A DNA stretch of 64,000 bases from Microlunatus antarcticus (lineage in GTDB: Bacteria > Actinomycetota > Actinomycetes > Propionibacteriales > Propionibacteriaceae): the NCBI RefSeq assembly GCF_014193425.1, contig NZ_JACHZG010000002.1:62001-126000 (forward strand). The letters are read 5' to 3'. A program made the translations under genes and the position numbers. Each line of letters starts with the position of its first letter. Position 1 is the stretch's first letter. Positions 1 through 64,000 of the stretch are shown piece after piece. The notes under the pieces were generated by a model that was not told the DNA's origin, made no database searches, and worked only from the letters and a program-made list of their open reading frames with translations.

Positions 1-462
1 CGGCTTGCCCTCCTCGAGCGAGAGGATGCAGAACGGGTTCTTCTGGAACGTCGCCCCGATGATCTTGAGCGGGGCGCCCTGCTCGGCGATGAGGCGGGCC
101 GTCGCGTCGGGCGCGGAGAGGCCGACGTCGATCGTGCCGGCGACGACGAGCGCGTCCGCGCTGTCCACGGGGCCGGTCACGAGGTCGACGCTCTCGAAGC
201 CCGCCTCCTTGTAGTAGCCCTTCGAGTCGGCGAAGAACTCACCCGCGAACTCGATGTTCTTGATCCAGGAGAGCTGGAGCGAGAGCTTGCCGTACGTGCC
301 GGGGGCCACGGAGCTCGGGCCGGCGGCGGCCGCGCTGCTGCTGGCCGCCCCCTCCGGGGCCGCCGTGCCGCCGCAAGCGGCGAGAGCCCCGAGGCTCAGC
401 GCGCCGAGGCCGCTCGAGGCCAGAAAGCTCCGACGGGTGGACTTCGAGGTGAAGAAGGGCAC
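1..462 (-). CDS. ABC transporter substrate-binding lipoprotein, NMT1/THI5-like (C-terminus outside window)
   Basis: First 154 codons of an extracytoplasmic solute-binding protein; the rest lies beyond the left edge. It starts at GTG 462. The N-terminus has a twin-arginine-like stretch (STRRSFLASSG), a hydrophobic core and a lipobox (LAAC at about residues 26-29), then an Ala/Ser linker, so it should be an exported, lipid-anchored protein. The mature part begins LQLSWIKNIEFAGEFFA and continues with KGYYKEAGF, the pattern of the NMT1/THI5/SsuA family that binds pyrimidine precursors, sulfonates or nitrate-type ligands. The ligand cannot be told from this fragment. Its permease and ATPase partners are not in the window; they may lie to the left. 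Confidence 0.85.
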   Translation of the reverse strand, partial: MPFFTSKSTRRSFLASSGLGALSLGALAACGGTAAPEGAASSSAAAAGPSSVAPGTYGKLSLQLSWIKNIEFAGEFFADSKGYYKEAGFESVDLVTGPVDSADALVVAGTIDVGLSAPDATARLIAEQGAPLKIIGATFQKNPFCILSLEEGKP

Positions 463-712
463 GGAGCCTCCAGGGCTGGACGTCAACGAGGTGCGGGCGC
501 GCCACCGACGGACGCTGCCACACCGTCTCAACTCGGCTTGGCGACGTCGTGTCAGCCGTGTGACGGACAGGTTTCTGCGCTCGCCGTGCCGGGTGCGCCG
601 ACGCGTCCGGATCGTGCTCCGAAACCCGCTCGGACGAACCGGACGCGACCTAGAGTGTCGCCCGCGACGTCGGCAGCCGCCGACCCGAGGACCCGCGAGA
701 AGGCACGAGAGC

Positions 713-2056
713 ATGAGCCAACCGCCGCAGGGCGACCAGCCGCAGCAGCCTCCCCACCCGCCGCAGAACCAGCCGGCGCAGGGCAACCCGCCGCAGGGTC
801 AGCCGCCGCAGGGCTATCCCCAGCAGGGTCAGCCGCAGCAGGGCTATCCGCAGCAGCAGGGCGGGTTCGGGCCCCAGCAGGGCCGACCCGGCCAGCCCCC
901 GTACGCGGGCGGCCCCGGTCCCTACCCGCCGCAGCCGTACCCGCCGGCGCCGTACCAGCAGGGCCCCTACCAGCCGGGTCCGTACCCGCAGGGTCCTCCG
1001 CCGCAGGGCGGCTACCCGCCGGGCGGCTACCCGCCGGGGCAGGGGCCGAAGAAGAAGCGCACGGGCCTCTTCGTGCTCATCGGCGCGGGCGCGCTCGCGC
1101 TGATCCTGGCCGTCGTCGCCGTCGCGGTGAACCTCGGCGGGCGGGACGACGTCGCCGGGGGCGGCACGACGACCGGCGGCAGCACGGCAGCGGCACCGGC
1201 GGCGGCCACCGCCTCCGACGCGGTGAACGGCTACCTCCAGGCCGTGGCCAAGGGCGACGCCGCGGCCGCGGTCGCGTACGCCTACGACCCGTCGACGGTC
1301 GACACGACCGCCCTGACCCCCGAGGTCCTCGCGGCGTCGGGCAAGGCGGCCCCGATCACCGACATCCAGGTGGGTAGCTCCGACCCCGACTCGACGTCGG
1401 TCGCCGCGTCCTACCAGCTCGGGTCGACCCCGGTGTCGACGTCGTTCGACGTGCTGAAGGCCAGCAACGACACGTGGAAGCTCGTGACCGTCGCCACCGA
1501 CGTCGACCTCACGTCGATGCAGGACAGCGGCATCCCGCTGCTGATGAACGGGAGCAAGATCAAGCCGGGCCCGCTCAGCCTGCTGCCCGGCTCCTACCGC
1601 TTCAGCAGCGGCGTGCGGAACTTCGACTACGGGTCCAAGCCGGTGCTCCTCGTGCGCTACCCGGCCGACTACCCCGACACCAGCCAGGTCCAGCCGCGGA
1701 TCAGCAGCAAGGGCCAGGCCAGCGCGGTGGCCGCGGTGAAGAAGAGCTGGAACAGCTGCCTGGACAAGAAGGCCCAGAAGCCGAAGGGCTGCCCCAACCA
1801 GTTCGTCTACAAGGACTTCAACTTCCGGGACAGCACGGTCCGCTGGTCGCGCAAGGGGTCGGACCCGTTCAAGAACCTCAAGCCGACCTACTCCGACACC
1901 ACGACGCTGCAGTACTACGTCAAGCGCGACCTGGCGCTCAAGGGCACCTGCACGGCCAGCGGTCGTACGGGCACCTGCACCGGCACCCTCAAGGGGACCG
2001 CCCAGGTGGAGGCCCGTCTGAAGGGCGACAAGATCACGGTGGACTGGCTGCAGTGA
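713..2056 (+). CDS. Pro/Gln-rich membrane-anchored protein with extracytoplasmic NTF2-like region
   Basis: 447 residues from ATG 713. Residues 1-115 are low-complexity repeats rich in Pro, Gln, Gly and Tyr (PPQGQPPQGYPQQ style). A basic KKKR precedes one membrane span at about residues 120-142, so the large C-terminal part should be outside the cell. After a Gly/Thr/Ala linker comes a region (SDAVNGYLQAVAKGDAAAAVAY) that resembles DUF4878/NTF2-like lipoprotein domains. The C-terminal 150 residues hold two Cys pairs that could form disulfides. The function is unknown; such Pro-rich single-span proteins are common in actinomycete envelopes. An in-frame extension upstream exists but has no protein-like composition, so the ATG was chosen. 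Confidence 0.8.
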   Translation: MSQPPQGDQPQQPPHPPQNQPAQGNPPQGQPPQGYPQQGQPQQGYPQQQGGFGPQQGRPGQPPYAGGPGPYPPQPYPPAPYQQGPYQPGPYPQGPPPQGGYPPGGYPPGQGPKKKRTGLFVLIGAGALALILAVVAVAVNLGGRDDVAGGGTTTGGSTAAAPAAATASDAVNGYLQAVAKGDAAAAVAYAYDPSTVDTTALTPEVLAASGKAAPITDIQVGSSDPDSTSVAASYQLGSTPVSTSFDVLKASNDTWKLVTVATDVDLTSMQDSGIPLLMNGSKIKPGPLSLLPGSYRFSSGVRNFDYGSKPVLLVRYPADYPDTSQVQPRISSKGQASAVAAVKKSWNSCLDKKAQKPKGCPNQFVYKDFNFRDSTVRWSRKGSDPFKNLKPTYSDTTTLQYYVKRDLALKGTCTASGRTGTCTGTLKGTAQVEARLKGDKITVDWLQ

Positions 2057-2063
2057 GGGCGGC

Positions 2064-2090
2064 GCGGCTGCCCCCTCCGCGGGCAGCCGC
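2064..2090 (+). terminator. hairpin after the Pro-rich protein gene
   Basis: Arms GCGGCTGCCC and GGGCAGCCGC are perfect complements around a 7-base loop, 8 bases after the stop codon. There is no U-tract, which is common for actinomycete terminators. It sits between two same-strand genes and could also be only a stabilising 3' hairpin. Confidence 0.5.
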
Positions 2091-2141
2091 CCGGGCTCTG
2101 CGGCCCAGGTCGCGTCAGGCCTGCTCGGTAGCATCGGCCGG

Positions 2142-4112
2142 GTGACGCAGACCACCGACGAGACCGTTCCCGCCCTCGACCTCTCCGACTTCGACGACAC
2201 CGTCCGGGTGCAGGACGACCTCTACCGCCACGTGAACGGTGCCTGGGCGGAGCGCACGGAGATCCCCGAGGACAAGCCGATGGTGGGGGCCTTCGTCGAG
2301 CTGCGCGACGCGGCCGAGGCGGCCGTCCGCGACATCATCACCACCGTCGAGCCCGGCGCCCCCGGCAGCGAGGCGCAGAAGATCGCCGACCTCTACGCGA
2401 GCTTCATGGACGCCGACGCGGTCGAGGCGGCCGGGGCGACCCCGCTGGCCGAGCCGCTCGCCGCCATCGCCGCCGTCGGCACCGTCGACGAGCTCGTGGG
2501 CCTGGTCGGACGGCACACCCGCCAGGGCGTCCGCGGCCTGTTCGACATCGAGGCCGAGTCCGACCCGGGAAACCCGGACCGCTACGTCATGTTCGTGGGC
2601 CAGGGCGGCCTCGGGCTGCCCGACGAGGAGTACTACCGCCTCCCCGCGTACGCCGACATCCGTACGGCCTACCGCACCCACGTGGCCGGCTCGCTCGCGC
2701 TGGCCGGGTTCTCCGACGCGGAGGCGCAGGCCGACGCCGTCCTCGAGCTGGAGACCGCGATCGCGGCCTGCCACTGGGACAAGGTCCGCACCCGTGACCT
2801 CCGCGCCATGTACAACCTGATGCCGCTCGCCGACTTCGAGGCGTCGGCGCCGGGCCTGCCCTTCGCCACCTGGCTCGCCGGGCTGGGGATGTCGGAGGAG
2901 GCCGCGGGCGAGCTCGTCGTCACGCAGCCGTCGTTCTTCACCGACGTCGCCGGCCTGCTCACCGAGGACCGGCTGCCGGCCTGGCGCTCGTGGGCCGCCT
3001 GGAGCCTCGTCTCCTCGCGCTCCCCCTACCTCGCCTCGGCCTTCGTGCAGGAACGCTTCGGCTTCTACGGCACGGTCCTCTCCGGCACCCCGGTGCTCAA
3101 GGAGCGGTGGAAGCGCGGCGTCGACCTCGTGGAGGGTGCGCTCGGCGAGGTCGTCGGCAAGGTGTACGTCGAACGCCACTTCTCGCCCGTGGCCAAGGAC
3201 CGGATGGACACCCTCGTCGCCAACCTCATCGAGGCCTACCGACGCTCCATCTCCGACCTGGCCTGGATGACCGAGGAGACCAAGGCCCGGGCCCTCGACA
3301 AGCTGGGGAAGTTCCGCACGAAGATCGGCTTCCCCACGCAGTGGCGCGACTACAGCACGCTCGAGATCGTGCCCGGTGACCTGCTGGGGAACGTCGCCCG
3401 GGCGACGGAGTTCGAGCTGCAGCGCAGCATCGCCAAGATCGGTGCGCCGATCGACCGCGAGGAGTGGCTGATGACCCCGCAGACGGTCAACGCCTACTAC
3501 CACCCGCTGCGCAACGAGATCGTGTTCCCGGCCGCCATCCTGCAGCCGCCCTTCTTCAACGAGCACGCCGACGACGCCGTGAACTACGGGGGGATCGGCG
3601 CCGTCATCGGTCACGAGATCGGACACGGCTTCGACGACCAGGGGTCGACCTGCGACGGGGACGGCCGCCTGCAGAACTGGTGGACCGACGCCGACCGCGA
3701 GGCCTTCGAGGAGCGGACGAAGGTCCTCGTCGCGCAGTACGACGCCCTCTCCCCCGTCCAGACGCCCGACATGCACGTCAACGGCTCCCTGACGATCGGC
3801 GAGAACATCGGCGACCTCGGGGGACTCTCCATCGCCCACCTGGCGCACCACATCGCCCAGGAGGGCCGCGAGCCCGAGGCGATCGAGGGCTTCACCGCCG
3901 AGCAGCGGCTGTTCCTGTCCTGGGCCGCGGTCTGGCAGACCAAGGCGCGTGACGAGCTCGTACGCCAGCGGCTCGCGACCGACCCGCACTCGCCGGCCGA
4001 GTTCCGCTGCAACCAGATCGTCCGCAACGTCGACGCCTTCTACGCCGCTTTCGACGTGCGCGCGAGCGACGAGCTGTGGCTCGAGGAGGACCAGCGCGTC
4101 AGCATCTGGTGA
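2142..4112 (+). CDS. M13 family zinc metallopeptidase (neprilysin/PepO-like)
   Basis: 656 residues from GTG 2142, the usual length for the family. The zinc motif HEIGH is at residues 491-495 (VIGHEIGHGFDDQG) and the third ligand and neighbours are in ENIGDLGGL at about 554. The C-terminus ends in VSIW, close to the conserved M13 end with Trp. Substrate-positioning NAYYHP lies upstream of the zinc site. No signal peptide or membrane span is visible, so unlike animal neprilysins this should be a soluble, probably cytoplasmic, oligopeptidase. It stands alone; no linked substrate gene is evident. The start has a weak ribosome binding site, so the first few residues are uncertain. Confidence 0.93.
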   Translation: MTQTTDETVPALDLSDFDDTVRVQDDLYRHVNGAWAERTEIPEDKPMVGAFVELRDAAEAAVRDIITTVEPGAPGSEAQKIADLYASFMDADAVEAAGATPLAEPLAAIAAVGTVDELVGLVGRHTRQGVRGLFDIEAESDPGNPDRYVMFVGQGGLGLPDEEYYRLPAYADIRTAYRTHVAGSLALAGFSDAEAQADAVLELETAIAACHWDKVRTRDLRAMYNLMPLADFEASAPGLPFATWLAGLGMSEEAAGELVVTQPSFFTDVAGLLTEDRLPAWRSWAAWSLVSSRSPYLASAFVQERFGFYGTVLSGTPVLKERWKRGVDLVEGALGEVVGKVYVERHFSPVAKDRMDTLVANLIEAYRRSISDLAWMTEETKARALDKLGKFRTKIGFPTQWRDYSTLEIVPGDLLGNVARATEFELQRSIAKIGAPIDREEWLMTPQTVNAYYHPLRNEIVFPAAILQPPFFNEHADDAVNYGGIGAVIGHEIGHGFDDQGSTCDGDGRLQNWWTDADREAFEERTKVLVAQYDALSPVQTPDMHVNGSLTIGENIGDLGGLSIAHLAHHIAQEGREPEAIEGFTAEQRLFLSWAAVWQTKARDELVRQRLATDPHSPAEFRCNQIVRNVDAFYAAFDVRASDELWLEEDQRVSIW

Positions 4113-4162
4113 TGGTCCTGCGGTGCTGAACCCGTCGAGGTCCTGTACGTCATGAGAACGAC

Positions 4163-4210
4163 AGAAGCCCGGTTGGTCCCCTCTGCTTGAGGGAGACCAA
4201 CCGGGCTTCT
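4163..4210. terminator. strong bidirectional terminator between convergent genes
   Basis: A 16-bp perfect inverted repeat (AGAAGCCCGGTTGGTC and its complement) with a further short inner stem lies between the M13 peptidase gene (+) and the small NTF2-fold gene (-). It is followed by a T-rich stretch on both sides, so it can serve both transcripts. Confidence 0.85.
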
Positions 4211-4233
4211 GCTTTCTCGTGACGAGAGGTCGT

Positions 4234-4647
4234 TCAACGGGTGAGGTGAGCGGGAGACCTCAGCTCGTCGCGGACGACGGCGTAAAGGTCGCCCCAGCAC
4301 TGGACGATCTTCCCTTCGGCCCAGCGGTAGACGACCAGCTCCTGCACGCGGACCTGTCGACCCGTGGGTTCGACGTCACCGAACAGTCCGGTGTGCGTCC
4401 CCTCGTCGACGAGCCGGGCCACGATCGTGCTGCCCTCGACGAGCAGGTCCTGCAACGTCCACCGGAAGTCGGGAAAGCCGACGAAGATCTCGTTGATCCG
4501 GTCGACGTACGCGGAAAGCCCGTCGTCCGCCCCGGAACCACTCACGTCGTCCGCGACGAACTCGCCCAGCTCGTCGAACCGGCGTTCATTGCAGTACGCC
4601 AGGTAGCGCTCGTAGCGGGAGACGAGGTCTTTACGATCGGTGGCCAT
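4234..4647 (-). CDS. SnoaL-like / NTF2-fold small protein
   Basis: 137 residues from ATG 4647; a TTG at 4665 in the same frame would add six residues. The sequence pattern (YLAYCNERRFDELGEFV, then FPDFRWTLQDLLVEG and a C-terminal run of beta strands) fits the SnoaL-like ester cyclase / NTF2 superfamily. These are small cone-shaped proteins that bind or isomerise hydrophobic ligands. The typical catalytic acidic pair of true polyketide cyclases cannot be assigned with confidence, so no reaction is claimed. It is a single-gene unit, convergent with the M13 peptidase gene and just downstream of the rRNA operon terminator. Confidence 0.75.
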   Translation of the reverse strand: MATDRKDLVSRYERYLAYCNERRFDELGEFVADDVSGSGADDGLSAYVDRINEIFVGFPDFRWTLQDLLVEGSTIVARLVDEGTHTGLFGDVEPTGRQVRVQELVVYRWAEGKIVQCWGDLYAVVRDELRSPAHLTR

Positions 4648-4811
4648 GCCGTCATGCCCACACAACGGCCTACCCGCTTAGCAGCGGGGCGAGCTGTGTT
4701 TTTGCGGTGCCGATCAACGTTCTTGTCGCGCGGAGACCTACCGTTCGCCACAGTCGACGAATGAACGGTTCTCGAATGCGATTGAGTCTACGGAATGCGT
4801 CTGGACGTAGA

Positions 4812-4853
4812 AACACCTCAGGGTCGACCACGAATGGTCGACCCTGAGGTGTT
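4812..4853 (-). terminator. rRNA operon terminator
   Basis: A 19-bp perfect inverted repeat (arms 4812-4830 and 4835-4853) with a CGAA/TTCG tetraloop, located a few bases after the 3' end of 5S rRNA on the minus strand and followed by a short T-containing run. This is the expected position and strength for an rrn terminator. Confidence 0.9.
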
Positions 4854-4858
4854 GTGTT

Positions 4859-4977
4859 GTCCGGCGACGTCCTAGTCTCCCACACGGTCTCCCGTGCAGT
4901 ACCATCGGCGCTGTAAGGCTTAACTTCCGGGTTCGGAATGGGACCGGGTGTTTCCCTGACGCTTTGATCACCGAAAC
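4859..4977 (-). rRNA. rrf: 5S ribosomal RNA
   Basis: About 119 nt. On the minus strand it begins GTTTCGGTGATCAAAGCG and contains the conserved CCGAACCCGGAAGTTAAG core and the GATGGTACTGC segment. The 5' and 3' ends pair through GU-rich helix I, which sets the ends to within a few bases. It follows 23S rRNA by about 100 bp in the same operon. Confidence 0.93.
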
Positions 4978-5076
4978 TCTATAGAGATGTGGTGCGAAAC
5001 CAGTCTCGATCGGAGACGACTGGTCTTTCGACCGTGTCTCGAGAGACCTCACAGTGGACGCGTAGCATCTTTGTAG

Positions 5077-10087
<5,011 letters not shown>

Positions 10088-10291
10088 AAAATATCGGAAG
10101 ACGACCCACACCCGAAGGCGCAGACCGTGGAACCGTCAAAAACAACGAGCTTGACCTTGACATTAGACCCAACTGGGTCAATCAATTTCAATCTCAAAGG
10201 AACCACACCCGACCAGAACAACCCCCAAGATAGGAGGCAGCCTCGCCGAGCACGGGTTCGATAGTGCTATTTGGCATTGACTTTTAAGCAC

Positions 10292-10309
10292 GCTGTTGAG
10301 TTCTCAAAC
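10292..10309 (-). promoter_or_regulatory. boxA-like antitermination element in the rRNA leader
   Basis: Minus-strand TTTGAGAACTCAACAGCG, about 205 bases before the 16S 5' end. A related GTTGAGAACTTCACAG occurs in the 16S-23S spacer. Both resemble the Nus-factor boxA sites of rRNA operons in actinomycetes. Confidence 0.6.
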
Positions 10310-10363
10310 TTCGCTCGCACACCGCACCAGACCCTTACAGCCTGACTTGGGGCAACTCGATAA

Positions 10364-10392
10364 ACACTACCCGGTCTCATCCAGCAGATCAA
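10364..10392 (-). promoter_or_regulatory. candidate rRNA operon promoter
   Basis: On the minus strand TTGATC (10392-10387), a 17-base spacer and TAGTGT (10369-10364). It lies about 55 bases before the boxA-like element, which suits an rrn promoter. The hexamers are imperfect and other promoters further upstream are possible. Confidence 0.45.
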
Positions 10393-10585
10393 ATCCGCCT
10401 TTTTCGACCCCCCCGATCTCCAGCCAGCTCCTGCTCGCCCAGAGGACGTGCAGAACCAGATGCTCTTGGTCTGAGGTTCCCCCGGCCGGCCGCACTCGCA
10501 AGCGCGTCCTTGACCCGAAGGGGATGCCCCTACTGTAGCCGAACCCTGCGAGGACGCAACTCGGGCCGACAAGATCATCAGAAGA

Positions 10586-10724
10586 GGCACTCCCCCTACC
10601 GGCACTCCCCCTACCGGCACTCCCCTACCGGCACTCCCCCTACCGGCACTCCCCCTACCGGCACTCCCCCTACCGGCACTCCCCCTACCGGCACTCCCCC
10701 TACCGGCACTCCCCCTACCGGCAC
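10586..10724. repeat. 15-bp tandem repeat, nine copies plus a partial
   Basis: Unit GGCACTCCCCCTACC repeated from 10586 to 10719 with a partial copy to 10724. The third copy has lost one C (14 bp); the others are identical. The minus strand is purine-rich (GGTAGGGGGAGTGCC). It lies about 200 bp upstream of the candidate rrn promoter. The 15-bp period gives repetitive open frames in several phases (Gly-Thr-Pro-Pro-Thr and Val-Pro-Val-Gly-Gly types), but the 14-bp copy breaks each frame and no start with a ribosome binding site was seen. Confidence 0.95.
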
Positions 10725-10992
10725 GATCATCCGGAACCACCACCGAGCGGGGAGCACCGCCAGCTGCTGAGCCTTCGCGCACCAGCGAGCGACAGCCGGC
10801 GTACGGACGACGGCACGTGGCCGCGCCTCAGCCTTCGCACTGACCGGGAAGGCGTACGGGTGCAGCAAGGCAGGTCGCCGAGGCCGAAGGCGGGGCGAGC
10901 GCCGACGGCTCTGCCCCACGCACGGGGTCGTCAGACCGTTCGAGCCGCTCGGGCCCGGGGTGGTGGAGCAGAAGGAGGCGTTCGCGCCGTCG

Positions 10993-11973
10993 TCAGACGT
11001 TGCGGCTGACGACCGTGTCGCAGAGCTCCTCGAGGGAGTCGCGGGCCGGACCGCTCGGCAGTCCCTCGAGCAACCTCCGCGCCGCCTCCGCGCGACGGAG
11101 CACCTGGGTACGGGCCTCGTCGATGCTGCGGTGGCGGCGGAGGAGGCTCAGGACCTCGGCCAGGTCGGCGTCGGAGCTGAGGTCGGAGTCGAGCAGCGTG
11201 AGGAGGCGGGCGTCGGCGGGGTCGGTCGACGTCCGGGCGAGCAGCGTGGGCAGGGTCGGGATGCCCTCGCGCAGGTCGGTGCCCGGCGTCTTGCCCGTCT
11301 CGTCGCTCGTGATGTCGATGATGTCGTCGCTCAGCTGGAAGACGACGCCGATCTGCTCGCCGAAGTCGGCCATGAGCTGCTGCTGCGCCGGGGTCGCCCC
11401 CGCGAGCTTCGCGCCGAAGAGCGCCGAGGTCGCGATCAACGAGCCCGTCTTGTCGGCCACGACCTTCAGGTAGTGCTCGAGCCGGTCCTGACCCGGGGCC
11501 GGCCCCACCGTCTCGGCGATCTGTCCCTGGACCAGCCGGGCGAAGGTCCGGGCCTGCAGCCGGACGAACTCCGGACCCAGGTCGGCGACGAGGTCGGAGG
11601 CCCGGGCGAAGAGCAGGTCACCCACCAGGATCGCGACGGTGTTGCCCCAGCGGGCGTTGGCGCTCACCGACCCCCGCCGCAGGCCCGCCTCGTCCATGAC
11701 GTCGTCGTGGTAGAGGCTCGCGACGTGGGTCAGCTCGACGACGACGGCCGCGCGCTCCACGTCGGCGTCGACGGCGGCGGGGCCCAGGTGCGAGGCCAGG
11801 ACCACGAGCAGCGGACGGAAGCGCTTGCCGCCGGCCAGGATGACGTGCTGAGCCGCCTCACGCACCATCGAGCTCTCCGCCTCGGCCGCGTGGACCAGCG
11901 CTACCTCGACGCGGTCGAGCTGGTCGCGGACCGCGGTCTCGAAGACCGGGTCACGCGTCTGGCTGGCGAGCAC
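10993..11973 (-). CDS. trans-polyprenyl diphosphate synthase (menaquinone side chain)
   Basis: 326 residues from GTG 11973, with AAGGAG four bases upstream. Both Asp-rich motifs of E-isoprenyl diphosphate synthases are present: DDVMD (in YHDDVMDEAGLRRG, first motif) and DDIID (second motif, in QLSDDIIDITSDETGK). GGKRFRP in the N-terminal part binds isopentenyl diphosphate. The family condenses isopentenyl diphosphate onto an allylic primer; residues before the first motif suggest a long-chain product, which is inference. It is directly downstream of nuoN (68 bp gap, same strand) and may be co-transcribed with complex I. With menA on the same chromosome segment, the natural role is making the menaquinone tail. 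Confidence 0.9.
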   Translation of the reverse strand: MLASQTRDPVFETAVRDQLDRVEVALVHAAEAESSMVREAAQHVILAGGKRFRPLLVVLASHLGPAAVDADVERAAVVVELTHVASLYHDDVMDEAGLRRGSVSANARWGNTVAILVGDLLFARASDLVADLGPEFVRLQARTFARLVQGQIAETVGPAPGQDRLEHYLKVVADKTGSLIATSALFGAKLAGATPAQQQLMADFGEQIGVVFQLSDDIIDITSDETGKTPGTDLREGIPTLPTLLARTSTDPADARLLTLLDSDLSSDADLAEVLSLLRRHRSIDEARTQVLRRAEAARRLLEGLPSGPARDSLEELCDTVVSRNV

Positions 11974-12041
11974 GTCACTCCTTCAGTGGCGCCGGCGTGG
12001 CCTCCGGGCGCCCTCCAGCGTATCGGCTGCCTCAACGCCGG

Positions 12042-13640
12042 TCAGCGGATGAACTCGCTCGCCTGCTGGGCCATGGTCAGCAGCGGCCCGGGGTAGATCC
12101 CGAAGACCACCGTGGCCGCGACGCCGACCCCGACCGCGGCCAGCGTGGTCCAGCCCGGCCGGACGACCTCGGCCGGCCGTGCGGCGTTCTCCTCCGGGTC
12201 GGTGAAGAACATCAGCACGATCACGCGGATGTAGAAGAAGGCGGCGACGACGCTGATGACCACCGCGACGACGACGAGCCAGTGCAGCCCGCCGCTCCAC
12301 GCGGCGGCGAACACCGACCACTTGCCGATGAAGCCGCTGGTGAGCGGGATCCCGGCGAAGCTGAGGAGGAAGACGGAGAAGACGAGCGCGGCGAGCGGTG
12401 ACCGGCGGCCGAGGCCCACCCAGCTCGACAGCTGGGTCGCCTCACCGGTCGAGTCGCGGACCATCGTCACCAGCGCGAAGGCGCCGATCGTGGCGGCCCC
12501 GTACGCGACGAGGTAGAACATCACCGACGAGACGCTGGTCAGCGACCCTTCGCGAGCGCCGGTGACGGCCTGGGACGCCCCCACGAACGCCGTGAGGATG
12601 AAGCCCGCGTGCGCGATCGAGCTGTAGGCGAGCATCCGCTTCACGTCGGTCTGGGTGATCGCCAGGATCGACCCGACGGCCATCGTGGCGACGGCGACGG
12701 CGGCCATCAGCGGCTGCCAGTCCCAGCGGTCCGCGCCCAGGCCCACGTAGAAGACCCGCATGAGTGCGCCGATGGCGGCGATCTTGGTGCAGGAGGCCAT
12801 GAACGCGGTGACCGGCGTCGGCGCCCCGGTGTAGACGTCCGGGGTCCAGGAGTGGAACGGCACCGCGCCGAACTTGAACAGCAGCCCCACCGCGATCAGT
12901 CCCATGCCGGCCAGCAGCAGCCCGGTCCCCTGCGGCCCGGTGCCCGAGACGCCGTTGCGGATGGCGTCGTCGATCCCCGACAGCAGGAACGAGCCGGAGT
13001 AGCCGTAGAGCAGCGCCATCCCGTACAGGAAGAAGGCGGACGACAGCGCGCCGAGCAGGAAGTACTTGAGCGCCGCCTCCTGGGAGAGCAGCCGGCGCCG
13101 GCGGGCCAGCCCGCAGAGCAGGTAGAGCGGCAGCGAGAGGATCTCGAGCGCGACGAACATGGTGATCAGGTCGTTCGACGCGGGGAAGAGCATCATCCCC
13201 GAGAGCGCGAACAGCGCCAGCGGGAGGACCTCGGTGTGCTCGCGCCGGGCCTCGATCGCCTCCCGCTCGTCGAGCGTCCCGGGCACGGCGGCAGCCATCG
13301 GCGCGAAGGCGCTGACGCCGGCCGTCACCTTGCGCTCGGCGAACATGCCGAACGAGACCGCGCCGAAGACGAGCAGGATCGTCCAGATGAAGGACGTCGG
13401 CCCGTCGACCGCGACCGACGCGACGCCCACGACGACGCCACCCCCGCCGGCGGACCAGTTCAGGACCGTGATGACGAGCGCGACGACCACTGCGACGAGC
13501 GCGATGACGATCTGGGCCGCCCGGCGCAGGTCGCGCGGGACGACGGCCTCGGCGAGCACCCCCACGCAGGCGGCGGCGAAGACGACGATGAACGGCAGCA
13601 GGAACGCGTAGCCGATCGTCGGTGCGGCGATGGTGCCCAT
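12042..13640 (-). CDS. nuoN: NADH-quinone oxidoreductase subunit N
   Basis: 532 residues from ATG 13640, overlapping the nuoM stop by one base (TGATG). A polytopic antiporter-like subunit with about 14 hydrophobic segments. The proton-antiporter core shows in PVTAFMASCTKIAAIGALMR and the preceding FKFGAVPFHSWTPDVY. It forms one of the three proton-pumping modules in the membrane arm of complex I. It is the last gene of the nuo operon. A longer frame that would include upstream residues comes from the nuoM region read in another phase and is not used. Confidence 0.93.
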   Translation of the reverse strand: MGTIAAPTIGYAFLLPFIVVFAAACVGVLAEAVVPRDLRRAAQIVIALVAVVVALVITVLNWSAGGGGVVVGVASVAVDGPTSFIWTILLVFGAVSFGMFAERKVTAGVSAFAPMAAAVPGTLDEREAIEARREHTEVLPLALFALSGMMLFPASNDLITMFVALEILSLPLYLLCGLARRRRLLSQEAALKYFLLGALSSAFFLYGMALLYGYSGSFLLSGIDDAIRNGVSGTGPQGTGLLLAGMGLIAVGLLFKFGAVPFHSWTPDVYTGAPTPVTAFMASCTKIAAIGALMRVFYVGLGADRWDWQPLMAAVAVATMAVGSILAITQTDVKRMLAYSSIAHAGFILTAFVGASQAVTGAREGSLTSVSSVMFYLVAYGAATIGAFALVTMVRDSTGEATQLSSWVGLGRRSPLAALVFSVFLLSFAGIPLTSGFIGKWSVFAAAWSGGLHWLVVVAVVISVVAAFFYIRVIVLMFFTDPEENAARPAEVVRPGWTTLAAVGVGVAATVVFGIYPGPLLTMAQQASEFIR

Positions 13641-15202
13641 CAGCGGGTTCCTCCCACGAGCGGGGCGGGGTCGCTGACGCCCACCGAGGTCTGGAGCAGC
13701 GCGGTCGACGGCTCGATCAGCGCGAGCACCGGCTTCGGGTACACCCCGAGCACGAGGATCAGCACGACCAGCGGCGCGATGGCCAGCCGTTCGCGGGTGC
13801 TCACCTCGGTCACGGTCGCGGCCACCGCCGGAGCGACCGGCCCGGTCATCGTCCGCTGGTAGGTCACGAGGATGTAGAGCGCGGCCAGCACGATCGCCAG
13901 GGTGGCGACCCCCGCGTACACGGGGTGCTTGCCGAACGTGCCGGCCAGCACCATGAACTCCGACACGAAGCTCGACAGACCCGGCAGCGACAGCGTCGAC
14001 AGCCCGGCGAAGAGCAGCAGCCCGGCGGCGACCGGCGCCACCTTCTGCACCCCGCCGAAGTCGGCGATGTCGGCCGACCCACGCCGCTTGACCAGGTAGC
14101 CGGCGACCAGGAACAGCGCCGCCGTGGAGAGCCCGTGGTTGAGCATGTAGAACGTCGAGCCGGTGAGCGTCTGGCGGGTCAGCACGAAGATGCCCAGCAC
14201 GATGAAGCCGAAGTGGCTGATCGAGGTGTAGGCGACGAACCGCATCAGGTTCTTGGAGCCGATGGCCAGGACCGCGCCGTAGACGATCGACAGCACCGCG
14301 AGCACGATCACCACCGGGGTGGCCCACTGGCTCGCCTCGGGGAAGAGGCCGAGGCAGAACCGGATCATCCCGAAGGTGCCGATCTTGTCCATGATCCCGA
14401 CCATCATCGTGGCGCCGCCGGGGCTCGACTGCTCGGCCGCGTCGGGCAGCCAGGTGTGCAGCGGGACCAGCGGGGCCTTGATCGCGAAGGCGAACATGAA
14501 GCCGATGAACAGCCAGCGCTCCTGGCCCGTCCCGAGGGTCAGCCCGCTGAGGTCGGACAGCAGGTAGCTCGGCGTGCCGACCTGGGCGGAGGCGACGTAG
14601 AGCCCGATGACCGAGGCCAGCATCACGAAGCCACCGAGCAGGCCGAAGATCAGGAACTTGGCCGCGGCCTTCGAGCGGCGGGCGCCGGGGCCGAAGCCGC
14701 CGATGAGGAAGTACATCGGGACGAGGACGACCTCGAAGAACACGTAGAACAGGAAGACGTCGGTGGCCAGGAAGAGGTAGAGCGCGCAGGTCTGCACGGC
14801 CAGAACGAGGGCGAAGAAGACCTTGCTGTCGTAGCGGGCGGGCTCACCGGCCGGCCGTACGGTCCCGGGCGCCGGGACGCGGTCGTAGTCGCCCCAGGTG
14901 GCCAGGACGACGACGGGCGTCACGATCGAGGCGAGCAGCACGAGCGTCGCGCCGATGCCGTCGAGGCCCAGGGCGTAGTGCGCGCCGAGCGGGCCGATCC
15001 AGACGACGTCCTCGCTCAGCTCCATCCCGCCGCCGCCGCGGAGGCCGACGGTCAGCACGACGGCGAGCACGACCGTGACGAGCGAGGTGGCGAGCGCGAC
15101 GACCTTGGCGGCGCCGCTGCGTCCGAGCAGCACGACGACCGCACCGAGCGCCGGCAGCAGGGCCAGGACGGTGAGCCAGGGGACTCCGGAGGTGGTGTTC
15201 AT
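13640..15202 (-). CDS. nuoM: NADH-quinone oxidoreductase subunit M
   Basis: 520 residues from ATG 15202. Antiporter-like membrane subunit with about 14 spans; the signature LVPLHTWLPDAAEQSSPGG followed by MVGIMDKIGTFGMIR carries the channel Lys and neighbouring residues of the family. LAIGSKNLMRFVAYTSISHFG is the second conserved helix pair. It couples quinone reduction to proton pumping together with NuoL and NuoN. Ten bases separate it from nuoL and one base overlaps nuoN. Confidence 0.95.
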   Translation of the reverse strand: MNTTSGVPWLTVLALLPALGAVVVLLGRSGAAKVVALATSLVTVVLAVVLTVGLRGGGGMELSEDVVWIGPLGAHYALGLDGIGATLVLLASIVTPVVVLATWGDYDRVPAPGTVRPAGEPARYDSKVFFALVLAVQTCALYLFLATDVFLFYVFFEVVLVPMYFLIGGFGPGARRSKAAAKFLIFGLLGGFVMLASVIGLYVASAQVGTPSYLLSDLSGLTLGTGQERWLFIGFMFAFAIKAPLVPLHTWLPDAAEQSSPGGATMMVGIMDKIGTFGMIRFCLGLFPEASQWATPVVIVLAVLSIVYGAVLAIGSKNLMRFVAYTSISHFGFIVLGIFVLTRQTLTGSTFYMLNHGLSTAALFLVAGYLVKRRGSADIADFGGVQKVAPVAAGLLLFAGLSTLSLPGLSSFVSEFMVLAGTFGKHPVYAGVATLAIVLAALYILVTYQRTMTGPVAPAVAATVTEVSTRERLAIAPLVVLILVLGVYPKPVLALIEPSTALLQTSVGVSDPAPLVGGTR

Positions 15203-15212
15203 GCGTCCTTCC

Positions 15213-17117
15213 TCAGCCCAGCCGGCCGAGCAGGATGATGGCGCCGACGACGGCCGCGCCGGCGGTCATGGTGAGGGCGTACGAGCGGACGAAGCCGTTC
15301 TGCACGCGCCGCAGCCGTTCGGAGAAGCCGCTGATCACCGTGCCGGTGCCGTTCGCGACTCCGTCGACCACGCCCGCGTCGAAGCGGGTGATGTCACTGG
15401 TCATCCGGATGCCCGGGCGCATGAAGACCGCCTCGTTGAAGGCGTCGCCGTAGAGGTCGCGCCGACCGGCCCGGACGAAGGGCGAGCGGGTCGCGGGCTG
15501 CACGTCGGCGATCGCCTTCTGCGGCCCGAAGAAGACGAAGCTGACGGCGATGCCGGCCACCACGACGGCCATGGTCACGAAGCCGATCACCGTCGGGTGG
15601 ATGAGGCCCTCGGTCTCGGCCTCGCCCTGCACCGCCGGGTTCAGCCACTCGGCGATCCAGCCGTTGAGGACGAGCCCGCCCACGACGGACGCGGCACCGA
15701 GGACGATCAACGGGATCGTCATCGTCAGCGGCGACTCGTGCGGGTGCACGTTCTTGCGCCACCGCTTGTCCCCGGCGAAGGTCATCAGCATCAGCCGCGT
15801 CATGTAGAACGCGGTCACGCCGGCCCCGATCAGCGCACAGGTGCCGGCGACCGGGCTCGCGTGGAACGCGGCCTCGATGATGTGGTCCTTGGAGTAGAAG
15901 CCGGCGAAGAACGGGAAGCCGATGATCGCCAGGTAGCCCGCGGCGAACGTGACGAAGGTGATCGGCAGCGCCCGCGCCAGCGCGCCGTAGTGGCGCATGT
16001 CGACGTCGTCGTCCATCGCGTGCATGACCGAGCCGGCGCCCAGGAACATGTTCGCCTTGAAGAAGCCGTGCGTGAGCAGGTGGAAGATCGCGAAGGCGTA
16101 CCCCGCCGGGCCGATCCCGGCGGCCAGCATCATGTAGCCGATCTGGCTCATCGTGGAGCCGGCCAGCACCTTCTTGATGTCGTCCTTGGCGCAGCCGATC
16201 CAGGCGCCGAAGAGCAGGGTCACGGTCCCGACGATCACGACCACCTCGCTCGCGACGGGGGCGTGGAGGAAGATCGCGTGGCTGCGGACGACGAGGTAGA
16301 CGCCCGCCGTGACCATGGTGGCCGCGTGGATCAGGGCCGACACCGGGGTCGGGCCCTCCATCGCGTCGAGGAGCCAGGACTGGAGCGGGACCTGCGCCGA
16401 CTTGCCGCAGGCACCGAGCAGGAGCAGCAGCCCGAGCAGGGTGGCGAGCGGCACGCTCAGCCCGCCGATGCCGGCGTTCACGTCGACGAAGGCCGACGAG
16501 CCGAAGGCGGCGAGCATCAGCATCACGGCCAGCGACATCCCCATGTCGCCGACGCGGTTGACCACGAACGCCTTCTTGGCCGCCGTCGCCGCGCTCGGGC
16601 GCTCCTGCCAGAAGCCGATGAGCAGGTACGACGCGAGCCCGACGCCCTCCCAGCCGACGAACAGCACGAGGTAGTTGTCGGCGAGGACCAGCAGCAGCAT
16701 CGAGGCGATGAAGAGGTTCAGGAACCCGAAGAACCGCCGGCGCCGCGGGTCGTGCGCCATGTAACCGATCGAGTAGACGTGGATCAGGCTGCCGACGCCG
16801 GTGATCAGGAGCACGAAGACGATCGAGAGCTGGTCGAGCTGGAGCCCGACGCGGATGTTCCAGGCGCCCGAGGTGATCCAGTCGTACAGCGGCACGCTCA
16901 CCGAGCGCTGCGACTCCTCGCGGCCGAGCAGCTGCACGAAGTAGCAGAGCCCGATCGCGAACGACACGATCGGCGCCAGGGTGCCGAGGAAGTGGCCCCA
17001 GCGGTCGCCGGCCCTCCCGATCAGCAGGAGCACGGCGGCGCTGGCGGCCGGCACGGCGATCAGCAGCCAGGCCAGGGTGAAGAAGCCCGTCCCCAGGACG
17101 GGCGTCACGGTTTCCAT
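15213..17117 (-). CDS. nuoL: NADH-quinone oxidoreductase subunit L
   Basis: 634 residues from ATG 17117. The distal pump subunit of complex I, with about 16 hydrophobic segments and the long C-terminal part expected for the lateral helix. Typical motifs: [38 protein letters not shown] and [16 protein letters not shown]. The length matches the family (600-650). It is 16 bases downstream of nuoK and 10 bases upstream of nuoM. Confidence 0.95.
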
Positions 17118-17133
17118 CGGGGTGCTCTGCCTT

Positions 17134-17430
17134 TCAGAACTTCAGCAGGTTGGCGTCGTCGATGGAGGCCGACCGCCGGGTCCGGAAGATGGTCACGATG
17201 ATCGCCAGGCCGACCACGACCTCGGCGGCGGCCACCACCATGACGAAGAAGGCCGCGATCTGGCCGTCCAACGCGCCGTTCTTGTGCGAGAAGGCGACGA
17301 GGGCGAGGTTCGAGGCGTTGAGCATCAGCTCGACGCACATGAAGGCGACGATCGCGTTGCGCCGGGTCATGAACCCGATCGTGCCGATCGCGAAGAGGAT
17401 CGCCGACAGGACGATGTAGTGGTCGGTCAT
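17134..17430 (-). CDS. nuoK: NADH-quinone oxidoreductase subunit K
   Basis: 98 residues from ATG 17430, three membrane spans. The conserved Glu residues of the proton path are in [15 protein letters not shown] and [28 protein letters not shown] is the family signature (E. coli NuoK is 100 residues). It lies between nuoJ (13-base gap) and nuoL (16-base gap). Confidence 0.95.
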
Positions 17431-17443
17431 GCTGCGTCCCCCG

Positions 17444-18349
17444 TCACTCCGTGCCTCCGTCGGGCTCGGCCCCGGGGCCCGGGGTGTCGCCCCGATGACC
17501 CCCGTGCTTCTGGTCCTCGATCGGCAGCAGGTCCGCCCGTCGGGTCAGGGCCGCACCGGGCTTCGTCACCTGCGGCAGCTCGCCGTCGGCCTGGAGCTCG
17601 GCGATCGTGCGCTGGATCGGGCGTACGAGGTCGCGCCGGTCCGGCTGGCCGCTGCGGTTGCGCAGCGTGGCCGAGACCGAGAGCTCGCTCAGGGTGCCGT
17701 CGGGGAGCATCGCCGGGGTGTCGACCGCGTTGTGCCGGGCGTAGACGCCGGGCGTCGGCAGCGGGCCCGGGTGCTGGCCGGTCTCGGCGTAGCGGCGCAT
17801 CCGCTCCCCCACCAGGTCGCCCTGGGTCTTGCGCTTGGTGAGGCGCTCACGGTGCGCCAGCACCATCGCACCGACCGCGGCGGTGATGAGCAGCGCGGAG
17901 GTCGCCTCGAAGGCGATGACGTACTTGGTGAAGATCAGGTTGGCCAGGCCCTGGACGTTCCCGCCGTACGCGGCGTTGTCCGCCCGCAGCCCGATGTCGG
18001 GACCCACGACGGCACGGCCGACGGCGAGGACCAGCAGCAGGCCGAAGCCCACGCCGGCCAGGACGGCGAGCGGACGCTGGCCGCGGATCGTCTCCACCAG
18101 CGAGTCCGCGGCGTCGACGCCGACGAGCATGAGGACGAAGAGGAAGAGCATGAGGATGGCGCCGGTGTAGACGATGATCTGCACGGCGAACAGGAACGGG
18201 GCGTCCAGCGCCGCGTACTGCACGGCCAGCGAGATCATCACCGCGGCCAGGCAGAGCGCGGAGTGCACCGGCTTGCGGGCCAGGATCATGCCGAGCGCAC
18301 CCAGCACCATGACCGGCGCGAGCAGCCAGAAGGCGATGGCGGGGCCCAT
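17444..18349 (-). CDS. nuoJ: NADH-quinone oxidoreductase subunit J
   Basis: 301 residues from ATG 18349, sharing one base with the nuoI stop (TGATG). Residues 1-170 hold five membrane spans with [23 protein letters not shown]-type and [20 protein letters not shown] segments typical of NuoJ. Beyond about residue 190 the protein carries a 110-residue soluble, charged and Pro-rich tail that E. coli NuoJ (184 residues) lacks. Long NuoJ tails occur in actinomycetes; the role of this one is unknown. Confidence 0.94.
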
Positions 18350-19008
18350 CAGAGGATCCCGCCGTTGCTCGTGTTCGGCTGGACGGAGCTGGTGCGGTCC
18401 TGCGGGTTCGGCCGGCCGCCCTGGTGCTTGCGCTTGTTCTCGTAGCCGGCGTTGACCGGCTCGGGGACGAAGCCGCTGATGTCACCCGCCCGGTCGTCGG
18501 GCGTGCCCATCGCGGGCAGGCCCATGAAGTAGACCTGCTCGTCGTCGCCGAGACGGCGCGGGTGCGGCGGCTGCTCCATGCCGGGCAGCAGCGGCCCGAG
18601 GAGGTCGTCCTTGTCGTAGATCAGGTCGGAACGGTTGTCGTTCGCCAGCTCGAACTCGTTGGTCATCGTGAGCGCCCGGGTCGGGCACGCCTCGATGCAC
18701 AGCCCGCACAGGATGCAGCGCAGGTAGTTGATCTGGTAGACGCGGCCGTAGCGCTCGCCCGGCGAGAAGCGTTCCTCGTCGGTGTTCTGGGCGCCCTCCA
18801 CGTAGATCGCATCCGCCGGGCAGGCCCAGGCGCACAGCTCGCAGCCGACGCACTTCTCGAGCCCGTCGGGCCAGCGGTTGAGCTGGTGCCGGCCGTGGAA
18901 CCGCGGCGCGGTCACCTTGGGCTTGTTCGGGTACTCCTCGGTGAAGGTCTTGCGGAACATCGTCTTGAACGTGACGCCGAAACCGGCGACCGGGTCGAAC
19001 AGACCCAT
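18349..19008 (-). CDS. nuoI: NADH-quinone oxidoreductase subunit I
   Basis: 219 residues from ATG 19008, sharing one base with nuoH. Two complete 4Fe-4S motifs of the 8-iron ferredoxin type are visible: [12 protein letters not shown] and [12 protein letters not shown], which bind clusters N6a and N6b on the path to quinone. The C-terminal 60 residues form a polar Gly/Pro/Asn-rich tail. Peripheral-arm subunit at the membrane junction. Confidence 0.96.
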
Positions 19009-20351
19009 CAGGAACGCCCTCTCTCGTACGTGTCGTCCGGATCGCGCTGGTACTCGGGCCCGTCGGCGTCGGTCGTCGAGCCGTCGGGTGAGGGCACAAG
19101 CCGTGCGAGCTCCGGCAGCACCTCGTCGCCCTGCGGCGGGACCGGAAAGCCGCCGGCGAAGGCGTCGAACTCCTCGGGCGCGGTCGGCGGCTCCTCCTCC
19201 TCCTCGCCCTTGGTGAAGAAGGTCGCCACGAGCAGCACCACGACGACCACGCCGAGCGCGCCCAGCAGCACGCCGCGGTTCACCCGCAGAGCCGCGATCA
19301 GGACGATCCAGACCAGGGAGATCGGGATGAGCCACTTCCAGCCGAAGCGCATGAACTGGTCGTAGCGCAGCCGGGGCAGGGTGCCGCGCAGCCAGACGAA
19401 GACGAACAGCAGCACCAGCATCTTGACCAGGAACCAGATGATGCCGAGGTAGCCGGCGTCGGCGCCGGGGATCAGGTTGAACGGGAAGATCGCGTGCCAG
19501 CCGCCGAGGAAGAGGGTCGTCGCGAGCGCCGAGACCGTGATCATGTTCATGTACTCGGCCATGAAGAACATGGCGAAGCGCATCGAGGAGTACTCGGTGT
19601 GGAAGCCGCCGACGAGCTCGCCCTCGGCCTCCGGCAGGTCGAAGGGGGCCCTGTTCGTCTCGCCCACCATCGAGATCAGGTAGATCACGAAGGACGGCAG
19701 CAGCTGCAGGCAGAACCAGATCGGGTACTGATGGCCGAAGATCTCCACGCGCGGGACGGCCTGCGCCGCGACGATCTCCGAGGTCGACAGCGAGCCCGCG
19801 TAGAGGAACACCCCGACCAGCGCCAGGCCCATCGCGACCTCGTAGCTGATCACCTGCGCGCTCGAGCGCAGGGAGCCGAGGAGCGCGTACGTGGAGCCCG
19901 ACGACCAGCCCGCGAGCACGATGCCGTACACGCCGACCGAGGCGAGGGCGACGATGAACAGCACCGAGACCGGCAGGTCGGTGACCTGCAGGGGCGTCGT
20001 GATGTTGGTGAACGGGACCTTGACCTCGCCGGCGATCGGAATCACCGAGATGGCCACGACGGCCGGGATCGCGGAGACGAACGGCGCGATCATGAAGACG
20101 ACCTTCTCGGCGGCCTTCGGGGTGAAGTCCTCCTTGAACATCAGCTTCATGCCGTCGGCGAGCGACTGCAGGGAACCGAAGGGGCCGTTCATGGTCGGGC
20201 CCTTGCGGTGCTGCATCAGGCCGACGACCTTGCGCTCGTACACGATCGTGAAGAGCGTCAGGACCATCAGCAGCACGAAGGCGAACAGGGCCTTGATCAG
20301 CACGACCCACCACAGGTCGTTGAAGAAGGGGGTCAGGTCGAGCGCGGTCAT
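19008..20351 (-). CDS. nuoH: NADH-quinone oxidoreductase subunit H
   Basis: 447 residues from ATG 20351, overlapping the nuoG stop by four bases (ATGA). Eight or so membrane spans. The signature [15 protein letters not shown] and the [20 protein letters not shown] loop line the quinone chamber. [21 protein letters not shown] is the conserved acidic region of the E-channel. The last 80 residues are a charged, Glu-rich cytoplasmic tail beyond the usual 320-residue core, as in other actinomycetes. Confidence 0.95.
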
Positions 20352-22839
20352 GCGGTGGCCTCTGCTTCCTGCACGGGTCGGAGGACACGCACCTGCACGA
20401 GGTCGCCGGGCAGCAGGGCGAGGTGCTCGCCGACCCCGAGACCCGGTGCCCGGGCCGGGAGCCAGACGACCCCGTCGACCATGCTCGACTCCACGAGCAG
20501 CGGCAGCGCGAGCTCACCCCGGTCGTTCGTGAGGACGACGTCGGCACCGGCGACGCCGTCGGGGCCGGTCTCGATCCCGTACGTCGCCGCGGTCGTCGGG
20601 CTGAGCCGCGCGACGGGCGGCCGGGCCGTGGCCGCCAGGTACGGGTCCCCGGCCAGCGCGTGGCTGTCGTCGAGCAGCATCCGCCAGGTGGCCAGGACCA
20701 GCTGGTCGCCGCGGGCGGCGGCGGGCTCGCCGGGACCGAAGGCGGGCGCCGGCGCCGGGCTGCCGTCCCAGGGACCGAGCTCGTCGAGCTCGGCCAGGGC
20801 GGCGGCCGGGGTCCGGAAGCCGAGCGGCTTGCCGAGGGCGTCGGCCAGGGCGGCGAGCACCCGGAGGTCGGACATGGCGTTCGGGGACTCGAGCACGGCC
20901 GGGAACGAGCGGCGACGGCCCTCCCAGTCGACGAACGTGCCCGCGCGCTCGGCCATCAGCGACACCGGGAGCACGACGTCGGCGCGCTCGGTGACCGACG
21001 ACGCCCGCGTCTCCAGGCTGACGACGAAGCCGACGCGCTCGAGGCCGTCGAGCGCGGCGGCCGGGTCGGCCAGGTCGAACGGGTCGACCCCGCCGACGAC
21101 CAGCGCCGCGAGCTCGGCGTCCGCGGCGGAGACGAGCATCTCGTCGCCGTCGGTGCCCTCGTCCCGCGGCAGGGAGCCGATGCCCCAGGTGGAGGCGACG
21201 TCCACGCGGGCCGACGGGTCGGCCACCGGACGGCCGCCGGGCAGCAGGGTCGGCAGGCAGCCGGCCTCGACCGCACCGCGGTCGCCGGCCCGACGCGGGA
21301 CCCAGGCCAGCCGGGCGCCGGTGCGCTCGGCCAGGCGCAGGACCGCGCTCAGGGTGCCGGACAAGGCGGCGGCACGTTCGCCGACGAGGATGACGGAGCC
21401 GGAGTCCAGCTCTACCCCGGTGGCGCTGCTCCAGGCGTCCAGCCAGGCCGCCTCGGCGCCGGGGACGGTCGGGACGAGCGTCGAGCCGGCCTTGACGGCC
21501 CCCCGGGTGCGGTAGGGCGCGAGGGTCGCCGAGACGAGGCCGCGCTTGCGGTTCGCCTTGCGCAGGCGCAGGAAGATCGCGCCCGCCTCCTCCTCGGGCT
21601 CCAGGCAGACGAGCAGCACCGACGAGGCGGTCTCGAGGTCGCCGTACGTGACGCCGCACCCCGAGCCGGCGACGACGGCGGCCAGGAAGTCGGCCTCCTC
21701 GGCGCTGTGCGGACGGGAGCGGAAGTCGATCGAGTTCGTGCCGAGGACGCCGCGGGCCAGCTTGCTGTAGGCGTACGCGTCCTCGAGCGTCAGCCGGCCG
21801 CCGGTCAGGACGCCGATCCGGTTGCCGTGCTGGCCTGCGCCGGCGGCCAGCAGGCCCTCGGCGGCGACGTCGAGGGCCTCGGGCCAGGACGCGGGCCGCA
21901 GCACGCCGTCCTCGCGGACCAGCGGGCGGGTGAGGCGGTCGTCGCCGCGGCCGTACGCGAAGGCGAAGCGGTCCTTGTCGGTGATCCACTCCTCGTTGAC
22001 CTCGGGGTCGTCGCCCGAGAGCCGCCGCATGACCTTGCCGCGGCGGTGGTCGACACGGATCGCCGAGCCGCAGGCGTCGTGCTCGGCGACCGACGGCGTC
22101 GAGACGAGGTCGTACGGTCGGGCGCGGAAGCGGTACTCCGCGCTGGTCAGCGCCCCGACCGGGCAGATCTGGATCGTGTTGCCCGAGAAGTAGGACTGGA
22201 ACGGCTCGCGCTCGTAGATGCCGACCTGCTGCAGCGCCCCGCGCTCGATCAGCGAGATGAACGGGTCGCCGGCGACCTGCTCGGAGAAACGGGTGCAGCG
22301 CGCGCAGAGGACGCAGCGCTCGCGGTCGAGCAGCACGTTCGGCGAGATCGCGACGGGCTTGGGGTAGGTCCGCTTGACGTCGGTGAAGCGGCTCTCGCCG
22401 TAGCCGTTGCTCATGGCCTGGTTCTGCAGCGGGCACTCCCCGCCCTTGTCGCAGATCGGGCAGTCGAGCGGGTGGTTGACGAGCAGGAACTCCATGTTCC
22501 CGTGCTGCGCCTTGTCGGCGACCGGCGAGGTCACCTGCGTCTTGACGACCATGCCAGCTGCGACCTCGAGCGTGCAGGAGGCCTGCGGCTTGGGGATGCC
22601 GCGGCCGTTCCCGGCGTCGGGCACCTCGACGAGGCACTGGCGGCAGGCGCCGACCGGGTCGAGCAGCGGGTGGTCGCAGAAGCGCGGGATCGCGACGCCG
22701 ATGAGCTCGGCCGCGCGGATCACGAGCGTGCCCTTGGGCACGGAGACCTCGACGTCGTCGATGGTGAGCGTGATGAGGTCCTCGCGCTGGGCGAGCTCGC
22801 CCCCGCTGGTGGAGCCTGCCGGCGGCTTGGCGGTGACGG

Positions 22840-22843
<4 letters not shown>
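20348..22843 (-). CDS. nuoG: NADH-quinone oxidoreductase subunit G
   Basis: 831 residues from ATG 22843, overlapping nuoF by four bases. N-terminal 2Fe-2S ferredoxin domain ([20 protein letters not shown] and a later Cys), then the HxxxCxxCxxxxxC cluster site ([14 protein letters not shown]), then a 4Fe-4S pair (CVLCARC with ICPVGAL). The C-terminal half is a molybdopterin-oxidoreductase-like fold that in complex I binds no metal. The extra N7 cluster Cys set found in some bacteria is not intact: the matching place reads [12 protein letters not shown] with one Cys only. Peripheral-arm electron-transfer subunit. Confidence 0.95.
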
Positions 22844-24170
<1,327 letters not shown>

Positions 24171-24174
<4 letters not shown>

Positions 24175-24965
24175 GAGGTCTCCTCGTCCTGGTCGCTACG
24201 GAAGTCGGCGGGGTCGGGCGCGCTCCAGCCGTTCTCGGCGGCGATCCGGAGGCCCAGCCGGGAGGTCGGTCCGGACGTGGGGCCCTCGTCGGCGCGCCCG
24301 TCCGGGAACCCGGCGAGCACCCGCTCGGCCTGCTGCCAGCTCACGACGCGGGCGCCGCGGGTCGGGGTGACCTCGTCGCCGGCGCGCAGGGCGTCGACGA
24401 CCTCGCAGGCGCGCTGCGGCGTGGTCCGGTCGAAGAACTCCCAGTTGACCATCATCACCGGGGCCATGTCGCAGGCCGCGTTGCACTCGAGGTGCTCGAG
24501 CGTGACCATCCCGTCGTCGGTGGTCTCGTCGTTGCCGACCCCGAGGTGGCTCTGCAGCCGGGAGAAGACCTCGTCGCCGCCGAGCACCGCGCAGAGCGCC
24601 GTGGTGCAGACGCCGACGTGGTACTTCCCGACCGGCTTGCGCTTGTACATCGTGTAGAAGGTCGCGACCCCCGAGACGTCGGCGGTCGACAGCCCGAGCA
24701 GGTCGGCGCAGGCCTCGATCCCGGCCGGCGTCACCCGCCCCTCGACGCTCTGCACGAGGTGCAGCATCGGCAGCAGCGCAGACCGCGGCTGCGGGTAGCG
24801 CGCCGCGATCTGCAGCAGCTCCTCGCGCACGCCGTCGTCGATCAACGTCTCCGTCACCTCGTAGTCGAGGCTCGGCTCGTCGAAGTACGTCTTCATCTGG
24901 TGCTCGGGCGTGTGCTCCCCGTGCCGTCCGTCCGCGTCGGGACGCGGTTCCAGCAGCTCGCTCAT
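24171..24965 (-). CDS. nuoE: NADH-quinone oxidoreductase subunit E
   Basis: 264 residues from ATG 24965, overlapping nuoD by four bases. Thioredoxin-like 2Fe-2S protein: cluster N1a ligands are CTTALC and ECNAAC in the expected order. [13 protein letters not shown] is the family signature. E. coli NuoE is 166 residues; the extra length is a short N-terminal polar stretch and a C-terminal tail of about 75 residues with a [14 protein letters not shown] segment, as seen in other actinomycete NuoE proteins. Confidence 0.95.
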
Positions 24966-26380
24966 CGGTCGACACCACCCATCACCGGGTCGAGCGACGC
25001 GACGGCGACGACCACGTCGGAGACCATCGCGCCCTCGCAGAGCGCGGGCATGGCCTGCAGGTTCGCGAAGCTCGGGTCACGGAAGTGCGCCCGGAACGGT
25101 CGCGTCCCGCCGTCGCTCACCACGTGCGCACCGAGCTCGCCGCGGGGCGACTCGACCGGCACGTACGCCTGCCCCGGCGGCACGCGGAAGCCCTCGGTGA
25201 CGAGCTTGAAGTGGTGGATCAGCGCCTCCATGGACTGGCCCATGATGTGGCGGATGTGCTCGTTCGAGTTGCCCATGCCGTCGCTGCCGACGGCGAGCTG
25301 GGCGGGCCAGGCGATCTTGGGGTCGGCGATCATCACGGGCTGGCCCTCGGTGCGCTCGAGGCGCTCGACGCACTGCTCGACGATCTTGAGGCTCTCCCAC
25401 ATCTCGTTGACGCGGATGCGGAACCGCCCGTACGCGTCGGCGGTGTCCCAGGTCTGGACGTCGAAGTCGTACGTCTCGTAGCCGCAGTAGGGCTGCTTCT
25501 TGCGCAGGTCCCAGTCGTAGCCGGTGGCGCGCAGCGGCGGGCCGGTGACGCCGAGGGCCAGGCAGCCCGCGAGGTCGAGGTGCCCGACGCCGACGAGGCG
25601 GCCCTTGAAGATCGGGTTCTCGTTGCAGAAGGCGGCGTACTCGGGCAGGTGCTTGCGCATCCAGGCGACGAGGCCGCGGACCTTGTCGAGCCCGCCGACA
25701 GGCAGGTCCTGCGCGACGCCGCCCGGGCGGATGTACGCGTGGTTCATGCGCAGGCCGGTGATGGCCTCGAAGACGTCGAGGACCATCTCGCGCTCGCGGA
25801 AGCCGATGGTCATCACCGTCAGCGCGCCGATCTCCATGCCGCCGGTGGCGAGGCACACCAGGTGGGAGGAGATGCGGTTGAGCTCGAGCATCATCACGCG
25901 GATGACGCTGGCGCGCTCGGGGACCTGCTCCTCGATGTCGAGCAGCCGCTCCACGCCGAGGCAGTAGCTGGTCTCCTGGCTGAACGGGGACAGGTAGTCC
26001 ATCCGCGTGCAGAAGGTGACGCCCTGGGTCCAGGAGCGGAACTCCATGTTCTTCTCGATGCCGGTGTGCAGGTAGCCGATGCCGCAGCGGGCCTCGGTGA
26101 CCGACTCACCCTCCATCTCGAGGATCAGGCGTAGCACGCCGTGCGTCGACGGGTGCTGCGGACCCATGTTGACGACGATCCGCTCGTCGCCGCGCTCGGC
26201 CTGGTCGTCCGCGATCGTGTCCCAGTCCTGGCCCGTGACCGTGTAGACGTGGCCCTCGGCCGTGCCGGGCTCGCCGGCCGGTCCGGTGGCGAAGGGGTCT
26301 TCGCGGACGCCGTCGGGGTCGGCTGCCGGGTCGAACTGGGCCTTGCCCTCGGCGAAGGGTCCCGTGGTCGTGGTGCTCAT
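24962..26380 (-). CDS. nuoD: NADH-quinone oxidoreductase subunit D
   Basis: 472 residues from ATG 26380, overlapping nuoC by four bases. The 49-kDa-type subunit, related to NiFe hydrogenase large subunits but without metal ligands. [15 protein letters not shown] carries the quinone-site His, and [14 protein letters not shown]-type and [13 protein letters not shown] motifs are present (Tyr and surrounding residues of the headgroup pocket). It is separate from NuoC, not fused as in E. coli. Confidence 0.96.
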
Positions 26381-27321
26381 GTGTAGCTCCTGCGCTGGTC
26401 CGGCGGCGGGACGGTCGCACCGTGGTACTCCACGTCGATGCCGCCGAGCGGGTAGTCCTTGCGCTGCGGGTGCCCCGGCCAGTCGTCGGGCATCAGGATG
26501 CGCGTCAGAGCGGGATGGCCGTCGAAGACGATCCCGAACATGTCGTACGTCTCCCGCTCGTGCCAGTCCGCGGCCGGGTAGGTCGCGACGATCGAGGGGA
26601 TGTGCGGATCGCCGTCCGGGGCGCTGACCTCGAGGCGGATCCGGCGGTTGTAGGTCATCGACTGCAGGTGGTAGACCGCGTGCAGCTCACGGCCGGAGTC
26701 TGCCGGGTAGTGCACGCCGGACACGCTGCTGCAGAGCTCGAAGCGCAGGTGCGGGTCGTCGCGCAGGTGGCGCGCCAGCGTCGCCAGCTGGCCGCGGACG
26801 ACGTGGAAGGTGATCTCGCCGCGGTGGACGACGACCTTCTCGATGACGTCCGACGTGCTCTTGGCCACGCCGCCGTTCGGGGGTCCAAGGGGGTCGTCCC
26901 CCTTGCTCGTGAAGTGGGCACCCATGCGCTCGTACGCCTCGTCCCACCAGCCGCCGAAGGGCTGCTGGGTCCCGCCCGGGAAGTCGATCGCCCGCGACAA
27001 CCCGCCGTAGCCGGAGGTGTCGCCGGTGCCCTTGACCCCGAACATGCCGTGCTGGACCCGCAGGACCTCCGTCTCCGGCTCCACGGCGACGACGGCCTGC
27101 TCGGTCTCGGCCACGTCCTCGGCGGCGTCCGTCGAGGCGGTGCTGACCGCTGCCCCGGCGCCGGTCTGCGACCCCGCCGCGGTGCCGGCGTCGGGCTTCG
27201 ACTCGCCCTCGGGGACGGCGCCCTTGACGGGGGCGTTCGCGTCGGACTCGCCGGTGACGCGCTCGGCCTGCGCGGCGTCGGACGCGGCCTTCGCGTTGTC
27301 CGCGTTCTGCCCCTCGCTCAC
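26377..27321 (-). CDS. nuoC: NADH-quinone oxidoreductase subunit C with long N-terminal extension
   Basis: 314 residues from GTG 27321, overlapping nuoB by four bases (GTGA). The conserved 30-kDa domain covers about residues 130-314 with [16 protein letters not shown] and [10 protein letters not shown]. In front lies an 80-90-residue segment of low complexity, rich in Ala, Glu, Asp and Ser, that is not part of the core fold. A GTG directly at the overlap supports the start, so the extension seems to be translated. It may be a flexible tether; its role is unknown. Confidence 0.93.
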
Positions 27322-27872
27322 CGGAGCAGGCCCTGGCGCTCGATGCTGGCCGGCCGCTCGAGCGCCAGCTGCTCGGCCTCCTGCGCGGCGAGCGTGGCGT
27401 GGTAGCCGATCGGGGTGTTGCGGACCTTGTCGCGCAGCTTGAACATCGCGTCGATCAGCATCTCCGGCCGCGGCGGGCAGCCGGGCAGGTACATGTCGAC
27501 GGGCACGACGTGGTCGACGCCCTGGACGATCGCGTAGTTGTTGAACATCCCGCCCGTGCTGGCGCACACGCCCATCGCCAGGACCCACTTGGGGTTGGGC
27601 ATCTGGTCGTAGATCTGGCGCAGGACCGGCGCCATCTTCTGGCTCACCCGGCCGGCGACGATCATCAGGTCGGCCTGGCGCGGCGACGCGCGGAAGACCT
27701 CCTGGCCCCAGCGGCCCGAGTCGTAGCGGGGTGCGCCGTACGTCATCATCTCGATCGCGCAGCAGGCCAGGCCGAACGTCGCCGGCCAGAACGAGGCGCT
27801 CCGCATGTAGCCGAAGATGTTCTCGACGCTGGTCAGCAGGACCCCGGTCGGCAGCTGCTCTTCGACACCCAT
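27318..27872 (-). CDS. nuoB: NADH-quinone oxidoreductase subunit B
   Basis: 184 residues from ATG 27872 with an AGGAGAG ribosome binding site. Cluster N2 ligands are all present: the adjacent Cys pair in LACCAIEMM, the Cys in MGVCASTGG and the Cys in PGCPPRPE. N2 is the last iron-sulfur cluster before quinone. It is 52 bases downstream of nuoA. Confidence 0.97.
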
Positions 27873-27924
27873 GGCTACTTCTCTCCTGATACGGCGGACG
27901 CGGTGATCGTTCTGCGGTGCGCGC

Positions 27925-28284
27925 TCAATCCCATTCGAGGCCTCCGCGGCGGAGCACGTAGAAGTACGCGACGAAGACGGTGACGATGAAGAGCACCATC
28001 TCGACCAGCGCGAAGGTCCCCATGAGGTCGAAGCTCACGGCCCACGGGTAGAGGAAGACGATCTCGATGTCGAAGACGATGAAGAGCATCGCGGTGATGT
28101 AGTACTTCACCGGGAAGCGGCCGCCGCCGACGGGCTGGGGCGTCGGCTCGATGCCGCACTCGTACGAGTCGTACTTGGCCCGGTTGTAGCGCCCGGGGCC
28201 GACCAGGAGGCTCGTGACGACCGTCAAACCCACGAAGCCGGTGGCGATGATCAGCAGGATGACGATGCCCAGGTAGCCGCTCAT
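27925..28284 (-). CDS. nuoA: NADH-quinone oxidoreductase subunit A
   Basis: 119 residues from ATG 28284; a GTG at 28308 would add eight residues but has no ribosome binding site. Three membrane spans. [12 protein letters not shown] is the conserved loop with the redox-accessible Cys near the quinone site, and [24 protein letters not shown] is the family core. First gene of the nuo operon, preceded by a candidate promoter and a Rex-type palindrome. Confidence 0.94.
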
Positions 28285-28380
28285 CGGGTCGCCCCGGGGC
28301 TCGGGCACGGCGCAGCCACGCCAATGAGGGCGGTCAGAACGATCACGTTCTCCTCCTGCGCTGGAGTCTCCTGCGGGCGC

Positions 28381-28398
28381 TCGTGAATTCCTTCACGA
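28381..28398. promoter_or_regulatory. Rex-type operator in the nuoA leader
   Basis: Perfect palindrome TCGTGAA-TTCC-TTCACGA. The Rex redox repressor recognises TTGTGAA-N4-TTCACAA; this site differs only by the symmetric T-to-C/A-to-G pair next to the ends. It lies about 13 bases downstream of the candidate -10 box of the nuo promoter, where a bound repressor would block transcription. Rex senses the NADH/NAD+ ratio and is known to control respiratory genes in streptomycetes. Confidence 0.65.
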
Positions 28399-28411
28399 AG
28401 TCCCGCGGCTC

Positions 28412-28440
28412 ACTGTACGACGCTCGGCGCGAGGAGCGAA
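28412..28440 (-). promoter_or_regulatory. candidate nuo operon promoter
   Basis: Minus-strand TTCGCT (28440-28435), 17 bases, TACAGT (28417-28412). The -10 is good and the -35 weak. It gives a leader of about 120 bases to nuoA that includes the Rex-type palindrome. Confidence 0.45.
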
Positions 28441-28531
28441 CAGCGCCACGACTAGGCCAAACGCGATGAATTACGCAACGTCGGCGCTGCGGAAAGTTCT
28501 GCGGGCCCGGGGCGCAGGTGGGAGCGGCTGG

Positions 28532-28558
28532 CAGAATCGGGGCGTGGGCCGACCGTGA
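28532..28558 (+). promoter_or_regulatory. leaderless start region with a four-codon upstream ORF
   Basis: CAGAAT (28532-28537) is followed six bases later by GTG 28544, the spacing of leaderless starts in this window. That GTG opens a four-codon frame (Met-Gly-Arg-Pro) whose TGA at 28556-28558 overlaps the GTG of the flavoprotein gene (GTGA). This may couple translation of the next gene to a leaderless start. Confidence 0.4.
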
Positions 28559-29790
28559 GCAACCATCCCGACCACGCCGACGTGCTCGTCGTCGGCGCCG
28601 GCCCGGCCGGGTCCGCCGCCGCAGCCTGGGCGGCGCGCCACGGTCTCGACGTGCTGCTGGCCGACGCGGCCGCGTTCCCCCGCGACAAGGCGTGCGGCGA
28701 CGGCCTGACCCCGCGGGCCATGGCCGAGCTGGAGCGCCTCGGCCTGGCGGCCTGGGCGAGCGGACGGGTGACGAACCGGGGCCTGCGGGCCCACGGCTTC
28801 GGTCAGGTCCTCGAGCTGCCCTGGCCCGGCGGCCACCTGCCCGACCACGGCTCGGCCGTGCCGCGGACCGAGCTCGACGACCGCATCCGCCTCGTCGCCG
28901 ACGCGTCCGGCGCCCGGATGCTCCTCGGGGCCCGCGCCGTGGACGTCGTCCGGCACGGCGAGCAGGTGACGGCGGTGCTCTTCGACACCGCGGAGGGCCG
29001 GGTCGAGGTCACCTGCCGCTGGCTGGTCGTCGCCGACGGCGTGCGCTCGCCGCTCGGGCGGATGCTGGGCCGGACCTGGCACCGCGAGACCGCGTACGGG
29101 GTCGCGGCCCGCGGCTACGCCGAGACCGGGCGCGACGACGACTGGATCTCCAGCCACCTCGAGCTCCGCGGCGAGCGGGGCGAACTGCTGTCCGGCTACG
29201 GCTGGATCTTTCCGCTCGGCGGCGGGCGCGTGAACGTCGGCGTGGGCACGCTCGCCACGGCGAAGCGGCCGGCCAACGTCTCGCTCAAGCCGCTCATGCG
29301 CTACTACGCCGACGGCCAGACGGAGCGGTTCGCGCTGACGAGCGAGGTCCGCGACCCCTCGTCGGCCCTGCTGCCGATGGGTGGTGCGGTGAGCGGCGTG
29401 TCCGGGCCGAACTGGCTCCTCATCGGCGACGCCGCCGCCTGCGTCAACCCGCTCAACGGCGAGGGCATCGACTACGGGCTCGAGACCGGCCGCTTCGCCG
29501 CCGACCTGATCGCGAGCGGCGACGAGGCGACGCAGGCCTGGCCCGCGCTGCTGCGCGAGCACTACGGCACGTCGTTCAGCATCGCCCGCCGGCTGGCCGG
29601 CCTCATCACCGTCCCCGGGCTCCTGGGCCGCCTCGGCCCGATCGGGATGCGTTCGCGGACACTGATGACGGTCGCGCTCCGCGTCATGGGCAACCTCGTG
29701 ACCGAGGAGGACCGCGACGTCGTCGCCCGGGCCTGGCGCCTCGCCGGCCGGGCCAGCGTCGCCGTCGAGGGACGCCCGCCCTTCTCCTGA
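28555..29790 (+). CDS. geranylgeranyl reductase family flavoprotein
   Basis: 411 residues from GTG 28555. The FAD Rossmann motif is VLVVGAGPAGSAAAAWAARHG, followed by DKACGDGLTPRAM, the family hallmark, and LLIGDAAACVNPLNGEGIDYGLETG for the FAD pyrophosphate/ribityl site. The family reduces double bonds of polyprenyl chains on lipids or quinones. Placed directly upstream of, and divergent from, nuoA and near the men genes, the likely job is partial saturation of the menaquinone tail, as done by MenJ in mycobacteria. Substrate assignment is inference from context. Confidence 0.85.
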   Translation: MSNHPDHADVLVVGAGPAGSAAAAWAARHGLDVLLADAAAFPRDKACGDGLTPRAMAELERLGLAAWASGRVTNRGLRAHGFGQVLELPWPGGHLPDHGSAVPRTELDDRIRLVADASGARMLLGARAVDVVRHGEQVTAVLFDTAEGRVEVTCRWLVVADGVRSPLGRMLGRTWHRETAYGVAARGYAETGRDDDWISSHLELRGERGELLSGYGWIFPLGGGRVNVGVGTLATAKRPANVSLKPLMRYYADGQTERFALTSEVRDPSSALLPMGGAVSGVSGPNWLLIGDAAACVNPLNGEGIDYGLETGRFAADLIASGDEATQAWPALLREHYGTSFSIARRLAGLITVPGLLGRLGPIGMRSRTLMTVALRVMGNLVTEEDRDVVARAWRLAGRASVAVEGRPPFS

Positions 29791-29840
29791 GCGGTCGCGC
29801 TCCCGCACCCCTCAACCTCCCGCAGCGCTTGCTCCGGCCC

Positions 29841-29862
29841 GACTACTCGTGCGAGAGTAGTC
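29841..29862. promoter_or_regulatory. PadR operator palindrome
   Basis: Perfect inverted repeat GACTACTC-GTGCGA-GAGTAGTC directly before the GTG of the PadR gene. It overlaps the candidate -10 region (GAGAGT at 29853-29858, with TTGCTC at 29829-29834 as -35). Position and symmetry suggest binding by PadR itself to repress its own operon. Confidence 0.7.
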
Positions 29863-29864
29863 GC

Positions 29865-30482
29865 GTGTCCTCCATCCGGCTCTACATCCTCGACGCGCTC
29901 GCGCGCCGGGGTGACATGCACGGCCACCAGCTGCGGCTGCTGGCCGAGGAGGAGCACGTCCACCTCTGGACGGACATCTCGGTCGGCGCCCTCTACGGGG
30001 CGCTGAAGCGGCTCACCACCGAGGGGCTGCTCGCCGAGGTCCGCGTCGAGCGCGAGGGCAGCTATCCCGAGCGGCAGGTCTACGGCATCACCGACGCCGG
30101 TCGGACCGCGCTCGCCGAGCTGCACCGGGAGGGGCTCCATCAGGTCTCGTTCCGCCCCGACCCCTTCGACCTCGCGCTCAGCCGTCCGGACCCCGACCGG
30201 CTCGACGACCTGCCGTCCGCCCTCGAATCCCGGCTGGCCACCCTGCGGGCGCTGCTCGAGGCGACCGAGCGCCAGAACGTGCGGGCCCGCCCGTACCTCT
30301 CGCTCGGCGAGACCCACGCCCTGCTGCACCGCGAGCACCGGCTCCGCGCCGAGATCGCCTGGCACACCGACCTCGTCGCCGCCGTCGGCGACGTCATCGC
30401 GGACGAGAGGGTCCGGACGCTGACGCCCGACCCGCTCCCCACCGCTGCACCCGAAGACCCGAAGGACACCACCGATGACTGA
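29865..30482 (+). CDS. PadR family transcriptional regulator
   Basis: 205 residues from GTG 29865. The N-terminal winged helix-turn-helix (IRLYILDALARRGDMHGHQL through VGALYGALKRLTTEGLL and the Tyr-Pro-ERQVYGIT wing) is characteristic of PadR. The C-terminal part is helical and probably dimerises. PadR repressors commonly control efflux pumps; here the next gene is a drug-type MFS exporter overlapping by eight bases. The likely model is autorepression through the adjacent palindrome, released by an unknown small molecule. Confidence 0.92.
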   Translation: MSSIRLYILDALARRGDMHGHQLRLLAEEEHVHLWTDISVGALYGALKRLTTEGLLAEVRVEREGSYPERQVYGITDAGRTALAELHREGLHQVSFRPDPFDLALSRPDPDRLDDLPSALESRLATLRALLEATERQNVRARPYLSLGETHALLHREHRLRAEIAWHTDLVAAVGDVIADERVRTLTPDPLPTAAPEDPKDTTDD

Positions 30483-32019
30483 TCAGACCGCGACCCCGGT
30501 CGCCGCTCCGCCCGCGCACGGCGGGCCACCCTCCGTCGAGGTCCCCCGCCGCGCCTGGCAGGCGCTGGTCGTGCTGCTCGCGGGCATGTTCATCGCGCTG
30601 CTCGACACGACCATCGTCAACGTCGCGCTCCCGACCATCGAGACCAGCCTCGACGCCTCGGAGTCGACGCTGTCGTGGATCATCTCCGGCTACGCGCTCG
30701 CCTTCGGCCTCGCCCTCATCCCCGCCGGTCGGGTCGGGGACCGGATCGGCCACAAGTGGGTCTTCTTCACCGGCATCGCCCTGTTCACCCTGGCCAGCGC
30801 CGCCTGCGGGCTCGCCCAGTCCGACACGCAGCTCGTCGTGTTCCGCGTGGTCCAGGGCCTGGCCGGCGGCATCTTCGTGCCCGCCGTGACCGCGTTCATC
30901 CAGCTCCTCTTCCCCGGTCGGTCGCGGGGTCAGGCCTTCGCCATCATGGGTGCCGTCATCGGCGTCTCGTCCGCGCTCGGCCCGATCGTCGGCGGCCTGA
31001 TCATCCAGGCCTTCGGCGAGACGAGCGGCTGGCGGCTGGTCTTCGGGGTCAACCTGCCGATCGGCGTGGCCACCCTCGTGGCCGCGGCGCTGCTGCTGCC
31101 GGCCAAGCACCCGGCCGACCCGGCGGGCAAGGCCGGGATCGACTGGGTCGGCCTGCTGCTGCTCACCGCCGGCCTGGTCGCCCTGCTCGTCCCCCTGATC
31201 GAGGGCCAGGACAAGGGCTGGCCGACGTGGACGTACGTCACGCTCGCCGGCGGAGCCGTCCTGCTCGTGGTCTTCGCCCTCTGGGAGATCGCGTACACCC
31301 GCCGCGGCGCGAGCCCGCTGGTCCCGCCGCACCTGTTCAGCCACGCGTCCTTCACCGGCGGCGTGATCCTGGCGCTCGTCTACTTCGCCGCGTTCACCAG
31401 CATCTTCTTCACCCTGTCGATCCTGTGGCAGACCGGCCTCGGGCACAGCGCCCTCGAGTCGGGCGTCGTGTCCATCCCCTTCGCGATCGGCAGCATCATC
31501 GCCTCGTCGCAGAGCAACAAGCTGGCCGAGCGCCTCGGTCGTACGGTCCTCGTGATCGGGGCCGGCCTGCTGAGCGTCGGGCTGATCTGGCTGTGGCTCG
31601 TGCTGCGGTCCAGCAACCCGGCCGGGCTGACCCACTGGGACCTGCTGCCGCCGCTGCTCATCGCGGGCCTCGGCAACGGCGCCTTCATTGCCCCGAACGC
31701 GCAGTTCATCATCGCCACCGTCGACCGCGCCGAGGCCGGCGCGGCGAGCGGTGTGGTCTCCACCGTCCAGCGCGTCGGCAGCGCCGTCGGGATCGCGATC
31801 ATCGGCAGCGTGCTCTTCGGCTCGCTGGTGATCACCGGCCCGGACACGGTCGCCTCGGGCTTCACCACCGCCGCGGGGAACGCGATGGCCGTGAGCGCCG
31901 CGTTCAGCGTGGTCGCCCTGCTGCTCGTCTTCGCGCTGCCGAAGCGCACCGGGGGGCACGGCCCGGCCGCGCCGAAGCGCGCCGCAGTGGCTCAGGACGT
32001 GGCGCAGCCCACCGCCTGA
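30475..32019 (+). CDS. MFS drug exporter, DHA2 (EmrB/QacA) family
   Basis: 514 residues from ATG 30475, inside the end of the PadR gene. Fourteen predicted membrane spans, as in the DHA2 subfamily. Motif D1 is LLDTTIVNVALP in span 1 and motif A is GRVGDRIGHKW after span 2; the motif C-like ALGPIVGGLII marks antiporters. It probably exports a drug or metabolite in exchange for protons. Regulated with PadR in one unit. Substrate unknown. Confidence 0.92.
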   Translation: MTDQTATPVAAPPAHGGPPSVEVPRRAWQALVVLLAGMFIALLDTTIVNVALPTIETSLDASESTLSWIISGYALAFGLALIPAGRVGDRIGHKWVFFTGIALFTLASAACGLAQSDTQLVVFRVVQGLAGGIFVPAVTAFIQLLFPGRSRGQAFAIMGAVIGVSSALGPIVGGLIIQAFGETSGWRLVFGVNLPIGVATLVAAALLLPAKHPADPAGKAGIDWVGLLLLTAGLVALLVPLIEGQDKGWPTWTYVTLAGGAVLLVVFALWEIAYTRRGASPLVPPHLFSHASFTGGVILALVYFAAFTSIFFTLSILWQTGLGHSALESGVVSIPFAIGSIIASSQSNKLAERLGRTVLVIGAGLLSVGLIWLWLVLRSSNPAGLTHWDLLPPLLIAGLGNGAFIAPNAQFIIATVDRAEAGAASGVVSTVQRVGSAVGIAIIGSVLFGSLVITGPDTVASGFTTAAGNAMAVSAAFSVVALLLVFALPKRTGGHGPAAPKRAAVAQDVAQPTA

Positions 32020-32037
32020 CCCGGCCCGACCCGAGAA

Positions 32038-32079
32038 CGGGGAGGTTCTGACCGCGACTACGCGGTCGGAACCTCCCCG
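32038..32079. terminator. bidirectional terminator overlapping the 3' end of the MobA-like gene
   Basis: 19-base arms (32038-32056 and 32061-32079) with one G-U type mismatch and an ACTA loop. It ends the PadR-MFS unit on the plus strand and overlaps the last codons of the convergent gene. Confidence 0.8.
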
Positions 32080-32639
32080 ATCCGGTTCAGGTCCGCGGGG
32101 GTGTCGACGTCGAGCAGGGCACGGGGGTCCAGGACGACCCGGGCGGGTGGCGGGTCCAGCGACGCGAGGAGGCGGCGTACGGAGGCACCCGCTCCGAGGC
32201 TCGGCCCGGCCGCCTCGAGGACGCGACGCGCTCCGGCGGCGGTCCCGGCGAGCTGGAGCGGGAAGACCTGCCCGTCGTCCCCGTGGGCGACCACGAGGTC
32301 CGTCCCGACGAGGGCGTCCAGCAGGACCGGTACGGCCGCGCCCGCCCCCGGGGCGTCGCCCGGGAGGGTGCTCACCGTGTCGGCCCCCGCGACCAGCGCC
32401 GCGGCGAGTCCGGCCACCAGCGCCGCCGCCGGCCCACCGCCGGGTGGGTCCTCGCGGATGGACGAGACCGGCCGCCGGACGACCCGTTCGGGCCCGACGA
32501 CGATCACCGGGAGGCCCGCGGGGACCGAGGCGAGGGTCGCGTCGAGCAGCGTTACGCCGTCGAGGTCGGTGACGAGCTTGTCGCTGCCGAACCGCCGGGA
32601 CTCACCACCGGCCAGGACGACCACCCAGGTCCCGGGCAC
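32058..32639 (-). CDS. MobA-like nucleotidyltransferase
   Basis: 193 residues from GTG 32639, three bases after the menF stop. The N-terminal VVLAGGESRRFGSDKL is the nucleotide-binding LAGGxSxRxGxDK signature of molybdenum cofactor guanylyltransferases and related sugar-nucleotide transferases. PGDAPGAGA replaces the usual metal-binding GDxP region. It may transfer GMP to molybdopterin, but no other molybdenum cofactor genes are in the window, so a different acceptor is possible. Same strand as menF and probably co-transcribed. Confidence 0.75.
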   Translation of the reverse strand: MPGTWVVVLAGGESRRFGSDKLVTDLDGVTLLDATLASVPAGLPVIVVGPERVVRRPVSSIREDPPGGGPAAALVAGLAAALVAGADTVSTLPGDAPGAGAAVPVLLDALVGTDLVVAHGDDGQVFPLQLAGTAAGARRVLEAAGPSLGAGASVRRLLASLDPPPARVVLDPRALLDVDTPADLNRIGEVPTA

Positions 32640-32642
32640 GAA

Positions 32643-33947
32643 TCAGGGCAGCGCGGGGGCGAGCCGAGCCAGGGCGGGCCGGACCAACGCGGAGATCATC
32701 GGCGCGAGCTTGGCCTGCGCCTCCGCCCACTCGGCCTCGGGGTCGGAGCCGGCCACGATGCCGCAGCCGGCGTAGAGCCGGATCCGGCGCCGGTCGGTCT
32801 CGTCGAGGATCCCGCAGCGCAGCGCGATGGCCCACTCCCCCGCGCCCGTGGCATCGGTCCAGCCCACCGGGCCGGCGTAGCGCTCGCGGTCGAGGTGCTC
32901 CAGCGCGGCGATGCGCCCGCGGGCGACGTCGGTGGGGGTCCCGCAGACGGCGGCGCTGGGGTGCAGCGCGGCCGCCAGCCCGAGCGCGGTGACGCCCGGG
33001 GCGACGGCGGCGGTCACGTCGCTGGCCAGGTGCAGGACGTTCGGCAGCTCGAGGACGTACGGGTGCTCGGGGACGTTCAGCGCCGAGCAGAAGGGCTCGA
33101 GCGCCGCGGCCACGGAGGCGACCGCGTACTCGTGCTCCTCGAGGTCCTTGCTCGACCGCGAGAGGGCGTCCGCCCGGGCCAGGTCGGTGCGCCCGTCACC
33201 GGTGCGCTGGATGGTGCCGGCCAGTACGCGCGACGTCGCCAGGCCCGCCTCGAGCCGGATCAGCATCTCCGGCGTCGAGCCGACCAGACCGTCGACGAGG
33301 TAGGTCCAGCACCGGGGGTAGGTCTCGCTGAGCTGCCCCACGAGCCAGCGGGCGTCCAGGTCGGCGTCGGCGACCGCGACGAGGTCACGCGCGAGCACGA
33401 CCTTGTCGAGCAGACCGGCACCGATGTCGCCGACGGCGCGGGAGACCGCGGCGCGCCACTGCTCGGGCGTCAGCGTGCCACCCTCGAAGCGCACGCCTGA
33501 GGGCGGCGGGGGCACGGACCCGGCCACGGGCGCAGGACGGCGCTCGTCCTCCTCCAGACCGATCTGGGTGAGCCAGGCCCGGCCGGCCCGGCGGCCGAGG
33601 ACCGTGCGCGGCACGACCATGCCCGAGGGGACGGCCGTGTTGTCGGGGTCGAAGACGAAGCTGCCGAAGGCGACGAGACCGCTGCCCGGGATCGTCACGT
33701 CGAGGTCGGACTCGACGTCGCTCTGGGCGACGAGCGCGGTCCACCACTCCTCGGCGTCCTGCGGCCCGGCCGCCTTGTGGCGCACGACCTCGCCCCAGGC
33801 GACCATGCCGTCGCCGCCGCGCAGCCAGGCGACCGCGTCGGTCTCGGGCAGCATCGCGACGAGCGGTCCGGGGTCGGGCACCGTGACCGTCCGCACCCGC
33901 AGCCGCGGGGGGACCAGGGTCGCCCCGTCCAGGGGTGGACTGCTCAC
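32643..33947 (-). CDS. menF: isochorismate synthase
   Basis: 434 residues from GTG 33947. The chorismate-binding fold is in the C-terminal two-thirds: KVVLARDLVA, SRVLAGTIQRTG, HPSAAVCGTPTDVA and RYAGPVGWTDATGAGEWAIALR hold the active-site residues of the MST family. The family turns chorismate into isochorismate, the first committed step to menaquinone; salicylate or siderophore roles are possible, but menD, menC and menE lie nearby. TACATT (33959-33954) six bases before the GTG suggests a leaderless transcript. Confidence 0.9.
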   Translation of the reverse strand: MSSPPLDGATLVPPRLRVRTVTVPDPGPLVAMLPETDAVAWLRGGDGMVAWGEVVRHKAAGPQDAEEWWTALVAQSDVESDLDVTIPGSGLVAFGSFVFDPDNTAVPSGMVVPRTVLGRRAGRAWLTQIGLEEDERRPAPVAGSVPPPPSGVRFEGGTLTPEQWRAAVSRAVGDIGAGLLDKVVLARDLVAVADADLDARWLVGQLSETYPRCWTYLVDGLVGSTPEMLIRLEAGLATSRVLAGTIQRTGDGRTDLARADALSRSSKDLEEHEYAVASVAAALEPFCSALNVPEHPYVLELPNVLHLASDVTAAVAPGVTALGLAAALHPSAAVCGTPTDVARGRIAALEHLDRERYAGPVGWTDATGAGEWAIALRCGILDETDRRRIRLYAGCGIVAGSDPEAEWAEAQAKLAPMISALVRPALARLAPALP

Positions 33948-33982
33948 ACCACAAATGTAGGTGGCTCCTAGGGTGGACCGTC

Positions 33983-34039
33983 GTGACGAGAACCCCGCTC
34001 CTGCGTGACTTCCGACGCACCCCCGGGTCGGGCCGGTGA
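33983..34039 (+). CDS. possible 18-residue upstream ORF coupled to the aldolase
   Basis: A TAGGGT -10-like box (33969-33974) lies eight bases before GTG 33983, which opens an 18-codon frame (MTRTPLLRDFRRTPGSGR). Its TGA overlaps the GTG start of the aldolase (GTGA). The aldolase start has no convincing ribosome binding site of its own, so the short frame may deliver ribosomes to it. Whether the peptide itself matters is unknown. Confidence 0.4.
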   Translation: MTRTPLLRDFRRTPGSGR

Positions 34040-34902
34040 CCCTCGTCTCCACGGCCGACCTGCTGGCCGACGCGTACGCCCGCGGGACCGGTCTCGCGGC
34101 CCTCAACGTCATCACCCTCGAGCAGGCCGAGGGGACGGTGCTGGGGGCGGAGCAGGCCGGTCTGCCGGTCGTGCTGCAGGTCAGCCAGAACGCGGCCAAG
34201 TTCCACCTGGACGACCCGGCTCCGCTCGCCGCCGCGCTGCTCGTCCTCGCGAGGACCAGCCAGGTCGACGTGTCGCTGCACCTCGACCACGTGACCCGCG
34301 TCGACCTGCTGCACCGCACGGCCGAGTGCGGCTTCAGCTCGGTGATGTTCGACGCCGGGCCGCTGCCGTACGAGGAGAACGTCGCGGCCACCCGTGACGC
34401 CACGACGTGGGCGCACGAGCACGGCCTGCTGATCGAGGCCGAGCTGGGCTACGTGGGCGGCAAGGCCAGTCAGGTGGAGAGCGCCCACGGCACTGGCGTC
34501 CGCACCGACCCCGACCAGGCCGCCGAGTACGTCGGCGCCACCGGCGTGGACGCGCTCGCGGTCGCCGTCGGCAGCCGCCACGCGATGACCACCGCCGACG
34601 CCGAGCTCGACCTCGACCTGGTCGCCCGGCTGCGCGCCGCCGTCGACGTCCCGCTGGTGCTGCACGGGTCCTCCGGCGTCCCGCAGCCGACGATCGCCGC
34701 CGCGGTGGTCGCCGGGATGACCAAGGTCAACATCGGGACGATCACCACCGTCGCCTTCACGCAGGCGATCCGCCAGCACCTGGCCGACGTGCCGAAGGTG
34801 ACCGACCCGCGGCAGTACCTGACCCCGGCCCGCAAGGCCGTCAGCGCCGTCGTCGCCGAGCTGGTGTCGACCGTCGCCCTCGCGGGCACCCGCTCCTCCT
34901 GA
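34036..34902 (+). CDS. class II ketose-bisphosphate aldolase (GatY/KbaY/Fba-like)
   Basis: 288 residues from GTG 34036. Zinc ligands and active-site pieces of class II aldolases are all visible: HLDHV (first His with the catalytic Asp), EAELGYVGG, AVGSRHAM and LHGSSGVP, plus KVNIGT at the phosphate site. The family cleaves ketose 1,6- or tagatose bisphosphates to dihydroxyacetone phosphate and an aldehyde. The sugar is unknown. The alcohol dehydrogenase gene follows after 35 bases, which suggests a small sugar or polyol pathway rather than central glycolysis. Confidence 0.88.
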   Translation: MTLVSTADLLADAYARGTGLAALNVITLEQAEGTVLGAEQAGLPVVLQVSQNAAKFHLDDPAPLAAALLVLARTSQVDVSLHLDHVTRVDLLHRTAECGFSSVMFDAGPLPYEENVAATRDATTWAHEHGLLIEAELGYVGGKASQVESAHGTGVRTDPDQAAEYVGATGVDALAVAVGSRHAMTTADAELDLDLVARLRAAVDVPLVLHGSSGVPQPTIAAAVVAGMTKVNIGTITTVAFTQAIRQHLADVPKVTDPRQYLTPARKAVSAVVAELVSTVALAGTRSS

Positions 34903-34937
34903 TCCACGACCCCACCAGAAGAGAAGAGGCTCGTCCC

Positions 34938-35969
34938 GTGCGCGGTGTCTACCTGCCCGGCCACTCCGACGTCGACATCAAGCAGGTCCCCGACCCCGTC
35001 CCCGGACCCGGTCAGGTGCTGCTGGCCATGAAGGCGTCGACCATCTGCGGCTCCGACATCCGCGCCATCTACCGCGAGCACCTCCAGGGCGACCCGGCCG
35101 AGATGTACCAGGACGTCGTGGCCGGGCACGAGCCCGCCGGCGAGGTCGTCGCGGTCGGCCCCGACCCGGTCCGGCTGAAGGTCGGCGACCGGGTCTGCGT
35201 CTACCACATCAGCGGCTGCGGCCAGTGCGACGACTGCGTGCGCGGCTACCAGATCAGCTGCTCCTCCCCGAAGCGCGCCGCGTACGGGTGGCAGCGCGAC
35301 GGCGGCCACGCCGACCTGATCCTCACCGAGGAGCGCGACTGCGTCGTGCTGCCCGACTTCGTGACGTTCCTCGACGGCGCCTGCGTCGCCTGCGGCTTCG
35401 GCACCGCGTACGAGGGCCTGATCCGCGCCAACGTGAGCGGCCGGGACAGCCTCGCCGTCGTCGGTCTCGGGCCCGTCGGTCTCGCGGCCGGCCTGCTCGG
35501 CGGCAAGCTCGGCGCCACCCCGCGCATCGGCATCGACCCCAGCCCCGAGCGACGCGAGCTCGCCCTCGAGCTCGGCGCGGTCGACGCCGCGTACGCCCCC
35601 GACCGGGCCGCCGACGCGCTGGACGTCCTCGGGGCCGGCGCGCACGTCGCCATCGACTGCTCCGGCAGCGGTCCCGGCCGGGCCACCGCGATCAGCCTCC
35701 TTCGCGCCCGGGGCCGCATGGTCCTGGTCGGCGAGGGCAACGGCCTCACCGTCGACGAGGTCAGCCCGACCCTCATCCACCCCTCGATCACGATCATCGG
35801 CTCGTGGGTCACCAGCCTCGAGCACATGCGCGAGCTGGTCGAGCGCCTGCCGGTGTGGAACCTCCACCCCGAGGTCATCGTCACCGACCGCTTCGGGATC
35901 GACGACGCGGACGCCGCGTACAAGCTGGCGGCGCAGGGACGGGCCGGCAAGGTCGCGCTCGTCCCCTGA
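34938..35969 (+). CDS. zinc-dependent alcohol dehydrogenase (MDR family)
   Basis: 343 residues from GTG 34938 with a purine-rich AGAAGAGAAGAGG upstream. Catalytic zinc residues in STICGSDIR and GHEPAGEVV; structural zinc Cys set CGQCDDCVRGYQISC; Rossmann NAD(P) motif VVGLGPVGLAAGLL with DPSPERR after strand 2, which favours NAD. It belongs to the threonine/sorbitol dehydrogenase branch of the medium-chain family. Paired with the aldolase; it may oxidise a polyol or sugar acid precursor. Substrate not determined. Confidence 0.9.
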   Translation: MRGVYLPGHSDVDIKQVPDPVPGPGQVLLAMKASTICGSDIRAIYREHLQGDPAEMYQDVVAGHEPAGEVVAVGPDPVRLKVGDRVCVYHISGCGQCDDCVRGYQISCSSPKRAAYGWQRDGGHADLILTEERDCVVLPDFVTFLDGACVACGFGTAYEGLIRANVSGRDSLAVVGLGPVGLAAGLLGGKLGATPRIGIDPSPERRELALELGAVDAAYAPDRAADALDVLGAGAHVAIDCSGSGPGRATAISLLRARGRMVLVGEGNGLTVDEVSPTLIHPSITIIGSWVTSLEHMRELVERLPVWNLHPEVIVTDRFGIDDADAAYKLAAQGRAGKVALVP

Positions 35970-35991
35970 GCCTGGTCCGACCCAGAACGGG

Positions 35992-36025
35992 TCGACCTGT
36001 GCACCGACATCGGTGCACAGGTCGA
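35992..36025. terminator. bidirectional terminator
   Basis: 16-bp perfect inverted repeat (TCGACCTGTGCACCGA and its complement) with a 2-base centre, between the convergent alcohol dehydrogenase and ABC permease genes. It serves both. Confidence 0.8.
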
Positions 36026-36044
36026 GCCGTTGCTGCGTGAGGGA

Positions 36045-37694
36045 CTAGCGCTTGCGCTGCTTGGCCGTCGTGGCCTGGGCCTCGCGCTCGCGCTTCTGCA
36101 GGTCGAGCTGCCGCTGGGCGTCCTGCTGCCGGGCGCGCATCGAGTCGGCGTCGAAGGAGTTGAAGAGCACCACCGCCGTGATCGCCTCGATGGCGAGCGA
36201 CCAGAGCGGGGAGAAGCCGAGCAGCATCGGCGCGGTCGCCAGCAGGCAGACGTCGAAGCCGCGGAACAGGTTGGTGACCAGCCCCGGGGGCAGCGCCCCC
36301 GCCTGGGTGGAGACCATCGGCTTGCTGAAGTCGACGCCCTTGGCCTGGGTCCAGCGGATGGCGGCCAGCAGACCGGCGCCCGCGGTGGCCACGGCCATCA
36401 GCGACGCGGTGCCCAGCGGGCGCTCGGCGCCGCCGGTGGCCACGCCGGCGAAGGCGGGGGCGACGAGCACGGCCCAGACCGCCGCCAGGATGGCGGGGGC
36501 GGTGACCATGGACATCTTGATCTGCGCCATCGAGAAGGGCAGGCACCGCGCGAGGCCGCCCGAGCGCGTGAGGACGCGCAGCCCGTTCAGCATCGGCACG
36601 ATCGCCCCGAAGAGGGCCAACGCACCGAACACCGGGGTGACGGCGCTGAGGCCGAGGGCCTCCGAGGCGTACGGCACGACGAGCGTCCCGGCCCAGCCGA
36701 TCAGGGGCTGCGGGAAACGTCGCAGCCGCTGCCACTCGCGCCAGGTCAGGGCCTGCAGCCCCTCGCCGCGACCCCGCTTCGGCGTCACGTGGCCGATCTC
36801 CATGGTCCGGCGCTGCACGACGATGTCGCGGGCCAGGCCGATGTCGAGGGCGAAGAACGCGCCCGAGATGCCCCGGACCAGCGAACCGCCGCTGACCAGC
36901 CGCGTACGACGGATCGACGCGAGCCGCGAGACGGCCAGCCCGCCGGCGACGAGCAGGACGACGAGCGCGAGCGCGGCGACGGCGCCGCCGATCTCGGTGC
37001 CCAGGCTGGTGGTGAGGGAGAAGGTCAGCCGGTCGGCAGCCACCCCGACCACTCCGAGGAGGGCGACCACGGCCAGGACGCCGAACACGAACGAGGCGGC
37101 CCGGCTGAGCTTGTGACGTTCGCGCCCCTGCTGCGCGGCCGCGGCGGCGACCGCGGCGGAGGCGGCGACGCCGGTGGCGACGGCCCAGACGGCCGCCTCG
37201 ACCGCGGGCGACCCGGTCAGCAGGGACACGAGCCCGCCGATCAGCGCGCCGCCGACGAAGGACCCGACCAGCGCGGCCACGAGCCGGGACCGCAGCAGGC
37301 GGGAGCGCGAGATCGGGGCGTCGAGCAGCCAGAACCCCTCGGCCGCCGAGGCGAGCACGGGCCCGAACAGCCGGGCGACGGCCAGCGCGGTCGCGACCGC
37401 GGCGAGCACCGCGGCCCAGGGCAGCAGCGCCCGCGCGGAGAGGCAGGAGGCGCTGTCGCAGCCGGCCACGACGCGCTGCGCCTTGAGGATGACGTTGACC
37501 GTCATCGCGCCGATCATCAGCGCGGCGATGACGGCGACGTACGCGTCGCTGAGCGCCTGCCCCAGGTTGCGGGTGGCGCGGCCGCGGCGCCAGTCCTTCA
37601 TCAGCCCGCGCAGCTCGCGGGTCGACGCCGTCGGCAGGACGGGGGGCTCGGGCAGGTCGGGCCCGTCGTTCTCGTCGAGCTCGGTGGAGCTCAT
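36045..37694 (-). CDS. multi-span membrane protein, ABC permease partner (DUF6297-like)
   Basis: 549 residues from ATG 37694, overlapping the ATPase gene by four bases. About 10-12 hydrophobic segments, a cytoplasmic N-terminus of about 45 residues, and a Lys/Arg/Gln-rich C-terminus (QQDAQRQLDLQKREREAQ). The tight overlap with an ABC ATPase points to a permease role, probably an exporter. No substrate clue is present. Similar unlinked pairs are known in actinomycetes only as hypothetical proteins. Confidence 0.7.
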   Translation of the reverse strand: MSSTELDENDGPDLPEPPVLPTASTRELRGLMKDWRRGRATRNLGQALSDAYVAVIAALMIGAMTVNVILKAQRVVAGCDSASCLSARALLPWAAVLAAVATALAVARLFGPVLASAAEGFWLLDAPISRSRLLRSRLVAALVGSFVGGALIGGLVSLLTGSPAVEAAVWAVATGVAASAAVAAAAAQQGRERHKLSRAASFVFGVLAVVALLGVVGVAADRLTFSLTTSLGTEIGGAVAALALVVLLVAGGLAVSRLASIRRTRLVSGGSLVRGISGAFFALDIGLARDIVVQRRTMEIGHVTPKRGRGEGLQALTWREWQRLRRFPQPLIGWAGTLVVPYASEALGLSAVTPVFGALALFGAIVPMLNGLRVLTRSGGLARCLPFSMAQIKMSMVTAPAILAAVWAVLVAPAFAGVATGGAERPLGTASLMAVATAGAGLLAAIRWTQAKGVDFSKPMVSTQAGALPPGLVTNLFRGFDVCLLATAPMLLGFSPLWSLAIEAITAVVLFNSFDADSMRARQQDAQRQLDLQKREREAQATTAKQRKR

Positions 37695-38335
37695 CCGCGC
37701 GGGGCCCCGAGCGTGACCGTGCGGGTCGCGACGCTCTCGACCAGGGTGGGCTCGTGGCTGGCGAAGACGATCGCCAGGCCCTGCTGCCGCTCGGCCTGGA
37801 GCCGGCGCGAGAGCCAGCCGACACCTTCGACGTCGAGGCGCTGCTCGGGCTCGTCGAGGATCAGCAGCCGGCGGGGACGGACGAAGGCGGTCGCGAGCGC
37901 GAGGCGCCGGCGCTGGCCGGAGGACAGGGTCCCGGGGAGCTGGCCCGACTGGGGGACCAGCTGCACCTCCTCGAGCACCTCGTCGACCTGGGCGTCCGGG
38001 TCGGTGATCCCGTGGGCCCGGGCCAGCAGGTCGAGGTGCTCGACCACCGACAGGTCGGGGAAGAAGTCGAGGTCGTCGATGACCGTCGCGACGTCGCGGC
38101 GGACCTGGGGGTCCGTCTCGGACATCGGGTTGCCGCAGACCTCGATGGTGCCCTCGTCGGGCCGGTCGGCCCCGACCAGGCAGCGCAGCAGCGTCGACTT
38201 GCCCGCACCGTTGCGCCCGGTCAGCGCGATCGCCTCCCCGGCCCGGACCTCGAGGTTGAACTTGTCGAAGATCGTGTTGGGTCCGAAGGCACGGCGCAGG
38301 CCGGTCACCTTGAGCACGGTCGCGCGTTTGGCCAC
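37691..38335 (-). CDS. ABC transporter ATP-binding protein
   Basis: 214 residues from ATG 38335. Walker A is TGRNGAGKSTLLR, the signature is LSSGQRRRLALATA, Walker B is RRLLILDEPEQRLD and the switch His is in FASHEP. The Glu after Walker B is followed by PEQ. Small single-domain ATPase of the exporter-like class, pairing with the overlapping membrane protein. Divergent from the sigma factor gene. Confidence 0.93.
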   Translation of the reverse strand: MAKRATVLKVTGLRRAFGPNTIFDKFNLEVRAGEAIALTGRNGAGKSTLLRCLVGADRPDEGTIEVCGNPMSETDPQVRRDVATVIDDLDFFPDLSVVEHLDLLARAHGITDPDAQVDEVLEEVQLVPQSGQLPGTLSSGQRRRLALATAFVRPRRLLILDEPEQRLDVEGVGWLSRRLQAERQQGLAIVFASHEPTLVESVATRTVTLGAPRG

Positions 38336-38506
38336 CGGAGAAGTGTGCCTCAGTGCAGCCAGACCAATCTTTGTCGACGCGGCCGCCGAACTGTTCCCGA
38401 CGAGCCCGACCGACGGTCACCGGCCGTTCGAGCTCGGGGGAGGTCGTCAGGCATGTCAGCCGTGCTTTTCGCGCCCGCAACCCACGCGTTCCGCCTCCGG
38501 CCGGGG

Positions 38507-38512
38507 TACGGT
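38507..38512 (+). promoter_or_regulatory. -10 box for a leaderless sigma factor transcript
   Basis: TACGGT lies six bases before GTG 38519, so transcription would begin at or next to the start codon. It supports the GTG rather than an upstream ATG at 38453. Confidence 0.4.
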
Positions 38513-38518
38513 CGCCGC

Positions 38519-39157
38519 GTGAATCTGTACGTCGCCGCTGACGGACCGGAGCCTTCCGGTCCTTCGGCGCGCGCTGCAGAGACCCCCGCGGTGCCGGACC
38601 GGGCACAGGAGGCGGCCGACCTCGCCGAGCTCGTGCACCGGGTGTCCCGCGGTGATGCAGAGGCCTTCGCCCGCCTCTACGACGCGACCTCGACCCGCAC
38701 GTACGGCGTCATCTGGCGCGTGCTGCGCTCGGCCGACCACGCCGCCGAGGTGACGCAGGAGGTCTACACCGAGGTGTGGCGCCAGGCGACGCGCTTCGAG
38801 TCGACCAAGGGGTCGGTGACGGCCTGGATCACGACGATGGCCCATCGCCGTGCGGTGGACCGCGTACGTTCGGTGACGAGCGAGGTGGCCCGGGACGAGC
38901 ACTACGCCAGGGCGGAGCCCGGCCGCGAGGTCGACCACGTCTGGGAAGGCGTGTCGGAGCGGCTCGACGCCGAGCGCGTCCGCAAGGGCCTCGAGGCGCT
39001 GACCCCGATCCAGCGGGAGGCGCTGACGCTCGCGTACTTCGGCGGTTACACCCAGAGCCAGGTCGCGGAACGGCTCAAGCTGCCCCTCGGGACGGTCAAG
39101 ACCCGGATCCGTGACGGCCTCATCAGTCTGCGCAACGTGTTGGAGGTGGAGTCGTGA
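38519..39157 (+). CDS. ECF RNA polymerase sigma factor (SigK-like)
   Basis: 212 residues from GTG 38519. Region 2 includes [40 protein letters not shown] with the core-binding and -10 recognition surfaces; region 4 is [41 protein letters not shown] with the -35 helix-turn-helix. The following gene overlaps by four bases and encodes an RskA-type anti-sigma factor, so the pair resembles mycobacterial SigK/RskA. Envelope or redox stress is a likely trigger. The exact start is not certain. Confidence 0.9.
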
Positions 39158-39993
39158 GCGAGATCCACGACGACGCCGCCGCGTACGCGCTCGACGCCCT
39201 CGACGCGACCGAGCGCGAGGCGTTCGAGGCCCACCGGTCCGGCTGCGCGGATTGCACCGCCGAGGTCGCCGAGCTCAGCGAGACCGCGTCGTTCCTCGTC
39301 CTGTCGTCGGCGGCCCCGCCGCTGCCGCCGTCGTTGCGCGCCTCCGTCCTCGCCGGCATCGCCGACGTCGAGCAGCTGCCGCCGCTCCCGGGCCGCCCCC
39401 GGCGCGCCCTCGCCTCGGTCGATCCCGTCGAGGTCGACGACCCGCCCGTGGTCGCGGACACCGCCGCGAGCCCGCTCGTCGACGAGCTCGCCCTGCGTCG
39501 GGTGAGCCGTCGGGCCCGCGTCCTCTCGGTCCTCGTGGCGGCGGTCACGGTCGTCGCCCTCGCGCTGGGCGGGGTGGCCATCTCGCTCGTGCGCCAGGCG
39601 CAGCAGCCCCAGGTCGCCGAGCCCCAGGTCACGCAGACGCCGCAGCCCCCGCAGGTCGACCCGGCGCTCCTCGCCGCGCCGGACGCGCGGATCCGTCGGA
39701 CCAAGCTGATCGACGGCACCGAGGTGTCCTTCGTGGTGTCCAAGGAGCAGAACCGCGCGGCGTTCGTCAGCGCCGACCTCCCGTCGCCCGGCGCCGGGAA
39801 CGAGTACCACCTGTGGACGCTGAAGGGCGACACCGTCGTCCGGCCCGACGCCACGCTGCCGGGCGGGACCAACCAGGTCCAGCTCTTCACCGGCCCGGTC
39901 TCCGACTCGACCGCGCTCGCCATCAACATCGAGCCCACCGGCACGGCGCCGCAGGCACCCACGACGGAGGTGCTCGGCGCCGTCACGATCTGA
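39154..39993 (+). CDS. membrane anti-sigma factor (RskA-like)
   Basis: 279 residues from GTG 39154 (GTGA overlap with the sigma gene). N-terminal zinc-binding anti-sigma motif HRSGCADC (H27, C31, C34) binds the sigma factor in the cytoplasm. One membrane span at about residues 122-143. The extracytoplasmic part is an RskA_C-like domain ([18 protein letters not shown]). Regulated proteolysis in the membrane usually frees the sigma factor. Confidence 0.9.
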
Positions 39994-40067
39994 CGCCTGC
40001 TCCCTCCTCCGACCGCCCGGGCACGACTCGCCCCGTTCTGTCGGAGCCCCGTGCCAGAGTTCCTCCC

Positions 40068-40793
40068 ATGGTCGACGACGCAGGCGCTACCCCGGCTCGG
40101 GCCGGTGCCCGGGCCACCCTGGCCAAACGGCGTACGGACGTCTCCTCGATGTTCGACGACGTGGCCGCGCGCTACGACCTGGCCAACGACGTGCTGTCCC
40201 TCGGGCAGGACCGGGCGTGGCGTCGTGCGGTCCTCGAGGCGGTCGACGCCCGGCCCGGCGAACGGGTGCTGGATCTGGCGGCCGGCACCGGGACGTCGAG
40301 CGAGCCGTTCGCCCTCGCCGGCGCCACCGTGGTCCCGACCGACCTCTCGCTCGGCATGCTCCGCGTGGGCAAGCAGCGCCGACCCGCCCTGTCGTTCGTG
40401 GCCGCCGACGCGCTGCAGCTGCCGTACGGCGACGGCGTCTTCGACGCGGTGACCATCTCCTTCGGGCTGCGCAACGTCGAGGACACCCAGGCGGCGCTGA
40501 CCGAGATGCGGCGGGTGACCCGACCGGGCGGCCGGCTCGTGGTCTGCGAGTTCTCCGCCCCGACGTGGGCCCCGTTCCGCCGGGTCTACACCGAGTACCT
40601 GATGGCGGCCCTGCCCCGGATCGCCTCCGTCGTGTCGTCCAACCCGGCGGCGTACCACTACCTGGCGGAGTCGATCCGCGCGTGGCCCGACCAGGCCGGG
40701 CTCGCCGGACGGATCACGACCGCCGGCTGGCGAGACGTCGCCTGGCGCAACCTCTCGGGCGGGATCGTCGCCCTGCACCGGGCGGTGCGATGA
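40068..40793 (+). CDS. menG: demethylmenaquinone methyltransferase
   Basis: 241 residues from ATG 40068. UbiE/COQ5 signatures: [29 protein letters not shown] at the N-terminus, SAM motif [11 protein letters not shown], and [24 protein letters not shown]. It adds the last methyl group to demethylmenaquinone using SAM. Ubiquinone-specific genes are not seen, so the menaquinone role is preferred. The next gene overlaps by four bases. Confidence 0.94.
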
Positions 40794-42619
40794 CCACCTG
40801 CGCCCCGCTGCCGCTCGCCCCGGACCGGACGGACGGCGCGTCGGCCCCGACCACCCCGCCCGCCCCGAGCCGGGCCCTCGTCCTCGACGCCTGGGCGGCG
40901 CGCAGCTGCCCGGTCAAGACCCAGCACCGCTTCGACCCGCACGTCCCCGCGCGCGTGGTGGTGCCCGCCGCGCCCGACGACCCGCTCGCCCTCCGCGCCG
41001 AGGCCGCCCGGCGGCACGAGGCCGTGGTGCTGGAGCGGCTCATCGCCCGGTGCACGGGCCGGGTCGTCGACCTGAGGCTGCTCGCGGCGGACGGGCCCGA
41101 GGTCCAGGCGGCCGCCACCCGGTCGGCGCTCGCCGACGGCGTGGACGTGGTGGTGGGGGGCGTCCTGCCGCTCGACCTCGCCGGGCACCGCAGCGGCGCG
41201 CCCGACCTGCTCGTCCGGGGCGCCGACGGTCCCGACGGCCACCCGACCTACCACCCGGTCCTGGTCGTCTGGCACAAGGTGCTGACCGCCACCACCACCA
41301 CCCCGGCCGAGGAGGGCGCCGAGGTCCCCGGGCTGCCCTGGACGTCCTTCGCGCGGCCCTCGCCGGTCGAGCTCCGGCGCCGGCCCGGTCTGGCCCTGCG
41401 GCTCCGCTCCGAGGAACGCGACCTGCGCCAGCTGGCGCACCACCACCGGCTCCTGCAGGCGGCGGGCTTCGGCGCCGCGACCGCGTGGGGCGGGCTCGTC
41501 GGCACGGACCCCCCGACCGGCAGGGACGACACGGACCCGACGGTGTCGTGGTGCGACCTCGAGGAGCCGTTGCTGCGGACCTACGACCCGGACGTCGCCG
41601 GCGGCTACCGCCTGGAGAGCGCGCTCGAGCGCTACGACGCCGCCTTCGCCCGGCGGCTGGCGGTCGCCGAGGCCGCACGCCGCGGCGAGCCGCTCCTCGA
41701 GCCGGTCGTCGTCCGCGAGTGCCCGACCTGCGCCTGGTGGCCGACGTGCCGCGCGCGCCTCGACGACGACGACGTCAGCCTGCGCATCGACCGCGGCGCC
41801 CTCGACCGGACCGAGGTCGAGGCGCTCCGCGACCTCGGCACGGGGACCGTCACCACGCTCGCCGGTGCCGACCTCGACGCCCTGCTCCCGGCGTACCTGG
41901 AGCGCGTCCCCCGCCGCAGCCACGCCGAGTCCCGTGTGCGGACCGCCGCCCGGCGCGCGCGGCTGCTCGTGGGCGGGGTGCCCTTCGTCCGTGAGACGTC
42001 GGGGCCGATCGACGTGCGCGGGGCCGGCGTCGAGGTCGACCTCGACATCGAGAGCTCGGCCGAGGGCCGCGTCTACCTGTGGGGGTTCTGGGTCGAGCGG
42101 CCAGGACACGCCGGTGCGGCCCCGGCGGCGGAGGGCGAGTACGTGGCGTTCGCCGCGTTCCGCGACCTGGACGAGCAGGCGGAGACCGCCCTGGCCGTGG
42201 AGGCGTTCACCTGGCTGCTGGCGCTGGTCGAGGCCGAGGGCCCGGACGGCGTGGCGGTCTACCACTACAGCGGGTACGAGCCGACCCAGATCGACGCCCT
42301 CGCGCGACGTTCCGGCGATCCCGTCCTCGCCTGGGCCTCGGCGTACGCGCGGGAGGGCTTCGTCGACCTGCTCGACGTCGTCAAGGAGCACTGGTTCGGC
42401 GTGAGCGGGCTGGGTCTCAAGCTCGTCGCGGCGCACGCCGGGTTCGCCTGGCGCGACGACGACCCGGGCGGCCTCAACTCGCAGCGCTGGTTCGCCGACG
42501 CCGTGCACGGTCCGGACCCCGAGATCCGGGCCGTGGCGGAGGCGCGGGTGCTCGCGTACAACGAGGACGACGTCCTCGCCACGCGGCACGTCCGGGCCTG
42601 GCTGCGCGACCAGACCTAG
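40790..42619 (+). CDS. RecB-like nuclease with RNase H-like domain (TM0106 family)
   Basis: 609 residues from ATG 40790. The N-terminal half is a PD-(D/E)XK-type RecB-like region: RSGAPDLLV followed by the [10 protein letters not shown] strand, and the Cys set [10 protein letters not shown] with an earlier [10 protein letters not shown], which may bind an iron-sulfur cluster as in Cas4/AddB-like nucleases. The C-terminal half is an RNase H-fold exonuclease-like domain ([39 protein letters not shown]). Role unknown, probably DNA repair or processing. No CRISPR array or Cas genes are nearby. Confidence 0.85.
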
Positions 42620-42647
42620 CCGCCTCTGCGCTCGTCGGGAGGGATGC

Positions 42648-43109
42648 CTAGCCCGTCCAGGGCGGCGCGACGCCCCACCCCCACCGCGGGACGGGGGCGT
42701 GCTCGGCGACGGCGGCCCCCGGCTGCGAGTTCGCCATGGCCAGGCGGGTGCCCCACTCGACGTAGGCGAGCAGGGCCGAGCGGAACTCCGGGTCCGACGG
42801 CAGGTCGGCGTCGTCCGCCGCCAGGCTCATCAGCGACACGAAGCGGTGGCGCTGCTCCGGGGTGATGCCGAGCCCGCGGTGGTGGGCGAGCATCGCCTCG
42901 TAGCCGCCGCGCTCGCCCGTGTACGTATCCGGACCGCCGAAGACCTCGACCCACCAGTCGGTCACGTGCTCCCGGTGCTCGGCGGTGACGCCGCCCGGGA
43001 AGAAGGGGGCGAGCAGCTCGTCGGCCTCCACCCGGTCGTAGAACGCCTCGATCAGGGCGCGGAGAGCGGGCGGGCCGCCGGCCCACTGGACCAGCGTCGG
43101 CTCAGCCAT
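42648..43109 (-). CDS. group II truncated hemoglobin
   Basis: 153 residues from ATG 43109. The 2/2 globin pattern is seen: FYDRVEADELLAPFFPGG (helix B/C), WWVEVFGGPDTYTGERGGYEAMLAHHRGLGITPEQRHRFV with the proximal His of helix F. Group II members bind O2 or NO and often protect respiration. AT-rich minus-strand sequence just upstream (TTGTAACGGTGTAATCAT) may hold its promoter. Downstream of menD on the same strand. Confidence 0.9.
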   Translation of the reverse strand: MAEPTLVQWAGGPPALRALIEAFYDRVEADELLAPFFPGGVTAEHREHVTDWWVEVFGGPDTYTGERGGYEAMLAHHRGLGITPEQRHRFVSLMSLAADDADLPSDPEFRSALLAYVEWGTRLAMANSQPGAAVAEHAPVPRWGWGVAPPWTG

Positions 43110-43175
43110 ACCAGCATGATTACACCGTTACAACCGACGCGCCAGGTCTTCGTCCGGCAGGAACGGGCTCGCGCG

Positions 43176-44801
43176 CTAGCCGACGAGACCGCGGAGCGCC
43201 TCGTCGAGCTCCCGCCCGCGCGAACGGTCGAGCCGGACCTCGACCAGCTCGATCCCGGCGGGCGGCACCGCCAACGCGTGGCGTAGGTCCTCGGCCGTGG
43301 TGACCAGGCGGTACGGCAGTCCCGCGGCCTGCGCCAGCCCCTCGAGCCGGACGCCCTGCGGCGTCGCGAACACGCGCTCGAAGGACCGCGCGTGGGCCGG
43401 GGCGCCCTGCTCGAGGGTGGTGAAGATGCTGCCGCCGTCGTCGTTCACCACGACGAGGCGGACGTCCGGCCGGGGCTCGAGCGGACCGACCACGAGACCC
43501 GAGGCGTCGTGCAGCAGGGTCAGGTCGCCGAGCAGCGCGGTGACCGGGGACCCCGAGCCCCAGGCGATCCCGACGGCCGTGGACACGAGGCCGTCGATGC
43601 CCGCGAGGCCCCGGTTGGCGTAGACCGGGGGGCCTTCGGGCCCGACCGGCGCGAGGTCGAGGTCGCGAACCGGGTTGGACGAGCCGACCAGCAGCGCGTC
43701 GGACTCCCCGAGCGACGCCAGCACGACCTGCGCGACCTCGGGACCGGTGAGGCCCGGCCACCCGGCCAGCAGCGCGTCCAGGCGGGCGCGGGTCGACTCC
43801 TCGGCCGTCCGCCAGCGGGCGAACCAGTCCCGCTCGACGGCGCCCGGGACCGGCAGGGCGACGTCGTCGGTCACGGTCGTCGCGGAACGCCCCGGGTCGG
43901 GCCAGTCCGCGTACGGGGTCACGACGACGAGCTCCACGTCGGTCCGCGCGAGCAGCCAGCTCACCGGGCGCGACAGGGTGGGGTGGCCGACGACGACGAC
44001 GCGCTCGACGTCGGCGGCCAGGCCCGTGAGCAGGAGGCGGTAGGTGCTGAACGCGGCCGGCCCGGACCGGGCGTTGCTCGACGCCTCGCCCAGCAGCGGC
44101 ACCGAGGCCTCGGCCGCGCGGGCCGCCCAGGTCCGGCCGAGCACGGGCGGCGCGTCGCCGACGACGACGACCGTGCGCAGCCCGGGGTCCAGCGTGAGCG
44201 GCGCCGACGGGCCCGCCGGGCGCACGTCGGTCAGCACGACCTCCGGCAGCGGGCCCTCGAGGGCGTCCGGGTCGGGCACGAGCGGGTCGTCCAGCTCGAC
44301 GTCGAGGTGCACGGGCCCGGGCAGCCGGCTCCGTACGCCGGTGGCGGCGGCGAGCAGACGGCCGACCTCGTACGCGGCGCTCCCCGCCTCCGCGACCGTC
44401 GCGCTCCCGCGGACGTGGCTCGTGAACAGCCCCTGCTGGTGGGTCGTCTGGTTGGCGCCGGTCCAACGCAGCGCGGCCGGCCGGTCGGCGCTGACGACGA
44501 CGAGCGGGACGTGGCTGTGCCAGGCCTCGAGGACGGCGGGGTGGAGGTTGGCCACGGCGGTGCCCGAGGTGGTGACGACCGCGACCGGGCGGCCCGAGGC
44601 CTTCGCCAGGCCGAGCGCGAGGAACCCCGCCCCCCGCTCGTCGATGCGGACGTGCAGCCGCAGCGCACCGCGCCGGTCGGCCGCCCACAGCACCAGCGCG
44701 AGCGGAGCGCTGCGGGAGCCCGGCGCGAGGACGACCTCGCGCACGCCGCCGGCCAGGAGCGCGGCGACCAGGGTGCCGGCCAGCGCGCCCGCGTCAGGCA
44801 C
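43176..44801 (-). CDS. menD: SEPHCHC synthase (2-succinyl-5-enolpyruvyl-6-hydroxy-3-cyclohexene-1-carboxylate synthase)
   Basis: 541 residues from GTG 44801, overlapping the menC end by eight bases. Thiamine diphosphate enzyme: N-terminal VVLAPGSRSAPLAL and RIDERGAGFLALGLAKAS (catalytic Glu), cofactor loop GDLTLLHDASGL and NDDGGSIFTTL with the metal-binding Asp and Asn region. It joins isochorismate and 2-oxoglutarate. Lies in a minus-strand unit with menC upstream; menF is encoded about 9 kb away. Confidence 0.94.
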   Translation of the reverse strand: MPDAGALAGTLVAALLAGGVREVVLAPGSRSAPLALVLWAADRRGALRLHVRIDERGAGFLALGLAKASGRPVAVVTTSGTAVANLHPAVLEAWHSHVPLVVVSADRPAALRWTGANQTTHQQGLFTSHVRGSATVAEAGSAAYEVGRLLAAATGVRSRLPGPVHLDVELDDPLVPDPDALEGPLPEVVLTDVRPAGPSAPLTLDPGLRTVVVVGDAPPVLGRTWAARAAEASVPLLGEASSNARSGPAAFSTYRLLLTGLAADVERVVVVGHPTLSRPVSWLLARTDVELVVVTPYADWPDPGRSATTVTDDVALPVPGAVERDWFARWRTAEESTRARLDALLAGWPGLTGPEVAQVVLASLGESDALLVGSSNPVRDLDLAPVGPEGPPVYANRGLAGIDGLVSTAVGIAWGSGSPVTALLGDLTLLHDASGLVVGPLEPRPDVRLVVVNDDGGSIFTTLEQGAPAHARSFERVFATPQGVRLEGLAQAAGLPYRLVTTAEDLRHALAVPPAGIELVEVRLDRSRGRELDEALRGLVG

Positions 44802-45795
44802 GGGCCGCCTCCGACGTCAGGGCCCGGGTCTGCGCCAGCCGGTCCCGCCAGGCGTGCGCGTCCTCGGGGGTCATCGCGGACGCGGCGAGCCGCTCCTCGT
44901 CGACGACGACCGGCCGGACCGGGAGCATCCCGCCGACCGGGCGCAACGGCTCGGTCACCACGTCGTCGGCCAGCAGCCCGATGGTGCCCAGGCCGCACGC
45001 GTACGGGAGGTCGGGCAGCGCGGCGGCCAGCGCCACCCCGGCCGCCAGGCCCACCGAGGTCTCCACGGCGCTCGACACGACCACGGGCAGCCCGATCCGT
45101 TCCGCGACCTCGAGGGCCGCCCGCACCCCGCCGAGCGGCGCGACTTTCAGCACCGCGACGTCGGCGGCGTCGAGCGCGACGACCCGGTAGGGGTCCTCGG
45201 CCCGGCGGATGGACTCGTCGGCGGCGACCAGGACGGGGCGGCCGGCGCGGGCGAGCCGGACCCGGAGCGCGGCCAGGTCCTCCACGGCCAGGCACGGCTG
45301 CTCGACGTACTCGAGGTCGAAGCGGTCGAGGGCTCGAACGGCACGTTCGGCTGCCTCGAGGTCCCAGGCGCCGTTGGCGTCGACCCGGAGGTGGCCGTCG
45401 GCACCGAGAGCGTCCCGCACCGCCTCGCAGCGGGCGAGGTCATCGGTCAGCGTCTGGCCGCGTTCGGCGACCTTGACCTTGGCCGTGGCGCAGCCGGAGG
45501 CGGCGACGATCGCGTACGCCTGCTCGGGCCCGACCGCCGGCACGGTGCAGTTGACCGGTACCTCGCTGCGGACCGCGTGGGGCCAGCCCTGTTCCGCCGC
45601 CTCGTCCGCGGCGCGCAGCCAGGGCACCAGCTCCGCGCCGGCGTAGTCCAGGAACGGGCTCCACTCGGCCCACCCCGCGGGCCCACGCCACAGCAGCCCC
45701 TGGCGCTGCGTCAGCCCGCGGAACCGCACCGGCATCGCCAGGCTGTACCCGCGCACCTCGCCGGATGCCGTCGGGTCGGTGGGCGCGCTCGTCAC
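44794..45795 (-). CDS. menC: o-succinylbenzoate synthase
   Basis: 333 residues from GTG 45795; a Met 20 codons later would be too short for the actinomycete family (about 320-330). Enolase superfamily: AKVKVAE (catalytic Lys pair), VDANGAWD, YVEQPC and ADES are the metal ligands, and LKVAPLGG holds the second catalytic Lys. It dehydrates SHCHC to o-succinylbenzoate. Divergent from menE, separated by 42 bp. Confidence 0.93.
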   Translation of the reverse strand: MTSAPTDPTASGEVRGYSLAMPVRFRGLTQRQGLLWRGPAGWAEWSPFLDYAGAELVPWLRAADEAAEQGWPHAVRSEVPVNCTVPAVGPEQAYAIVAASGCATAKVKVAERGQTLTDDLARCEAVRDALGADGHLRVDANGAWDLEAAERAVRALDRFDLEYVEQPCLAVEDLAALRVRLARAGRPVLVAADESIRRAEDPYRVVALDAADVAVLKVAPLGGVRAALEVAERIGLPVVVSSAVETSVGLAAGVALAAALPDLPYACGLGTIGLLADDVVTEPLRPVGGMLPVRPVVVDEERLAASAMTPEDAHAWRDRLAQTRALTSEAARA

Positions 45796-45837
45796 GACGT
45801 GGAGTCTCCCCCATCCCCCACGACCTAGGCTGGTTCG

Positions 45838-47010
45838 GTGAGCCCGGGCAGCACGACGACGCTGCTGCGCGCGGTCGAGGAGGCCGATCTCGCGGCCGCT
45901 GTGGGCGCCGCGCTCGACGGTGGCGCCCCCGTCGCGCCGCTGCCCCCCGAGCCCGTCGAACGGGCCCGTGCGCTCCAGGCGCTCCGGCTGGCCGAGCCCG
46001 CCGACGCCGACGCCGCGGTCGTCGTGCTGAGCTCCGGCTCCACGGCCGAGCCCAAGGCGGTCGTGCTGTCCGCCGCCGCGATCCGCGCGGGAGCGGAGGC
46101 GACCCACGCCCGGCTCGGCGGCCCCGGCCACTGGCTCCTGCCGCTGCCGGCCCACCACGTCGCCGGGCTGATGGTCCTGGCCCGCGCACACCTGGCCGGC
46201 TCGTCCGTCGTGCACCTGGAACGCGACCTGTCCGACCTGGTCGGCCGCGACCTGCCGAGCGGGCGCCGGTACCTGTCCGTCGTCCCGACCCAGCTCGTCC
46301 GCGCGCTGGAACGGCCCGCGCTCGTCGACGCCCTGGCTTCGCTGGACGCCGTCCTCGTCGGCGGCGGCGCTGTCGACCCCACGGTCCTGGAACGGGCCCG
46401 GGCCGCCGGCGTCCGGTGCGTCACCACGTACGGGATGAGCGAGACCTGCGGCGGGTGCGTCTACGACGGCGTCCCCCTCGACGGCGTCGACGTGCGGGTG
46501 GAGGGCGACGACCCCGACGGCGGACGGGTCTCGATCGCCGGACCGGTCCTGTTCTCCGGCTACCGCGGCCGGCCCGACCTGACGGCGGAGGCGCTCGTGG
46601 ACGGTCGGCTCCGCACCGCCGACCGAGCCCGCTGGGATCGCTCCGACGTGACCGCACGCCTGCGGGTGCTCGGCCGGACCGACGACGTCGTGGTCAGCGG
46701 TGGTCACAACGTCGACCTCGCCGCCGTGGAGGCCCGGGCCCGCGCCTGGCCGGACCTGGGCACCGCCGAGCTCGCCGTCGTCGGCGTCCCGCACCCGCAG
46801 TGGGGCGTCGAGGTGGTCGCCGTCGTCGACACCGGTCTCGACACCGGTGCGACGTCGACCGGGCTCCGGAGCTGGGTGCGCGCCGAGCTGCCCTCGTACG
46901 CGGCCCCGCGCCGACTCGTCGTCCTCGACCGCCTGCCCCGCACAGGCAGCGGCAAGGTCGACCGCCGGCGGCTGCAGACCGACCTGATCGAGGAAGAGGA
47001 CGCACGATGA
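45838..47010 (+). CDS. menE: o-succinylbenzoate-CoA ligase
   Basis: 390 residues from GTG 45838; TAGGCT six bases before the GTG suggests a leaderless transcript. ANL superfamily: SSGSTAEPKAVVLS is the P-loop, TYGMSETCGGCVYDG the A5 motif, and TGSGKVDRR the C-terminal catalytic Lys loop. It is shorter than typical MenE (about 450-490) because the N-terminal subdomain is reduced, as in other actinomycetes. Overlaps menA by four bases. Confidence 0.9.
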   Translation: MSPGSTTTLLRAVEEADLAAAVGAALDGGAPVAPLPPEPVERARALQALRLAEPADADAAVVVLSSGSTAEPKAVVLSAAAIRAGAEATHARLGGPGHWLLPLPAHHVAGLMVLARAHLAGSSVVHLERDLSDLVGRDLPSGRRYLSVVPTQLVRALERPALVDALASLDAVLVGGGAVDPTVLERARAAGVRCVTTYGMSETCGGCVYDGVPLDGVDVRVEGDDPDGGRVSIAGPVLFSGYRGRPDLTAEALVDGRLRTADRARWDRSDVTARLRVLGRTDDVVVSGGHNVDLAAVEARARAWPDLGTAELAVVGVPHPQWGVEVVAVVDTGLDTGATSTGLRSWVRAELPSYAAPRRLVVLDRLPRTGSGKVDRRRLQTDLIEEEDAR

Positions 47011-47915
47011 CCGCGCACGCAGACCAGACCCCCGCCGCCCGCGCCACCGCGGGGCAGTGGCTGGAGGGTGCGCGTCCCCGGACCCTGCCCGCCGCCGTGG
47101 CGCCGGTCGCCGCCGCCACGGGCCTCGCCGCGTTCGAGGGCGGGGCACGACCGGTCGCCGCCGTGCTCGCCCTCGTGGTCGCCCTCGCCCTGCAGGTCGG
47201 GGTCAACTTCGCCAACGACTACTCCGACGGCATCCGCGGCACCGACGCCGACCGCGTCGGCCCGCTCCGCCTGGTCGGTTCCGGGCTGGCACGACCCGCC
47301 GCCGTCCGCGCCGCGGCCTTCGCCTCCTTCGGCGTCGCCGCGGTCGCCGGCCTCGTGCTGGTCGTGCTCACCGGGCACTGGTGGCTCCTGGCCGTCGGTG
47401 CCGCGTCGGTGCTGGCCGCCTGGTACTACACCGGCGGCCGGCGCCCGTACGGCTACCGCGGACTCGGCGAGGCGTTCGTCTTCGTGTTCTTCGGGCTGGT
47501 GGCCGTGTGCGGGACGGGCTACGTCCAGACCGGGCGCATCAGCGTCGCCCTGGTCCTGACCGGTGTGTGGGTCGGCGCGCTGACGACCGCGATCCTCGTG
47601 GCCAACAACCTCCGCGACCTGCGCGGCGACGCCGCGACGGGCAAGCTCACCCTGGCCACCCGCCTGGGCGACCGGCGCACGCGCTCCTTCTACGTCGCCC
47701 TCGTGGCCGTGGGCGCCCTCGGGCTCGGCGGCGTCGCGGCGCTCACGACGCCCTGGGCCCTGGTCGGGCTGCTGCCGCTGCTGCTCCTGGTCCGGCCCTG
47801 CCGCGCGGTCCTGGCCGGGGCCGTGGGCCGCGACCTCATCGGCGTCCTCAAGGCGACCGGGAGCGCGGAGCTCCTGGCCGCCGTGCTCAGCGCGCTGGCC
47901 CTCGTCCTCGCCTGA
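47007..47915 (+). CDS. menA: 1,4-dihydroxy-2-naphthoate polyprenyltransferase
   Basis: 302 residues from ATG 47007. UbiA-family membrane enzyme with about eight to nine spans. First Asp motif NFANDYSDGIRGTD binds the polyprenyl diphosphate with Mg; the second is ANNLRDLRGDAATGK. It attaches the polyprenyl tail to DHNA. The tail donor is probably made by the synthase at 10993-11973. Confidence 0.94.
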   Translation: MTAHADQTPAARATAGQWLEGARPRTLPAAVAPVAAATGLAAFEGGARPVAAVLALVVALALQVGVNFANDYSDGIRGTDADRVGPLRLVGSGLARPAAVRAAAFASFGVAAVAGLVLVVLTGHWWLLAVGAASVLAAWYYTGGRRPYGYRGLGEAFVFVFFGLVAVCGTGYVQTGRISVALVLTGVWVGALTTAILVANNLRDLRGDAATGKLTLATRLGDRRTRSFYVALVAVGALGLGGVAALTTPWALVGLLPLLLLVRPCRAVLAGAVGRDLIGVLKATGSAELLAAVLSALALVLA

Positions 47916-47984
47916 CCTCGACACCGGCCCGGAGCGGCTCTCCGTACGGCCTCAGCCCCACGCTGACACCGGTGTCGCGGGGAT

Positions 47985-48120
47985 GCTGAGACGTTTCTGC
48001 GCTTCCTCAAGTTTTCCCGGGCAACCTCAGGAGAGTTGAAGCGTCAAGCCTTTCCGTTGAGGAAAGGCTGGGAGAAGACCGCACTTGTCTGAGCAGAGCC
48101 TGAAGGTTGAAGTCTCAATG
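47985..48120 (+). promoter_or_regulatory. structured leader upstream of the glycosyltransferase gene
   Basis: Before the glycosyltransferase several nested complementary segments occur: TGAGAC (47987-47992) with GTCTCA (48112-48117); CAAC (48022-48025) with GTTG (48035-48038); and a 9-bp perfect stem AGCCTTTCC-GTTGA-GGAAAGGCT (48047-48069). The phrases GGGCAACC and GCGTCAAGCC recall, but do not match, the c-di-GMP-I riboswitch; no GNRA tetraloop is seen. GTTGAAG also occurs twice. It may be an unknown cis-regulatory RNA or a set of protein sites. A perfect palindrome GACACCGGTGTC (47965-47976) lies just before it. Confidence 0.4.
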
Positions 48121-48167
48121 TTGTGGATGTCAGCACAGGGCTGGCAGACCCCGAGGAGACACCCCCG

Positions 48168-49679
48168 ATGAGCACCTTCTTCGAGCTTCCGCAGGACGCC
48201 GACACCGACGAGACCGACGAGGTCGTCGCCCCGGTGGCCCCGGTCGCCGCTCCGGAGACCGAGTCGGACGCATCCCTCTCGCGCTACCTGCACCAGCACC
48301 TCGCCGACATCGAGGCCCTGCCGACCTACCGCCCGCGCATCGGCGTCATCATCCCGGCCTACAACGAGGCCGAGTCGATCGAGGACGTGCTGCGCGGCCT
48401 GCTGGCCCAGACCCGGCTCCCCGACGAGATCCACCTGATCGTCAACAACACCAAGGACGAGACCTTCGCGCTGGCCGCCCCCTTCGCCGGCCTGCACAAG
48501 GGCCCGAAGGTCGCCAAGGGCCAGAAGCGCCAGCGCACCGAGGTCTTCGTGCACGACATCGGCCAGAACCCGGACAAGAAGGTCGGCGCCCTCAACTACG
48601 GCTTCGCCCTGATCCAGGACGCGGACTACCTGCTCGGCGTCGACGGCGACACGGTGCTCGCGCCGAACGCGGTCGAGAAGCTCGAGCAGGAGATCGTCTC
48701 CGACACCCGGATCGGCGGCATCTCGGCGATCTACTCGATCGACGACACCAACCTCAAGGGCCTCGTCGCCAAGCTGCTCATCGCCGGCCAGCGCACCCAG
48801 TTCGCGGCCTTCAACATGCAGAACATGCTCCGCGGCCGGAACATGGCCGTCCTCGGCGGGCAGTGCTCGATCTTCTCGATGAAGGCCCTCCGCGCGGTCA
48901 TGGCCGAGAACCACCAGAAGACCCCCTGGGTCAACGACTCCGAGGTGGAGGACTCGCTGCTCAGCCTGCAGATCAAGTCGGCCGGCTACCTCACCAAGAT
49001 CTCCGCCCAGGCCCGCGCCGACGTCGGCGGGATGACCACGGTCCGCTCGCTCGACGGCCAGCAGGTCAAGTGGAACTACGGCGCCATCGACCTGATGTGG
49101 CCGGGCCAGCGGGGCGACACGAAGGGCCAGCCCTTCCACCCGAACCTGCGGCTCCGCTGGGCCGAGAACTTCGGCATGGCGACGAACATCTTCACCCGCA
49201 TCGCCTTCCTCGTCCTGCTCGTCTTCTCGCTCAGCATCCACGCCTTCGTCTTCTCGCCGATCTGGCTGATCCCGCCGGTCGTCGCGATCCTGCTGAACGT
49301 CCGCATCGCCTTCTCCATGAAGAACCGCAACGCCCGCGACGTCCTCTTCGCCGCGACCGGCGTCCCCGCCGAGATCTACATGTGGCTGCGCGCCGGCCAC
49401 TTCGTCCGGGCCTGGGCCAAGTTCCTCTCCCGCGTCAAGGTCGACAACTGGGCCGAGCAGGCCAAGGCCGAGCGCGGCTCGGGCAACTCGCACCTCATGC
49501 CGCTGATCGTCCTCGCCGTCTCGTTCCTGGTCCTCGGCTACACCTGGTTCCAGCTGCCGGTCCTGATCCAGACCTCGATCCTGTGGCTCGGCTGGCCCGC
49601 CCTCTACGTCGTCACGATCGCCCAGACGGTGGTCATGCTCGGCAAGCTCTTCCGCCGCGAGCGCGGCTACAAGGTCTGA
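48168..49679 (+). CDS. membrane family 2 glycosyltransferase (processive polysaccharide synthase-like)
   Basis: 503 residues from ATG 48168 (GAGGAG nine bases upstream). After an acidic N-terminal 45 residues comes the GT-A fold: IGVIIPAYNEAES at about 58-70, the metal-binding GVDGDTV (DxD) near 160, an acidic SEVEDS near 259 and LRLRW near 328, which resembles the end of the QxxRW motif of processive synthases. Two C-terminal groups of membrane spans follow. It may polymerise and export a polysaccharide. Probably paired with the lipoprotein gene downstream, although a terminator lies between them. Confidence 0.85.
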   Translation: MSTFFELPQDADTDETDEVVAPVAPVAAPETESDASLSRYLHQHLADIEALPTYRPRIGVIIPAYNEAESIEDVLRGLLAQTRLPDEIHLIVNNTKDETFALAAPFAGLHKGPKVAKGQKRQRTEVFVHDIGQNPDKKVGALNYGFALIQDADYLLGVDGDTVLAPNAVEKLEQEIVSDTRIGGISAIYSIDDTNLKGLVAKLLIAGQRTQFAAFNMQNMLRGRNMAVLGGQCSIFSMKALRAVMAENHQKTPWVNDSEVEDSLLSLQIKSAGYLTKISAQARADVGGMTTVRSLDGQQVKWNYGAIDLMWPGQRGDTKGQPFHPNLRLRWAENFGMATNIFTRIAFLVLLVFSLSIHAFVFSPIWLIPPVVAILLNVRIAFSMKNRNARDVLFAATGVPAEIYMWLRAGHFVRAWAKFLSRVKVDNWAEQAKAERGSGNSHLMPLIVLAVSFLVLGYTWFQLPVLIQTSILWLGWPALYVVTIAQTVVMLGKLFRRERGYKV

Positions 49680-49706
49680 GCCCCCCCTCCCTGGGCTCAG
49701 TAAGAG

Positions 49707-49749
49707 CCGCCCGCATCTCCGCAGATCCCCTGCGTCGAGATGCGGGCGG
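49707..49749 (+). terminator. terminator after the glycosyltransferase gene
   Basis: 13-bp perfect inverted repeat (CCGCCCGCATCTC and its complement) with a 17-base loop, 27 bases after the stop codon. No strong U-tract. Confidence 0.65.
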
Positions 49750-49839
49750 TGTCAGACTCCGGCTCGTCGGGCTCACCGCCGGCCGTCCGCTCCCCCCGCA
49801 CAGCACCTCCGAACCCCGAACCCCCGGAAGAAGATCCCG

Positions 49840-50529
49840 ATGAAGATCCGCCGCCCGCTCTCGGCCGCCGCCGCTGCCGCTGCCCTCCTCGTCGCCGCCG
49901 GCTGCAGCACCCCGCCCTGGGAGGCCGCGAGCACCACCGCCACCCCGGTCGCCGTGCCCACGCCGGAGGTCGTCACCCCCGCCCCGGCCCCGGTGCGCGC
50001 CAAGGTCAAGAACGACCTGAGCCGCGGCGTCGCCAAGCACACGCTGGACGCCGGGGCCATCGAGCTCAAGACCGTCTACTACTCGAACATGCCGATGGCC
50101 CAGTGGACGCCCGAGGCGAACAAGCCGCTGACGCTGTCGCTCACCGCGGACTTCCCCGAGGGCTACAAGCAGGACATCTACCTCGCCGAGGTCGACGTGC
50201 GCATCGACGTGACCGGTCCGGACGGCCCGCTGGCCTCGCCGGCACCGATCGTCGACCAGGCCACGGTCTCCCCGGGCTACCTGATCAAGAAGCCCAACTC
50301 GTACGGCAACGTCTTCACCGTCCCCGCGGTGCCCGAGGGCGCCCAGTCGGTCACGCTGACCTTCACCTACCAGCTGCTGGCCCCGTCGAAGCCGAAGTCG
50401 AAGACCTACTCCAAGCAGGTCACCACCGACACCGTCACCGTGGCCATCAACAGCCCCGTCCCGGCGACCCCCGCCACGCCGACCCCGGCCCCGAGCGCGA
50501 CCCCGACCCCGCTGCCCAGCGCGTCCTGA
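49840..50529 (+). CDS. secreted lipoprotein of unknown function
   Basis: 229 residues from ATG 49840 with a GGAAGAAG ribosome binding site. Signal peptide with a lipobox (VAAGC at about 18-22), Pro/Thr linker, then a beta-rich domain (ELKTVYYSNMPMAQWTPEANKPLTLSLTADF) and a Pro/Ala/Thr-rich tail of about 25 residues. The domain is not recognised. It follows the polysaccharide synthase-like gene and may work with it at the cell surface. Confidence 0.8.
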   Translation: MKIRRPLSAAAAAAALLVAAGCSTPPWEAASTTATPVAVPTPEVVTPAPAPVRAKVKNDLSRGVAKHTLDAGAIELKTVYYSNMPMAQWTPEANKPLTLSLTADFPEGYKQDIYLAEVDVRIDVTGPDGPLASPAPIVDQATVSPGYLIKKPNSYGNVFTVPAVPEGAQSVTLTFTYQLLAPSKPKSKTYSKQVTTDTVTVAINSPVPATPATPTPAPSATPTPLPSAS

Positions 50530-50572
50530 GCCGCGTCCGCCCCTAGCCCCTCGCGAGGCGCCGGGGCACCGG

Positions 50573-51664
50573 CTACCGGGTCTCGTCCCAGACGCCGGTG
50601 GCGAGGAAGTGGTCGAGCACCCGCGTGGGACCGGCGAGGTCCCAGCCGCGGGCCGCGACCCAGGCGTCGTCGTAGTAGCTGTTGGCGTAACGGCGGCCGT
50701 CGTCGCACAGCAGCGTGACCACGCTGCCCTGCCGACCCTCCGCCACCAGCTCGGCGACGAGCTGGCAGGCGCCCCAGAGGTTCGTCCCGGTCGACCCGCC
50801 GGCGACCCGGCCCATCCGGGCGGTCCCCCAACGCATCGCGGCGACCGACGCGGCGTCGGGCACGCCGATCATCCGGTCGACGACCTCGGGCACGAAGCTC
50901 GGCTCGACCCGCGGCCGCCCGATCCCCTCGATCCGGGAGCCGGTGGCGGTGACGGTCGCGTCACCGGTGCTCCAGGAGCGCCAGAAGGCCGAGCCCTCGG
51001 GGTCGACGACGCACAGCGACGTGGGCAGCCGGTGGTAGCGCAGGTAGCGGCCGATGGTCGCGCTGGTCCCGCCCGTGCCGGCCCCGACGACGACCCAGTC
51101 GGGGACCGGGTGCGGCTCGCGGCCCAGCTGCGCGAACATCGACTCGGCGATGTTGTTGTTCCCCCGCCAGTCGGTGGCGCGTTCGGCGTACGTGAACTGG
51201 TCGAGGTAGTGCCCGCCGCAGTCCGCCGCGAGCCGCTCGGCCTCGGCGTAGATCGCCCCCGGCTGGTCGACCAGGTGGCACCTCCCGCCGTAGAACTCGA
51301 TTAGCTCGCACTTCTCCTTGACCGTCGTCGCCGGCATCACGGCGACGAAGGGCAGCCCGAGCAGCCGCGCGAAGTACGCCTCGCTGACCGCCGTCGAGCC
51401 CGACGACGCCTCGACCAGCGTCGTGCCCTGCTCGATCCACCCGCTGCACAGCCCGTACAGGACGAGCGAGCGGGCGAGCCGGTGCTTGAGGCTGCCCGTC
51501 GGGTGCACCGACTCGTCCTTGACGTAGAGCGAGACGCCCCACTCCGGCGGCAGCGGGAAGACGTGCAGGTGGGTGTCGGCGCTGCGGTTGGCGTCGGCCT
51601 CGACCTGGCCGAGCGCCCACTCGAGCCACGCGCGGTCGTGCGCCCGACCCTCCTCACCGCGCAC
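50573..51664 (-). CDS. PLP-dependent cysteine desulfhydrase / cysteine synthase family (Cds1-like)
   Basis: 363 residues from GTG 51664, overlapping the RNase H gene by 11 bases. Fold type II PLP enzyme: catalytic Lys60 in [25 protein letters not shown] for substrate carboxylate, [16 protein letters not shown] for the phosphate. The order and length match the mycobacterial Cds1 (Rv3684) branch, which releases H2S and pyruvate from cysteine; a synthase activity cannot be excluded. Confidence 0.85.
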
Positions 51665-52577
51665 GACGGCCCCCTTCGGGGGTGCCCTGGTGGAAGCGCT
51701 GGCGCCAGCGACCGCCGGAGCGCACCCAGACCGAGCTGCGCAGCGACGACCCGGCGTCGGTCAGGCTGCGCCACAGGAGCAGCACCACGTCGGGGGCGAG
51801 CGTCTCGACCGACAGCACCTCCAGGTCCGGGTCGCCGATCGGCGCGATCACGGCCAGCATCTCCGCCCGGCTCCAGCGCCGGCCCGAGGCGCCGAACTCG
51901 GTCCACGCCGGGTCGAGCAGCGCCGCCACCCGGTCCGGGTCGGCGCGCACGGCGTCGCTGAGGAGGGCCCGTTCCAGGTCGACGACCTCGTGGAGCACGC
52001 CGTCCCGGTCCTGCCCGCCGGAGGACGCGGCGGGGCCGGGCTCGGGGGCGGGCTCGGCGAAGGAGAGCAGGTCCTCGGCCGCCGCGACCGCCTCGACGGG
52101 GGCGGCGGACGCAGCTCCAGCATAGCCAGGTCCGGGGTCGTGCGGCCGCCGGGCCTGGAACGCGGTCGACGCGGCGACCGCACGGACGTCGGCCGCCTCG
52201 TTGAGCGGGTGCCCGGCGTGGCCCTTGACCCACTCGAACGTCACGCGGCGGCCCTTCATGGCCACGTCGATGGCCGAGATGAGGTCGACGTTCATGACCG
52301 GCTTGCCGTCCCCCTTGCGCCAGCCCTTGCGCTTCCAGCCCGCCATCCACTTCGTCACGACGTTGATCACGTACGTGCTGTCGCAGTAGACGAGCAGGTC
52401 GTCGTCGACGTGCGCAGTCTGGCGCAGCAGGTCCAGCACGGCCATCAGCTCGCCCATGTTGTTGGTGCCGCGCGGCCAGCCGCCGCTCGCCCAGCACCCC
52501 TCGTCGACGTACCAGGCCCAGCCGGCCGGGCCGGGGTTGCCGAGAGCCGAGCCGTCTGCGGCCGCCACGATCGTCAC
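51654..52577 (-). CDS. ribonuclease HI fused to an NTF2-like (DUF4440-like) domain
   Basis: 307 residues from GTG 52577. Residues 1-140 are RNase HI with all four acidic residues: D8, E43 (NNMGEL), D66 (YCDSTYV) and D130 (NEAAD), plus H120/H123 in GHAGH. After a 50-residue Ala/Pro linker, residues 190-290 form an NTF2/SnoaL-like domain ([36 protein letters not shown] through a run of strands). RNase HI removes RNA from RNA-DNA hybrids; the second domain may dimerise or bind a ligand. Confidence 0.9.
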
Positions 52578-52668
52578 GGCCCCAGTCTCTCGTGCCGGCG
52601 CCCGGGGCGATGATTCTGGCGCCGGTGGTGGTCTACCTCCTCACGCACCCCGACGACAGGAGCACGAC

Positions 52669-53310
52669 ATGGGCCTCATCCACCTCGAGCTGTTCGCCAC
52701 CCTCGACCTCGTCGCCCAGGCGCCCGGGGGTCCCGACGAGGACCCGGAGGGCTTCCCGTACGGCGGCTGGCAGGCGCCCCTGCTGGACGAGGTCTCCGGC
52801 GCGCAGGTCGGCGCGGCGTACGAGGGCAGGGACGCCCTCCTGCTCGGGCGCCGGACCTACGACATCTTCGCCGCCTACTGGCCCCGGCAGAGCGGGGGCG
52901 AGGACGGGGCGATCGCCTCGCTCTTCAACCGCATCCCCAAGTACGTGGCCTCCCGGGGCCGCGCCGACCTGTCCTGGGCCGGGTCCACCCAGCTCGGGCC
53001 GGACCTGCCCGCGGCCGTGCGCGAGATCCGGGAGCGGCACGAGCACATCAAGGTCGTCGGGAGCCTGGACCTGGTGCAGACCCTCGTGCGGGAGCGCCTC
53101 TTCGACCGGCTCGACCTGTGGGTCCACCCGATCGTCCTGGGCGTGGGCAAGAAGGTGTTCGCGTCGGGCGCGGTGCCGACCAACCTGACGCTCCTCGAGC
53201 CGCCCGTGGCCGGGGGCTCGGGCACCGTCTACCTGCGCTACGCGCTCGCCGACGGCGTGCCCGGGACGGGCGACATGGCCGCCCCCGACCGCGGCGTCGG
53301 CGACGCCTGA
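52669..53310 (+). CDS. dihydrofolate reductase family protein (RibD C-terminal-like)
   Basis: 213 residues from ATG 52669 with an AGGAG ribosome binding site. The segments ATLDLVAQAPGG, LLLGRRTYDIFAAYW and IKVVGSLDLVQTLVRERLFDRLDLWVHPIVLGVGKKVF are typical of the RibD_C/YyaP-YwjB branch, NADPH-binding relatives of DHFR. True folate reduction is unlikely since the active-site Asp region differs. A second member of the same family lies convergent next door. Confidence 0.88.
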   Translation: MGLIHLELFATLDLVAQAPGGPDEDPEGFPYGGWQAPLLDEVSGAQVGAAYEGRDALLLGRRTYDIFAAYWPRQSGGEDGAIASLFNRIPKYVASRGRADLSWAGSTQLGPDLPAAVREIRERHEHIKVVGSLDLVQTLVRERLFDRLDLWVHPIVLGVGKKVFASGAVPTNLTLLEPPVAGGSGTVYLRYALADGVPGTGDMAAPDRGVGDA

Positions 53311-53331
53311 GCGGCGACCCGCGCAGAACGG

Positions 53332-53976
53332 TCAGCGGCGCCAGAACAGGTGGTGCACGACACCGCTCTCGCTCGGCGCCACGTCGTGGTGGTAGCGGTC
53401 GTCGAGCTCCTCGGGGCTCTCCCAGAGCCGGCTGCCCGCCCCCAGCTGTACCGCGGAGACCGTCACGTGCAGCGTGTCCACGAGGCCGGCGTCGAGGAAC
53501 TCTCGGACGGACTGCGCCCCTCCCCCGAGGCGGACGTCACGGCCGTCGGCGGCCTCGCGCGCCCGCGCGAGCACCTCGGCCGGCGTGCCCGAGACGAAGT
53601 GGAAGGTGGTGCCGCCCAGCGTGAACGACGGACGCGCGTGGTGGGTGAGCACGAAGGCCGGCGTGCGGAAGGGCGGCTCGTCGCCCCACCAGCCCTGCCA
53701 GGCGTGGTCCTCCCACGGTCCCCGCTGCGGGCCGAACTTGTTGCGGCCCATGATCTCGGCGCCGATGTTCCGGTCGTAGTCGCGGGTGAAGTAGTCGTCG
53801 AGCCCCCGGCTGCCACCCCCGTCGGTCCGGTAGACCCAGCTCGCGGTGGCCGGAGCCCAGGCGAGCAGGGTGCTGGGGTCGGCGTGCCCGAAGGGGTGCT
53901 CCAGCGACTGGCCCTCCCCGGCGCCGTACCCGTCGGCCGAGACGCCGAAGTTCTGGACCCTCAACAGCTGCTGCAC
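53332..53976 (-). CDS. dihydrofolate reductase family protein (RibD C-terminal-like), second copy
   Basis: 214 residues from GTG 53976 with GAGGAGAG upstream. NFGVSADGYGAGEG, IMGRNKFGPQRGPW, VRLGGGAQSVREFLDAGLVDTLHVTVSAVQLGAGSRLW mark the same superfamily as its neighbour, but identity is low, so they are not a recent duplication. Tail-to-tail with the first copy, 21 bp apart. Function unknown. Confidence 0.88.
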   Translation of the reverse strand: MQQLLRVQNFGVSADGYGAGEGQSLEHPFGHADPSTLLAWAPATASWVYRTDGGGSRGLDDYFTRDYDRNIGAEIMGRNKFGPQRGPWEDHAWQGWWGDEPPFRTPAFVLTHHARPSFTLGGTTFHFVSGTPAEVLARAREAADGRDVRLGGGAQSVREFLDAGLVDTLHVTVSAVQLGAGSRLWESPEELDDRYHHDVAPSESGVVHHLFWRR

Positions 53977-54000
53977 GTGCTCTCCTCGTCCGCACCGAGC

Positions 54001-54903
54001 TCAGAGCACGGGCGGGTGCCCGGCCTTCGCCATCCGCCAGACCGTGCGCCACGACATCGGGCGCCGTTCGCCGCCGTCCTCCACGAGCCCGAGCCGGTAG
54101 CCGCGCAGCGTCTCGCGCACCGCCTCGCCCGAGCGCAGCCGGATCCCCCCGATCGCGGCCCAGGCGGCGACGTACGCGGCCCCGACCGGGAGGGGCAGGT
54201 TCCGCCGCGCCAGCCAGACCCGGTTGCGGGCCTGGTAGCGGTAGAACTCGGCGTGCCGCGTCGGCTGGATCGCCGGGTGGTGCACCTCGATGCCGCCGTC
54301 GTAGCGGACGTGGAAGCCGGCGTCCCAGACCCGCCAGGCCAGCTCCACGCCCTCGTGGGCGTACCAGAACGGCTCCGGCCAGCCGCCGGCGTAGTCGAAG
54401 GCGGTCCGCCGTACGGCGACCGCGCCCTCCCAGACGTTCATGGCCGGGCTGCTCCGGCCCGGGTCGCCGACCCGGACGCGCGGGGTCCAGCGCCGCGGCG
54501 CCTCCCGGCCCTCGGGGTCGACCACCCGCGGCTGGATGAGCCCGAGCGTCGGGTCTGCCGCGAGCTGGGCGGCCATCCGCGACAGCACGTCGTCGGTCGG
54601 GAGCACGGCGTCGTCGTCGAGGAAGAAGAGCAGGTCGCCGGAGACCTCGCCGACGCCGGCGTTCCGGCCGGCCGGGATCCCGCGGTTCACCGGCAGCCCC
54701 AGCCCGCGGACGCCCTCCGGCAGCCCGGTCGGCTCCCAGCCGTTCCCGACCACGACGACGTCGAGCACCACGTCGCGCTGGGCGAGCAGCGACTCCAGCC
54801 CGGCGCGCAGGTCGGCGGGCCGGTTGCCCATCGTGAGGACCACGACCCCGAACGGCGTGGGCTCGGTCGTCGTGGGCTCGTTCACCTCGCCCGTCCCGCT
54901 CAC
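54001..54903 (-). CDS. family 2 glycosyltransferase (rhamnosyltransferase-like)
   Basis: 300 residues from GTG 54903, overlapping the upstream gene by four bases (GTGA). GT-A core: GVVVLTMGNRPADLRAGLESLL, NRGIPAGRNAGVGEVSGDLLFFLDDDAVLP (metal-binding DDD) and WPEPFWYAHEGVELAWRVWDAGF with the catalytic-base region. The pattern resembles rhamnosyl- and galactofuranosyltransferases of wall polysaccharide synthesis. No membrane span is clear. Linked with a CDP-alcohol phosphotransferase. Confidence 0.87.
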   Translation of the reverse strand: MSGTGEVNEPTTTEPTPFGVVVLTMGNRPADLRAGLESLLAQRDVVLDVVVVGNGWEPTGLPEGVRGLGLPVNRGIPAGRNAGVGEVSGDLLFFLDDDAVLPTDDVLSRMAAQLAADPTLGLIQPRVVDPEGREAPRRWTPRVRVGDPGRSSPAMNVWEGAVAVRRTAFDYAGGWPEPFWYAHEGVELAWRVWDAGFHVRYDGGIEVHHPAIQPTRHAEFYRYQARNRVWLARRNLPLPVGAAYVAAWAAIGGIRLRSGEAVRETLRGYRLGLVEDGGERRPMSWRTVWRMAKAGHPPVL

Positions 54904-55688
54904 CGCAGCCTCGAGGAGCCGAGGACGGCCACGAGGTGGCCGACGACGGTGACGACCGCCGAGGCCAGCATCAGCAGGAGCAGCACCTGCGTGGCCACGC
55001 CGCCGACGAAGAGGTCCACGACCGCCGCGACGAGGATCAGCAGCGACATCTCGATCGAGTGGAAGATCCGGTGGAACGGGACCAGCCGGGCCGCGCGTCG
55101 CGCCGTCCGCAGCATCCCGGCCCTCGGCACGCGGACGCCCTCGACGTCGGCCACCTGCGACATCCCGGCGTAGTGCCGGGCGACGTGGACGAGGTCGTTC
55201 TCGACCTTGTTGAGGCAGACCAGCAGGCCCAGGGCCAGACCGGCGCTGATCCAGACGCTGCTGAGCCCGGGCCCGCCGTTCGCCCGGACACCCAGCGCGA
55301 CCGCGATCCCGCACTCGGCGACGTAGTGGCCCACGCGGTCGAGGTAGACCCCGCGCGGCGACGAGGTCTGGCGCCAGCGGGCGACCTCGCCGTCGCAGCA
55401 GTCGACGAGCTGCTGGAGCTGCGCGAAGACGACGACCCCGATCGCCCCGGCCAGCGTCGGCCAGCCCGTGGACACGGCGGCGAGCGCCGCGCACAGGATC
55501 ATCAGCCAGGTGACGGCGTCGGCGGAGAAGCCGAGCCGCAGCAGCACGCGCGTGAGGTAGGGGGAGAGGTCGCGCAGGTAGAGGTGGGCCACCCAGTGCT
55601 CGGCCCCGGCCCGCGTGCGGACGCTCGGCGGCTGGGTCACCTCCCGCAGCTGCGCGATCGTCGGGTGCGCAGGGCGCTCGGTGAGCAT
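54900..55688 (-). CDS. CDP-alcohol phosphatidyltransferase family membrane protein with altered motif
   Basis: 262 residues from ATG 55688. Six or so membrane spans. The family motif DxxDGxxARxxxxxxxxGxxxDxxxD is seen as D96-D99-G100-A103-R104-G113-D117, but the last position is His121 (LDRVGHY) rather than Asp. In studied members that last Asp is the proposed general base, so the chemistry or the metal site may differ. It would transfer a phospho-alcohol from a CDP donor. Translationally coupled to the GT2 gene. Confidence 0.85.
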   Translation of the reverse strand: MLTERPAHPTIAQLREVTQPPSVRTRAGAEHWVAHLYLRDLSPYLTRVLLRLGFSADAVTWLMILCAALAAVSTGWPTLAGAIGVVVFAQLQQLVDCCDGEVARWRQTSSPRGVYLDRVGHYVAECGIAVALGVRANGGPGLSSVWISAGLALGLLVCLNKVENDLVHVARHYAGMSQVADVEGVRVPRAGMLRTARRAARLVPFHRIFHSIEMSLLILVAAVVDLFVGGVATQVLLLLMLASAVVTVVGHLVAVLGSSRLR

Positions 55689-55724
55689 CGGGTCAGCCTA
55701 GGTCGGGCAGCGTCTTGTCCGTCC

Positions 55725-55753
55725 TTGCCGCGCCTCTGGCGCGCCCGCATACT
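55725..55753 (+). promoter_or_regulatory. promoter for the PLDc_N protein gene
   Basis: TTGCCG (55725-55730), 17 bases, CATACT (55748-55753), eight bases before ATG 55762. A near-leaderless transcript is expected. Confidence 0.5.
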
Positions 55754-55761
55754 CTTGGCCC

Positions 55762-56022
55762 ATGGGGCGCTTCCTCCCGCTGGTGATCGTGGCACTGCTC
55801 ACGATCTACTGCGTGGTGGAGGTCGCGCAGGCGCCGCCGTACGCCGTCCGTCGCGCACCGCGCTGGCTGTGGGCCGTGGCCGTGATCTGCCTCCCGCTCG
55901 CGGGGGCGCTGGGCTGGCTGTTCCTCGGCCGCCCGACCGCCGAGTCCCGCGGCGAACCCGGCCGCAACCTGGGCCGACCCAAGGCCCCCGACGACGACGT
56001 GGACTTCCTGCGCGGTCTGTGA
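55762..56022 (+). CDS. small membrane protein with PLDc_N domain
   Basis: 86 residues from ATG 55762. Two membrane spans (residues about 5-24 and 37-56) separated by PYAVRRAPRWLWAVAVICLPLAGALGWLFLGRP, the phospholipase D N-terminal-type signature, then a polar tail. The catalytic HKD domains of cardiolipin synthase are absent. Such short proteins are common single genes in actinomycetes; function unknown. Confidence 0.85.
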   Translation: MGRFLPLVIVALLTIYCVVEVAQAPPYAVRRAPRWLWAVAVICLPLAGALGWLFLGRPTAESRGEPGRNLGRPKAPDDDVDFLRGL

Positions 56023-56032
56023 GCCCGAACGG

Positions 56033-57268
56033 TCAGCGCGTCGACGCGAGCGACCAGGCCGCCTCGACCGCCGCCTCGAACCGGCGGGTGCTGGCTCCTT
56101 CGGCGGTCTCGCCGAAGTAGTACGCCGAGAGGTCCGCCAGCAGCGGGTCAACCGCCCGCTCCGACCCGGGCTCTCCCAGGCCACGGCTCCCCAGCACGTC
56201 GAGCACCGAGCCGGCCGCCGACGCCGGGAGCAGCGGCAGCTCGTCGAGCAGCCGGGACGCGGGACGGTAGGCCTCCGACGACGCCGGTTCGGTGACGACG
56301 AGCGGCTTGCCCGTGGCGAGCCAGTCGTAGGCGACCGAGGACAGGTCCGTGACGCAGGCGTCGGCGAAGTCCCACTGCCACCCGTACGGGCCGCTGTCGA
56401 CCAGGTGCCGGTCACCGTCGCGGGCGAGCACCGCCCGGACCGCGCGGTCCGCCTCGGCGTGGCGGGGCGAGCTGAGACCCGTGCGCGGGTGCGGCCGGTA
56501 GACCACACGGACGTCCGGGTCGGCGACCAGCGCCTCGACGAGCTCGACGCCGTGGCTGACCAGCGACCCGTACGCGACGCTCGGCCGGTCGCCCTCCCAG
56601 GTCGGGGCGTACCAGACCCGCACCCCGCTGCCGCGCGACCAGTCGGGTGCGCCCGGGTAGGCGTGGTCGAGCTGAGGACGGCCGACCGGGACGGTGCGGG
56701 CGTCCGCGTCGAAGCCGCGCAGCGCCGCCCCGAGCCGGTCGCGACCCGCCGGACCGCCGACGAAGGTCAGGTCGTACGCCTTGTGCTGGTTGGAGACGCT
56801 GTAGGCCTTGTCGCTCTCGCCGTGCCCGAGCTGGACGTGCACGGGACCGGCGAAGCGGAGCATCCGGAAGTTGCGCTCCACCTGGTTGACGTAGAGCACG
56901 ACCCGCACGTCGCGCTCGTCGACGAGCCGTTCCAGGGCGCCGCTGCCCTGGGCGAAGGCGACGGGCAGGGTGCTGCGCGCCAGCACGGCCTCCCCGGTGT
57001 CGGGCCGGTCGACCACGACGAAGGTCGGCCGCGTCCGCGCGAGGTGCTCGAGCGGGCGGCGCCACTGCTCCAGCTGGAACAGGTTGTCCGGGTCGGTGCA
57101 GAAGTAGACCGCGACCCCGCCGTTGGGAACGAGGCCGTTCTGCTCCGCCCTCTCGGCGAACCCGCCCGCCGCCACGGAGTTGCGGGCACGCCGGACGGCC
57201 TCGGCGCCCAGACCGGCCGCCCGACGCAGGCGAGCGGCGCCGGGCAGCTCGGGGAGAGGGAGCTTCAC
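56033..57268 (-). CDS. CDP-glycerol:glycerophosphate transferase-like protein (TagF/TagB family)
   Basis: 411 residues from GTG 57268, overlapping gnd by four bases (GTGA). The C-terminal half has the GT-B-like features of the family: VHVQLGHGESDKAY (acceptor His), RVWYAPTWEGDR, VVYRPHPRTG and VTDLSSVAYDWLATGKPLVVTEP. It would move phosphoglycerol or a related unit from CDP-activated donor to a wall or membrane polymer. Neighbouring CDP-alcohol phosphotransferase and GT2 genes support a surface-polymer role. Confidence 0.85.
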   Translation of the reverse strand: MKLPLPELPGAARLRRAAGLGAEAVRRARNSVAAGGFAERAEQNGLVPNGGVAVYFCTDPDNLFQLEQWRRPLEHLARTRPTFVVVDRPDTGEAVLARSTLPVAFAQGSGALERLVDERDVRVVLYVNQVERNFRMLRFAGPVHVQLGHGESDKAYSVSNQHKAYDLTFVGGPAGRDRLGAALRGFDADARTVPVGRPQLDHAYPGAPDWSRGSGVRVWYAPTWEGDRPSVAYGSLVSHGVELVEALVADPDVRVVYRPHPRTGLSSPRHAEADRAVRAVLARDGDRHLVDSGPYGWQWDFADACVTDLSSVAYDWLATGKPLVVTEPASSEAYRPASRLLDELPLLPASAAGSVLDVLGSRGLGEPGSERAVDPLLADLSAYYFGETAEGASTRRFEAAVEAAWSLASTR

Positions 57269-58779
57269 GAGATCGGCTGGTCGACCTTCTTCTCGTCGGT
57301 GTGCGTGCTCTTGTCCGCCTTGAAGTCCCCGCCCACCGCCGTCTCGGAACGGTCGCCGCTCCACTCGACGTGGAACGTGCCCTCGCGGTCCACGCGTCGG
57401 TAGGTGTGCGCGCCGAAGAAGTCGCGCAGGCCCTGGATCAGCGCCGCGGGCAGGTGGTCGGCCCGGACGCCGTCGTAGTAGGCGAGCGACGACGAGAACG
57501 CCGGCGTCGGGATGCCGTTGAGCGCCGCACCCGAGACCACCCGGCGCCACGCCTCGAGGCACTCGTCGATGACGCCGACGAAGAAGTCGTCGGCGATGAG
57601 CAGCGGGAGGTGCTGGTCGCGCTCGTAGGCCTCGGTGATGCGGTTCAGGAAGCGCGCCCGGATGATGCAGCCGCCGCGCCAGATCCGCGCCATCGCGCCG
57701 CGGTCGATGTCCCAGCCGTACTCGGTGCTGGCCGCGGCGATCTGGTCGAAGCCCTGGGAGTAGGCGACGACCTTGGAGGCGTAGAGCGCGCGCCGGACGT
57801 CCTCGACGAAGGCGTCGGCGTCGTCTGCGCTGGTCGGTCGGTGCCACTCCACGGTGCCGGCCGGCAGCACGCCCCGGGCCGCCTCGCGCTGAGGCACGGA
57901 GCCCGAGAGCGCCCGGGCGAAGGTCGCCTCCGCGATCCCGGTGATCGGCACCCCGAGGTCGAGCGCGTTCTGCACCGTCCAGCGGCCGGTGCCCTTCTGC
58001 TCCGCCTGGTCGAGGACGACGTCGACGAGCGCCTGGCCGGTGGTCGCGTCGGTCTGGGCGAGCACGGTGGCGGTGATCTCGATGAGGAACGACTCGAGCT
58101 CGCCCTTGTTCCACTCGGTGAAGATCTCGGCGATCTCCGCGGGGCTCTTGCCCGTACCCCGGTGGATGAGGTCGTACGCCTCGGCGATCAGCTGCATGTC
58201 GGCGTACTCGATGCCGTTGTGCACCATCTTGACGAAGTGCCCGGCGCCGTCGGGGCCGATGTAGGTGCAGCACGGGACGCCGTCGACCTTGGCCGAGATG
58301 TCCTCGAGCAGCGGGCCGAGGGACTCGTACGACGTGCGGGACCCGCCCGGCATGATCGACGGACCGTTGAGCGCGCCCTCCTCGCCCCCGGAGACGCCGC
58401 TGCCGACGAAGTGCAGGCCGTGCTCGGCCAGCGCGTTCTCGCGACGGATGGTGTCGGGGAAGTGCGCGTTGCCCGCGTCGACGACGATGTCGCCCTCCTC
58501 GAGCAGCGGCACGAGCTCGTCGATGACCGCGTCGGTGCCCGGGCCGGCCTTGACCATGATGATGACCTTGCGCGGCTTGGCGAGGGAGGCGACGAAGTCC
58601 TCGAGGCTCTCCGAGGCGAGGAACGTGCCCTCGTCGCCGGCCTCGTCGAGCAGCGCCTGCGTCTTGGCGAAGGTGCGGTTGTGGATGGCCACGACGTGGC
58701 CGTGGCGGGCGAAGTTCCGGGCGAGGTTCCGCCCCATGACGGCCAGTCCCGTGACCCCGATCTCGGCTTGCTGGCTCAT
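57265..58779 (-). CDS. gnd: 6-phosphogluconate dehydrogenase, decarboxylating
   Basis: 504 residues from ATG 58779. NADP-binding start IGVTGLAVMGRNLARN with NRT after strand 2; VDAGNAHFPDT, the active-site GSGVSGGEEGALNGPSIMPGG and VKMVHNGIEYADMQLIAEAYD with catalytic Lys and Asn. Long (dimeric) form; the C-terminus extends about 20 charged residues beyond the usual end. Pentose phosphate pathway source of NADPH and ribulose 5-phosphate. Overlap with the TagF-like gene is odd and may be chance operon fusion or may link ribulose/ribitol phosphate to polymer synthesis. Confidence 0.95.
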   Translation of the reverse strand: MSQQAEIGVTGLAVMGRNLARNFARHGHVVAIHNRTFAKTQALLDEAGDEGTFLASESLEDFVASLAKPRKVIIMVKAGPGTDAVIDELVPLLEEGDIVVDAGNAHFPDTIRRENALAEHGLHFVGSGVSGGEEGALNGPSIMPGGSRTSYESLGPLLEDISAKVDGVPCCTYIGPDGAGHFVKMVHNGIEYADMQLIAEAYDLIHRGTGKSPAEIAEIFTEWNKGELESFLIEITATVLAQTDATTGQALVDVVLDQAEQKGTGRWTVQNALDLGVPITGIAEATFARALSGSVPQREAARGVLPAGTVEWHRPTSADDADAFVEDVRRALYASKVVAYSQGFDQIAAASTEYGWDIDRGAMARIWRGGCIIRARFLNRITEAYERDQHLPLLIADDFFVGVIDECLEAWRRVVSGAALNGIPTPAFSSSLAYYDGVRADHLPAALIQGLRDFFGAHTYRRVDREGTFHVEWSGDRSETAVGGDFKADKSTHTDEKKVDQPIS

Positions 58780-58911
58780 GACCCTGCTCCTTGTCCTGTT
58801 TATGACATCATCGTGCGAGGACGGACCGTCGCTCTTCGGAGCGTATCCGTTCGGGTCGGACGGGCGGCTCCTCCCCCAGGGGTCTGGTCAACGACGTTCG
58901 AGGGCCGAAGC

Positions 58912-59880
58912 TTGTTGGAACCGCTGGGCATCCCCGCCGACGCGGAGGCGCTCTACGTCGTGCTCGCCTCGCTCGACGAGGCCACGGCGCAGGAGCTCAC
59001 GCAGCGGACGGGCACGCCGGTCGCCCAGGTCGCCGCGCACCTCGACACGCTCGCCGATCTCGGCCTGGCGGTGGCGCTGGGCGAGGGCCTCTGGAACTCG
59101 CTCCCCCTCGGTGACGTGGTCAAGGGTCTCGAGCTGCGGCGCCGCGCCGAGATCGAGGCCGCCGTGATCGCGGCGGACACGCTGCAGAACCAGCTGCTCG
59201 CCGCGTCCCACAGCTCCGAGGACGACGTGCAGGTCTTCGTCGGCCAGACGTCGTGGGCCGAGTACACGCGGCTGTGCGACGAGACGACGTCCGAGATCTG
59301 CCTGTTCGACAAGCCCCCGTACGTCGGCGGGCCGTCGATGCTGTCGCCCGACGAGCTCCGGGAGGCGTCCGGGGAGTGGCGCGCCCTGGAGCGCGGGGTC
59401 TCGCAGCGCAGCGTCTACCACCCGGGCTTCGACCCGGAGCGGCTCGAGGAGATGGCGCTCTTCGCCAACATGGGCGAGAAGTCGAGGACGGCACCGGTGC
59501 CGATGAAGCTCGTCCTCTTCGACGCCAAGATCGCCTGGATCCCCTCGATGCCCTCCTACATGCCGGGTCACGAGCGGCGGGCCAGCTTCGTGCGGCACCC
59601 GCTGATCGTCGAGTCGCTCGTGTGGCTCTTCAACGCGGTGTGGGACACGGCGATCCCGATCACGGCCGGGACCTACCTCAACGGCGACCCGCGGCGCCAG
59701 ATGCTGATCTCGCTGATGATGAGCGGCTCGACCGACGACGCGATCGCCAACCAGCTCGGGATCAACGTGCGCTCCGTACGTCGCTGGATCGCCGAGCTGA
59801 TGGACGAGCTGGGCGTCACCACGCGCCTGCAGCTGGGCGCGGCACTGGTCCGCGCCGACTCCATGCGCACCAGCGGCTGA
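58912..59880 (+). CDS. TrmB/LuxR-type two-HTH transcriptional regulator
   Basis: 322 residues if started at TTG 58912 (or TTG 58915); GTG 58813 is an alternative but would leave little room for a promoter between this gene and divergent gnd. N-terminal MarR/TrmB-like winged HTH (LYVVLASLDEATAQELTQRTGTPV...), middle PLD-like sensor region (VFVGQTSWAEYTRLCDETTSEICLFDKPP; PVPMKLVLFDAKIAWIP), C-terminal LuxR-type HTH (DDAIANQLGINVRSVRRWIAELMDELGV). This actinomycete class usually stands near small-peptide or secondary-metabolite genes. The adjacent gene encodes an exported peptide. Confidence 0.85.
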   Translation: MLEPLGIPADAEALYVVLASLDEATAQELTQRTGTPVAQVAAHLDTLADLGLAVALGEGLWNSLPLGDVVKGLELRRRAEIEAAVIAADTLQNQLLAASHSSEDDVQVFVGQTSWAEYTRLCDETTSEICLFDKPPYVGGPSMLSPDELREASGEWRALERGVSQRSVYHPGFDPERLEEMALFANMGEKSRTAPVPMKLVLFDAKIAWIPSMPSYMPGHERRASFVRHPLIVESLVWLFNAVWDTAIPITAGTYLNGDPRRQMLISLMMSGSTDDAIANQLGINVRSVRRWIAELMDELGVTTRLQLGAALVRADSMRTSG

Positions 59881-59906
59881 CCCGCCGAAGAACCCTGCGG
59901 ACGCCA

Positions 59907-59938
59907 AGAAGGGTGCCTCCGGACGGAGACACCCTTCT
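59907..59938. terminator. bidirectional terminator
   Basis: Arms AGAAGGGTGCCTCC and GGAGACACCCTTCT (one mismatch) around a 4-base loop, between the convergent regulator and exported-peptide genes. T-rich on the plus side. Confidence 0.75.
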
Positions 59939-59983
59939 CGCGAGCAGGTCCTGCGCGGCCGCCGACCGGCGGCCGAGCGTGGA

Positions 59984-60130
59984 TCAGTAGCCGCGACCGA
60001 GCTGGACGACGCGCACGACCTGCGCGGCGTCGGCGGGCCCGCCCAGGAAGAGGAAGGCCACGGTGGCGCCGGCCACGACGGAGGTGGCGGAGAGACGGAC
60101 GGCCTTGCGGAGGGTGAGAGAGGAGAACAT
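59984..60130 (-). CDS. 48-residue exported peptide precursor (candidate signal peptide)
   Basis: ATG 60130 to TGA 59984, with GAAAGGA eight bases upstream. N-terminus MFSSLTLRKAVRLS is basic, followed by a hydrophobic core (TSVVAGATVAFLFLGG) and an AxA signal peptidase site (P-A-D-A before A36), so the predicted mature product is a 13-residue peptide AQVVRVVQLGRGY. Too short for routine gene finders. It is convergent with the TrmB/LuxR-type regulator and separated by a terminator. Its upstream region has a perfect palindrome. A pheromone-like or host-interaction role is a hypothesis. Confidence 0.65.
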   Translation of the reverse strand: MFSSLTLRKAVRLSATSVVAGATVAFLFLGGPADAAQVVRVVQLGRGY

Positions 60131-60150
60131 CTGATGAATCCTTTCTTATT

Positions 60151-60187
60151 CGGCCCTTGATACGAGAATTTTTTGCACCAAGGGCCG
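60151..60187. promoter_or_regulatory. palindrome flanking an AT-rich core upstream of the peptide gene
   Basis: Perfect arms CGGCCCTTG (60151-60159) and CAAGGGCCG (60179-60187) enclose a 19-base AT-rich core (ATACGAGAATTTTTTGCAC). It ends 20 bases before the start codon of the exported peptide. It may be an operator around the promoter (possibly for the neighbouring regulator) or a 5' UTR hairpin. Confidence 0.5.
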
Positions 60188-60651
60188 CGTTGGGGGGTCG
60201 TTCGGAACGTTATGCGGTTTCCACGACCCGGTCACCCTGGAGCAGCGTCAGGTTGAGGACATTTCCGGATGCGGACACGGCAAAATCGCGTTAGGTGCTC
60301 TTTCCACCCCAACGCGCACACAGCCGGACGCTGTCCGTTCTCCGCCTTCGACCCTGAGTGCGGCCCCTCTTCCCGCGGACGACCCGGCGAGCGCGGGCCC
60401 TCGGGCCCGGCGGTCTCGGCGGTGGCGCGTCGTGCAGCGCCAGGGGTGCGTCCTGACACGCACCTCGTTGTCGTGTGACACACTTCACCCGCAAAGGCGT
60501 AAGGTCAAGCACATCGCCGTTCTGTCCCCGGTAGGGACGACGCCACGGCGTGCCCCCTGGCGCTTGCCGAGCTGCTCGGGCACTCTGCCCCGGGCCGCGC
60601 GCGGCCCGTCCTCCTCCGCGCACTGTCGGACCCGGGTGTCATCGTAGGGAG
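60188..60651. other. intergenic region with several palindromes, no gene
   Basis: 464 bp between the peptide gene and the M4 peptidase gene. Contains a hairpin CGCGTT...AACGCG (60287-60316), followed by ATTTTG on the minus strand (terminator-like for an unseen minus transcript), and a perfect inverted repeat GGTGCGT-CCTGAC-ACGCACC (60445-60464), an operator candidate. Open frames here lack protein-like composition. Confidence 0.6.
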
Positions 60652-62109
60652 ATGACGACGACCACCCCAGCCCCGTCCGTGGGCACCCCGCCGCAGCGCT
60701 GCGGCTTCGTCCCGCCGTACCTCCTGCAGCGGGTCACCGAGACCTCCCGGGAGCGCCGTCTGGTCGCGGACGGGCGCGACACCCTGGCCGTCGACGAACG
60801 GATGCGCACCCGACGGGCCGAGGCGTCGTCCACCACCCCGCCGCTCGCCCCCGACGCCGGCGGCAACCGCGTCGTCTACGACGCGCAGGGCGCCGAGGTG
60901 CTGCCCGGGACGCGCGTGCGCGACGAGGACGACCCGCCCACGGGCGACGCGGCCGTCGACGAGGCGCACGACCACTCCGGGGTCGCCTGGGACCTCTTCG
61001 CCGACGTCTTCGACCGGCGCTCGGTGGACGGTGAGGGGACACCGCTCTCGGTGACCGTGCACTACGGCCGGGACTACGACAACGCGTTCTGGGACGGCAC
61101 CCAGCTGGTCTTCGGCGACGGGGACGGCCAGGTCTTCGACCGCTTCACCAAGCCGCTCGACGTCACGGTCCACGAGTTCACCCACGGGGTCACGCAGTTC
61201 ACCGCCGGGCTGACCTACCAGGGCCAGTCCGGGGCGCTCAACGAGAGCGTCAGCGACGTGTTCGCCGCCATCGCCAAGCAGCGCGCGCTCGGGCAGAGCG
61301 CCGACGAGGCCGACTGGCTCATCGGCGTGGGCCTGTTCCTGCCCGACGTGAAGGCCACGGCCCTGCGGTCGATGATCGCGCCGGGCACCGCGTACGACGA
61401 CCCGCGGCTGGGGCGCGACCCGCAGGTCGCCAGCATGGACGCCTACGTCGAGACCGAGGAGGACAGCGGCGGCGTGCACATCAACTCGGGCATCCCCAAC
61501 CGCGCCTTCGCCCTGGCCGCGAAGGGGATCGGCGGCAACAGCTGGGAGCGCCCGGGGCAGGTCTGGTACGCCGCCATCACCGGCGGCGGCGTGACGCCTT
61601 CCACGGACTTCGCCGGCTTCGCGCGGGCGACCGTCGACGCGGCGACGGGGTTGTTCCCCGACGACGCGTCCGTGGCGCAGCAGGTGACCCTGGCGTGGCA
61701 GGAGGTGGGCCTGCTGCTGGACGGCTCGGCCGCGGTCGCCGCCCCGCTGACCCCGGCCGCCCCGGCCGCGCCCACCGAGCCCGCCGAGCCGTCCGGTTCC
61801 GCCTCCCAGGGGGTCCCGGCCCTGCCGGGCGAGGACGGCGACGACGTCGTCGCCGTCCGTCGCACGGGCGGCTTCACCGGCGTCCCGCGGTTCGCCGAGA
61901 TGAGCCTCGGGAACGACGACTCGGCCGACGAGCTGCGCCGCCTGCTGAGCCAGATCAGCGTGTCCGGCCTGGCCCCGTCGGAGCCGAGCCCGGACCGCTT
62001 CACCTACACGGTGGCCTGCCGGTCGTTCGAGCTGACGGTCCCCGAGCAGGACCTCACGCCCGAGCTCACCCGGGTCGTGCAGATCGTGCTCGACCAGCAG
62101 GACCGCTAG
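60652..62109 (+). CDS. M4 protealysin-like metallopeptidase fused to an emfourin-like inhibitor domain
   Basis: 485 residues from ATG 60652. No signal peptide. N-terminal FVPPYLLQRV resembles the short protealysin propeptide. Zinc motif HEFTH at 174-178 and Glu of NESVSDVF near 198; active-site His of HINSGIPNRAF near 276. After a Pro/Ala linker (about 365-395), residues 400-485 (VRRTGGFTGVPRF through CRSFELTVPEQDL) resemble emfourin, a protein inhibitor of protealysin encoded beside the enzyme in Serratia. Here both seem joined in one chain. The TAG stop lies in the boundary of the following palindromic element. Confidence 0.85.
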   Translation: MTTTTPAPSVGTPPQRCGFVPPYLLQRVTETSRERRLVADGRDTLAVDERMRTRRAEASSTTPPLAPDAGGNRVVYDAQGAEVLPGTRVRDEDDPPTGDAAVDEAHDHSGVAWDLFADVFDRRSVDGEGTPLSVTVHYGRDYDNAFWDGTQLVFGDGDGQVFDRFTKPLDVTVHEFTHGVTQFTAGLTYQGQSGALNESVSDVFAAIAKQRALGQSADEADWLIGVGLFLPDVKATALRSMIAPGTAYDDPRLGRDPQVASMDAYVETEEDSGGVHINSGIPNRAFALAAKGIGGNSWERPGQVWYAAITGGGVTPSTDFAGFARATVDAATGLFPDDASVAQQVTLAWQEVGLLLDGSAAVAAPLTPAAPAAPTEPAEPSGSASQGVPALPGEDGDDVVAVRRTGGFTGVPRFAEMSLGNDDSADELRRLLSQISVSGLAPSEPSPDRFTYTVACRSFELTVPEQDLTPELTRVVQIVLDQQDR

Positions 62110-62272
62110 GTCGTGTCTCGCGATCTCCGGCAGGTGCAGGCGTGGCATCCGCGCCCGATCCGGCCAGGAGGAGGAGCGAAAGCGCAGCGGGCTGCGCTGA
62201 GCGACTCCGACGCAGCCGGTCGGGATGCGGGGCCGCGGCTGCGCCCGCTGGAATCGAGAGACACGACCTAGC
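62105..62272. repeat. 168-bp imperfect palindrome, MITE-like element
   Basis: Begins GCTAGGTCGTGTCTC and ends GAGACACGACCTAGC, perfect terminal inverted repeats extending for 19+ bp with one mismatch, then an imperfect stem for most of the arm length and a perfect central hairpin AGCGCAGCGGGCTGCGCT (62181-62198). The ends carry CTAG, a target sequence used by some IS5-family elements. No coding frame. It looks like a non-autonomous transposon remnant or a very large hairpin terminator. Confidence 0.7.
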
Positions 62273-62284
62273 CGCTGACGAACG

Positions 62285-62365
62285 TCAGGTGAGCTGGAGG
62301 ATCACGATCACGAGGATGATGATCACCAGGATGCCGATGATGGTGCCGATGAGACCTCTGTTCAT
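62285..62365 (-). CDS. 26-residue hydrophobic microprotein
   Basis: ATG 62365 to TGA 62285 with an ideal AAGGAG ribosome binding site five bases upstream. The peptide begins MNRGLIGTIIGILVIIIL and is one membrane span of almost only Ile, Leu and Val, ending QLT. The strong ribosome binding site and the biased composition favour a real membrane microprotein. Function unknown; candidates are a regulatory peptide of a membrane complex or a toxin-like peptide. It is not found by length-limited gene calling. Confidence 0.65.
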   Translation of the reverse strand: MNRGLIGTIIGILVIIILVIVILQLT

Positions 62366-62403
62366 GACTGCTCCTTCGGTTGGGGTTCTTGACGCAGCAA
62401 CCT

Positions 62404-62425
62404 AGACCACCCCTTCGGGTGGTCT
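62404..62425. terminator. hairpin upstream of the microprotein gene
   Basis: AGACCACCC-CTTC-GGGTGGTCT type stem-loop, 40 bases upstream of the microprotein start and after the ZIP gene end on the minus strand. It could terminate minus-strand transcription from the ZIP gene. Confidence 0.6.
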
Positions 62426-62432
62426 GATGCAA

Positions 62433-62466
62433 CCCCACCTCCGCGCGTGTCGCACGCGGGGGTGGG
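62433..62466 (-). terminator. hairpin after the ZIP-like transporter gene
   Basis: CCCCACC ... GGTGGGG with an inner CGCG/CGCG stem directly after the stop codon of the ZIP gene on the minus strand. Together with the hairpin at 62404-62425 it makes a double terminator. Confidence 0.6.
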
Positions 62467-62469
62467 GCG

Positions 62470-63186
62470 TCAGCCGACGAGCTCGGACAGGACGAGGTAG
62501 ATCAGGAAGCCGACGAAGAAGCCGACGCTGCCGATGCTCGTCTCGCCCTTCGCGTGGGCCTCCACGAGCAGCTCCTCGGTCGCCAGGTACATGAAGGCGA
62601 CGGCCCCGAAGGCGAGGACGCCGGCCAGCAGCGTCGGGCTCGCGCCCGAGAGCGTCGCCACCCCGACCGCCGTCCCCGCCACGGTCAGCAGCGCCAGGAC
62701 GACCGGGGCGAACGCCACGAAGCGGCGCGAGACCGTCCCCGCCAGCGTGGCCGACAGCGAGAGCCCGACGAAGAGGTACTCGACGGTCAGCGCCACGGTG
62801 AGCAGGACCCCGACGCGTGCCGCGGAGGCGAAGCCCGCGCCGAGGATCAGCCCGTCGATGAAGAAGTCGACGCCGATGGCCACCATGAGCCCGATCGGCA
62901 GCCCGGCGTGCCCGGCGGCCTCGCGCCGGTGCTCCAGGTGCTCGCTCGCCGCTCGGAAGCCGAACATCACCGCGATCCCCGCCGCGAAGCCCGCGACCGC
63001 GACCAGGGGTGAGCGTGCGAGCACGCCGGGCAGCAGCTCGATGGCCGCCGCGGCGAAGACGACCCCGGCCGCGAAGTGCTGGAGGCCGCTCGTCAGACGT
63101 TCCCCCGGCGCCCGGACCGCGGCGACGGCGCCGGAGAGGGCGGCCGCCAGGACCGGCACCAGTGCGAACAGCAGCGCGGCACCCAC
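62470..63186 (-). CDS. ZIP family metal transporter-like protein with altered metal site
   Basis: 238 residues from GTG 63186. About eight membrane spans with the ZIP topology, including LQHFAAGVVFAAAAIELLPG (span 2) and a His-containing loop EHLEHRREAAGHAG. The usual binuclear site motifs HNxPEG and HExPE are replaced by VDFFIDG (D107, D111) and VEYLFVG (E136, no second Glu). It may move a different cation or use a different mechanism. The next gene, with ankyrin repeats, ends 10 bp upstream on the same strand. Confidence 0.75.
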   Translation of the reverse strand: MGAALLFALVPVLAAALSGAVAAVRAPGERLTSGLQHFAAGVVFAAAAIELLPGVLARSPLVAVAGFAAGIAVMFGFRAASEHLEHRREAAGHAGLPIGLMVAIGVDFFIDGLILGAGFASAARVGVLLTVALTVEYLFVGLSLSATLAGTVSRRFVAFAPVVLALLTVAGTAVGVATLSGASPTLLAGVLAFGAVAFMYLATEELLVEAHAKGETSIGSVGFFVGFLIYLVLSELVG

Positions 63187-63195
63187 GGGTGGAGG

Positions 63196-64000
63196 TTAGA
63201 CCTCGCGGGTCACGGGTCCGAGCAGGGCGGTCGTGCCGGCCGCGTACGCCCACCGCGCCCAGCCGAGCGGGGTGGAGCCGTGGTCGTCGTCGAGGACCTC
63301 CGGATCGGCACCGCCGTCGAGCAGCGCCCGTGCGAGCTCGACGTCGTCGGCCCACGCCGCGTGGTGGAGCAGCGTGCGCCCGTGGACCTTGGCGTCCAGG
63401 TCGCCGCCGGCCGCGACCAGTGCCCGGACGCCGTCGGGGGTGCCGGCAGCGGCGATGGGCGGGAGGTCCGTCTGGGACCAGGGCGAGGGGTCGTCGGCCG
63501 GGGTGCCCTCGACGAACCCGTATGCCGCCAGCAGCGCCAGCCGGTCGGTCAGCCCGTGCGCCCGGGCCCGGTCCACCTGCAGGGCGACCAACCGCTGCGG
63601 GGTCGCCTGCCGCTCCCCCAGCCGCCGGCGCCACGTCCCGCCGTTGCCCCGGCCGAGGCCGTGGGCGAGCAGGACGCGGAGGTGCCCGTCGTCGCGTCCG
63701 AACATCCGGTTGTAGAGCGTCTGCCCGTCGTCCGGATCCGCCCCGCGGTCGAGGAGCAGCCCGGCGAGCGCGTCGCCCTGCGGGTGCCGCGGCGTACGAC
63801 CCGGTCCCTGCTCGCCCTCGCCGAAGCACCCGGTCAGCACGGTGAAGGGCGGGGCCTCACCGCCGAGCAGCACGCCCGCGTCCGGGTCGGCGCCCGCGTC
63901 GAGCAGGAGCCGGGCCGCACCGTACGCGTCGTCCTGCGGCACCCGCGCGTACGCCAGGCTCATCAGCGGCGTGAAGCCGTCGGGCCGGCGGACGTCGGCG
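63196..64000 (-). CDS. ankyrin-repeat protein (N-terminus outside window)
   Basis: 268 codons to the right edge; the frame stays open past an internal Met at 63963 (RRPDGFTPLMSLAYARV is itself an ankyrin repeat), so the start lies outside. At least four repeats show LLLDAGADPD, LLLDRGADPDD, GRTLLHHAAWADDVELARALLDGGADPEV and GSTPLGWARWA patterns. Ankyrin repeats bind proteins. No catalytic domain is visible in this part. Confidence 0.85.
   Translation of the reverse strand, partial: ADVRRPDGFTPLMSLAYARVPQDDAYGAARLLLDAGADPDAGVLLGGEAPPFTVLTGCFGEGEQGPGRTPRHPQGDALAGLLLDRGADPDDGQTLYNRMFGRDDGHLRVLLAHGLGRGNGGTWRRRLGERQATPQRLVALQVDRARAHGLTDRLALLAAYGFVEGTPADDPSPWSQTDLPPIAAAGTPDGVRALVAAGGDLDAKVHGRTLLHHAAWADDVELARALLDGGADPEVLDDDHGSTPLGWARWAYAAGTTALLGPVTREV

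What the first reader, a model, noticed from the sequence alone, without database searches (positions are those of the whole stretch)
58912..60187. Regulator plus tiny exported peptide: a possible undescribed peptide-signalling module
A 48-codon gene with a good ribosome binding site, a clear signal peptide and an AxA cleavage site would release a 13-residue peptide (AQVVRVVQLGRGY). It lies tail-to-tail with a two-HTH TrmB/LuxR-type regulator whose middle region is a sensor domain, and a perfect palindrome around an AT-rich core lies upstream of the peptide gene. Regulators of this class are often near small-peptide genes in actinomycetes. The layout suggests the regulator senses the re-imported peptide or controls its production; that step is inference.
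Basis: partly seen in the sequence, partly recalled or inferred. Interest (0 to 1): 0.78.

Follow-up and report, generated by a model that had tools for sequence, protein, structure and literature searches.

The report
Peptide precursor paired with a regulator
Microlunatus bacteria carry a gene pair, a regulator and a small, usually exported, protein holding one to twenty-eight copies of a four-residue word that differs between species, which looks like a peptide-communication system that I could not find described.

Summary
The 48-codon gene is real and belongs to a conserved module in Microlunatus (genus named). A precursor gene lies tail-to-tail with the regulator in 19 of 20 genomes. In relatives it carries tandem copies of one tetrapeptide word per species: AHNL x21, VNGL x16, INGV x24, GNSL x12, GHTL x8; here GRGY x1. 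The copies vary at 28% of third codon positions but 3% and 1.5% of first and second. GRGY has no nonsynonymous change in the closest trio while the nine residues before it drift. So the selected unit is a C-terminal tetrapeptide, not the proposed 13-mer.

The proposed palindrome is a 5'-UTR RNA hairpin. The likely operator, [TGTCC-N6-GGACA]x2 at 60246-60277, has counterparts centred 123-135 nt before all 18 Microlunatus precursor genes with upstream DNA; the pattern occurs in 19 of 20 Microlunatus genomes and 1 of 177 others of the family.

The regulator is TrmB-like HTH + PLD-like fold + GerE. An M4 protease is the usual divergent neighbour.

Best reading: peptide autoinduction with an unusual receptor type. 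Export, processing and binding are inference; three precursors lack a clear signal peptide.

The parts
58912..59880 (+). Regulator, TTG start (58912 or 58915): TrmB-like winged HTH (about 1-64), long helix (66-99), TrmB/PLD-like sensor domain (about 101-250), GerE/LuxR-type HTH (about 255-315)
   Evidence: present in 20 of 20 Microlunatus genomes
59984..60130 (-). Peptide precursor, 48 aa, tail-to-tail with the regulator
   Evidence: only one clear match in its own genome
60026..60130 (-). Signal-peptide-like N-terminus, residues 1-35 (cleavage ADA|A predicted by eye)
   Evidence: pN 0.07-0.18 against pS 0.32-0.39 in the closest trio
59999..60025 (-). Residues 36-44, fast-evolving spacer
   Evidence: pN at or above pS in all three pairs
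59987..59998 (-). GRGY, the conserved C-terminal tetrapeptide word (single copy here; 2 to 28 copies of another word in the relatives outside the GRGY trio)
   Evidence: no nonsynonymous difference in three pairwise comparisons
60140..60146 (-). Ribosome binding site AGAAAGG, 9 nt before ATG
60151..60187 (-).
   Evidence: 38 of 39 cells paired (97.4%), 5 pairs with two-sided changes among three species, covariation 0.795, 0 of 500 shuffles as high; fold z -3.49
60207..60212 (-). -10-like TAACGT (TANNNT); a similar box is seen by eye in many of the relatives
   Evidence: by eye only, the sigma-70 scan found nothing
60246..60277 (-). Putative operator, two abutting 16-bp dyads TGTCC-N6-GGAAA / TGTCC-N6-TGACG (consensus [TGTCC-N6-GGACA]x2); centre about 61 nt upstream of the inferred transcription start
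60281..60298 (-). Conserved box GCACCTAACGCGATTTTG next to the operator; 9-mers of it are shared by up to 9 of 20 upstream regions
60652..62109 (+). M4 (thermolysin/protealysin-like) metalloprotease with a C-terminal emfourin-like domain; divergent neighbour of the precursor
   Evidence: Pfam Peptidase_M4, Peptidase_M4_C, Emfourin; found in the window and in 12 of 20 related loci

Best explanation
A peptide-autoinduction module. The precursor is exported (Sec) and cut so that short peptides containing the tetrapeptide word are released (GRGY here; one main word per species, up to 28 copies per precursor). The peptide returns to the cytoplasm by an oligopeptide importer and binds the TrmB/PLD-like sensor domain of the neighbouring regulator. 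The regulator acts at the two-dyad operator between the divergent precursor and M4 protease genes, probably activating them. Shown: regulator-precursor linkage, protein-level selection on the word, operator linkage, protease linkage. Inferred: export, cleavage sites, import, binding of peptide and of operator, sign of regulation.
For: Precursor tail-to-tail with the regulator in 19 of 20 Microlunatus genomes; the exception, G010, has an S33 peptidase plus a CFA-synthase-like gene there. Tandem copies of one main word per species with variable spacers; copies in ten precursors differ from consensus at 172 of 608 third codon positions against 19 and 9 of 608 first and second. A hydrophobic N-terminal segment in 15 of 18 complete precursors, and the word ends the protein in 15 of those 18 and in G005's truncated one. 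Operator before all 18 Microlunatus and both sister-genus genes that have upstream DNA. Operator pattern at two or fewer mismatches in 19 of 20 Microlunatus against 1 of 177 other family genomes (Fisher 3e-24). Sensor fold like TrmBL2/TrmB and PLD proteins.
Against: No binding, secretion or expression data. Three of 18 precursors lack a clear signal peptide: G001 and G015 are leaderless, G002 is weak. Three of 18 do not end in the word (G006, G007, G012). GNSL is repeated without spacers in G019, so its cut site is undefined. Word distance follows regulator distance only weakly (rho 0.28 over non-independent pairs), and the sensor domain is rather conserved (mean column identity 0.69) while the word changes, so receptor-word co-evolution is not demonstrated. 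TrmB-type domains are known (recalled) to bind sugars. No operator was found before the regulator gene itself. In the window's own genome the operator site has 3 mismatches to the pattern. In one search only 10 of the 19 positive genomes reach two mismatches at the precursor-linked site.
Confidence: 0.62

Rival explanations
1. Self-made probe of proteolysis: the repeat protein is a sacrificial substrate, and the regulator reads the tetrapeptides released by extracellular or intracellular proteases, so the cell measures proteolytic activity rather than cell number and adjusts protease genes.
For: M4 protease neighbour in 13 of 21 loci counting the window, with its own operator copy in four of them (L055, L056, L058, L059); S33 peptidase with the operator in G010, G024 and G102; distant relatives of the regulator sit near subtilisin- or trypsin-like genes in 9 of 20 loci against 1 of 40 control loci; up to 28 copies with varied spacers would suit release by several proteases.
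Against: Species-specific words suggest private recognition, which a general proteolysis probe would not need; single-copy GRGY is a poor probe; the M4 has no evident signal peptide (by eye) and protealysin is described as intracellular (PMC9505478, abstract start in the listing).
Confidence: 0.17
2. The precursor makes a secreted bioactive peptide (bacteriocin- or RiPP-like) and the regulator only controls its production.
For: Hypervariable mature part, leader-bearing, operator-linked, small; fits an antagonistic product as well as a signal.
Against: No obvious modification, immunity or dedicated export gene among the neighbour genes I read (by eye, not a full Pfam scan); 4-residue words in tandem are unlike known bacteriocins (recalled).
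Confidence: 0.1
3. Cytoplasmic partner: the repeat polypeptide binds the regulator directly as a multivalent co-regulator or anti-regulator; the signal peptide in most species is secondary.
For: Leaderless GHTL/GHSL precursors in G001 and G015 and a weak leader in G002.
Against: 15 of 18 precursors have a clear hydrophobic leader, and in the closest trio the leader is under purifying selection.
Confidence: 0.06
4. Surface or structural repeat protein (adhesin-like).
For: Leader-bearing repeats, up to 28 units.
Against: Irregular spacers and single-copy 48-aa members, conserved linkage to a regulator and operator.
Confidence: 0.05

Closest known systems
RRNPPA propeptide-receptor systems of Firmicutes (Rap-Phr, PlcR-PapR, NprR-NprX, AimR-AimP)
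   Same: Adjacent receptor and propeptide genes, exported propeptide, mature peptide mostly at the C-terminus, sometimes several copies per propeptide (up to six: PMC9765709, section 7 and passages read; PMC11343458, abstract and outline read)
   Different: Receptors there have TPR domains; here a TrmB/PLD-like domain with a GerE HTH. Convergent gene order, 4-residue word, up to 28 copies, Actinobacteria.
TrmB family transcription factors (archaeal TrmB, TrmBL2)
   Same: N-terminal winged HTH plus PLD-like effector domain
   Different: Extra C-terminal GerE HTH; linked to a peptide precursor and a protease.
LuxR-type AHL receptors
   Same: C-terminal GerE/LuxR HTH
   Different: The middle domain matches TrmB/PLD folds, and the sequence match to TraR is to its HTH only.
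Protealysin-emfourin pairs (Serratia; pairing recalled)
   Same: Short M4 protease with an emfourin domain
   Different: Here fused in one chain and part of an operator-linked peptide module.

Membership tests
RRNPPA | TPR peptide-binding domain in the receptor | tested here: not met
   Foldseek's best matches are TrmBL2, TrmB and PLD-fold proteins (first 50 rows shown)
RRNPPA | Adjacent propeptide with signal sequence and C-terminal pheromone | tested here: met
   adjacent precursor in 19 of 20 genomes; hydrophobic leader in 15 of 18 and C-terminal word in 15 of 18 complete precursors
RRNPPA | Peptide import and direct binding to the receptor | not testable with these tools
   none
TrmB family | TrmB-like winged HTH at the N-terminus | tested here: met
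   Pfam TrmB E 0.0005, but below the curated cut-off; TrmBL2 profile match residues 13-134, E 0.007
TrmB family | PLD-like effector domain | tested here: met
   2f5t TrmB effector domain E 1.6e-6, 1byr Nuc E 1e-7, on a model of mean pLDDT 79.1 and pTM 0.58
TrmB family | Sugar ligand | not tested
   none
LuxR/AHL receptors | Autoinducer-binding domain | tested here: not met
   matches to LuxR-type proteins are confined to the HTH
RiPP/bacteriocin cluster | Modification, immunity or dedicated export genes nearby | tested here: inconclusive
   none seen in the neighbour lists read; most neighbours were not scanned with Pfam

The most novel reading that the evidence does not exclude
A separate peptide-communication family of Actinobacteria: a TrmB-type PLD-fold receptor reads a species-private tetrapeptide. 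It arose from a protease-linked peptide sensor when an S33 peptidase gene, with operator, signal sequence and an internal repeat insert (xGQI in the sister genus), gave rise to a stripped-down tandem pheromone gene.
Probability: 0.35. Interest if true: 0.92.

Novelty: new variant of a known kind. Interest (0 to 1): 0.82.

Why it matters
Peptide quorum sensing with cytoplasmic receptors is known mainly from Firmicutes (recalled, and the scope of the two papers read in part). A self-contained module in Actinobacteria with an unrelated receptor fold, a four-residue word repeated up to 28 times, a mapped candidate operator and 16 distinct natural words in 19 genomes would make the origin of peptide-receptor specificity directly testable with cheap synthetic tetrapeptides.

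Tried and rejected
Rejected: the 13-mer as the conserved unit; the 60151-60187 palindrome as the operator; wide small-peptide linkage of the regulator class. For the last, among 20 distant loci (14 of genus g15, 5 of g18, 1 Microlunatus paralog) leader-bearing ORFs of 25-140 aa turned up in 5, none with a repeated end word. Nine distant loci read by eye earlier also showed no such precursor.

Led nowhere or weak: Rfam gave only the rRNA operon; sigma-70 and terminator scans were empty; Pfam and NCBIfam have nothing for the precursor. A single-protein scan of genome contigs returned 3 loci only but named the genus. Distant relatives of the regulator are on 92 plasmid records, mostly Streptomyces, all under 60% identity, not followed. 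The remote operator sites lie near unrelated genes: fatty-acid desaturase, small membrane proteins, a pilin-like 63-aa protein without a credible Pfam match in G009 and G004. All operator sites, remote and precursor-linked, number 1-9 per Microlunatus genome at three mismatches, with 0-1 for the reversed control. I saw no coherent regulon; my gene caller is home-made and misses genes. In the window's genome the two remote matches have 3 mismatches each and may be noise. S33 signal-sequence homology: against the G010 S33, three of 12 precursors (G014, G016, G019) score above all 27 unrelated signal peptides, others do not (G018, G009, G013, G007 are beaten by 10-15 of 27).

Caveats on tests: the operator was found by eye and its PWM built on the same 20 sequences it scores, so searches are the fairer tests. 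At three mismatches the precursor-linked site is found in 14 of 18 genomes. Of the 19 genomes positive, 10 have a precursor-linked hit, G010 an S33-linked one, G007 an M4-linked one, and 7 (G001, G003, G005, G008, G011, G014, G015) only remote ones. The negatives include G024 and G102, which have the regulator and a diverged operator. In one search the control places were picked by me arbitrarily, the loci are related to each other, and the patterns were changed after a first look, so p = 9e-5 is nominal. In some searches and 87 copies were found by their amino-acid word, which lowers nonsynonymous counts; the third-position divergence is the informative part. The regulator tree has 20 rows; G015 (partial) and G102 were left out.

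Literature: 10 searches of the open PMC library showed no description of this module in the listings. Subscription papers and preprints outside it were not searched.

Full report
What is there. The window carries, in order, gnd (57265-58779, minus; Pfam 6PGD), a regulator (58912-59880, plus), a 48-codon gene (59984-60130, minus) and an M4 metalloprotease (60652-62109, plus; Peptidase_M4, Peptidase_M4_C and Emfourin). The genus is Microlunatus by the titles of three related contigs, whose lengths match contigs of G017, G002 and G013.

Conservation. A clear ortholog of the regulator is in 20 of 20 genomes of the genus. In the family search (198 genomes), matches of 45% identity or more occur only in those 20 (a fragment in G015, at a contig end) and in two genomes of one sister genus (G024, G102). 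I read the DNA beside all of them. In 19 of 20 Microlunatus genomes an ORF lies tail-to-tail with the regulator and carries a short word, at the C-terminus in most. In this species and two close ones it is GRGY, once. Elsewhere: GRGI and GRGV (twice each), AHNL (21 copies counting one DHNL), VNGV (8 and 7 counting one variant each), VNSI (3 counting one VNGV), VNSL (3), GHTL and GHSL (8 each), GNSL (12), INGV (24 counting one INGL), LNGA (28 counting one LTGA), VNGL (16), VNGF (20), INGS (9 in the frame read) (all), and ANGL in G005, cut by a contig end. That is 16 distinct words in 19 genomes. The exception is G010, where an S33-type peptidase and a CFA-synthase-like gene (name by eye) take the place. 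In G024 and G102 an S33-type protein with 8 and 10 xGQI units inside lies tail-to-tail with the regulator (Pfam TAP-like for G024).

Chance and selection. Among 8809 stop-to-stop frames of 25 aa or more in 61 sources (60 loci and the window), 16 end in a 4-mer present three or more times. Nine of these are precursor genes, one is a reverse-strand frame of the AHNL gene, and six have end words containing arginine, one of them apparently in the GLDQQA repeat of L056. Between the three GRGY species the signal part has pN 0.07-0.18 against pS 0.32-0.39, residues 36-44 have pN 0.34-0.64 against pS 0.31-0.52, and GRGY has no nonsynonymous change (whole gene pN 0.12-0.24, pS 0.30-0.40). Within ten precursors, copies of the word depart from consensus at 19, 9 and 172 of 608 first, second and third codon positions (one search gives pN and pS for twelve). 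The copies were picked by their amino-acid word, which biases nonsynonymous counts down, but the third-position divergence shows that they are old copies held constant as protein. I conclude that the frame is translated and that the unit of selection is the tetrapeptide.

Operator and leader RNA. All 20 precursor or S33 genes with upstream DNA that I examined (18 Microlunatus, 2 sister genus) have two abutting dyads TGTCC-N6-GGACA, more or less degenerate, with fixed spacing. Their centre is 123-135 nt before the start codon in Microlunatus and 161 and 175 nt in the sister genus. In the window it is 60246-60277. A pattern search at three mismatches gave 1-9 sites per Microlunatus genome against 0-1 for the reversed control pattern, and none in the sister genus, whose site is diverged. 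At two mismatches 19 of 20 Microlunatus genomes but 1 of 177 other family genomes have a site. The window's own genome has only three-mismatch sites, and in 7 of the 19 the two-mismatch hits are remote ones only. The site family thus travels with the regulator at genus level, and I take it as its binding site (inference). In the three GRGY species 38 of 39 cells of its 13 pairs are paired, with two-sided changes at 5 pairs, and the G-U pairs only make sense in the peptide mRNA (fold z -3.49). It is an RNA hairpin of unknown function; mRNA protection is my guess.

The regulator. Sequence profiles find a TrmB-like HTH at the N-terminus and a GerE HTH at the C-terminus. The AlphaFold model (mean pLDDT 79.1, pTM 0.58) matches TrmBL2, TrmB and PLD-fold proteins. 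The middle is thus a TrmB-type effector domain; such domains bind small ligands (sugars, recalled). In the regulator tree GRGI/GRGV group with AHNL (96/98), apart from the GRGY trio, and xNG-type words occur on both sides of a deep, supported split. That looks like turnover of the word. A correlation of word and regulator distance is weak (rho 0.28, pairs not independent), so co-evolution is not shown.

Proteases. The M4 gene is found beyond the precursor (in G010 beyond the S33 gene) in the window and in 12 of the 20 loci L041-L060. Of the eight without it, L046 and L053 are cut by contig ends; L054 keeps only an emfourin-domain protein with its own operator copy; L048 and L049 have a subtilisin-like gene a few kb off; L051 has none that I saw; L057 and L060 are the sister genus with the S33 gene. 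G015 was not checked. In four loci (L055, L056, L058, L059) the M4 gene has its own operator copy upstream. Of 20 distant relatives of the regulator (14 from the 8-9 Mb genus g15, 5 from g18, 1 Microlunatus paralog), 9 have a subtilisin- or trypsin-like motif frame within 2 kb, against 1 of 40 arbitrary control loci from the same genomes (nominal p 9e-5). None of those 20 has a repeat-bearing leader ORF of 25-140 aa. This suggests that the regulator family senses peptides or controls proteolysis in general, and that a dedicated peptide gene is an invention of the Microlunatus lineage. The S33 genes of G010, G024 and G102 carry the same operator, and the G010 S33 signal peptide resembles those of three of 12 precursors (G014, G016, G019) more than any of 27 unrelated signal peptides does; most other precursors do not show this clearly. 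An origin of the precursor from an S33 gene is possible, not proven.

How it most likely works. Export, cleavage to a short peptide containing the word, import, binding to the TrmB-like domain, action at the operator, activation of precursor and protease. The operator centre is about 61 nt upstream of the inferred transcription start, where activators often bind (recalled). Shown: linkage, selection, operator conservation, fold by model. Inferred: everything about transport, binding and sign. Against a simple exported pheromone stand two leaderless precursors (GHTL, GHSL) and one weak leader among 18. The strongest rival is a proteolysis probe.

Known or new. The nearest known kind is the Firmicutes RRNPPA propeptide-receptor systems, some of which carry up to six pheromone copies per propeptide (PMC9765709, section 7 read, passages) and whose tandem propeptides are matured by extracellular proteases (PMC11343458, abstract and outline read). 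The receptor fold test for RRNPPA membership fails, so this works like such a system but is not a member. Ten searches of the open PMC library showed no description of it. A 2016 review of quorum sensing in Actinobacteria has no occurrence of 'Microlunatus' (PMC4748050, term search and passages only).

Noticed in passing
L057 3602-5578 and L060 3841-5832 (sister genus g6): S33-type peptidase with 8 and 10 xGQI units inside, tail-to-tail with the regulator ortholog and with a diverged operator upstream; G010's S33 lacks the units.
   Followed up: partly
L058 5158-6252 (G012): The INGS precursor changes reading frame inside the repeats; a second frame carries INGS to a C-terminus like that of G006 (DIHSL). 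Assembly error, slippage or phase variation not resolved.
   Followed up: no
L050 near 5485 and L021 (G001, G015): Leaderless precursors: eight GHTL or GHSL units separated by K, R, SK or NR, good RBS, operator at the usual distance.
   Followed up: partly
L054 2511-2825 (G002): Stand-alone emfourin-domain gene with its own operator copy where relatives have the M4-emfourin fusion.
   Followed up: partly
L082/L090, L086/L093, L088/L091, L081/L089, L083/L092, L103/L120: Remote operator copies at corresponding places in two genomes each (G018/G011; G009/G004), near a fatty-acid desaturase, an 84-aa protein, a small protein of 74-85 aa, a pilin-like 63-aa protein; L081/L089 lie between convergent genes.
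   Followed up: partly
window 62105-62278: Imperfect inverted-repeat element after the M4 gene: 74% match to its own reverse complement over 168 bp, no second copy in the genome at E 0.001.
   Followed up: partly
L056 2812-3813 (G013): Short-chain-dehydrogenase-like protein (by eye) with five tandem GLDQ-type units at its N-terminus.
   Followed up: no
window 4859-10087: 5S, 23S and 16S rRNA genes on the minus strand.
   Followed up: no
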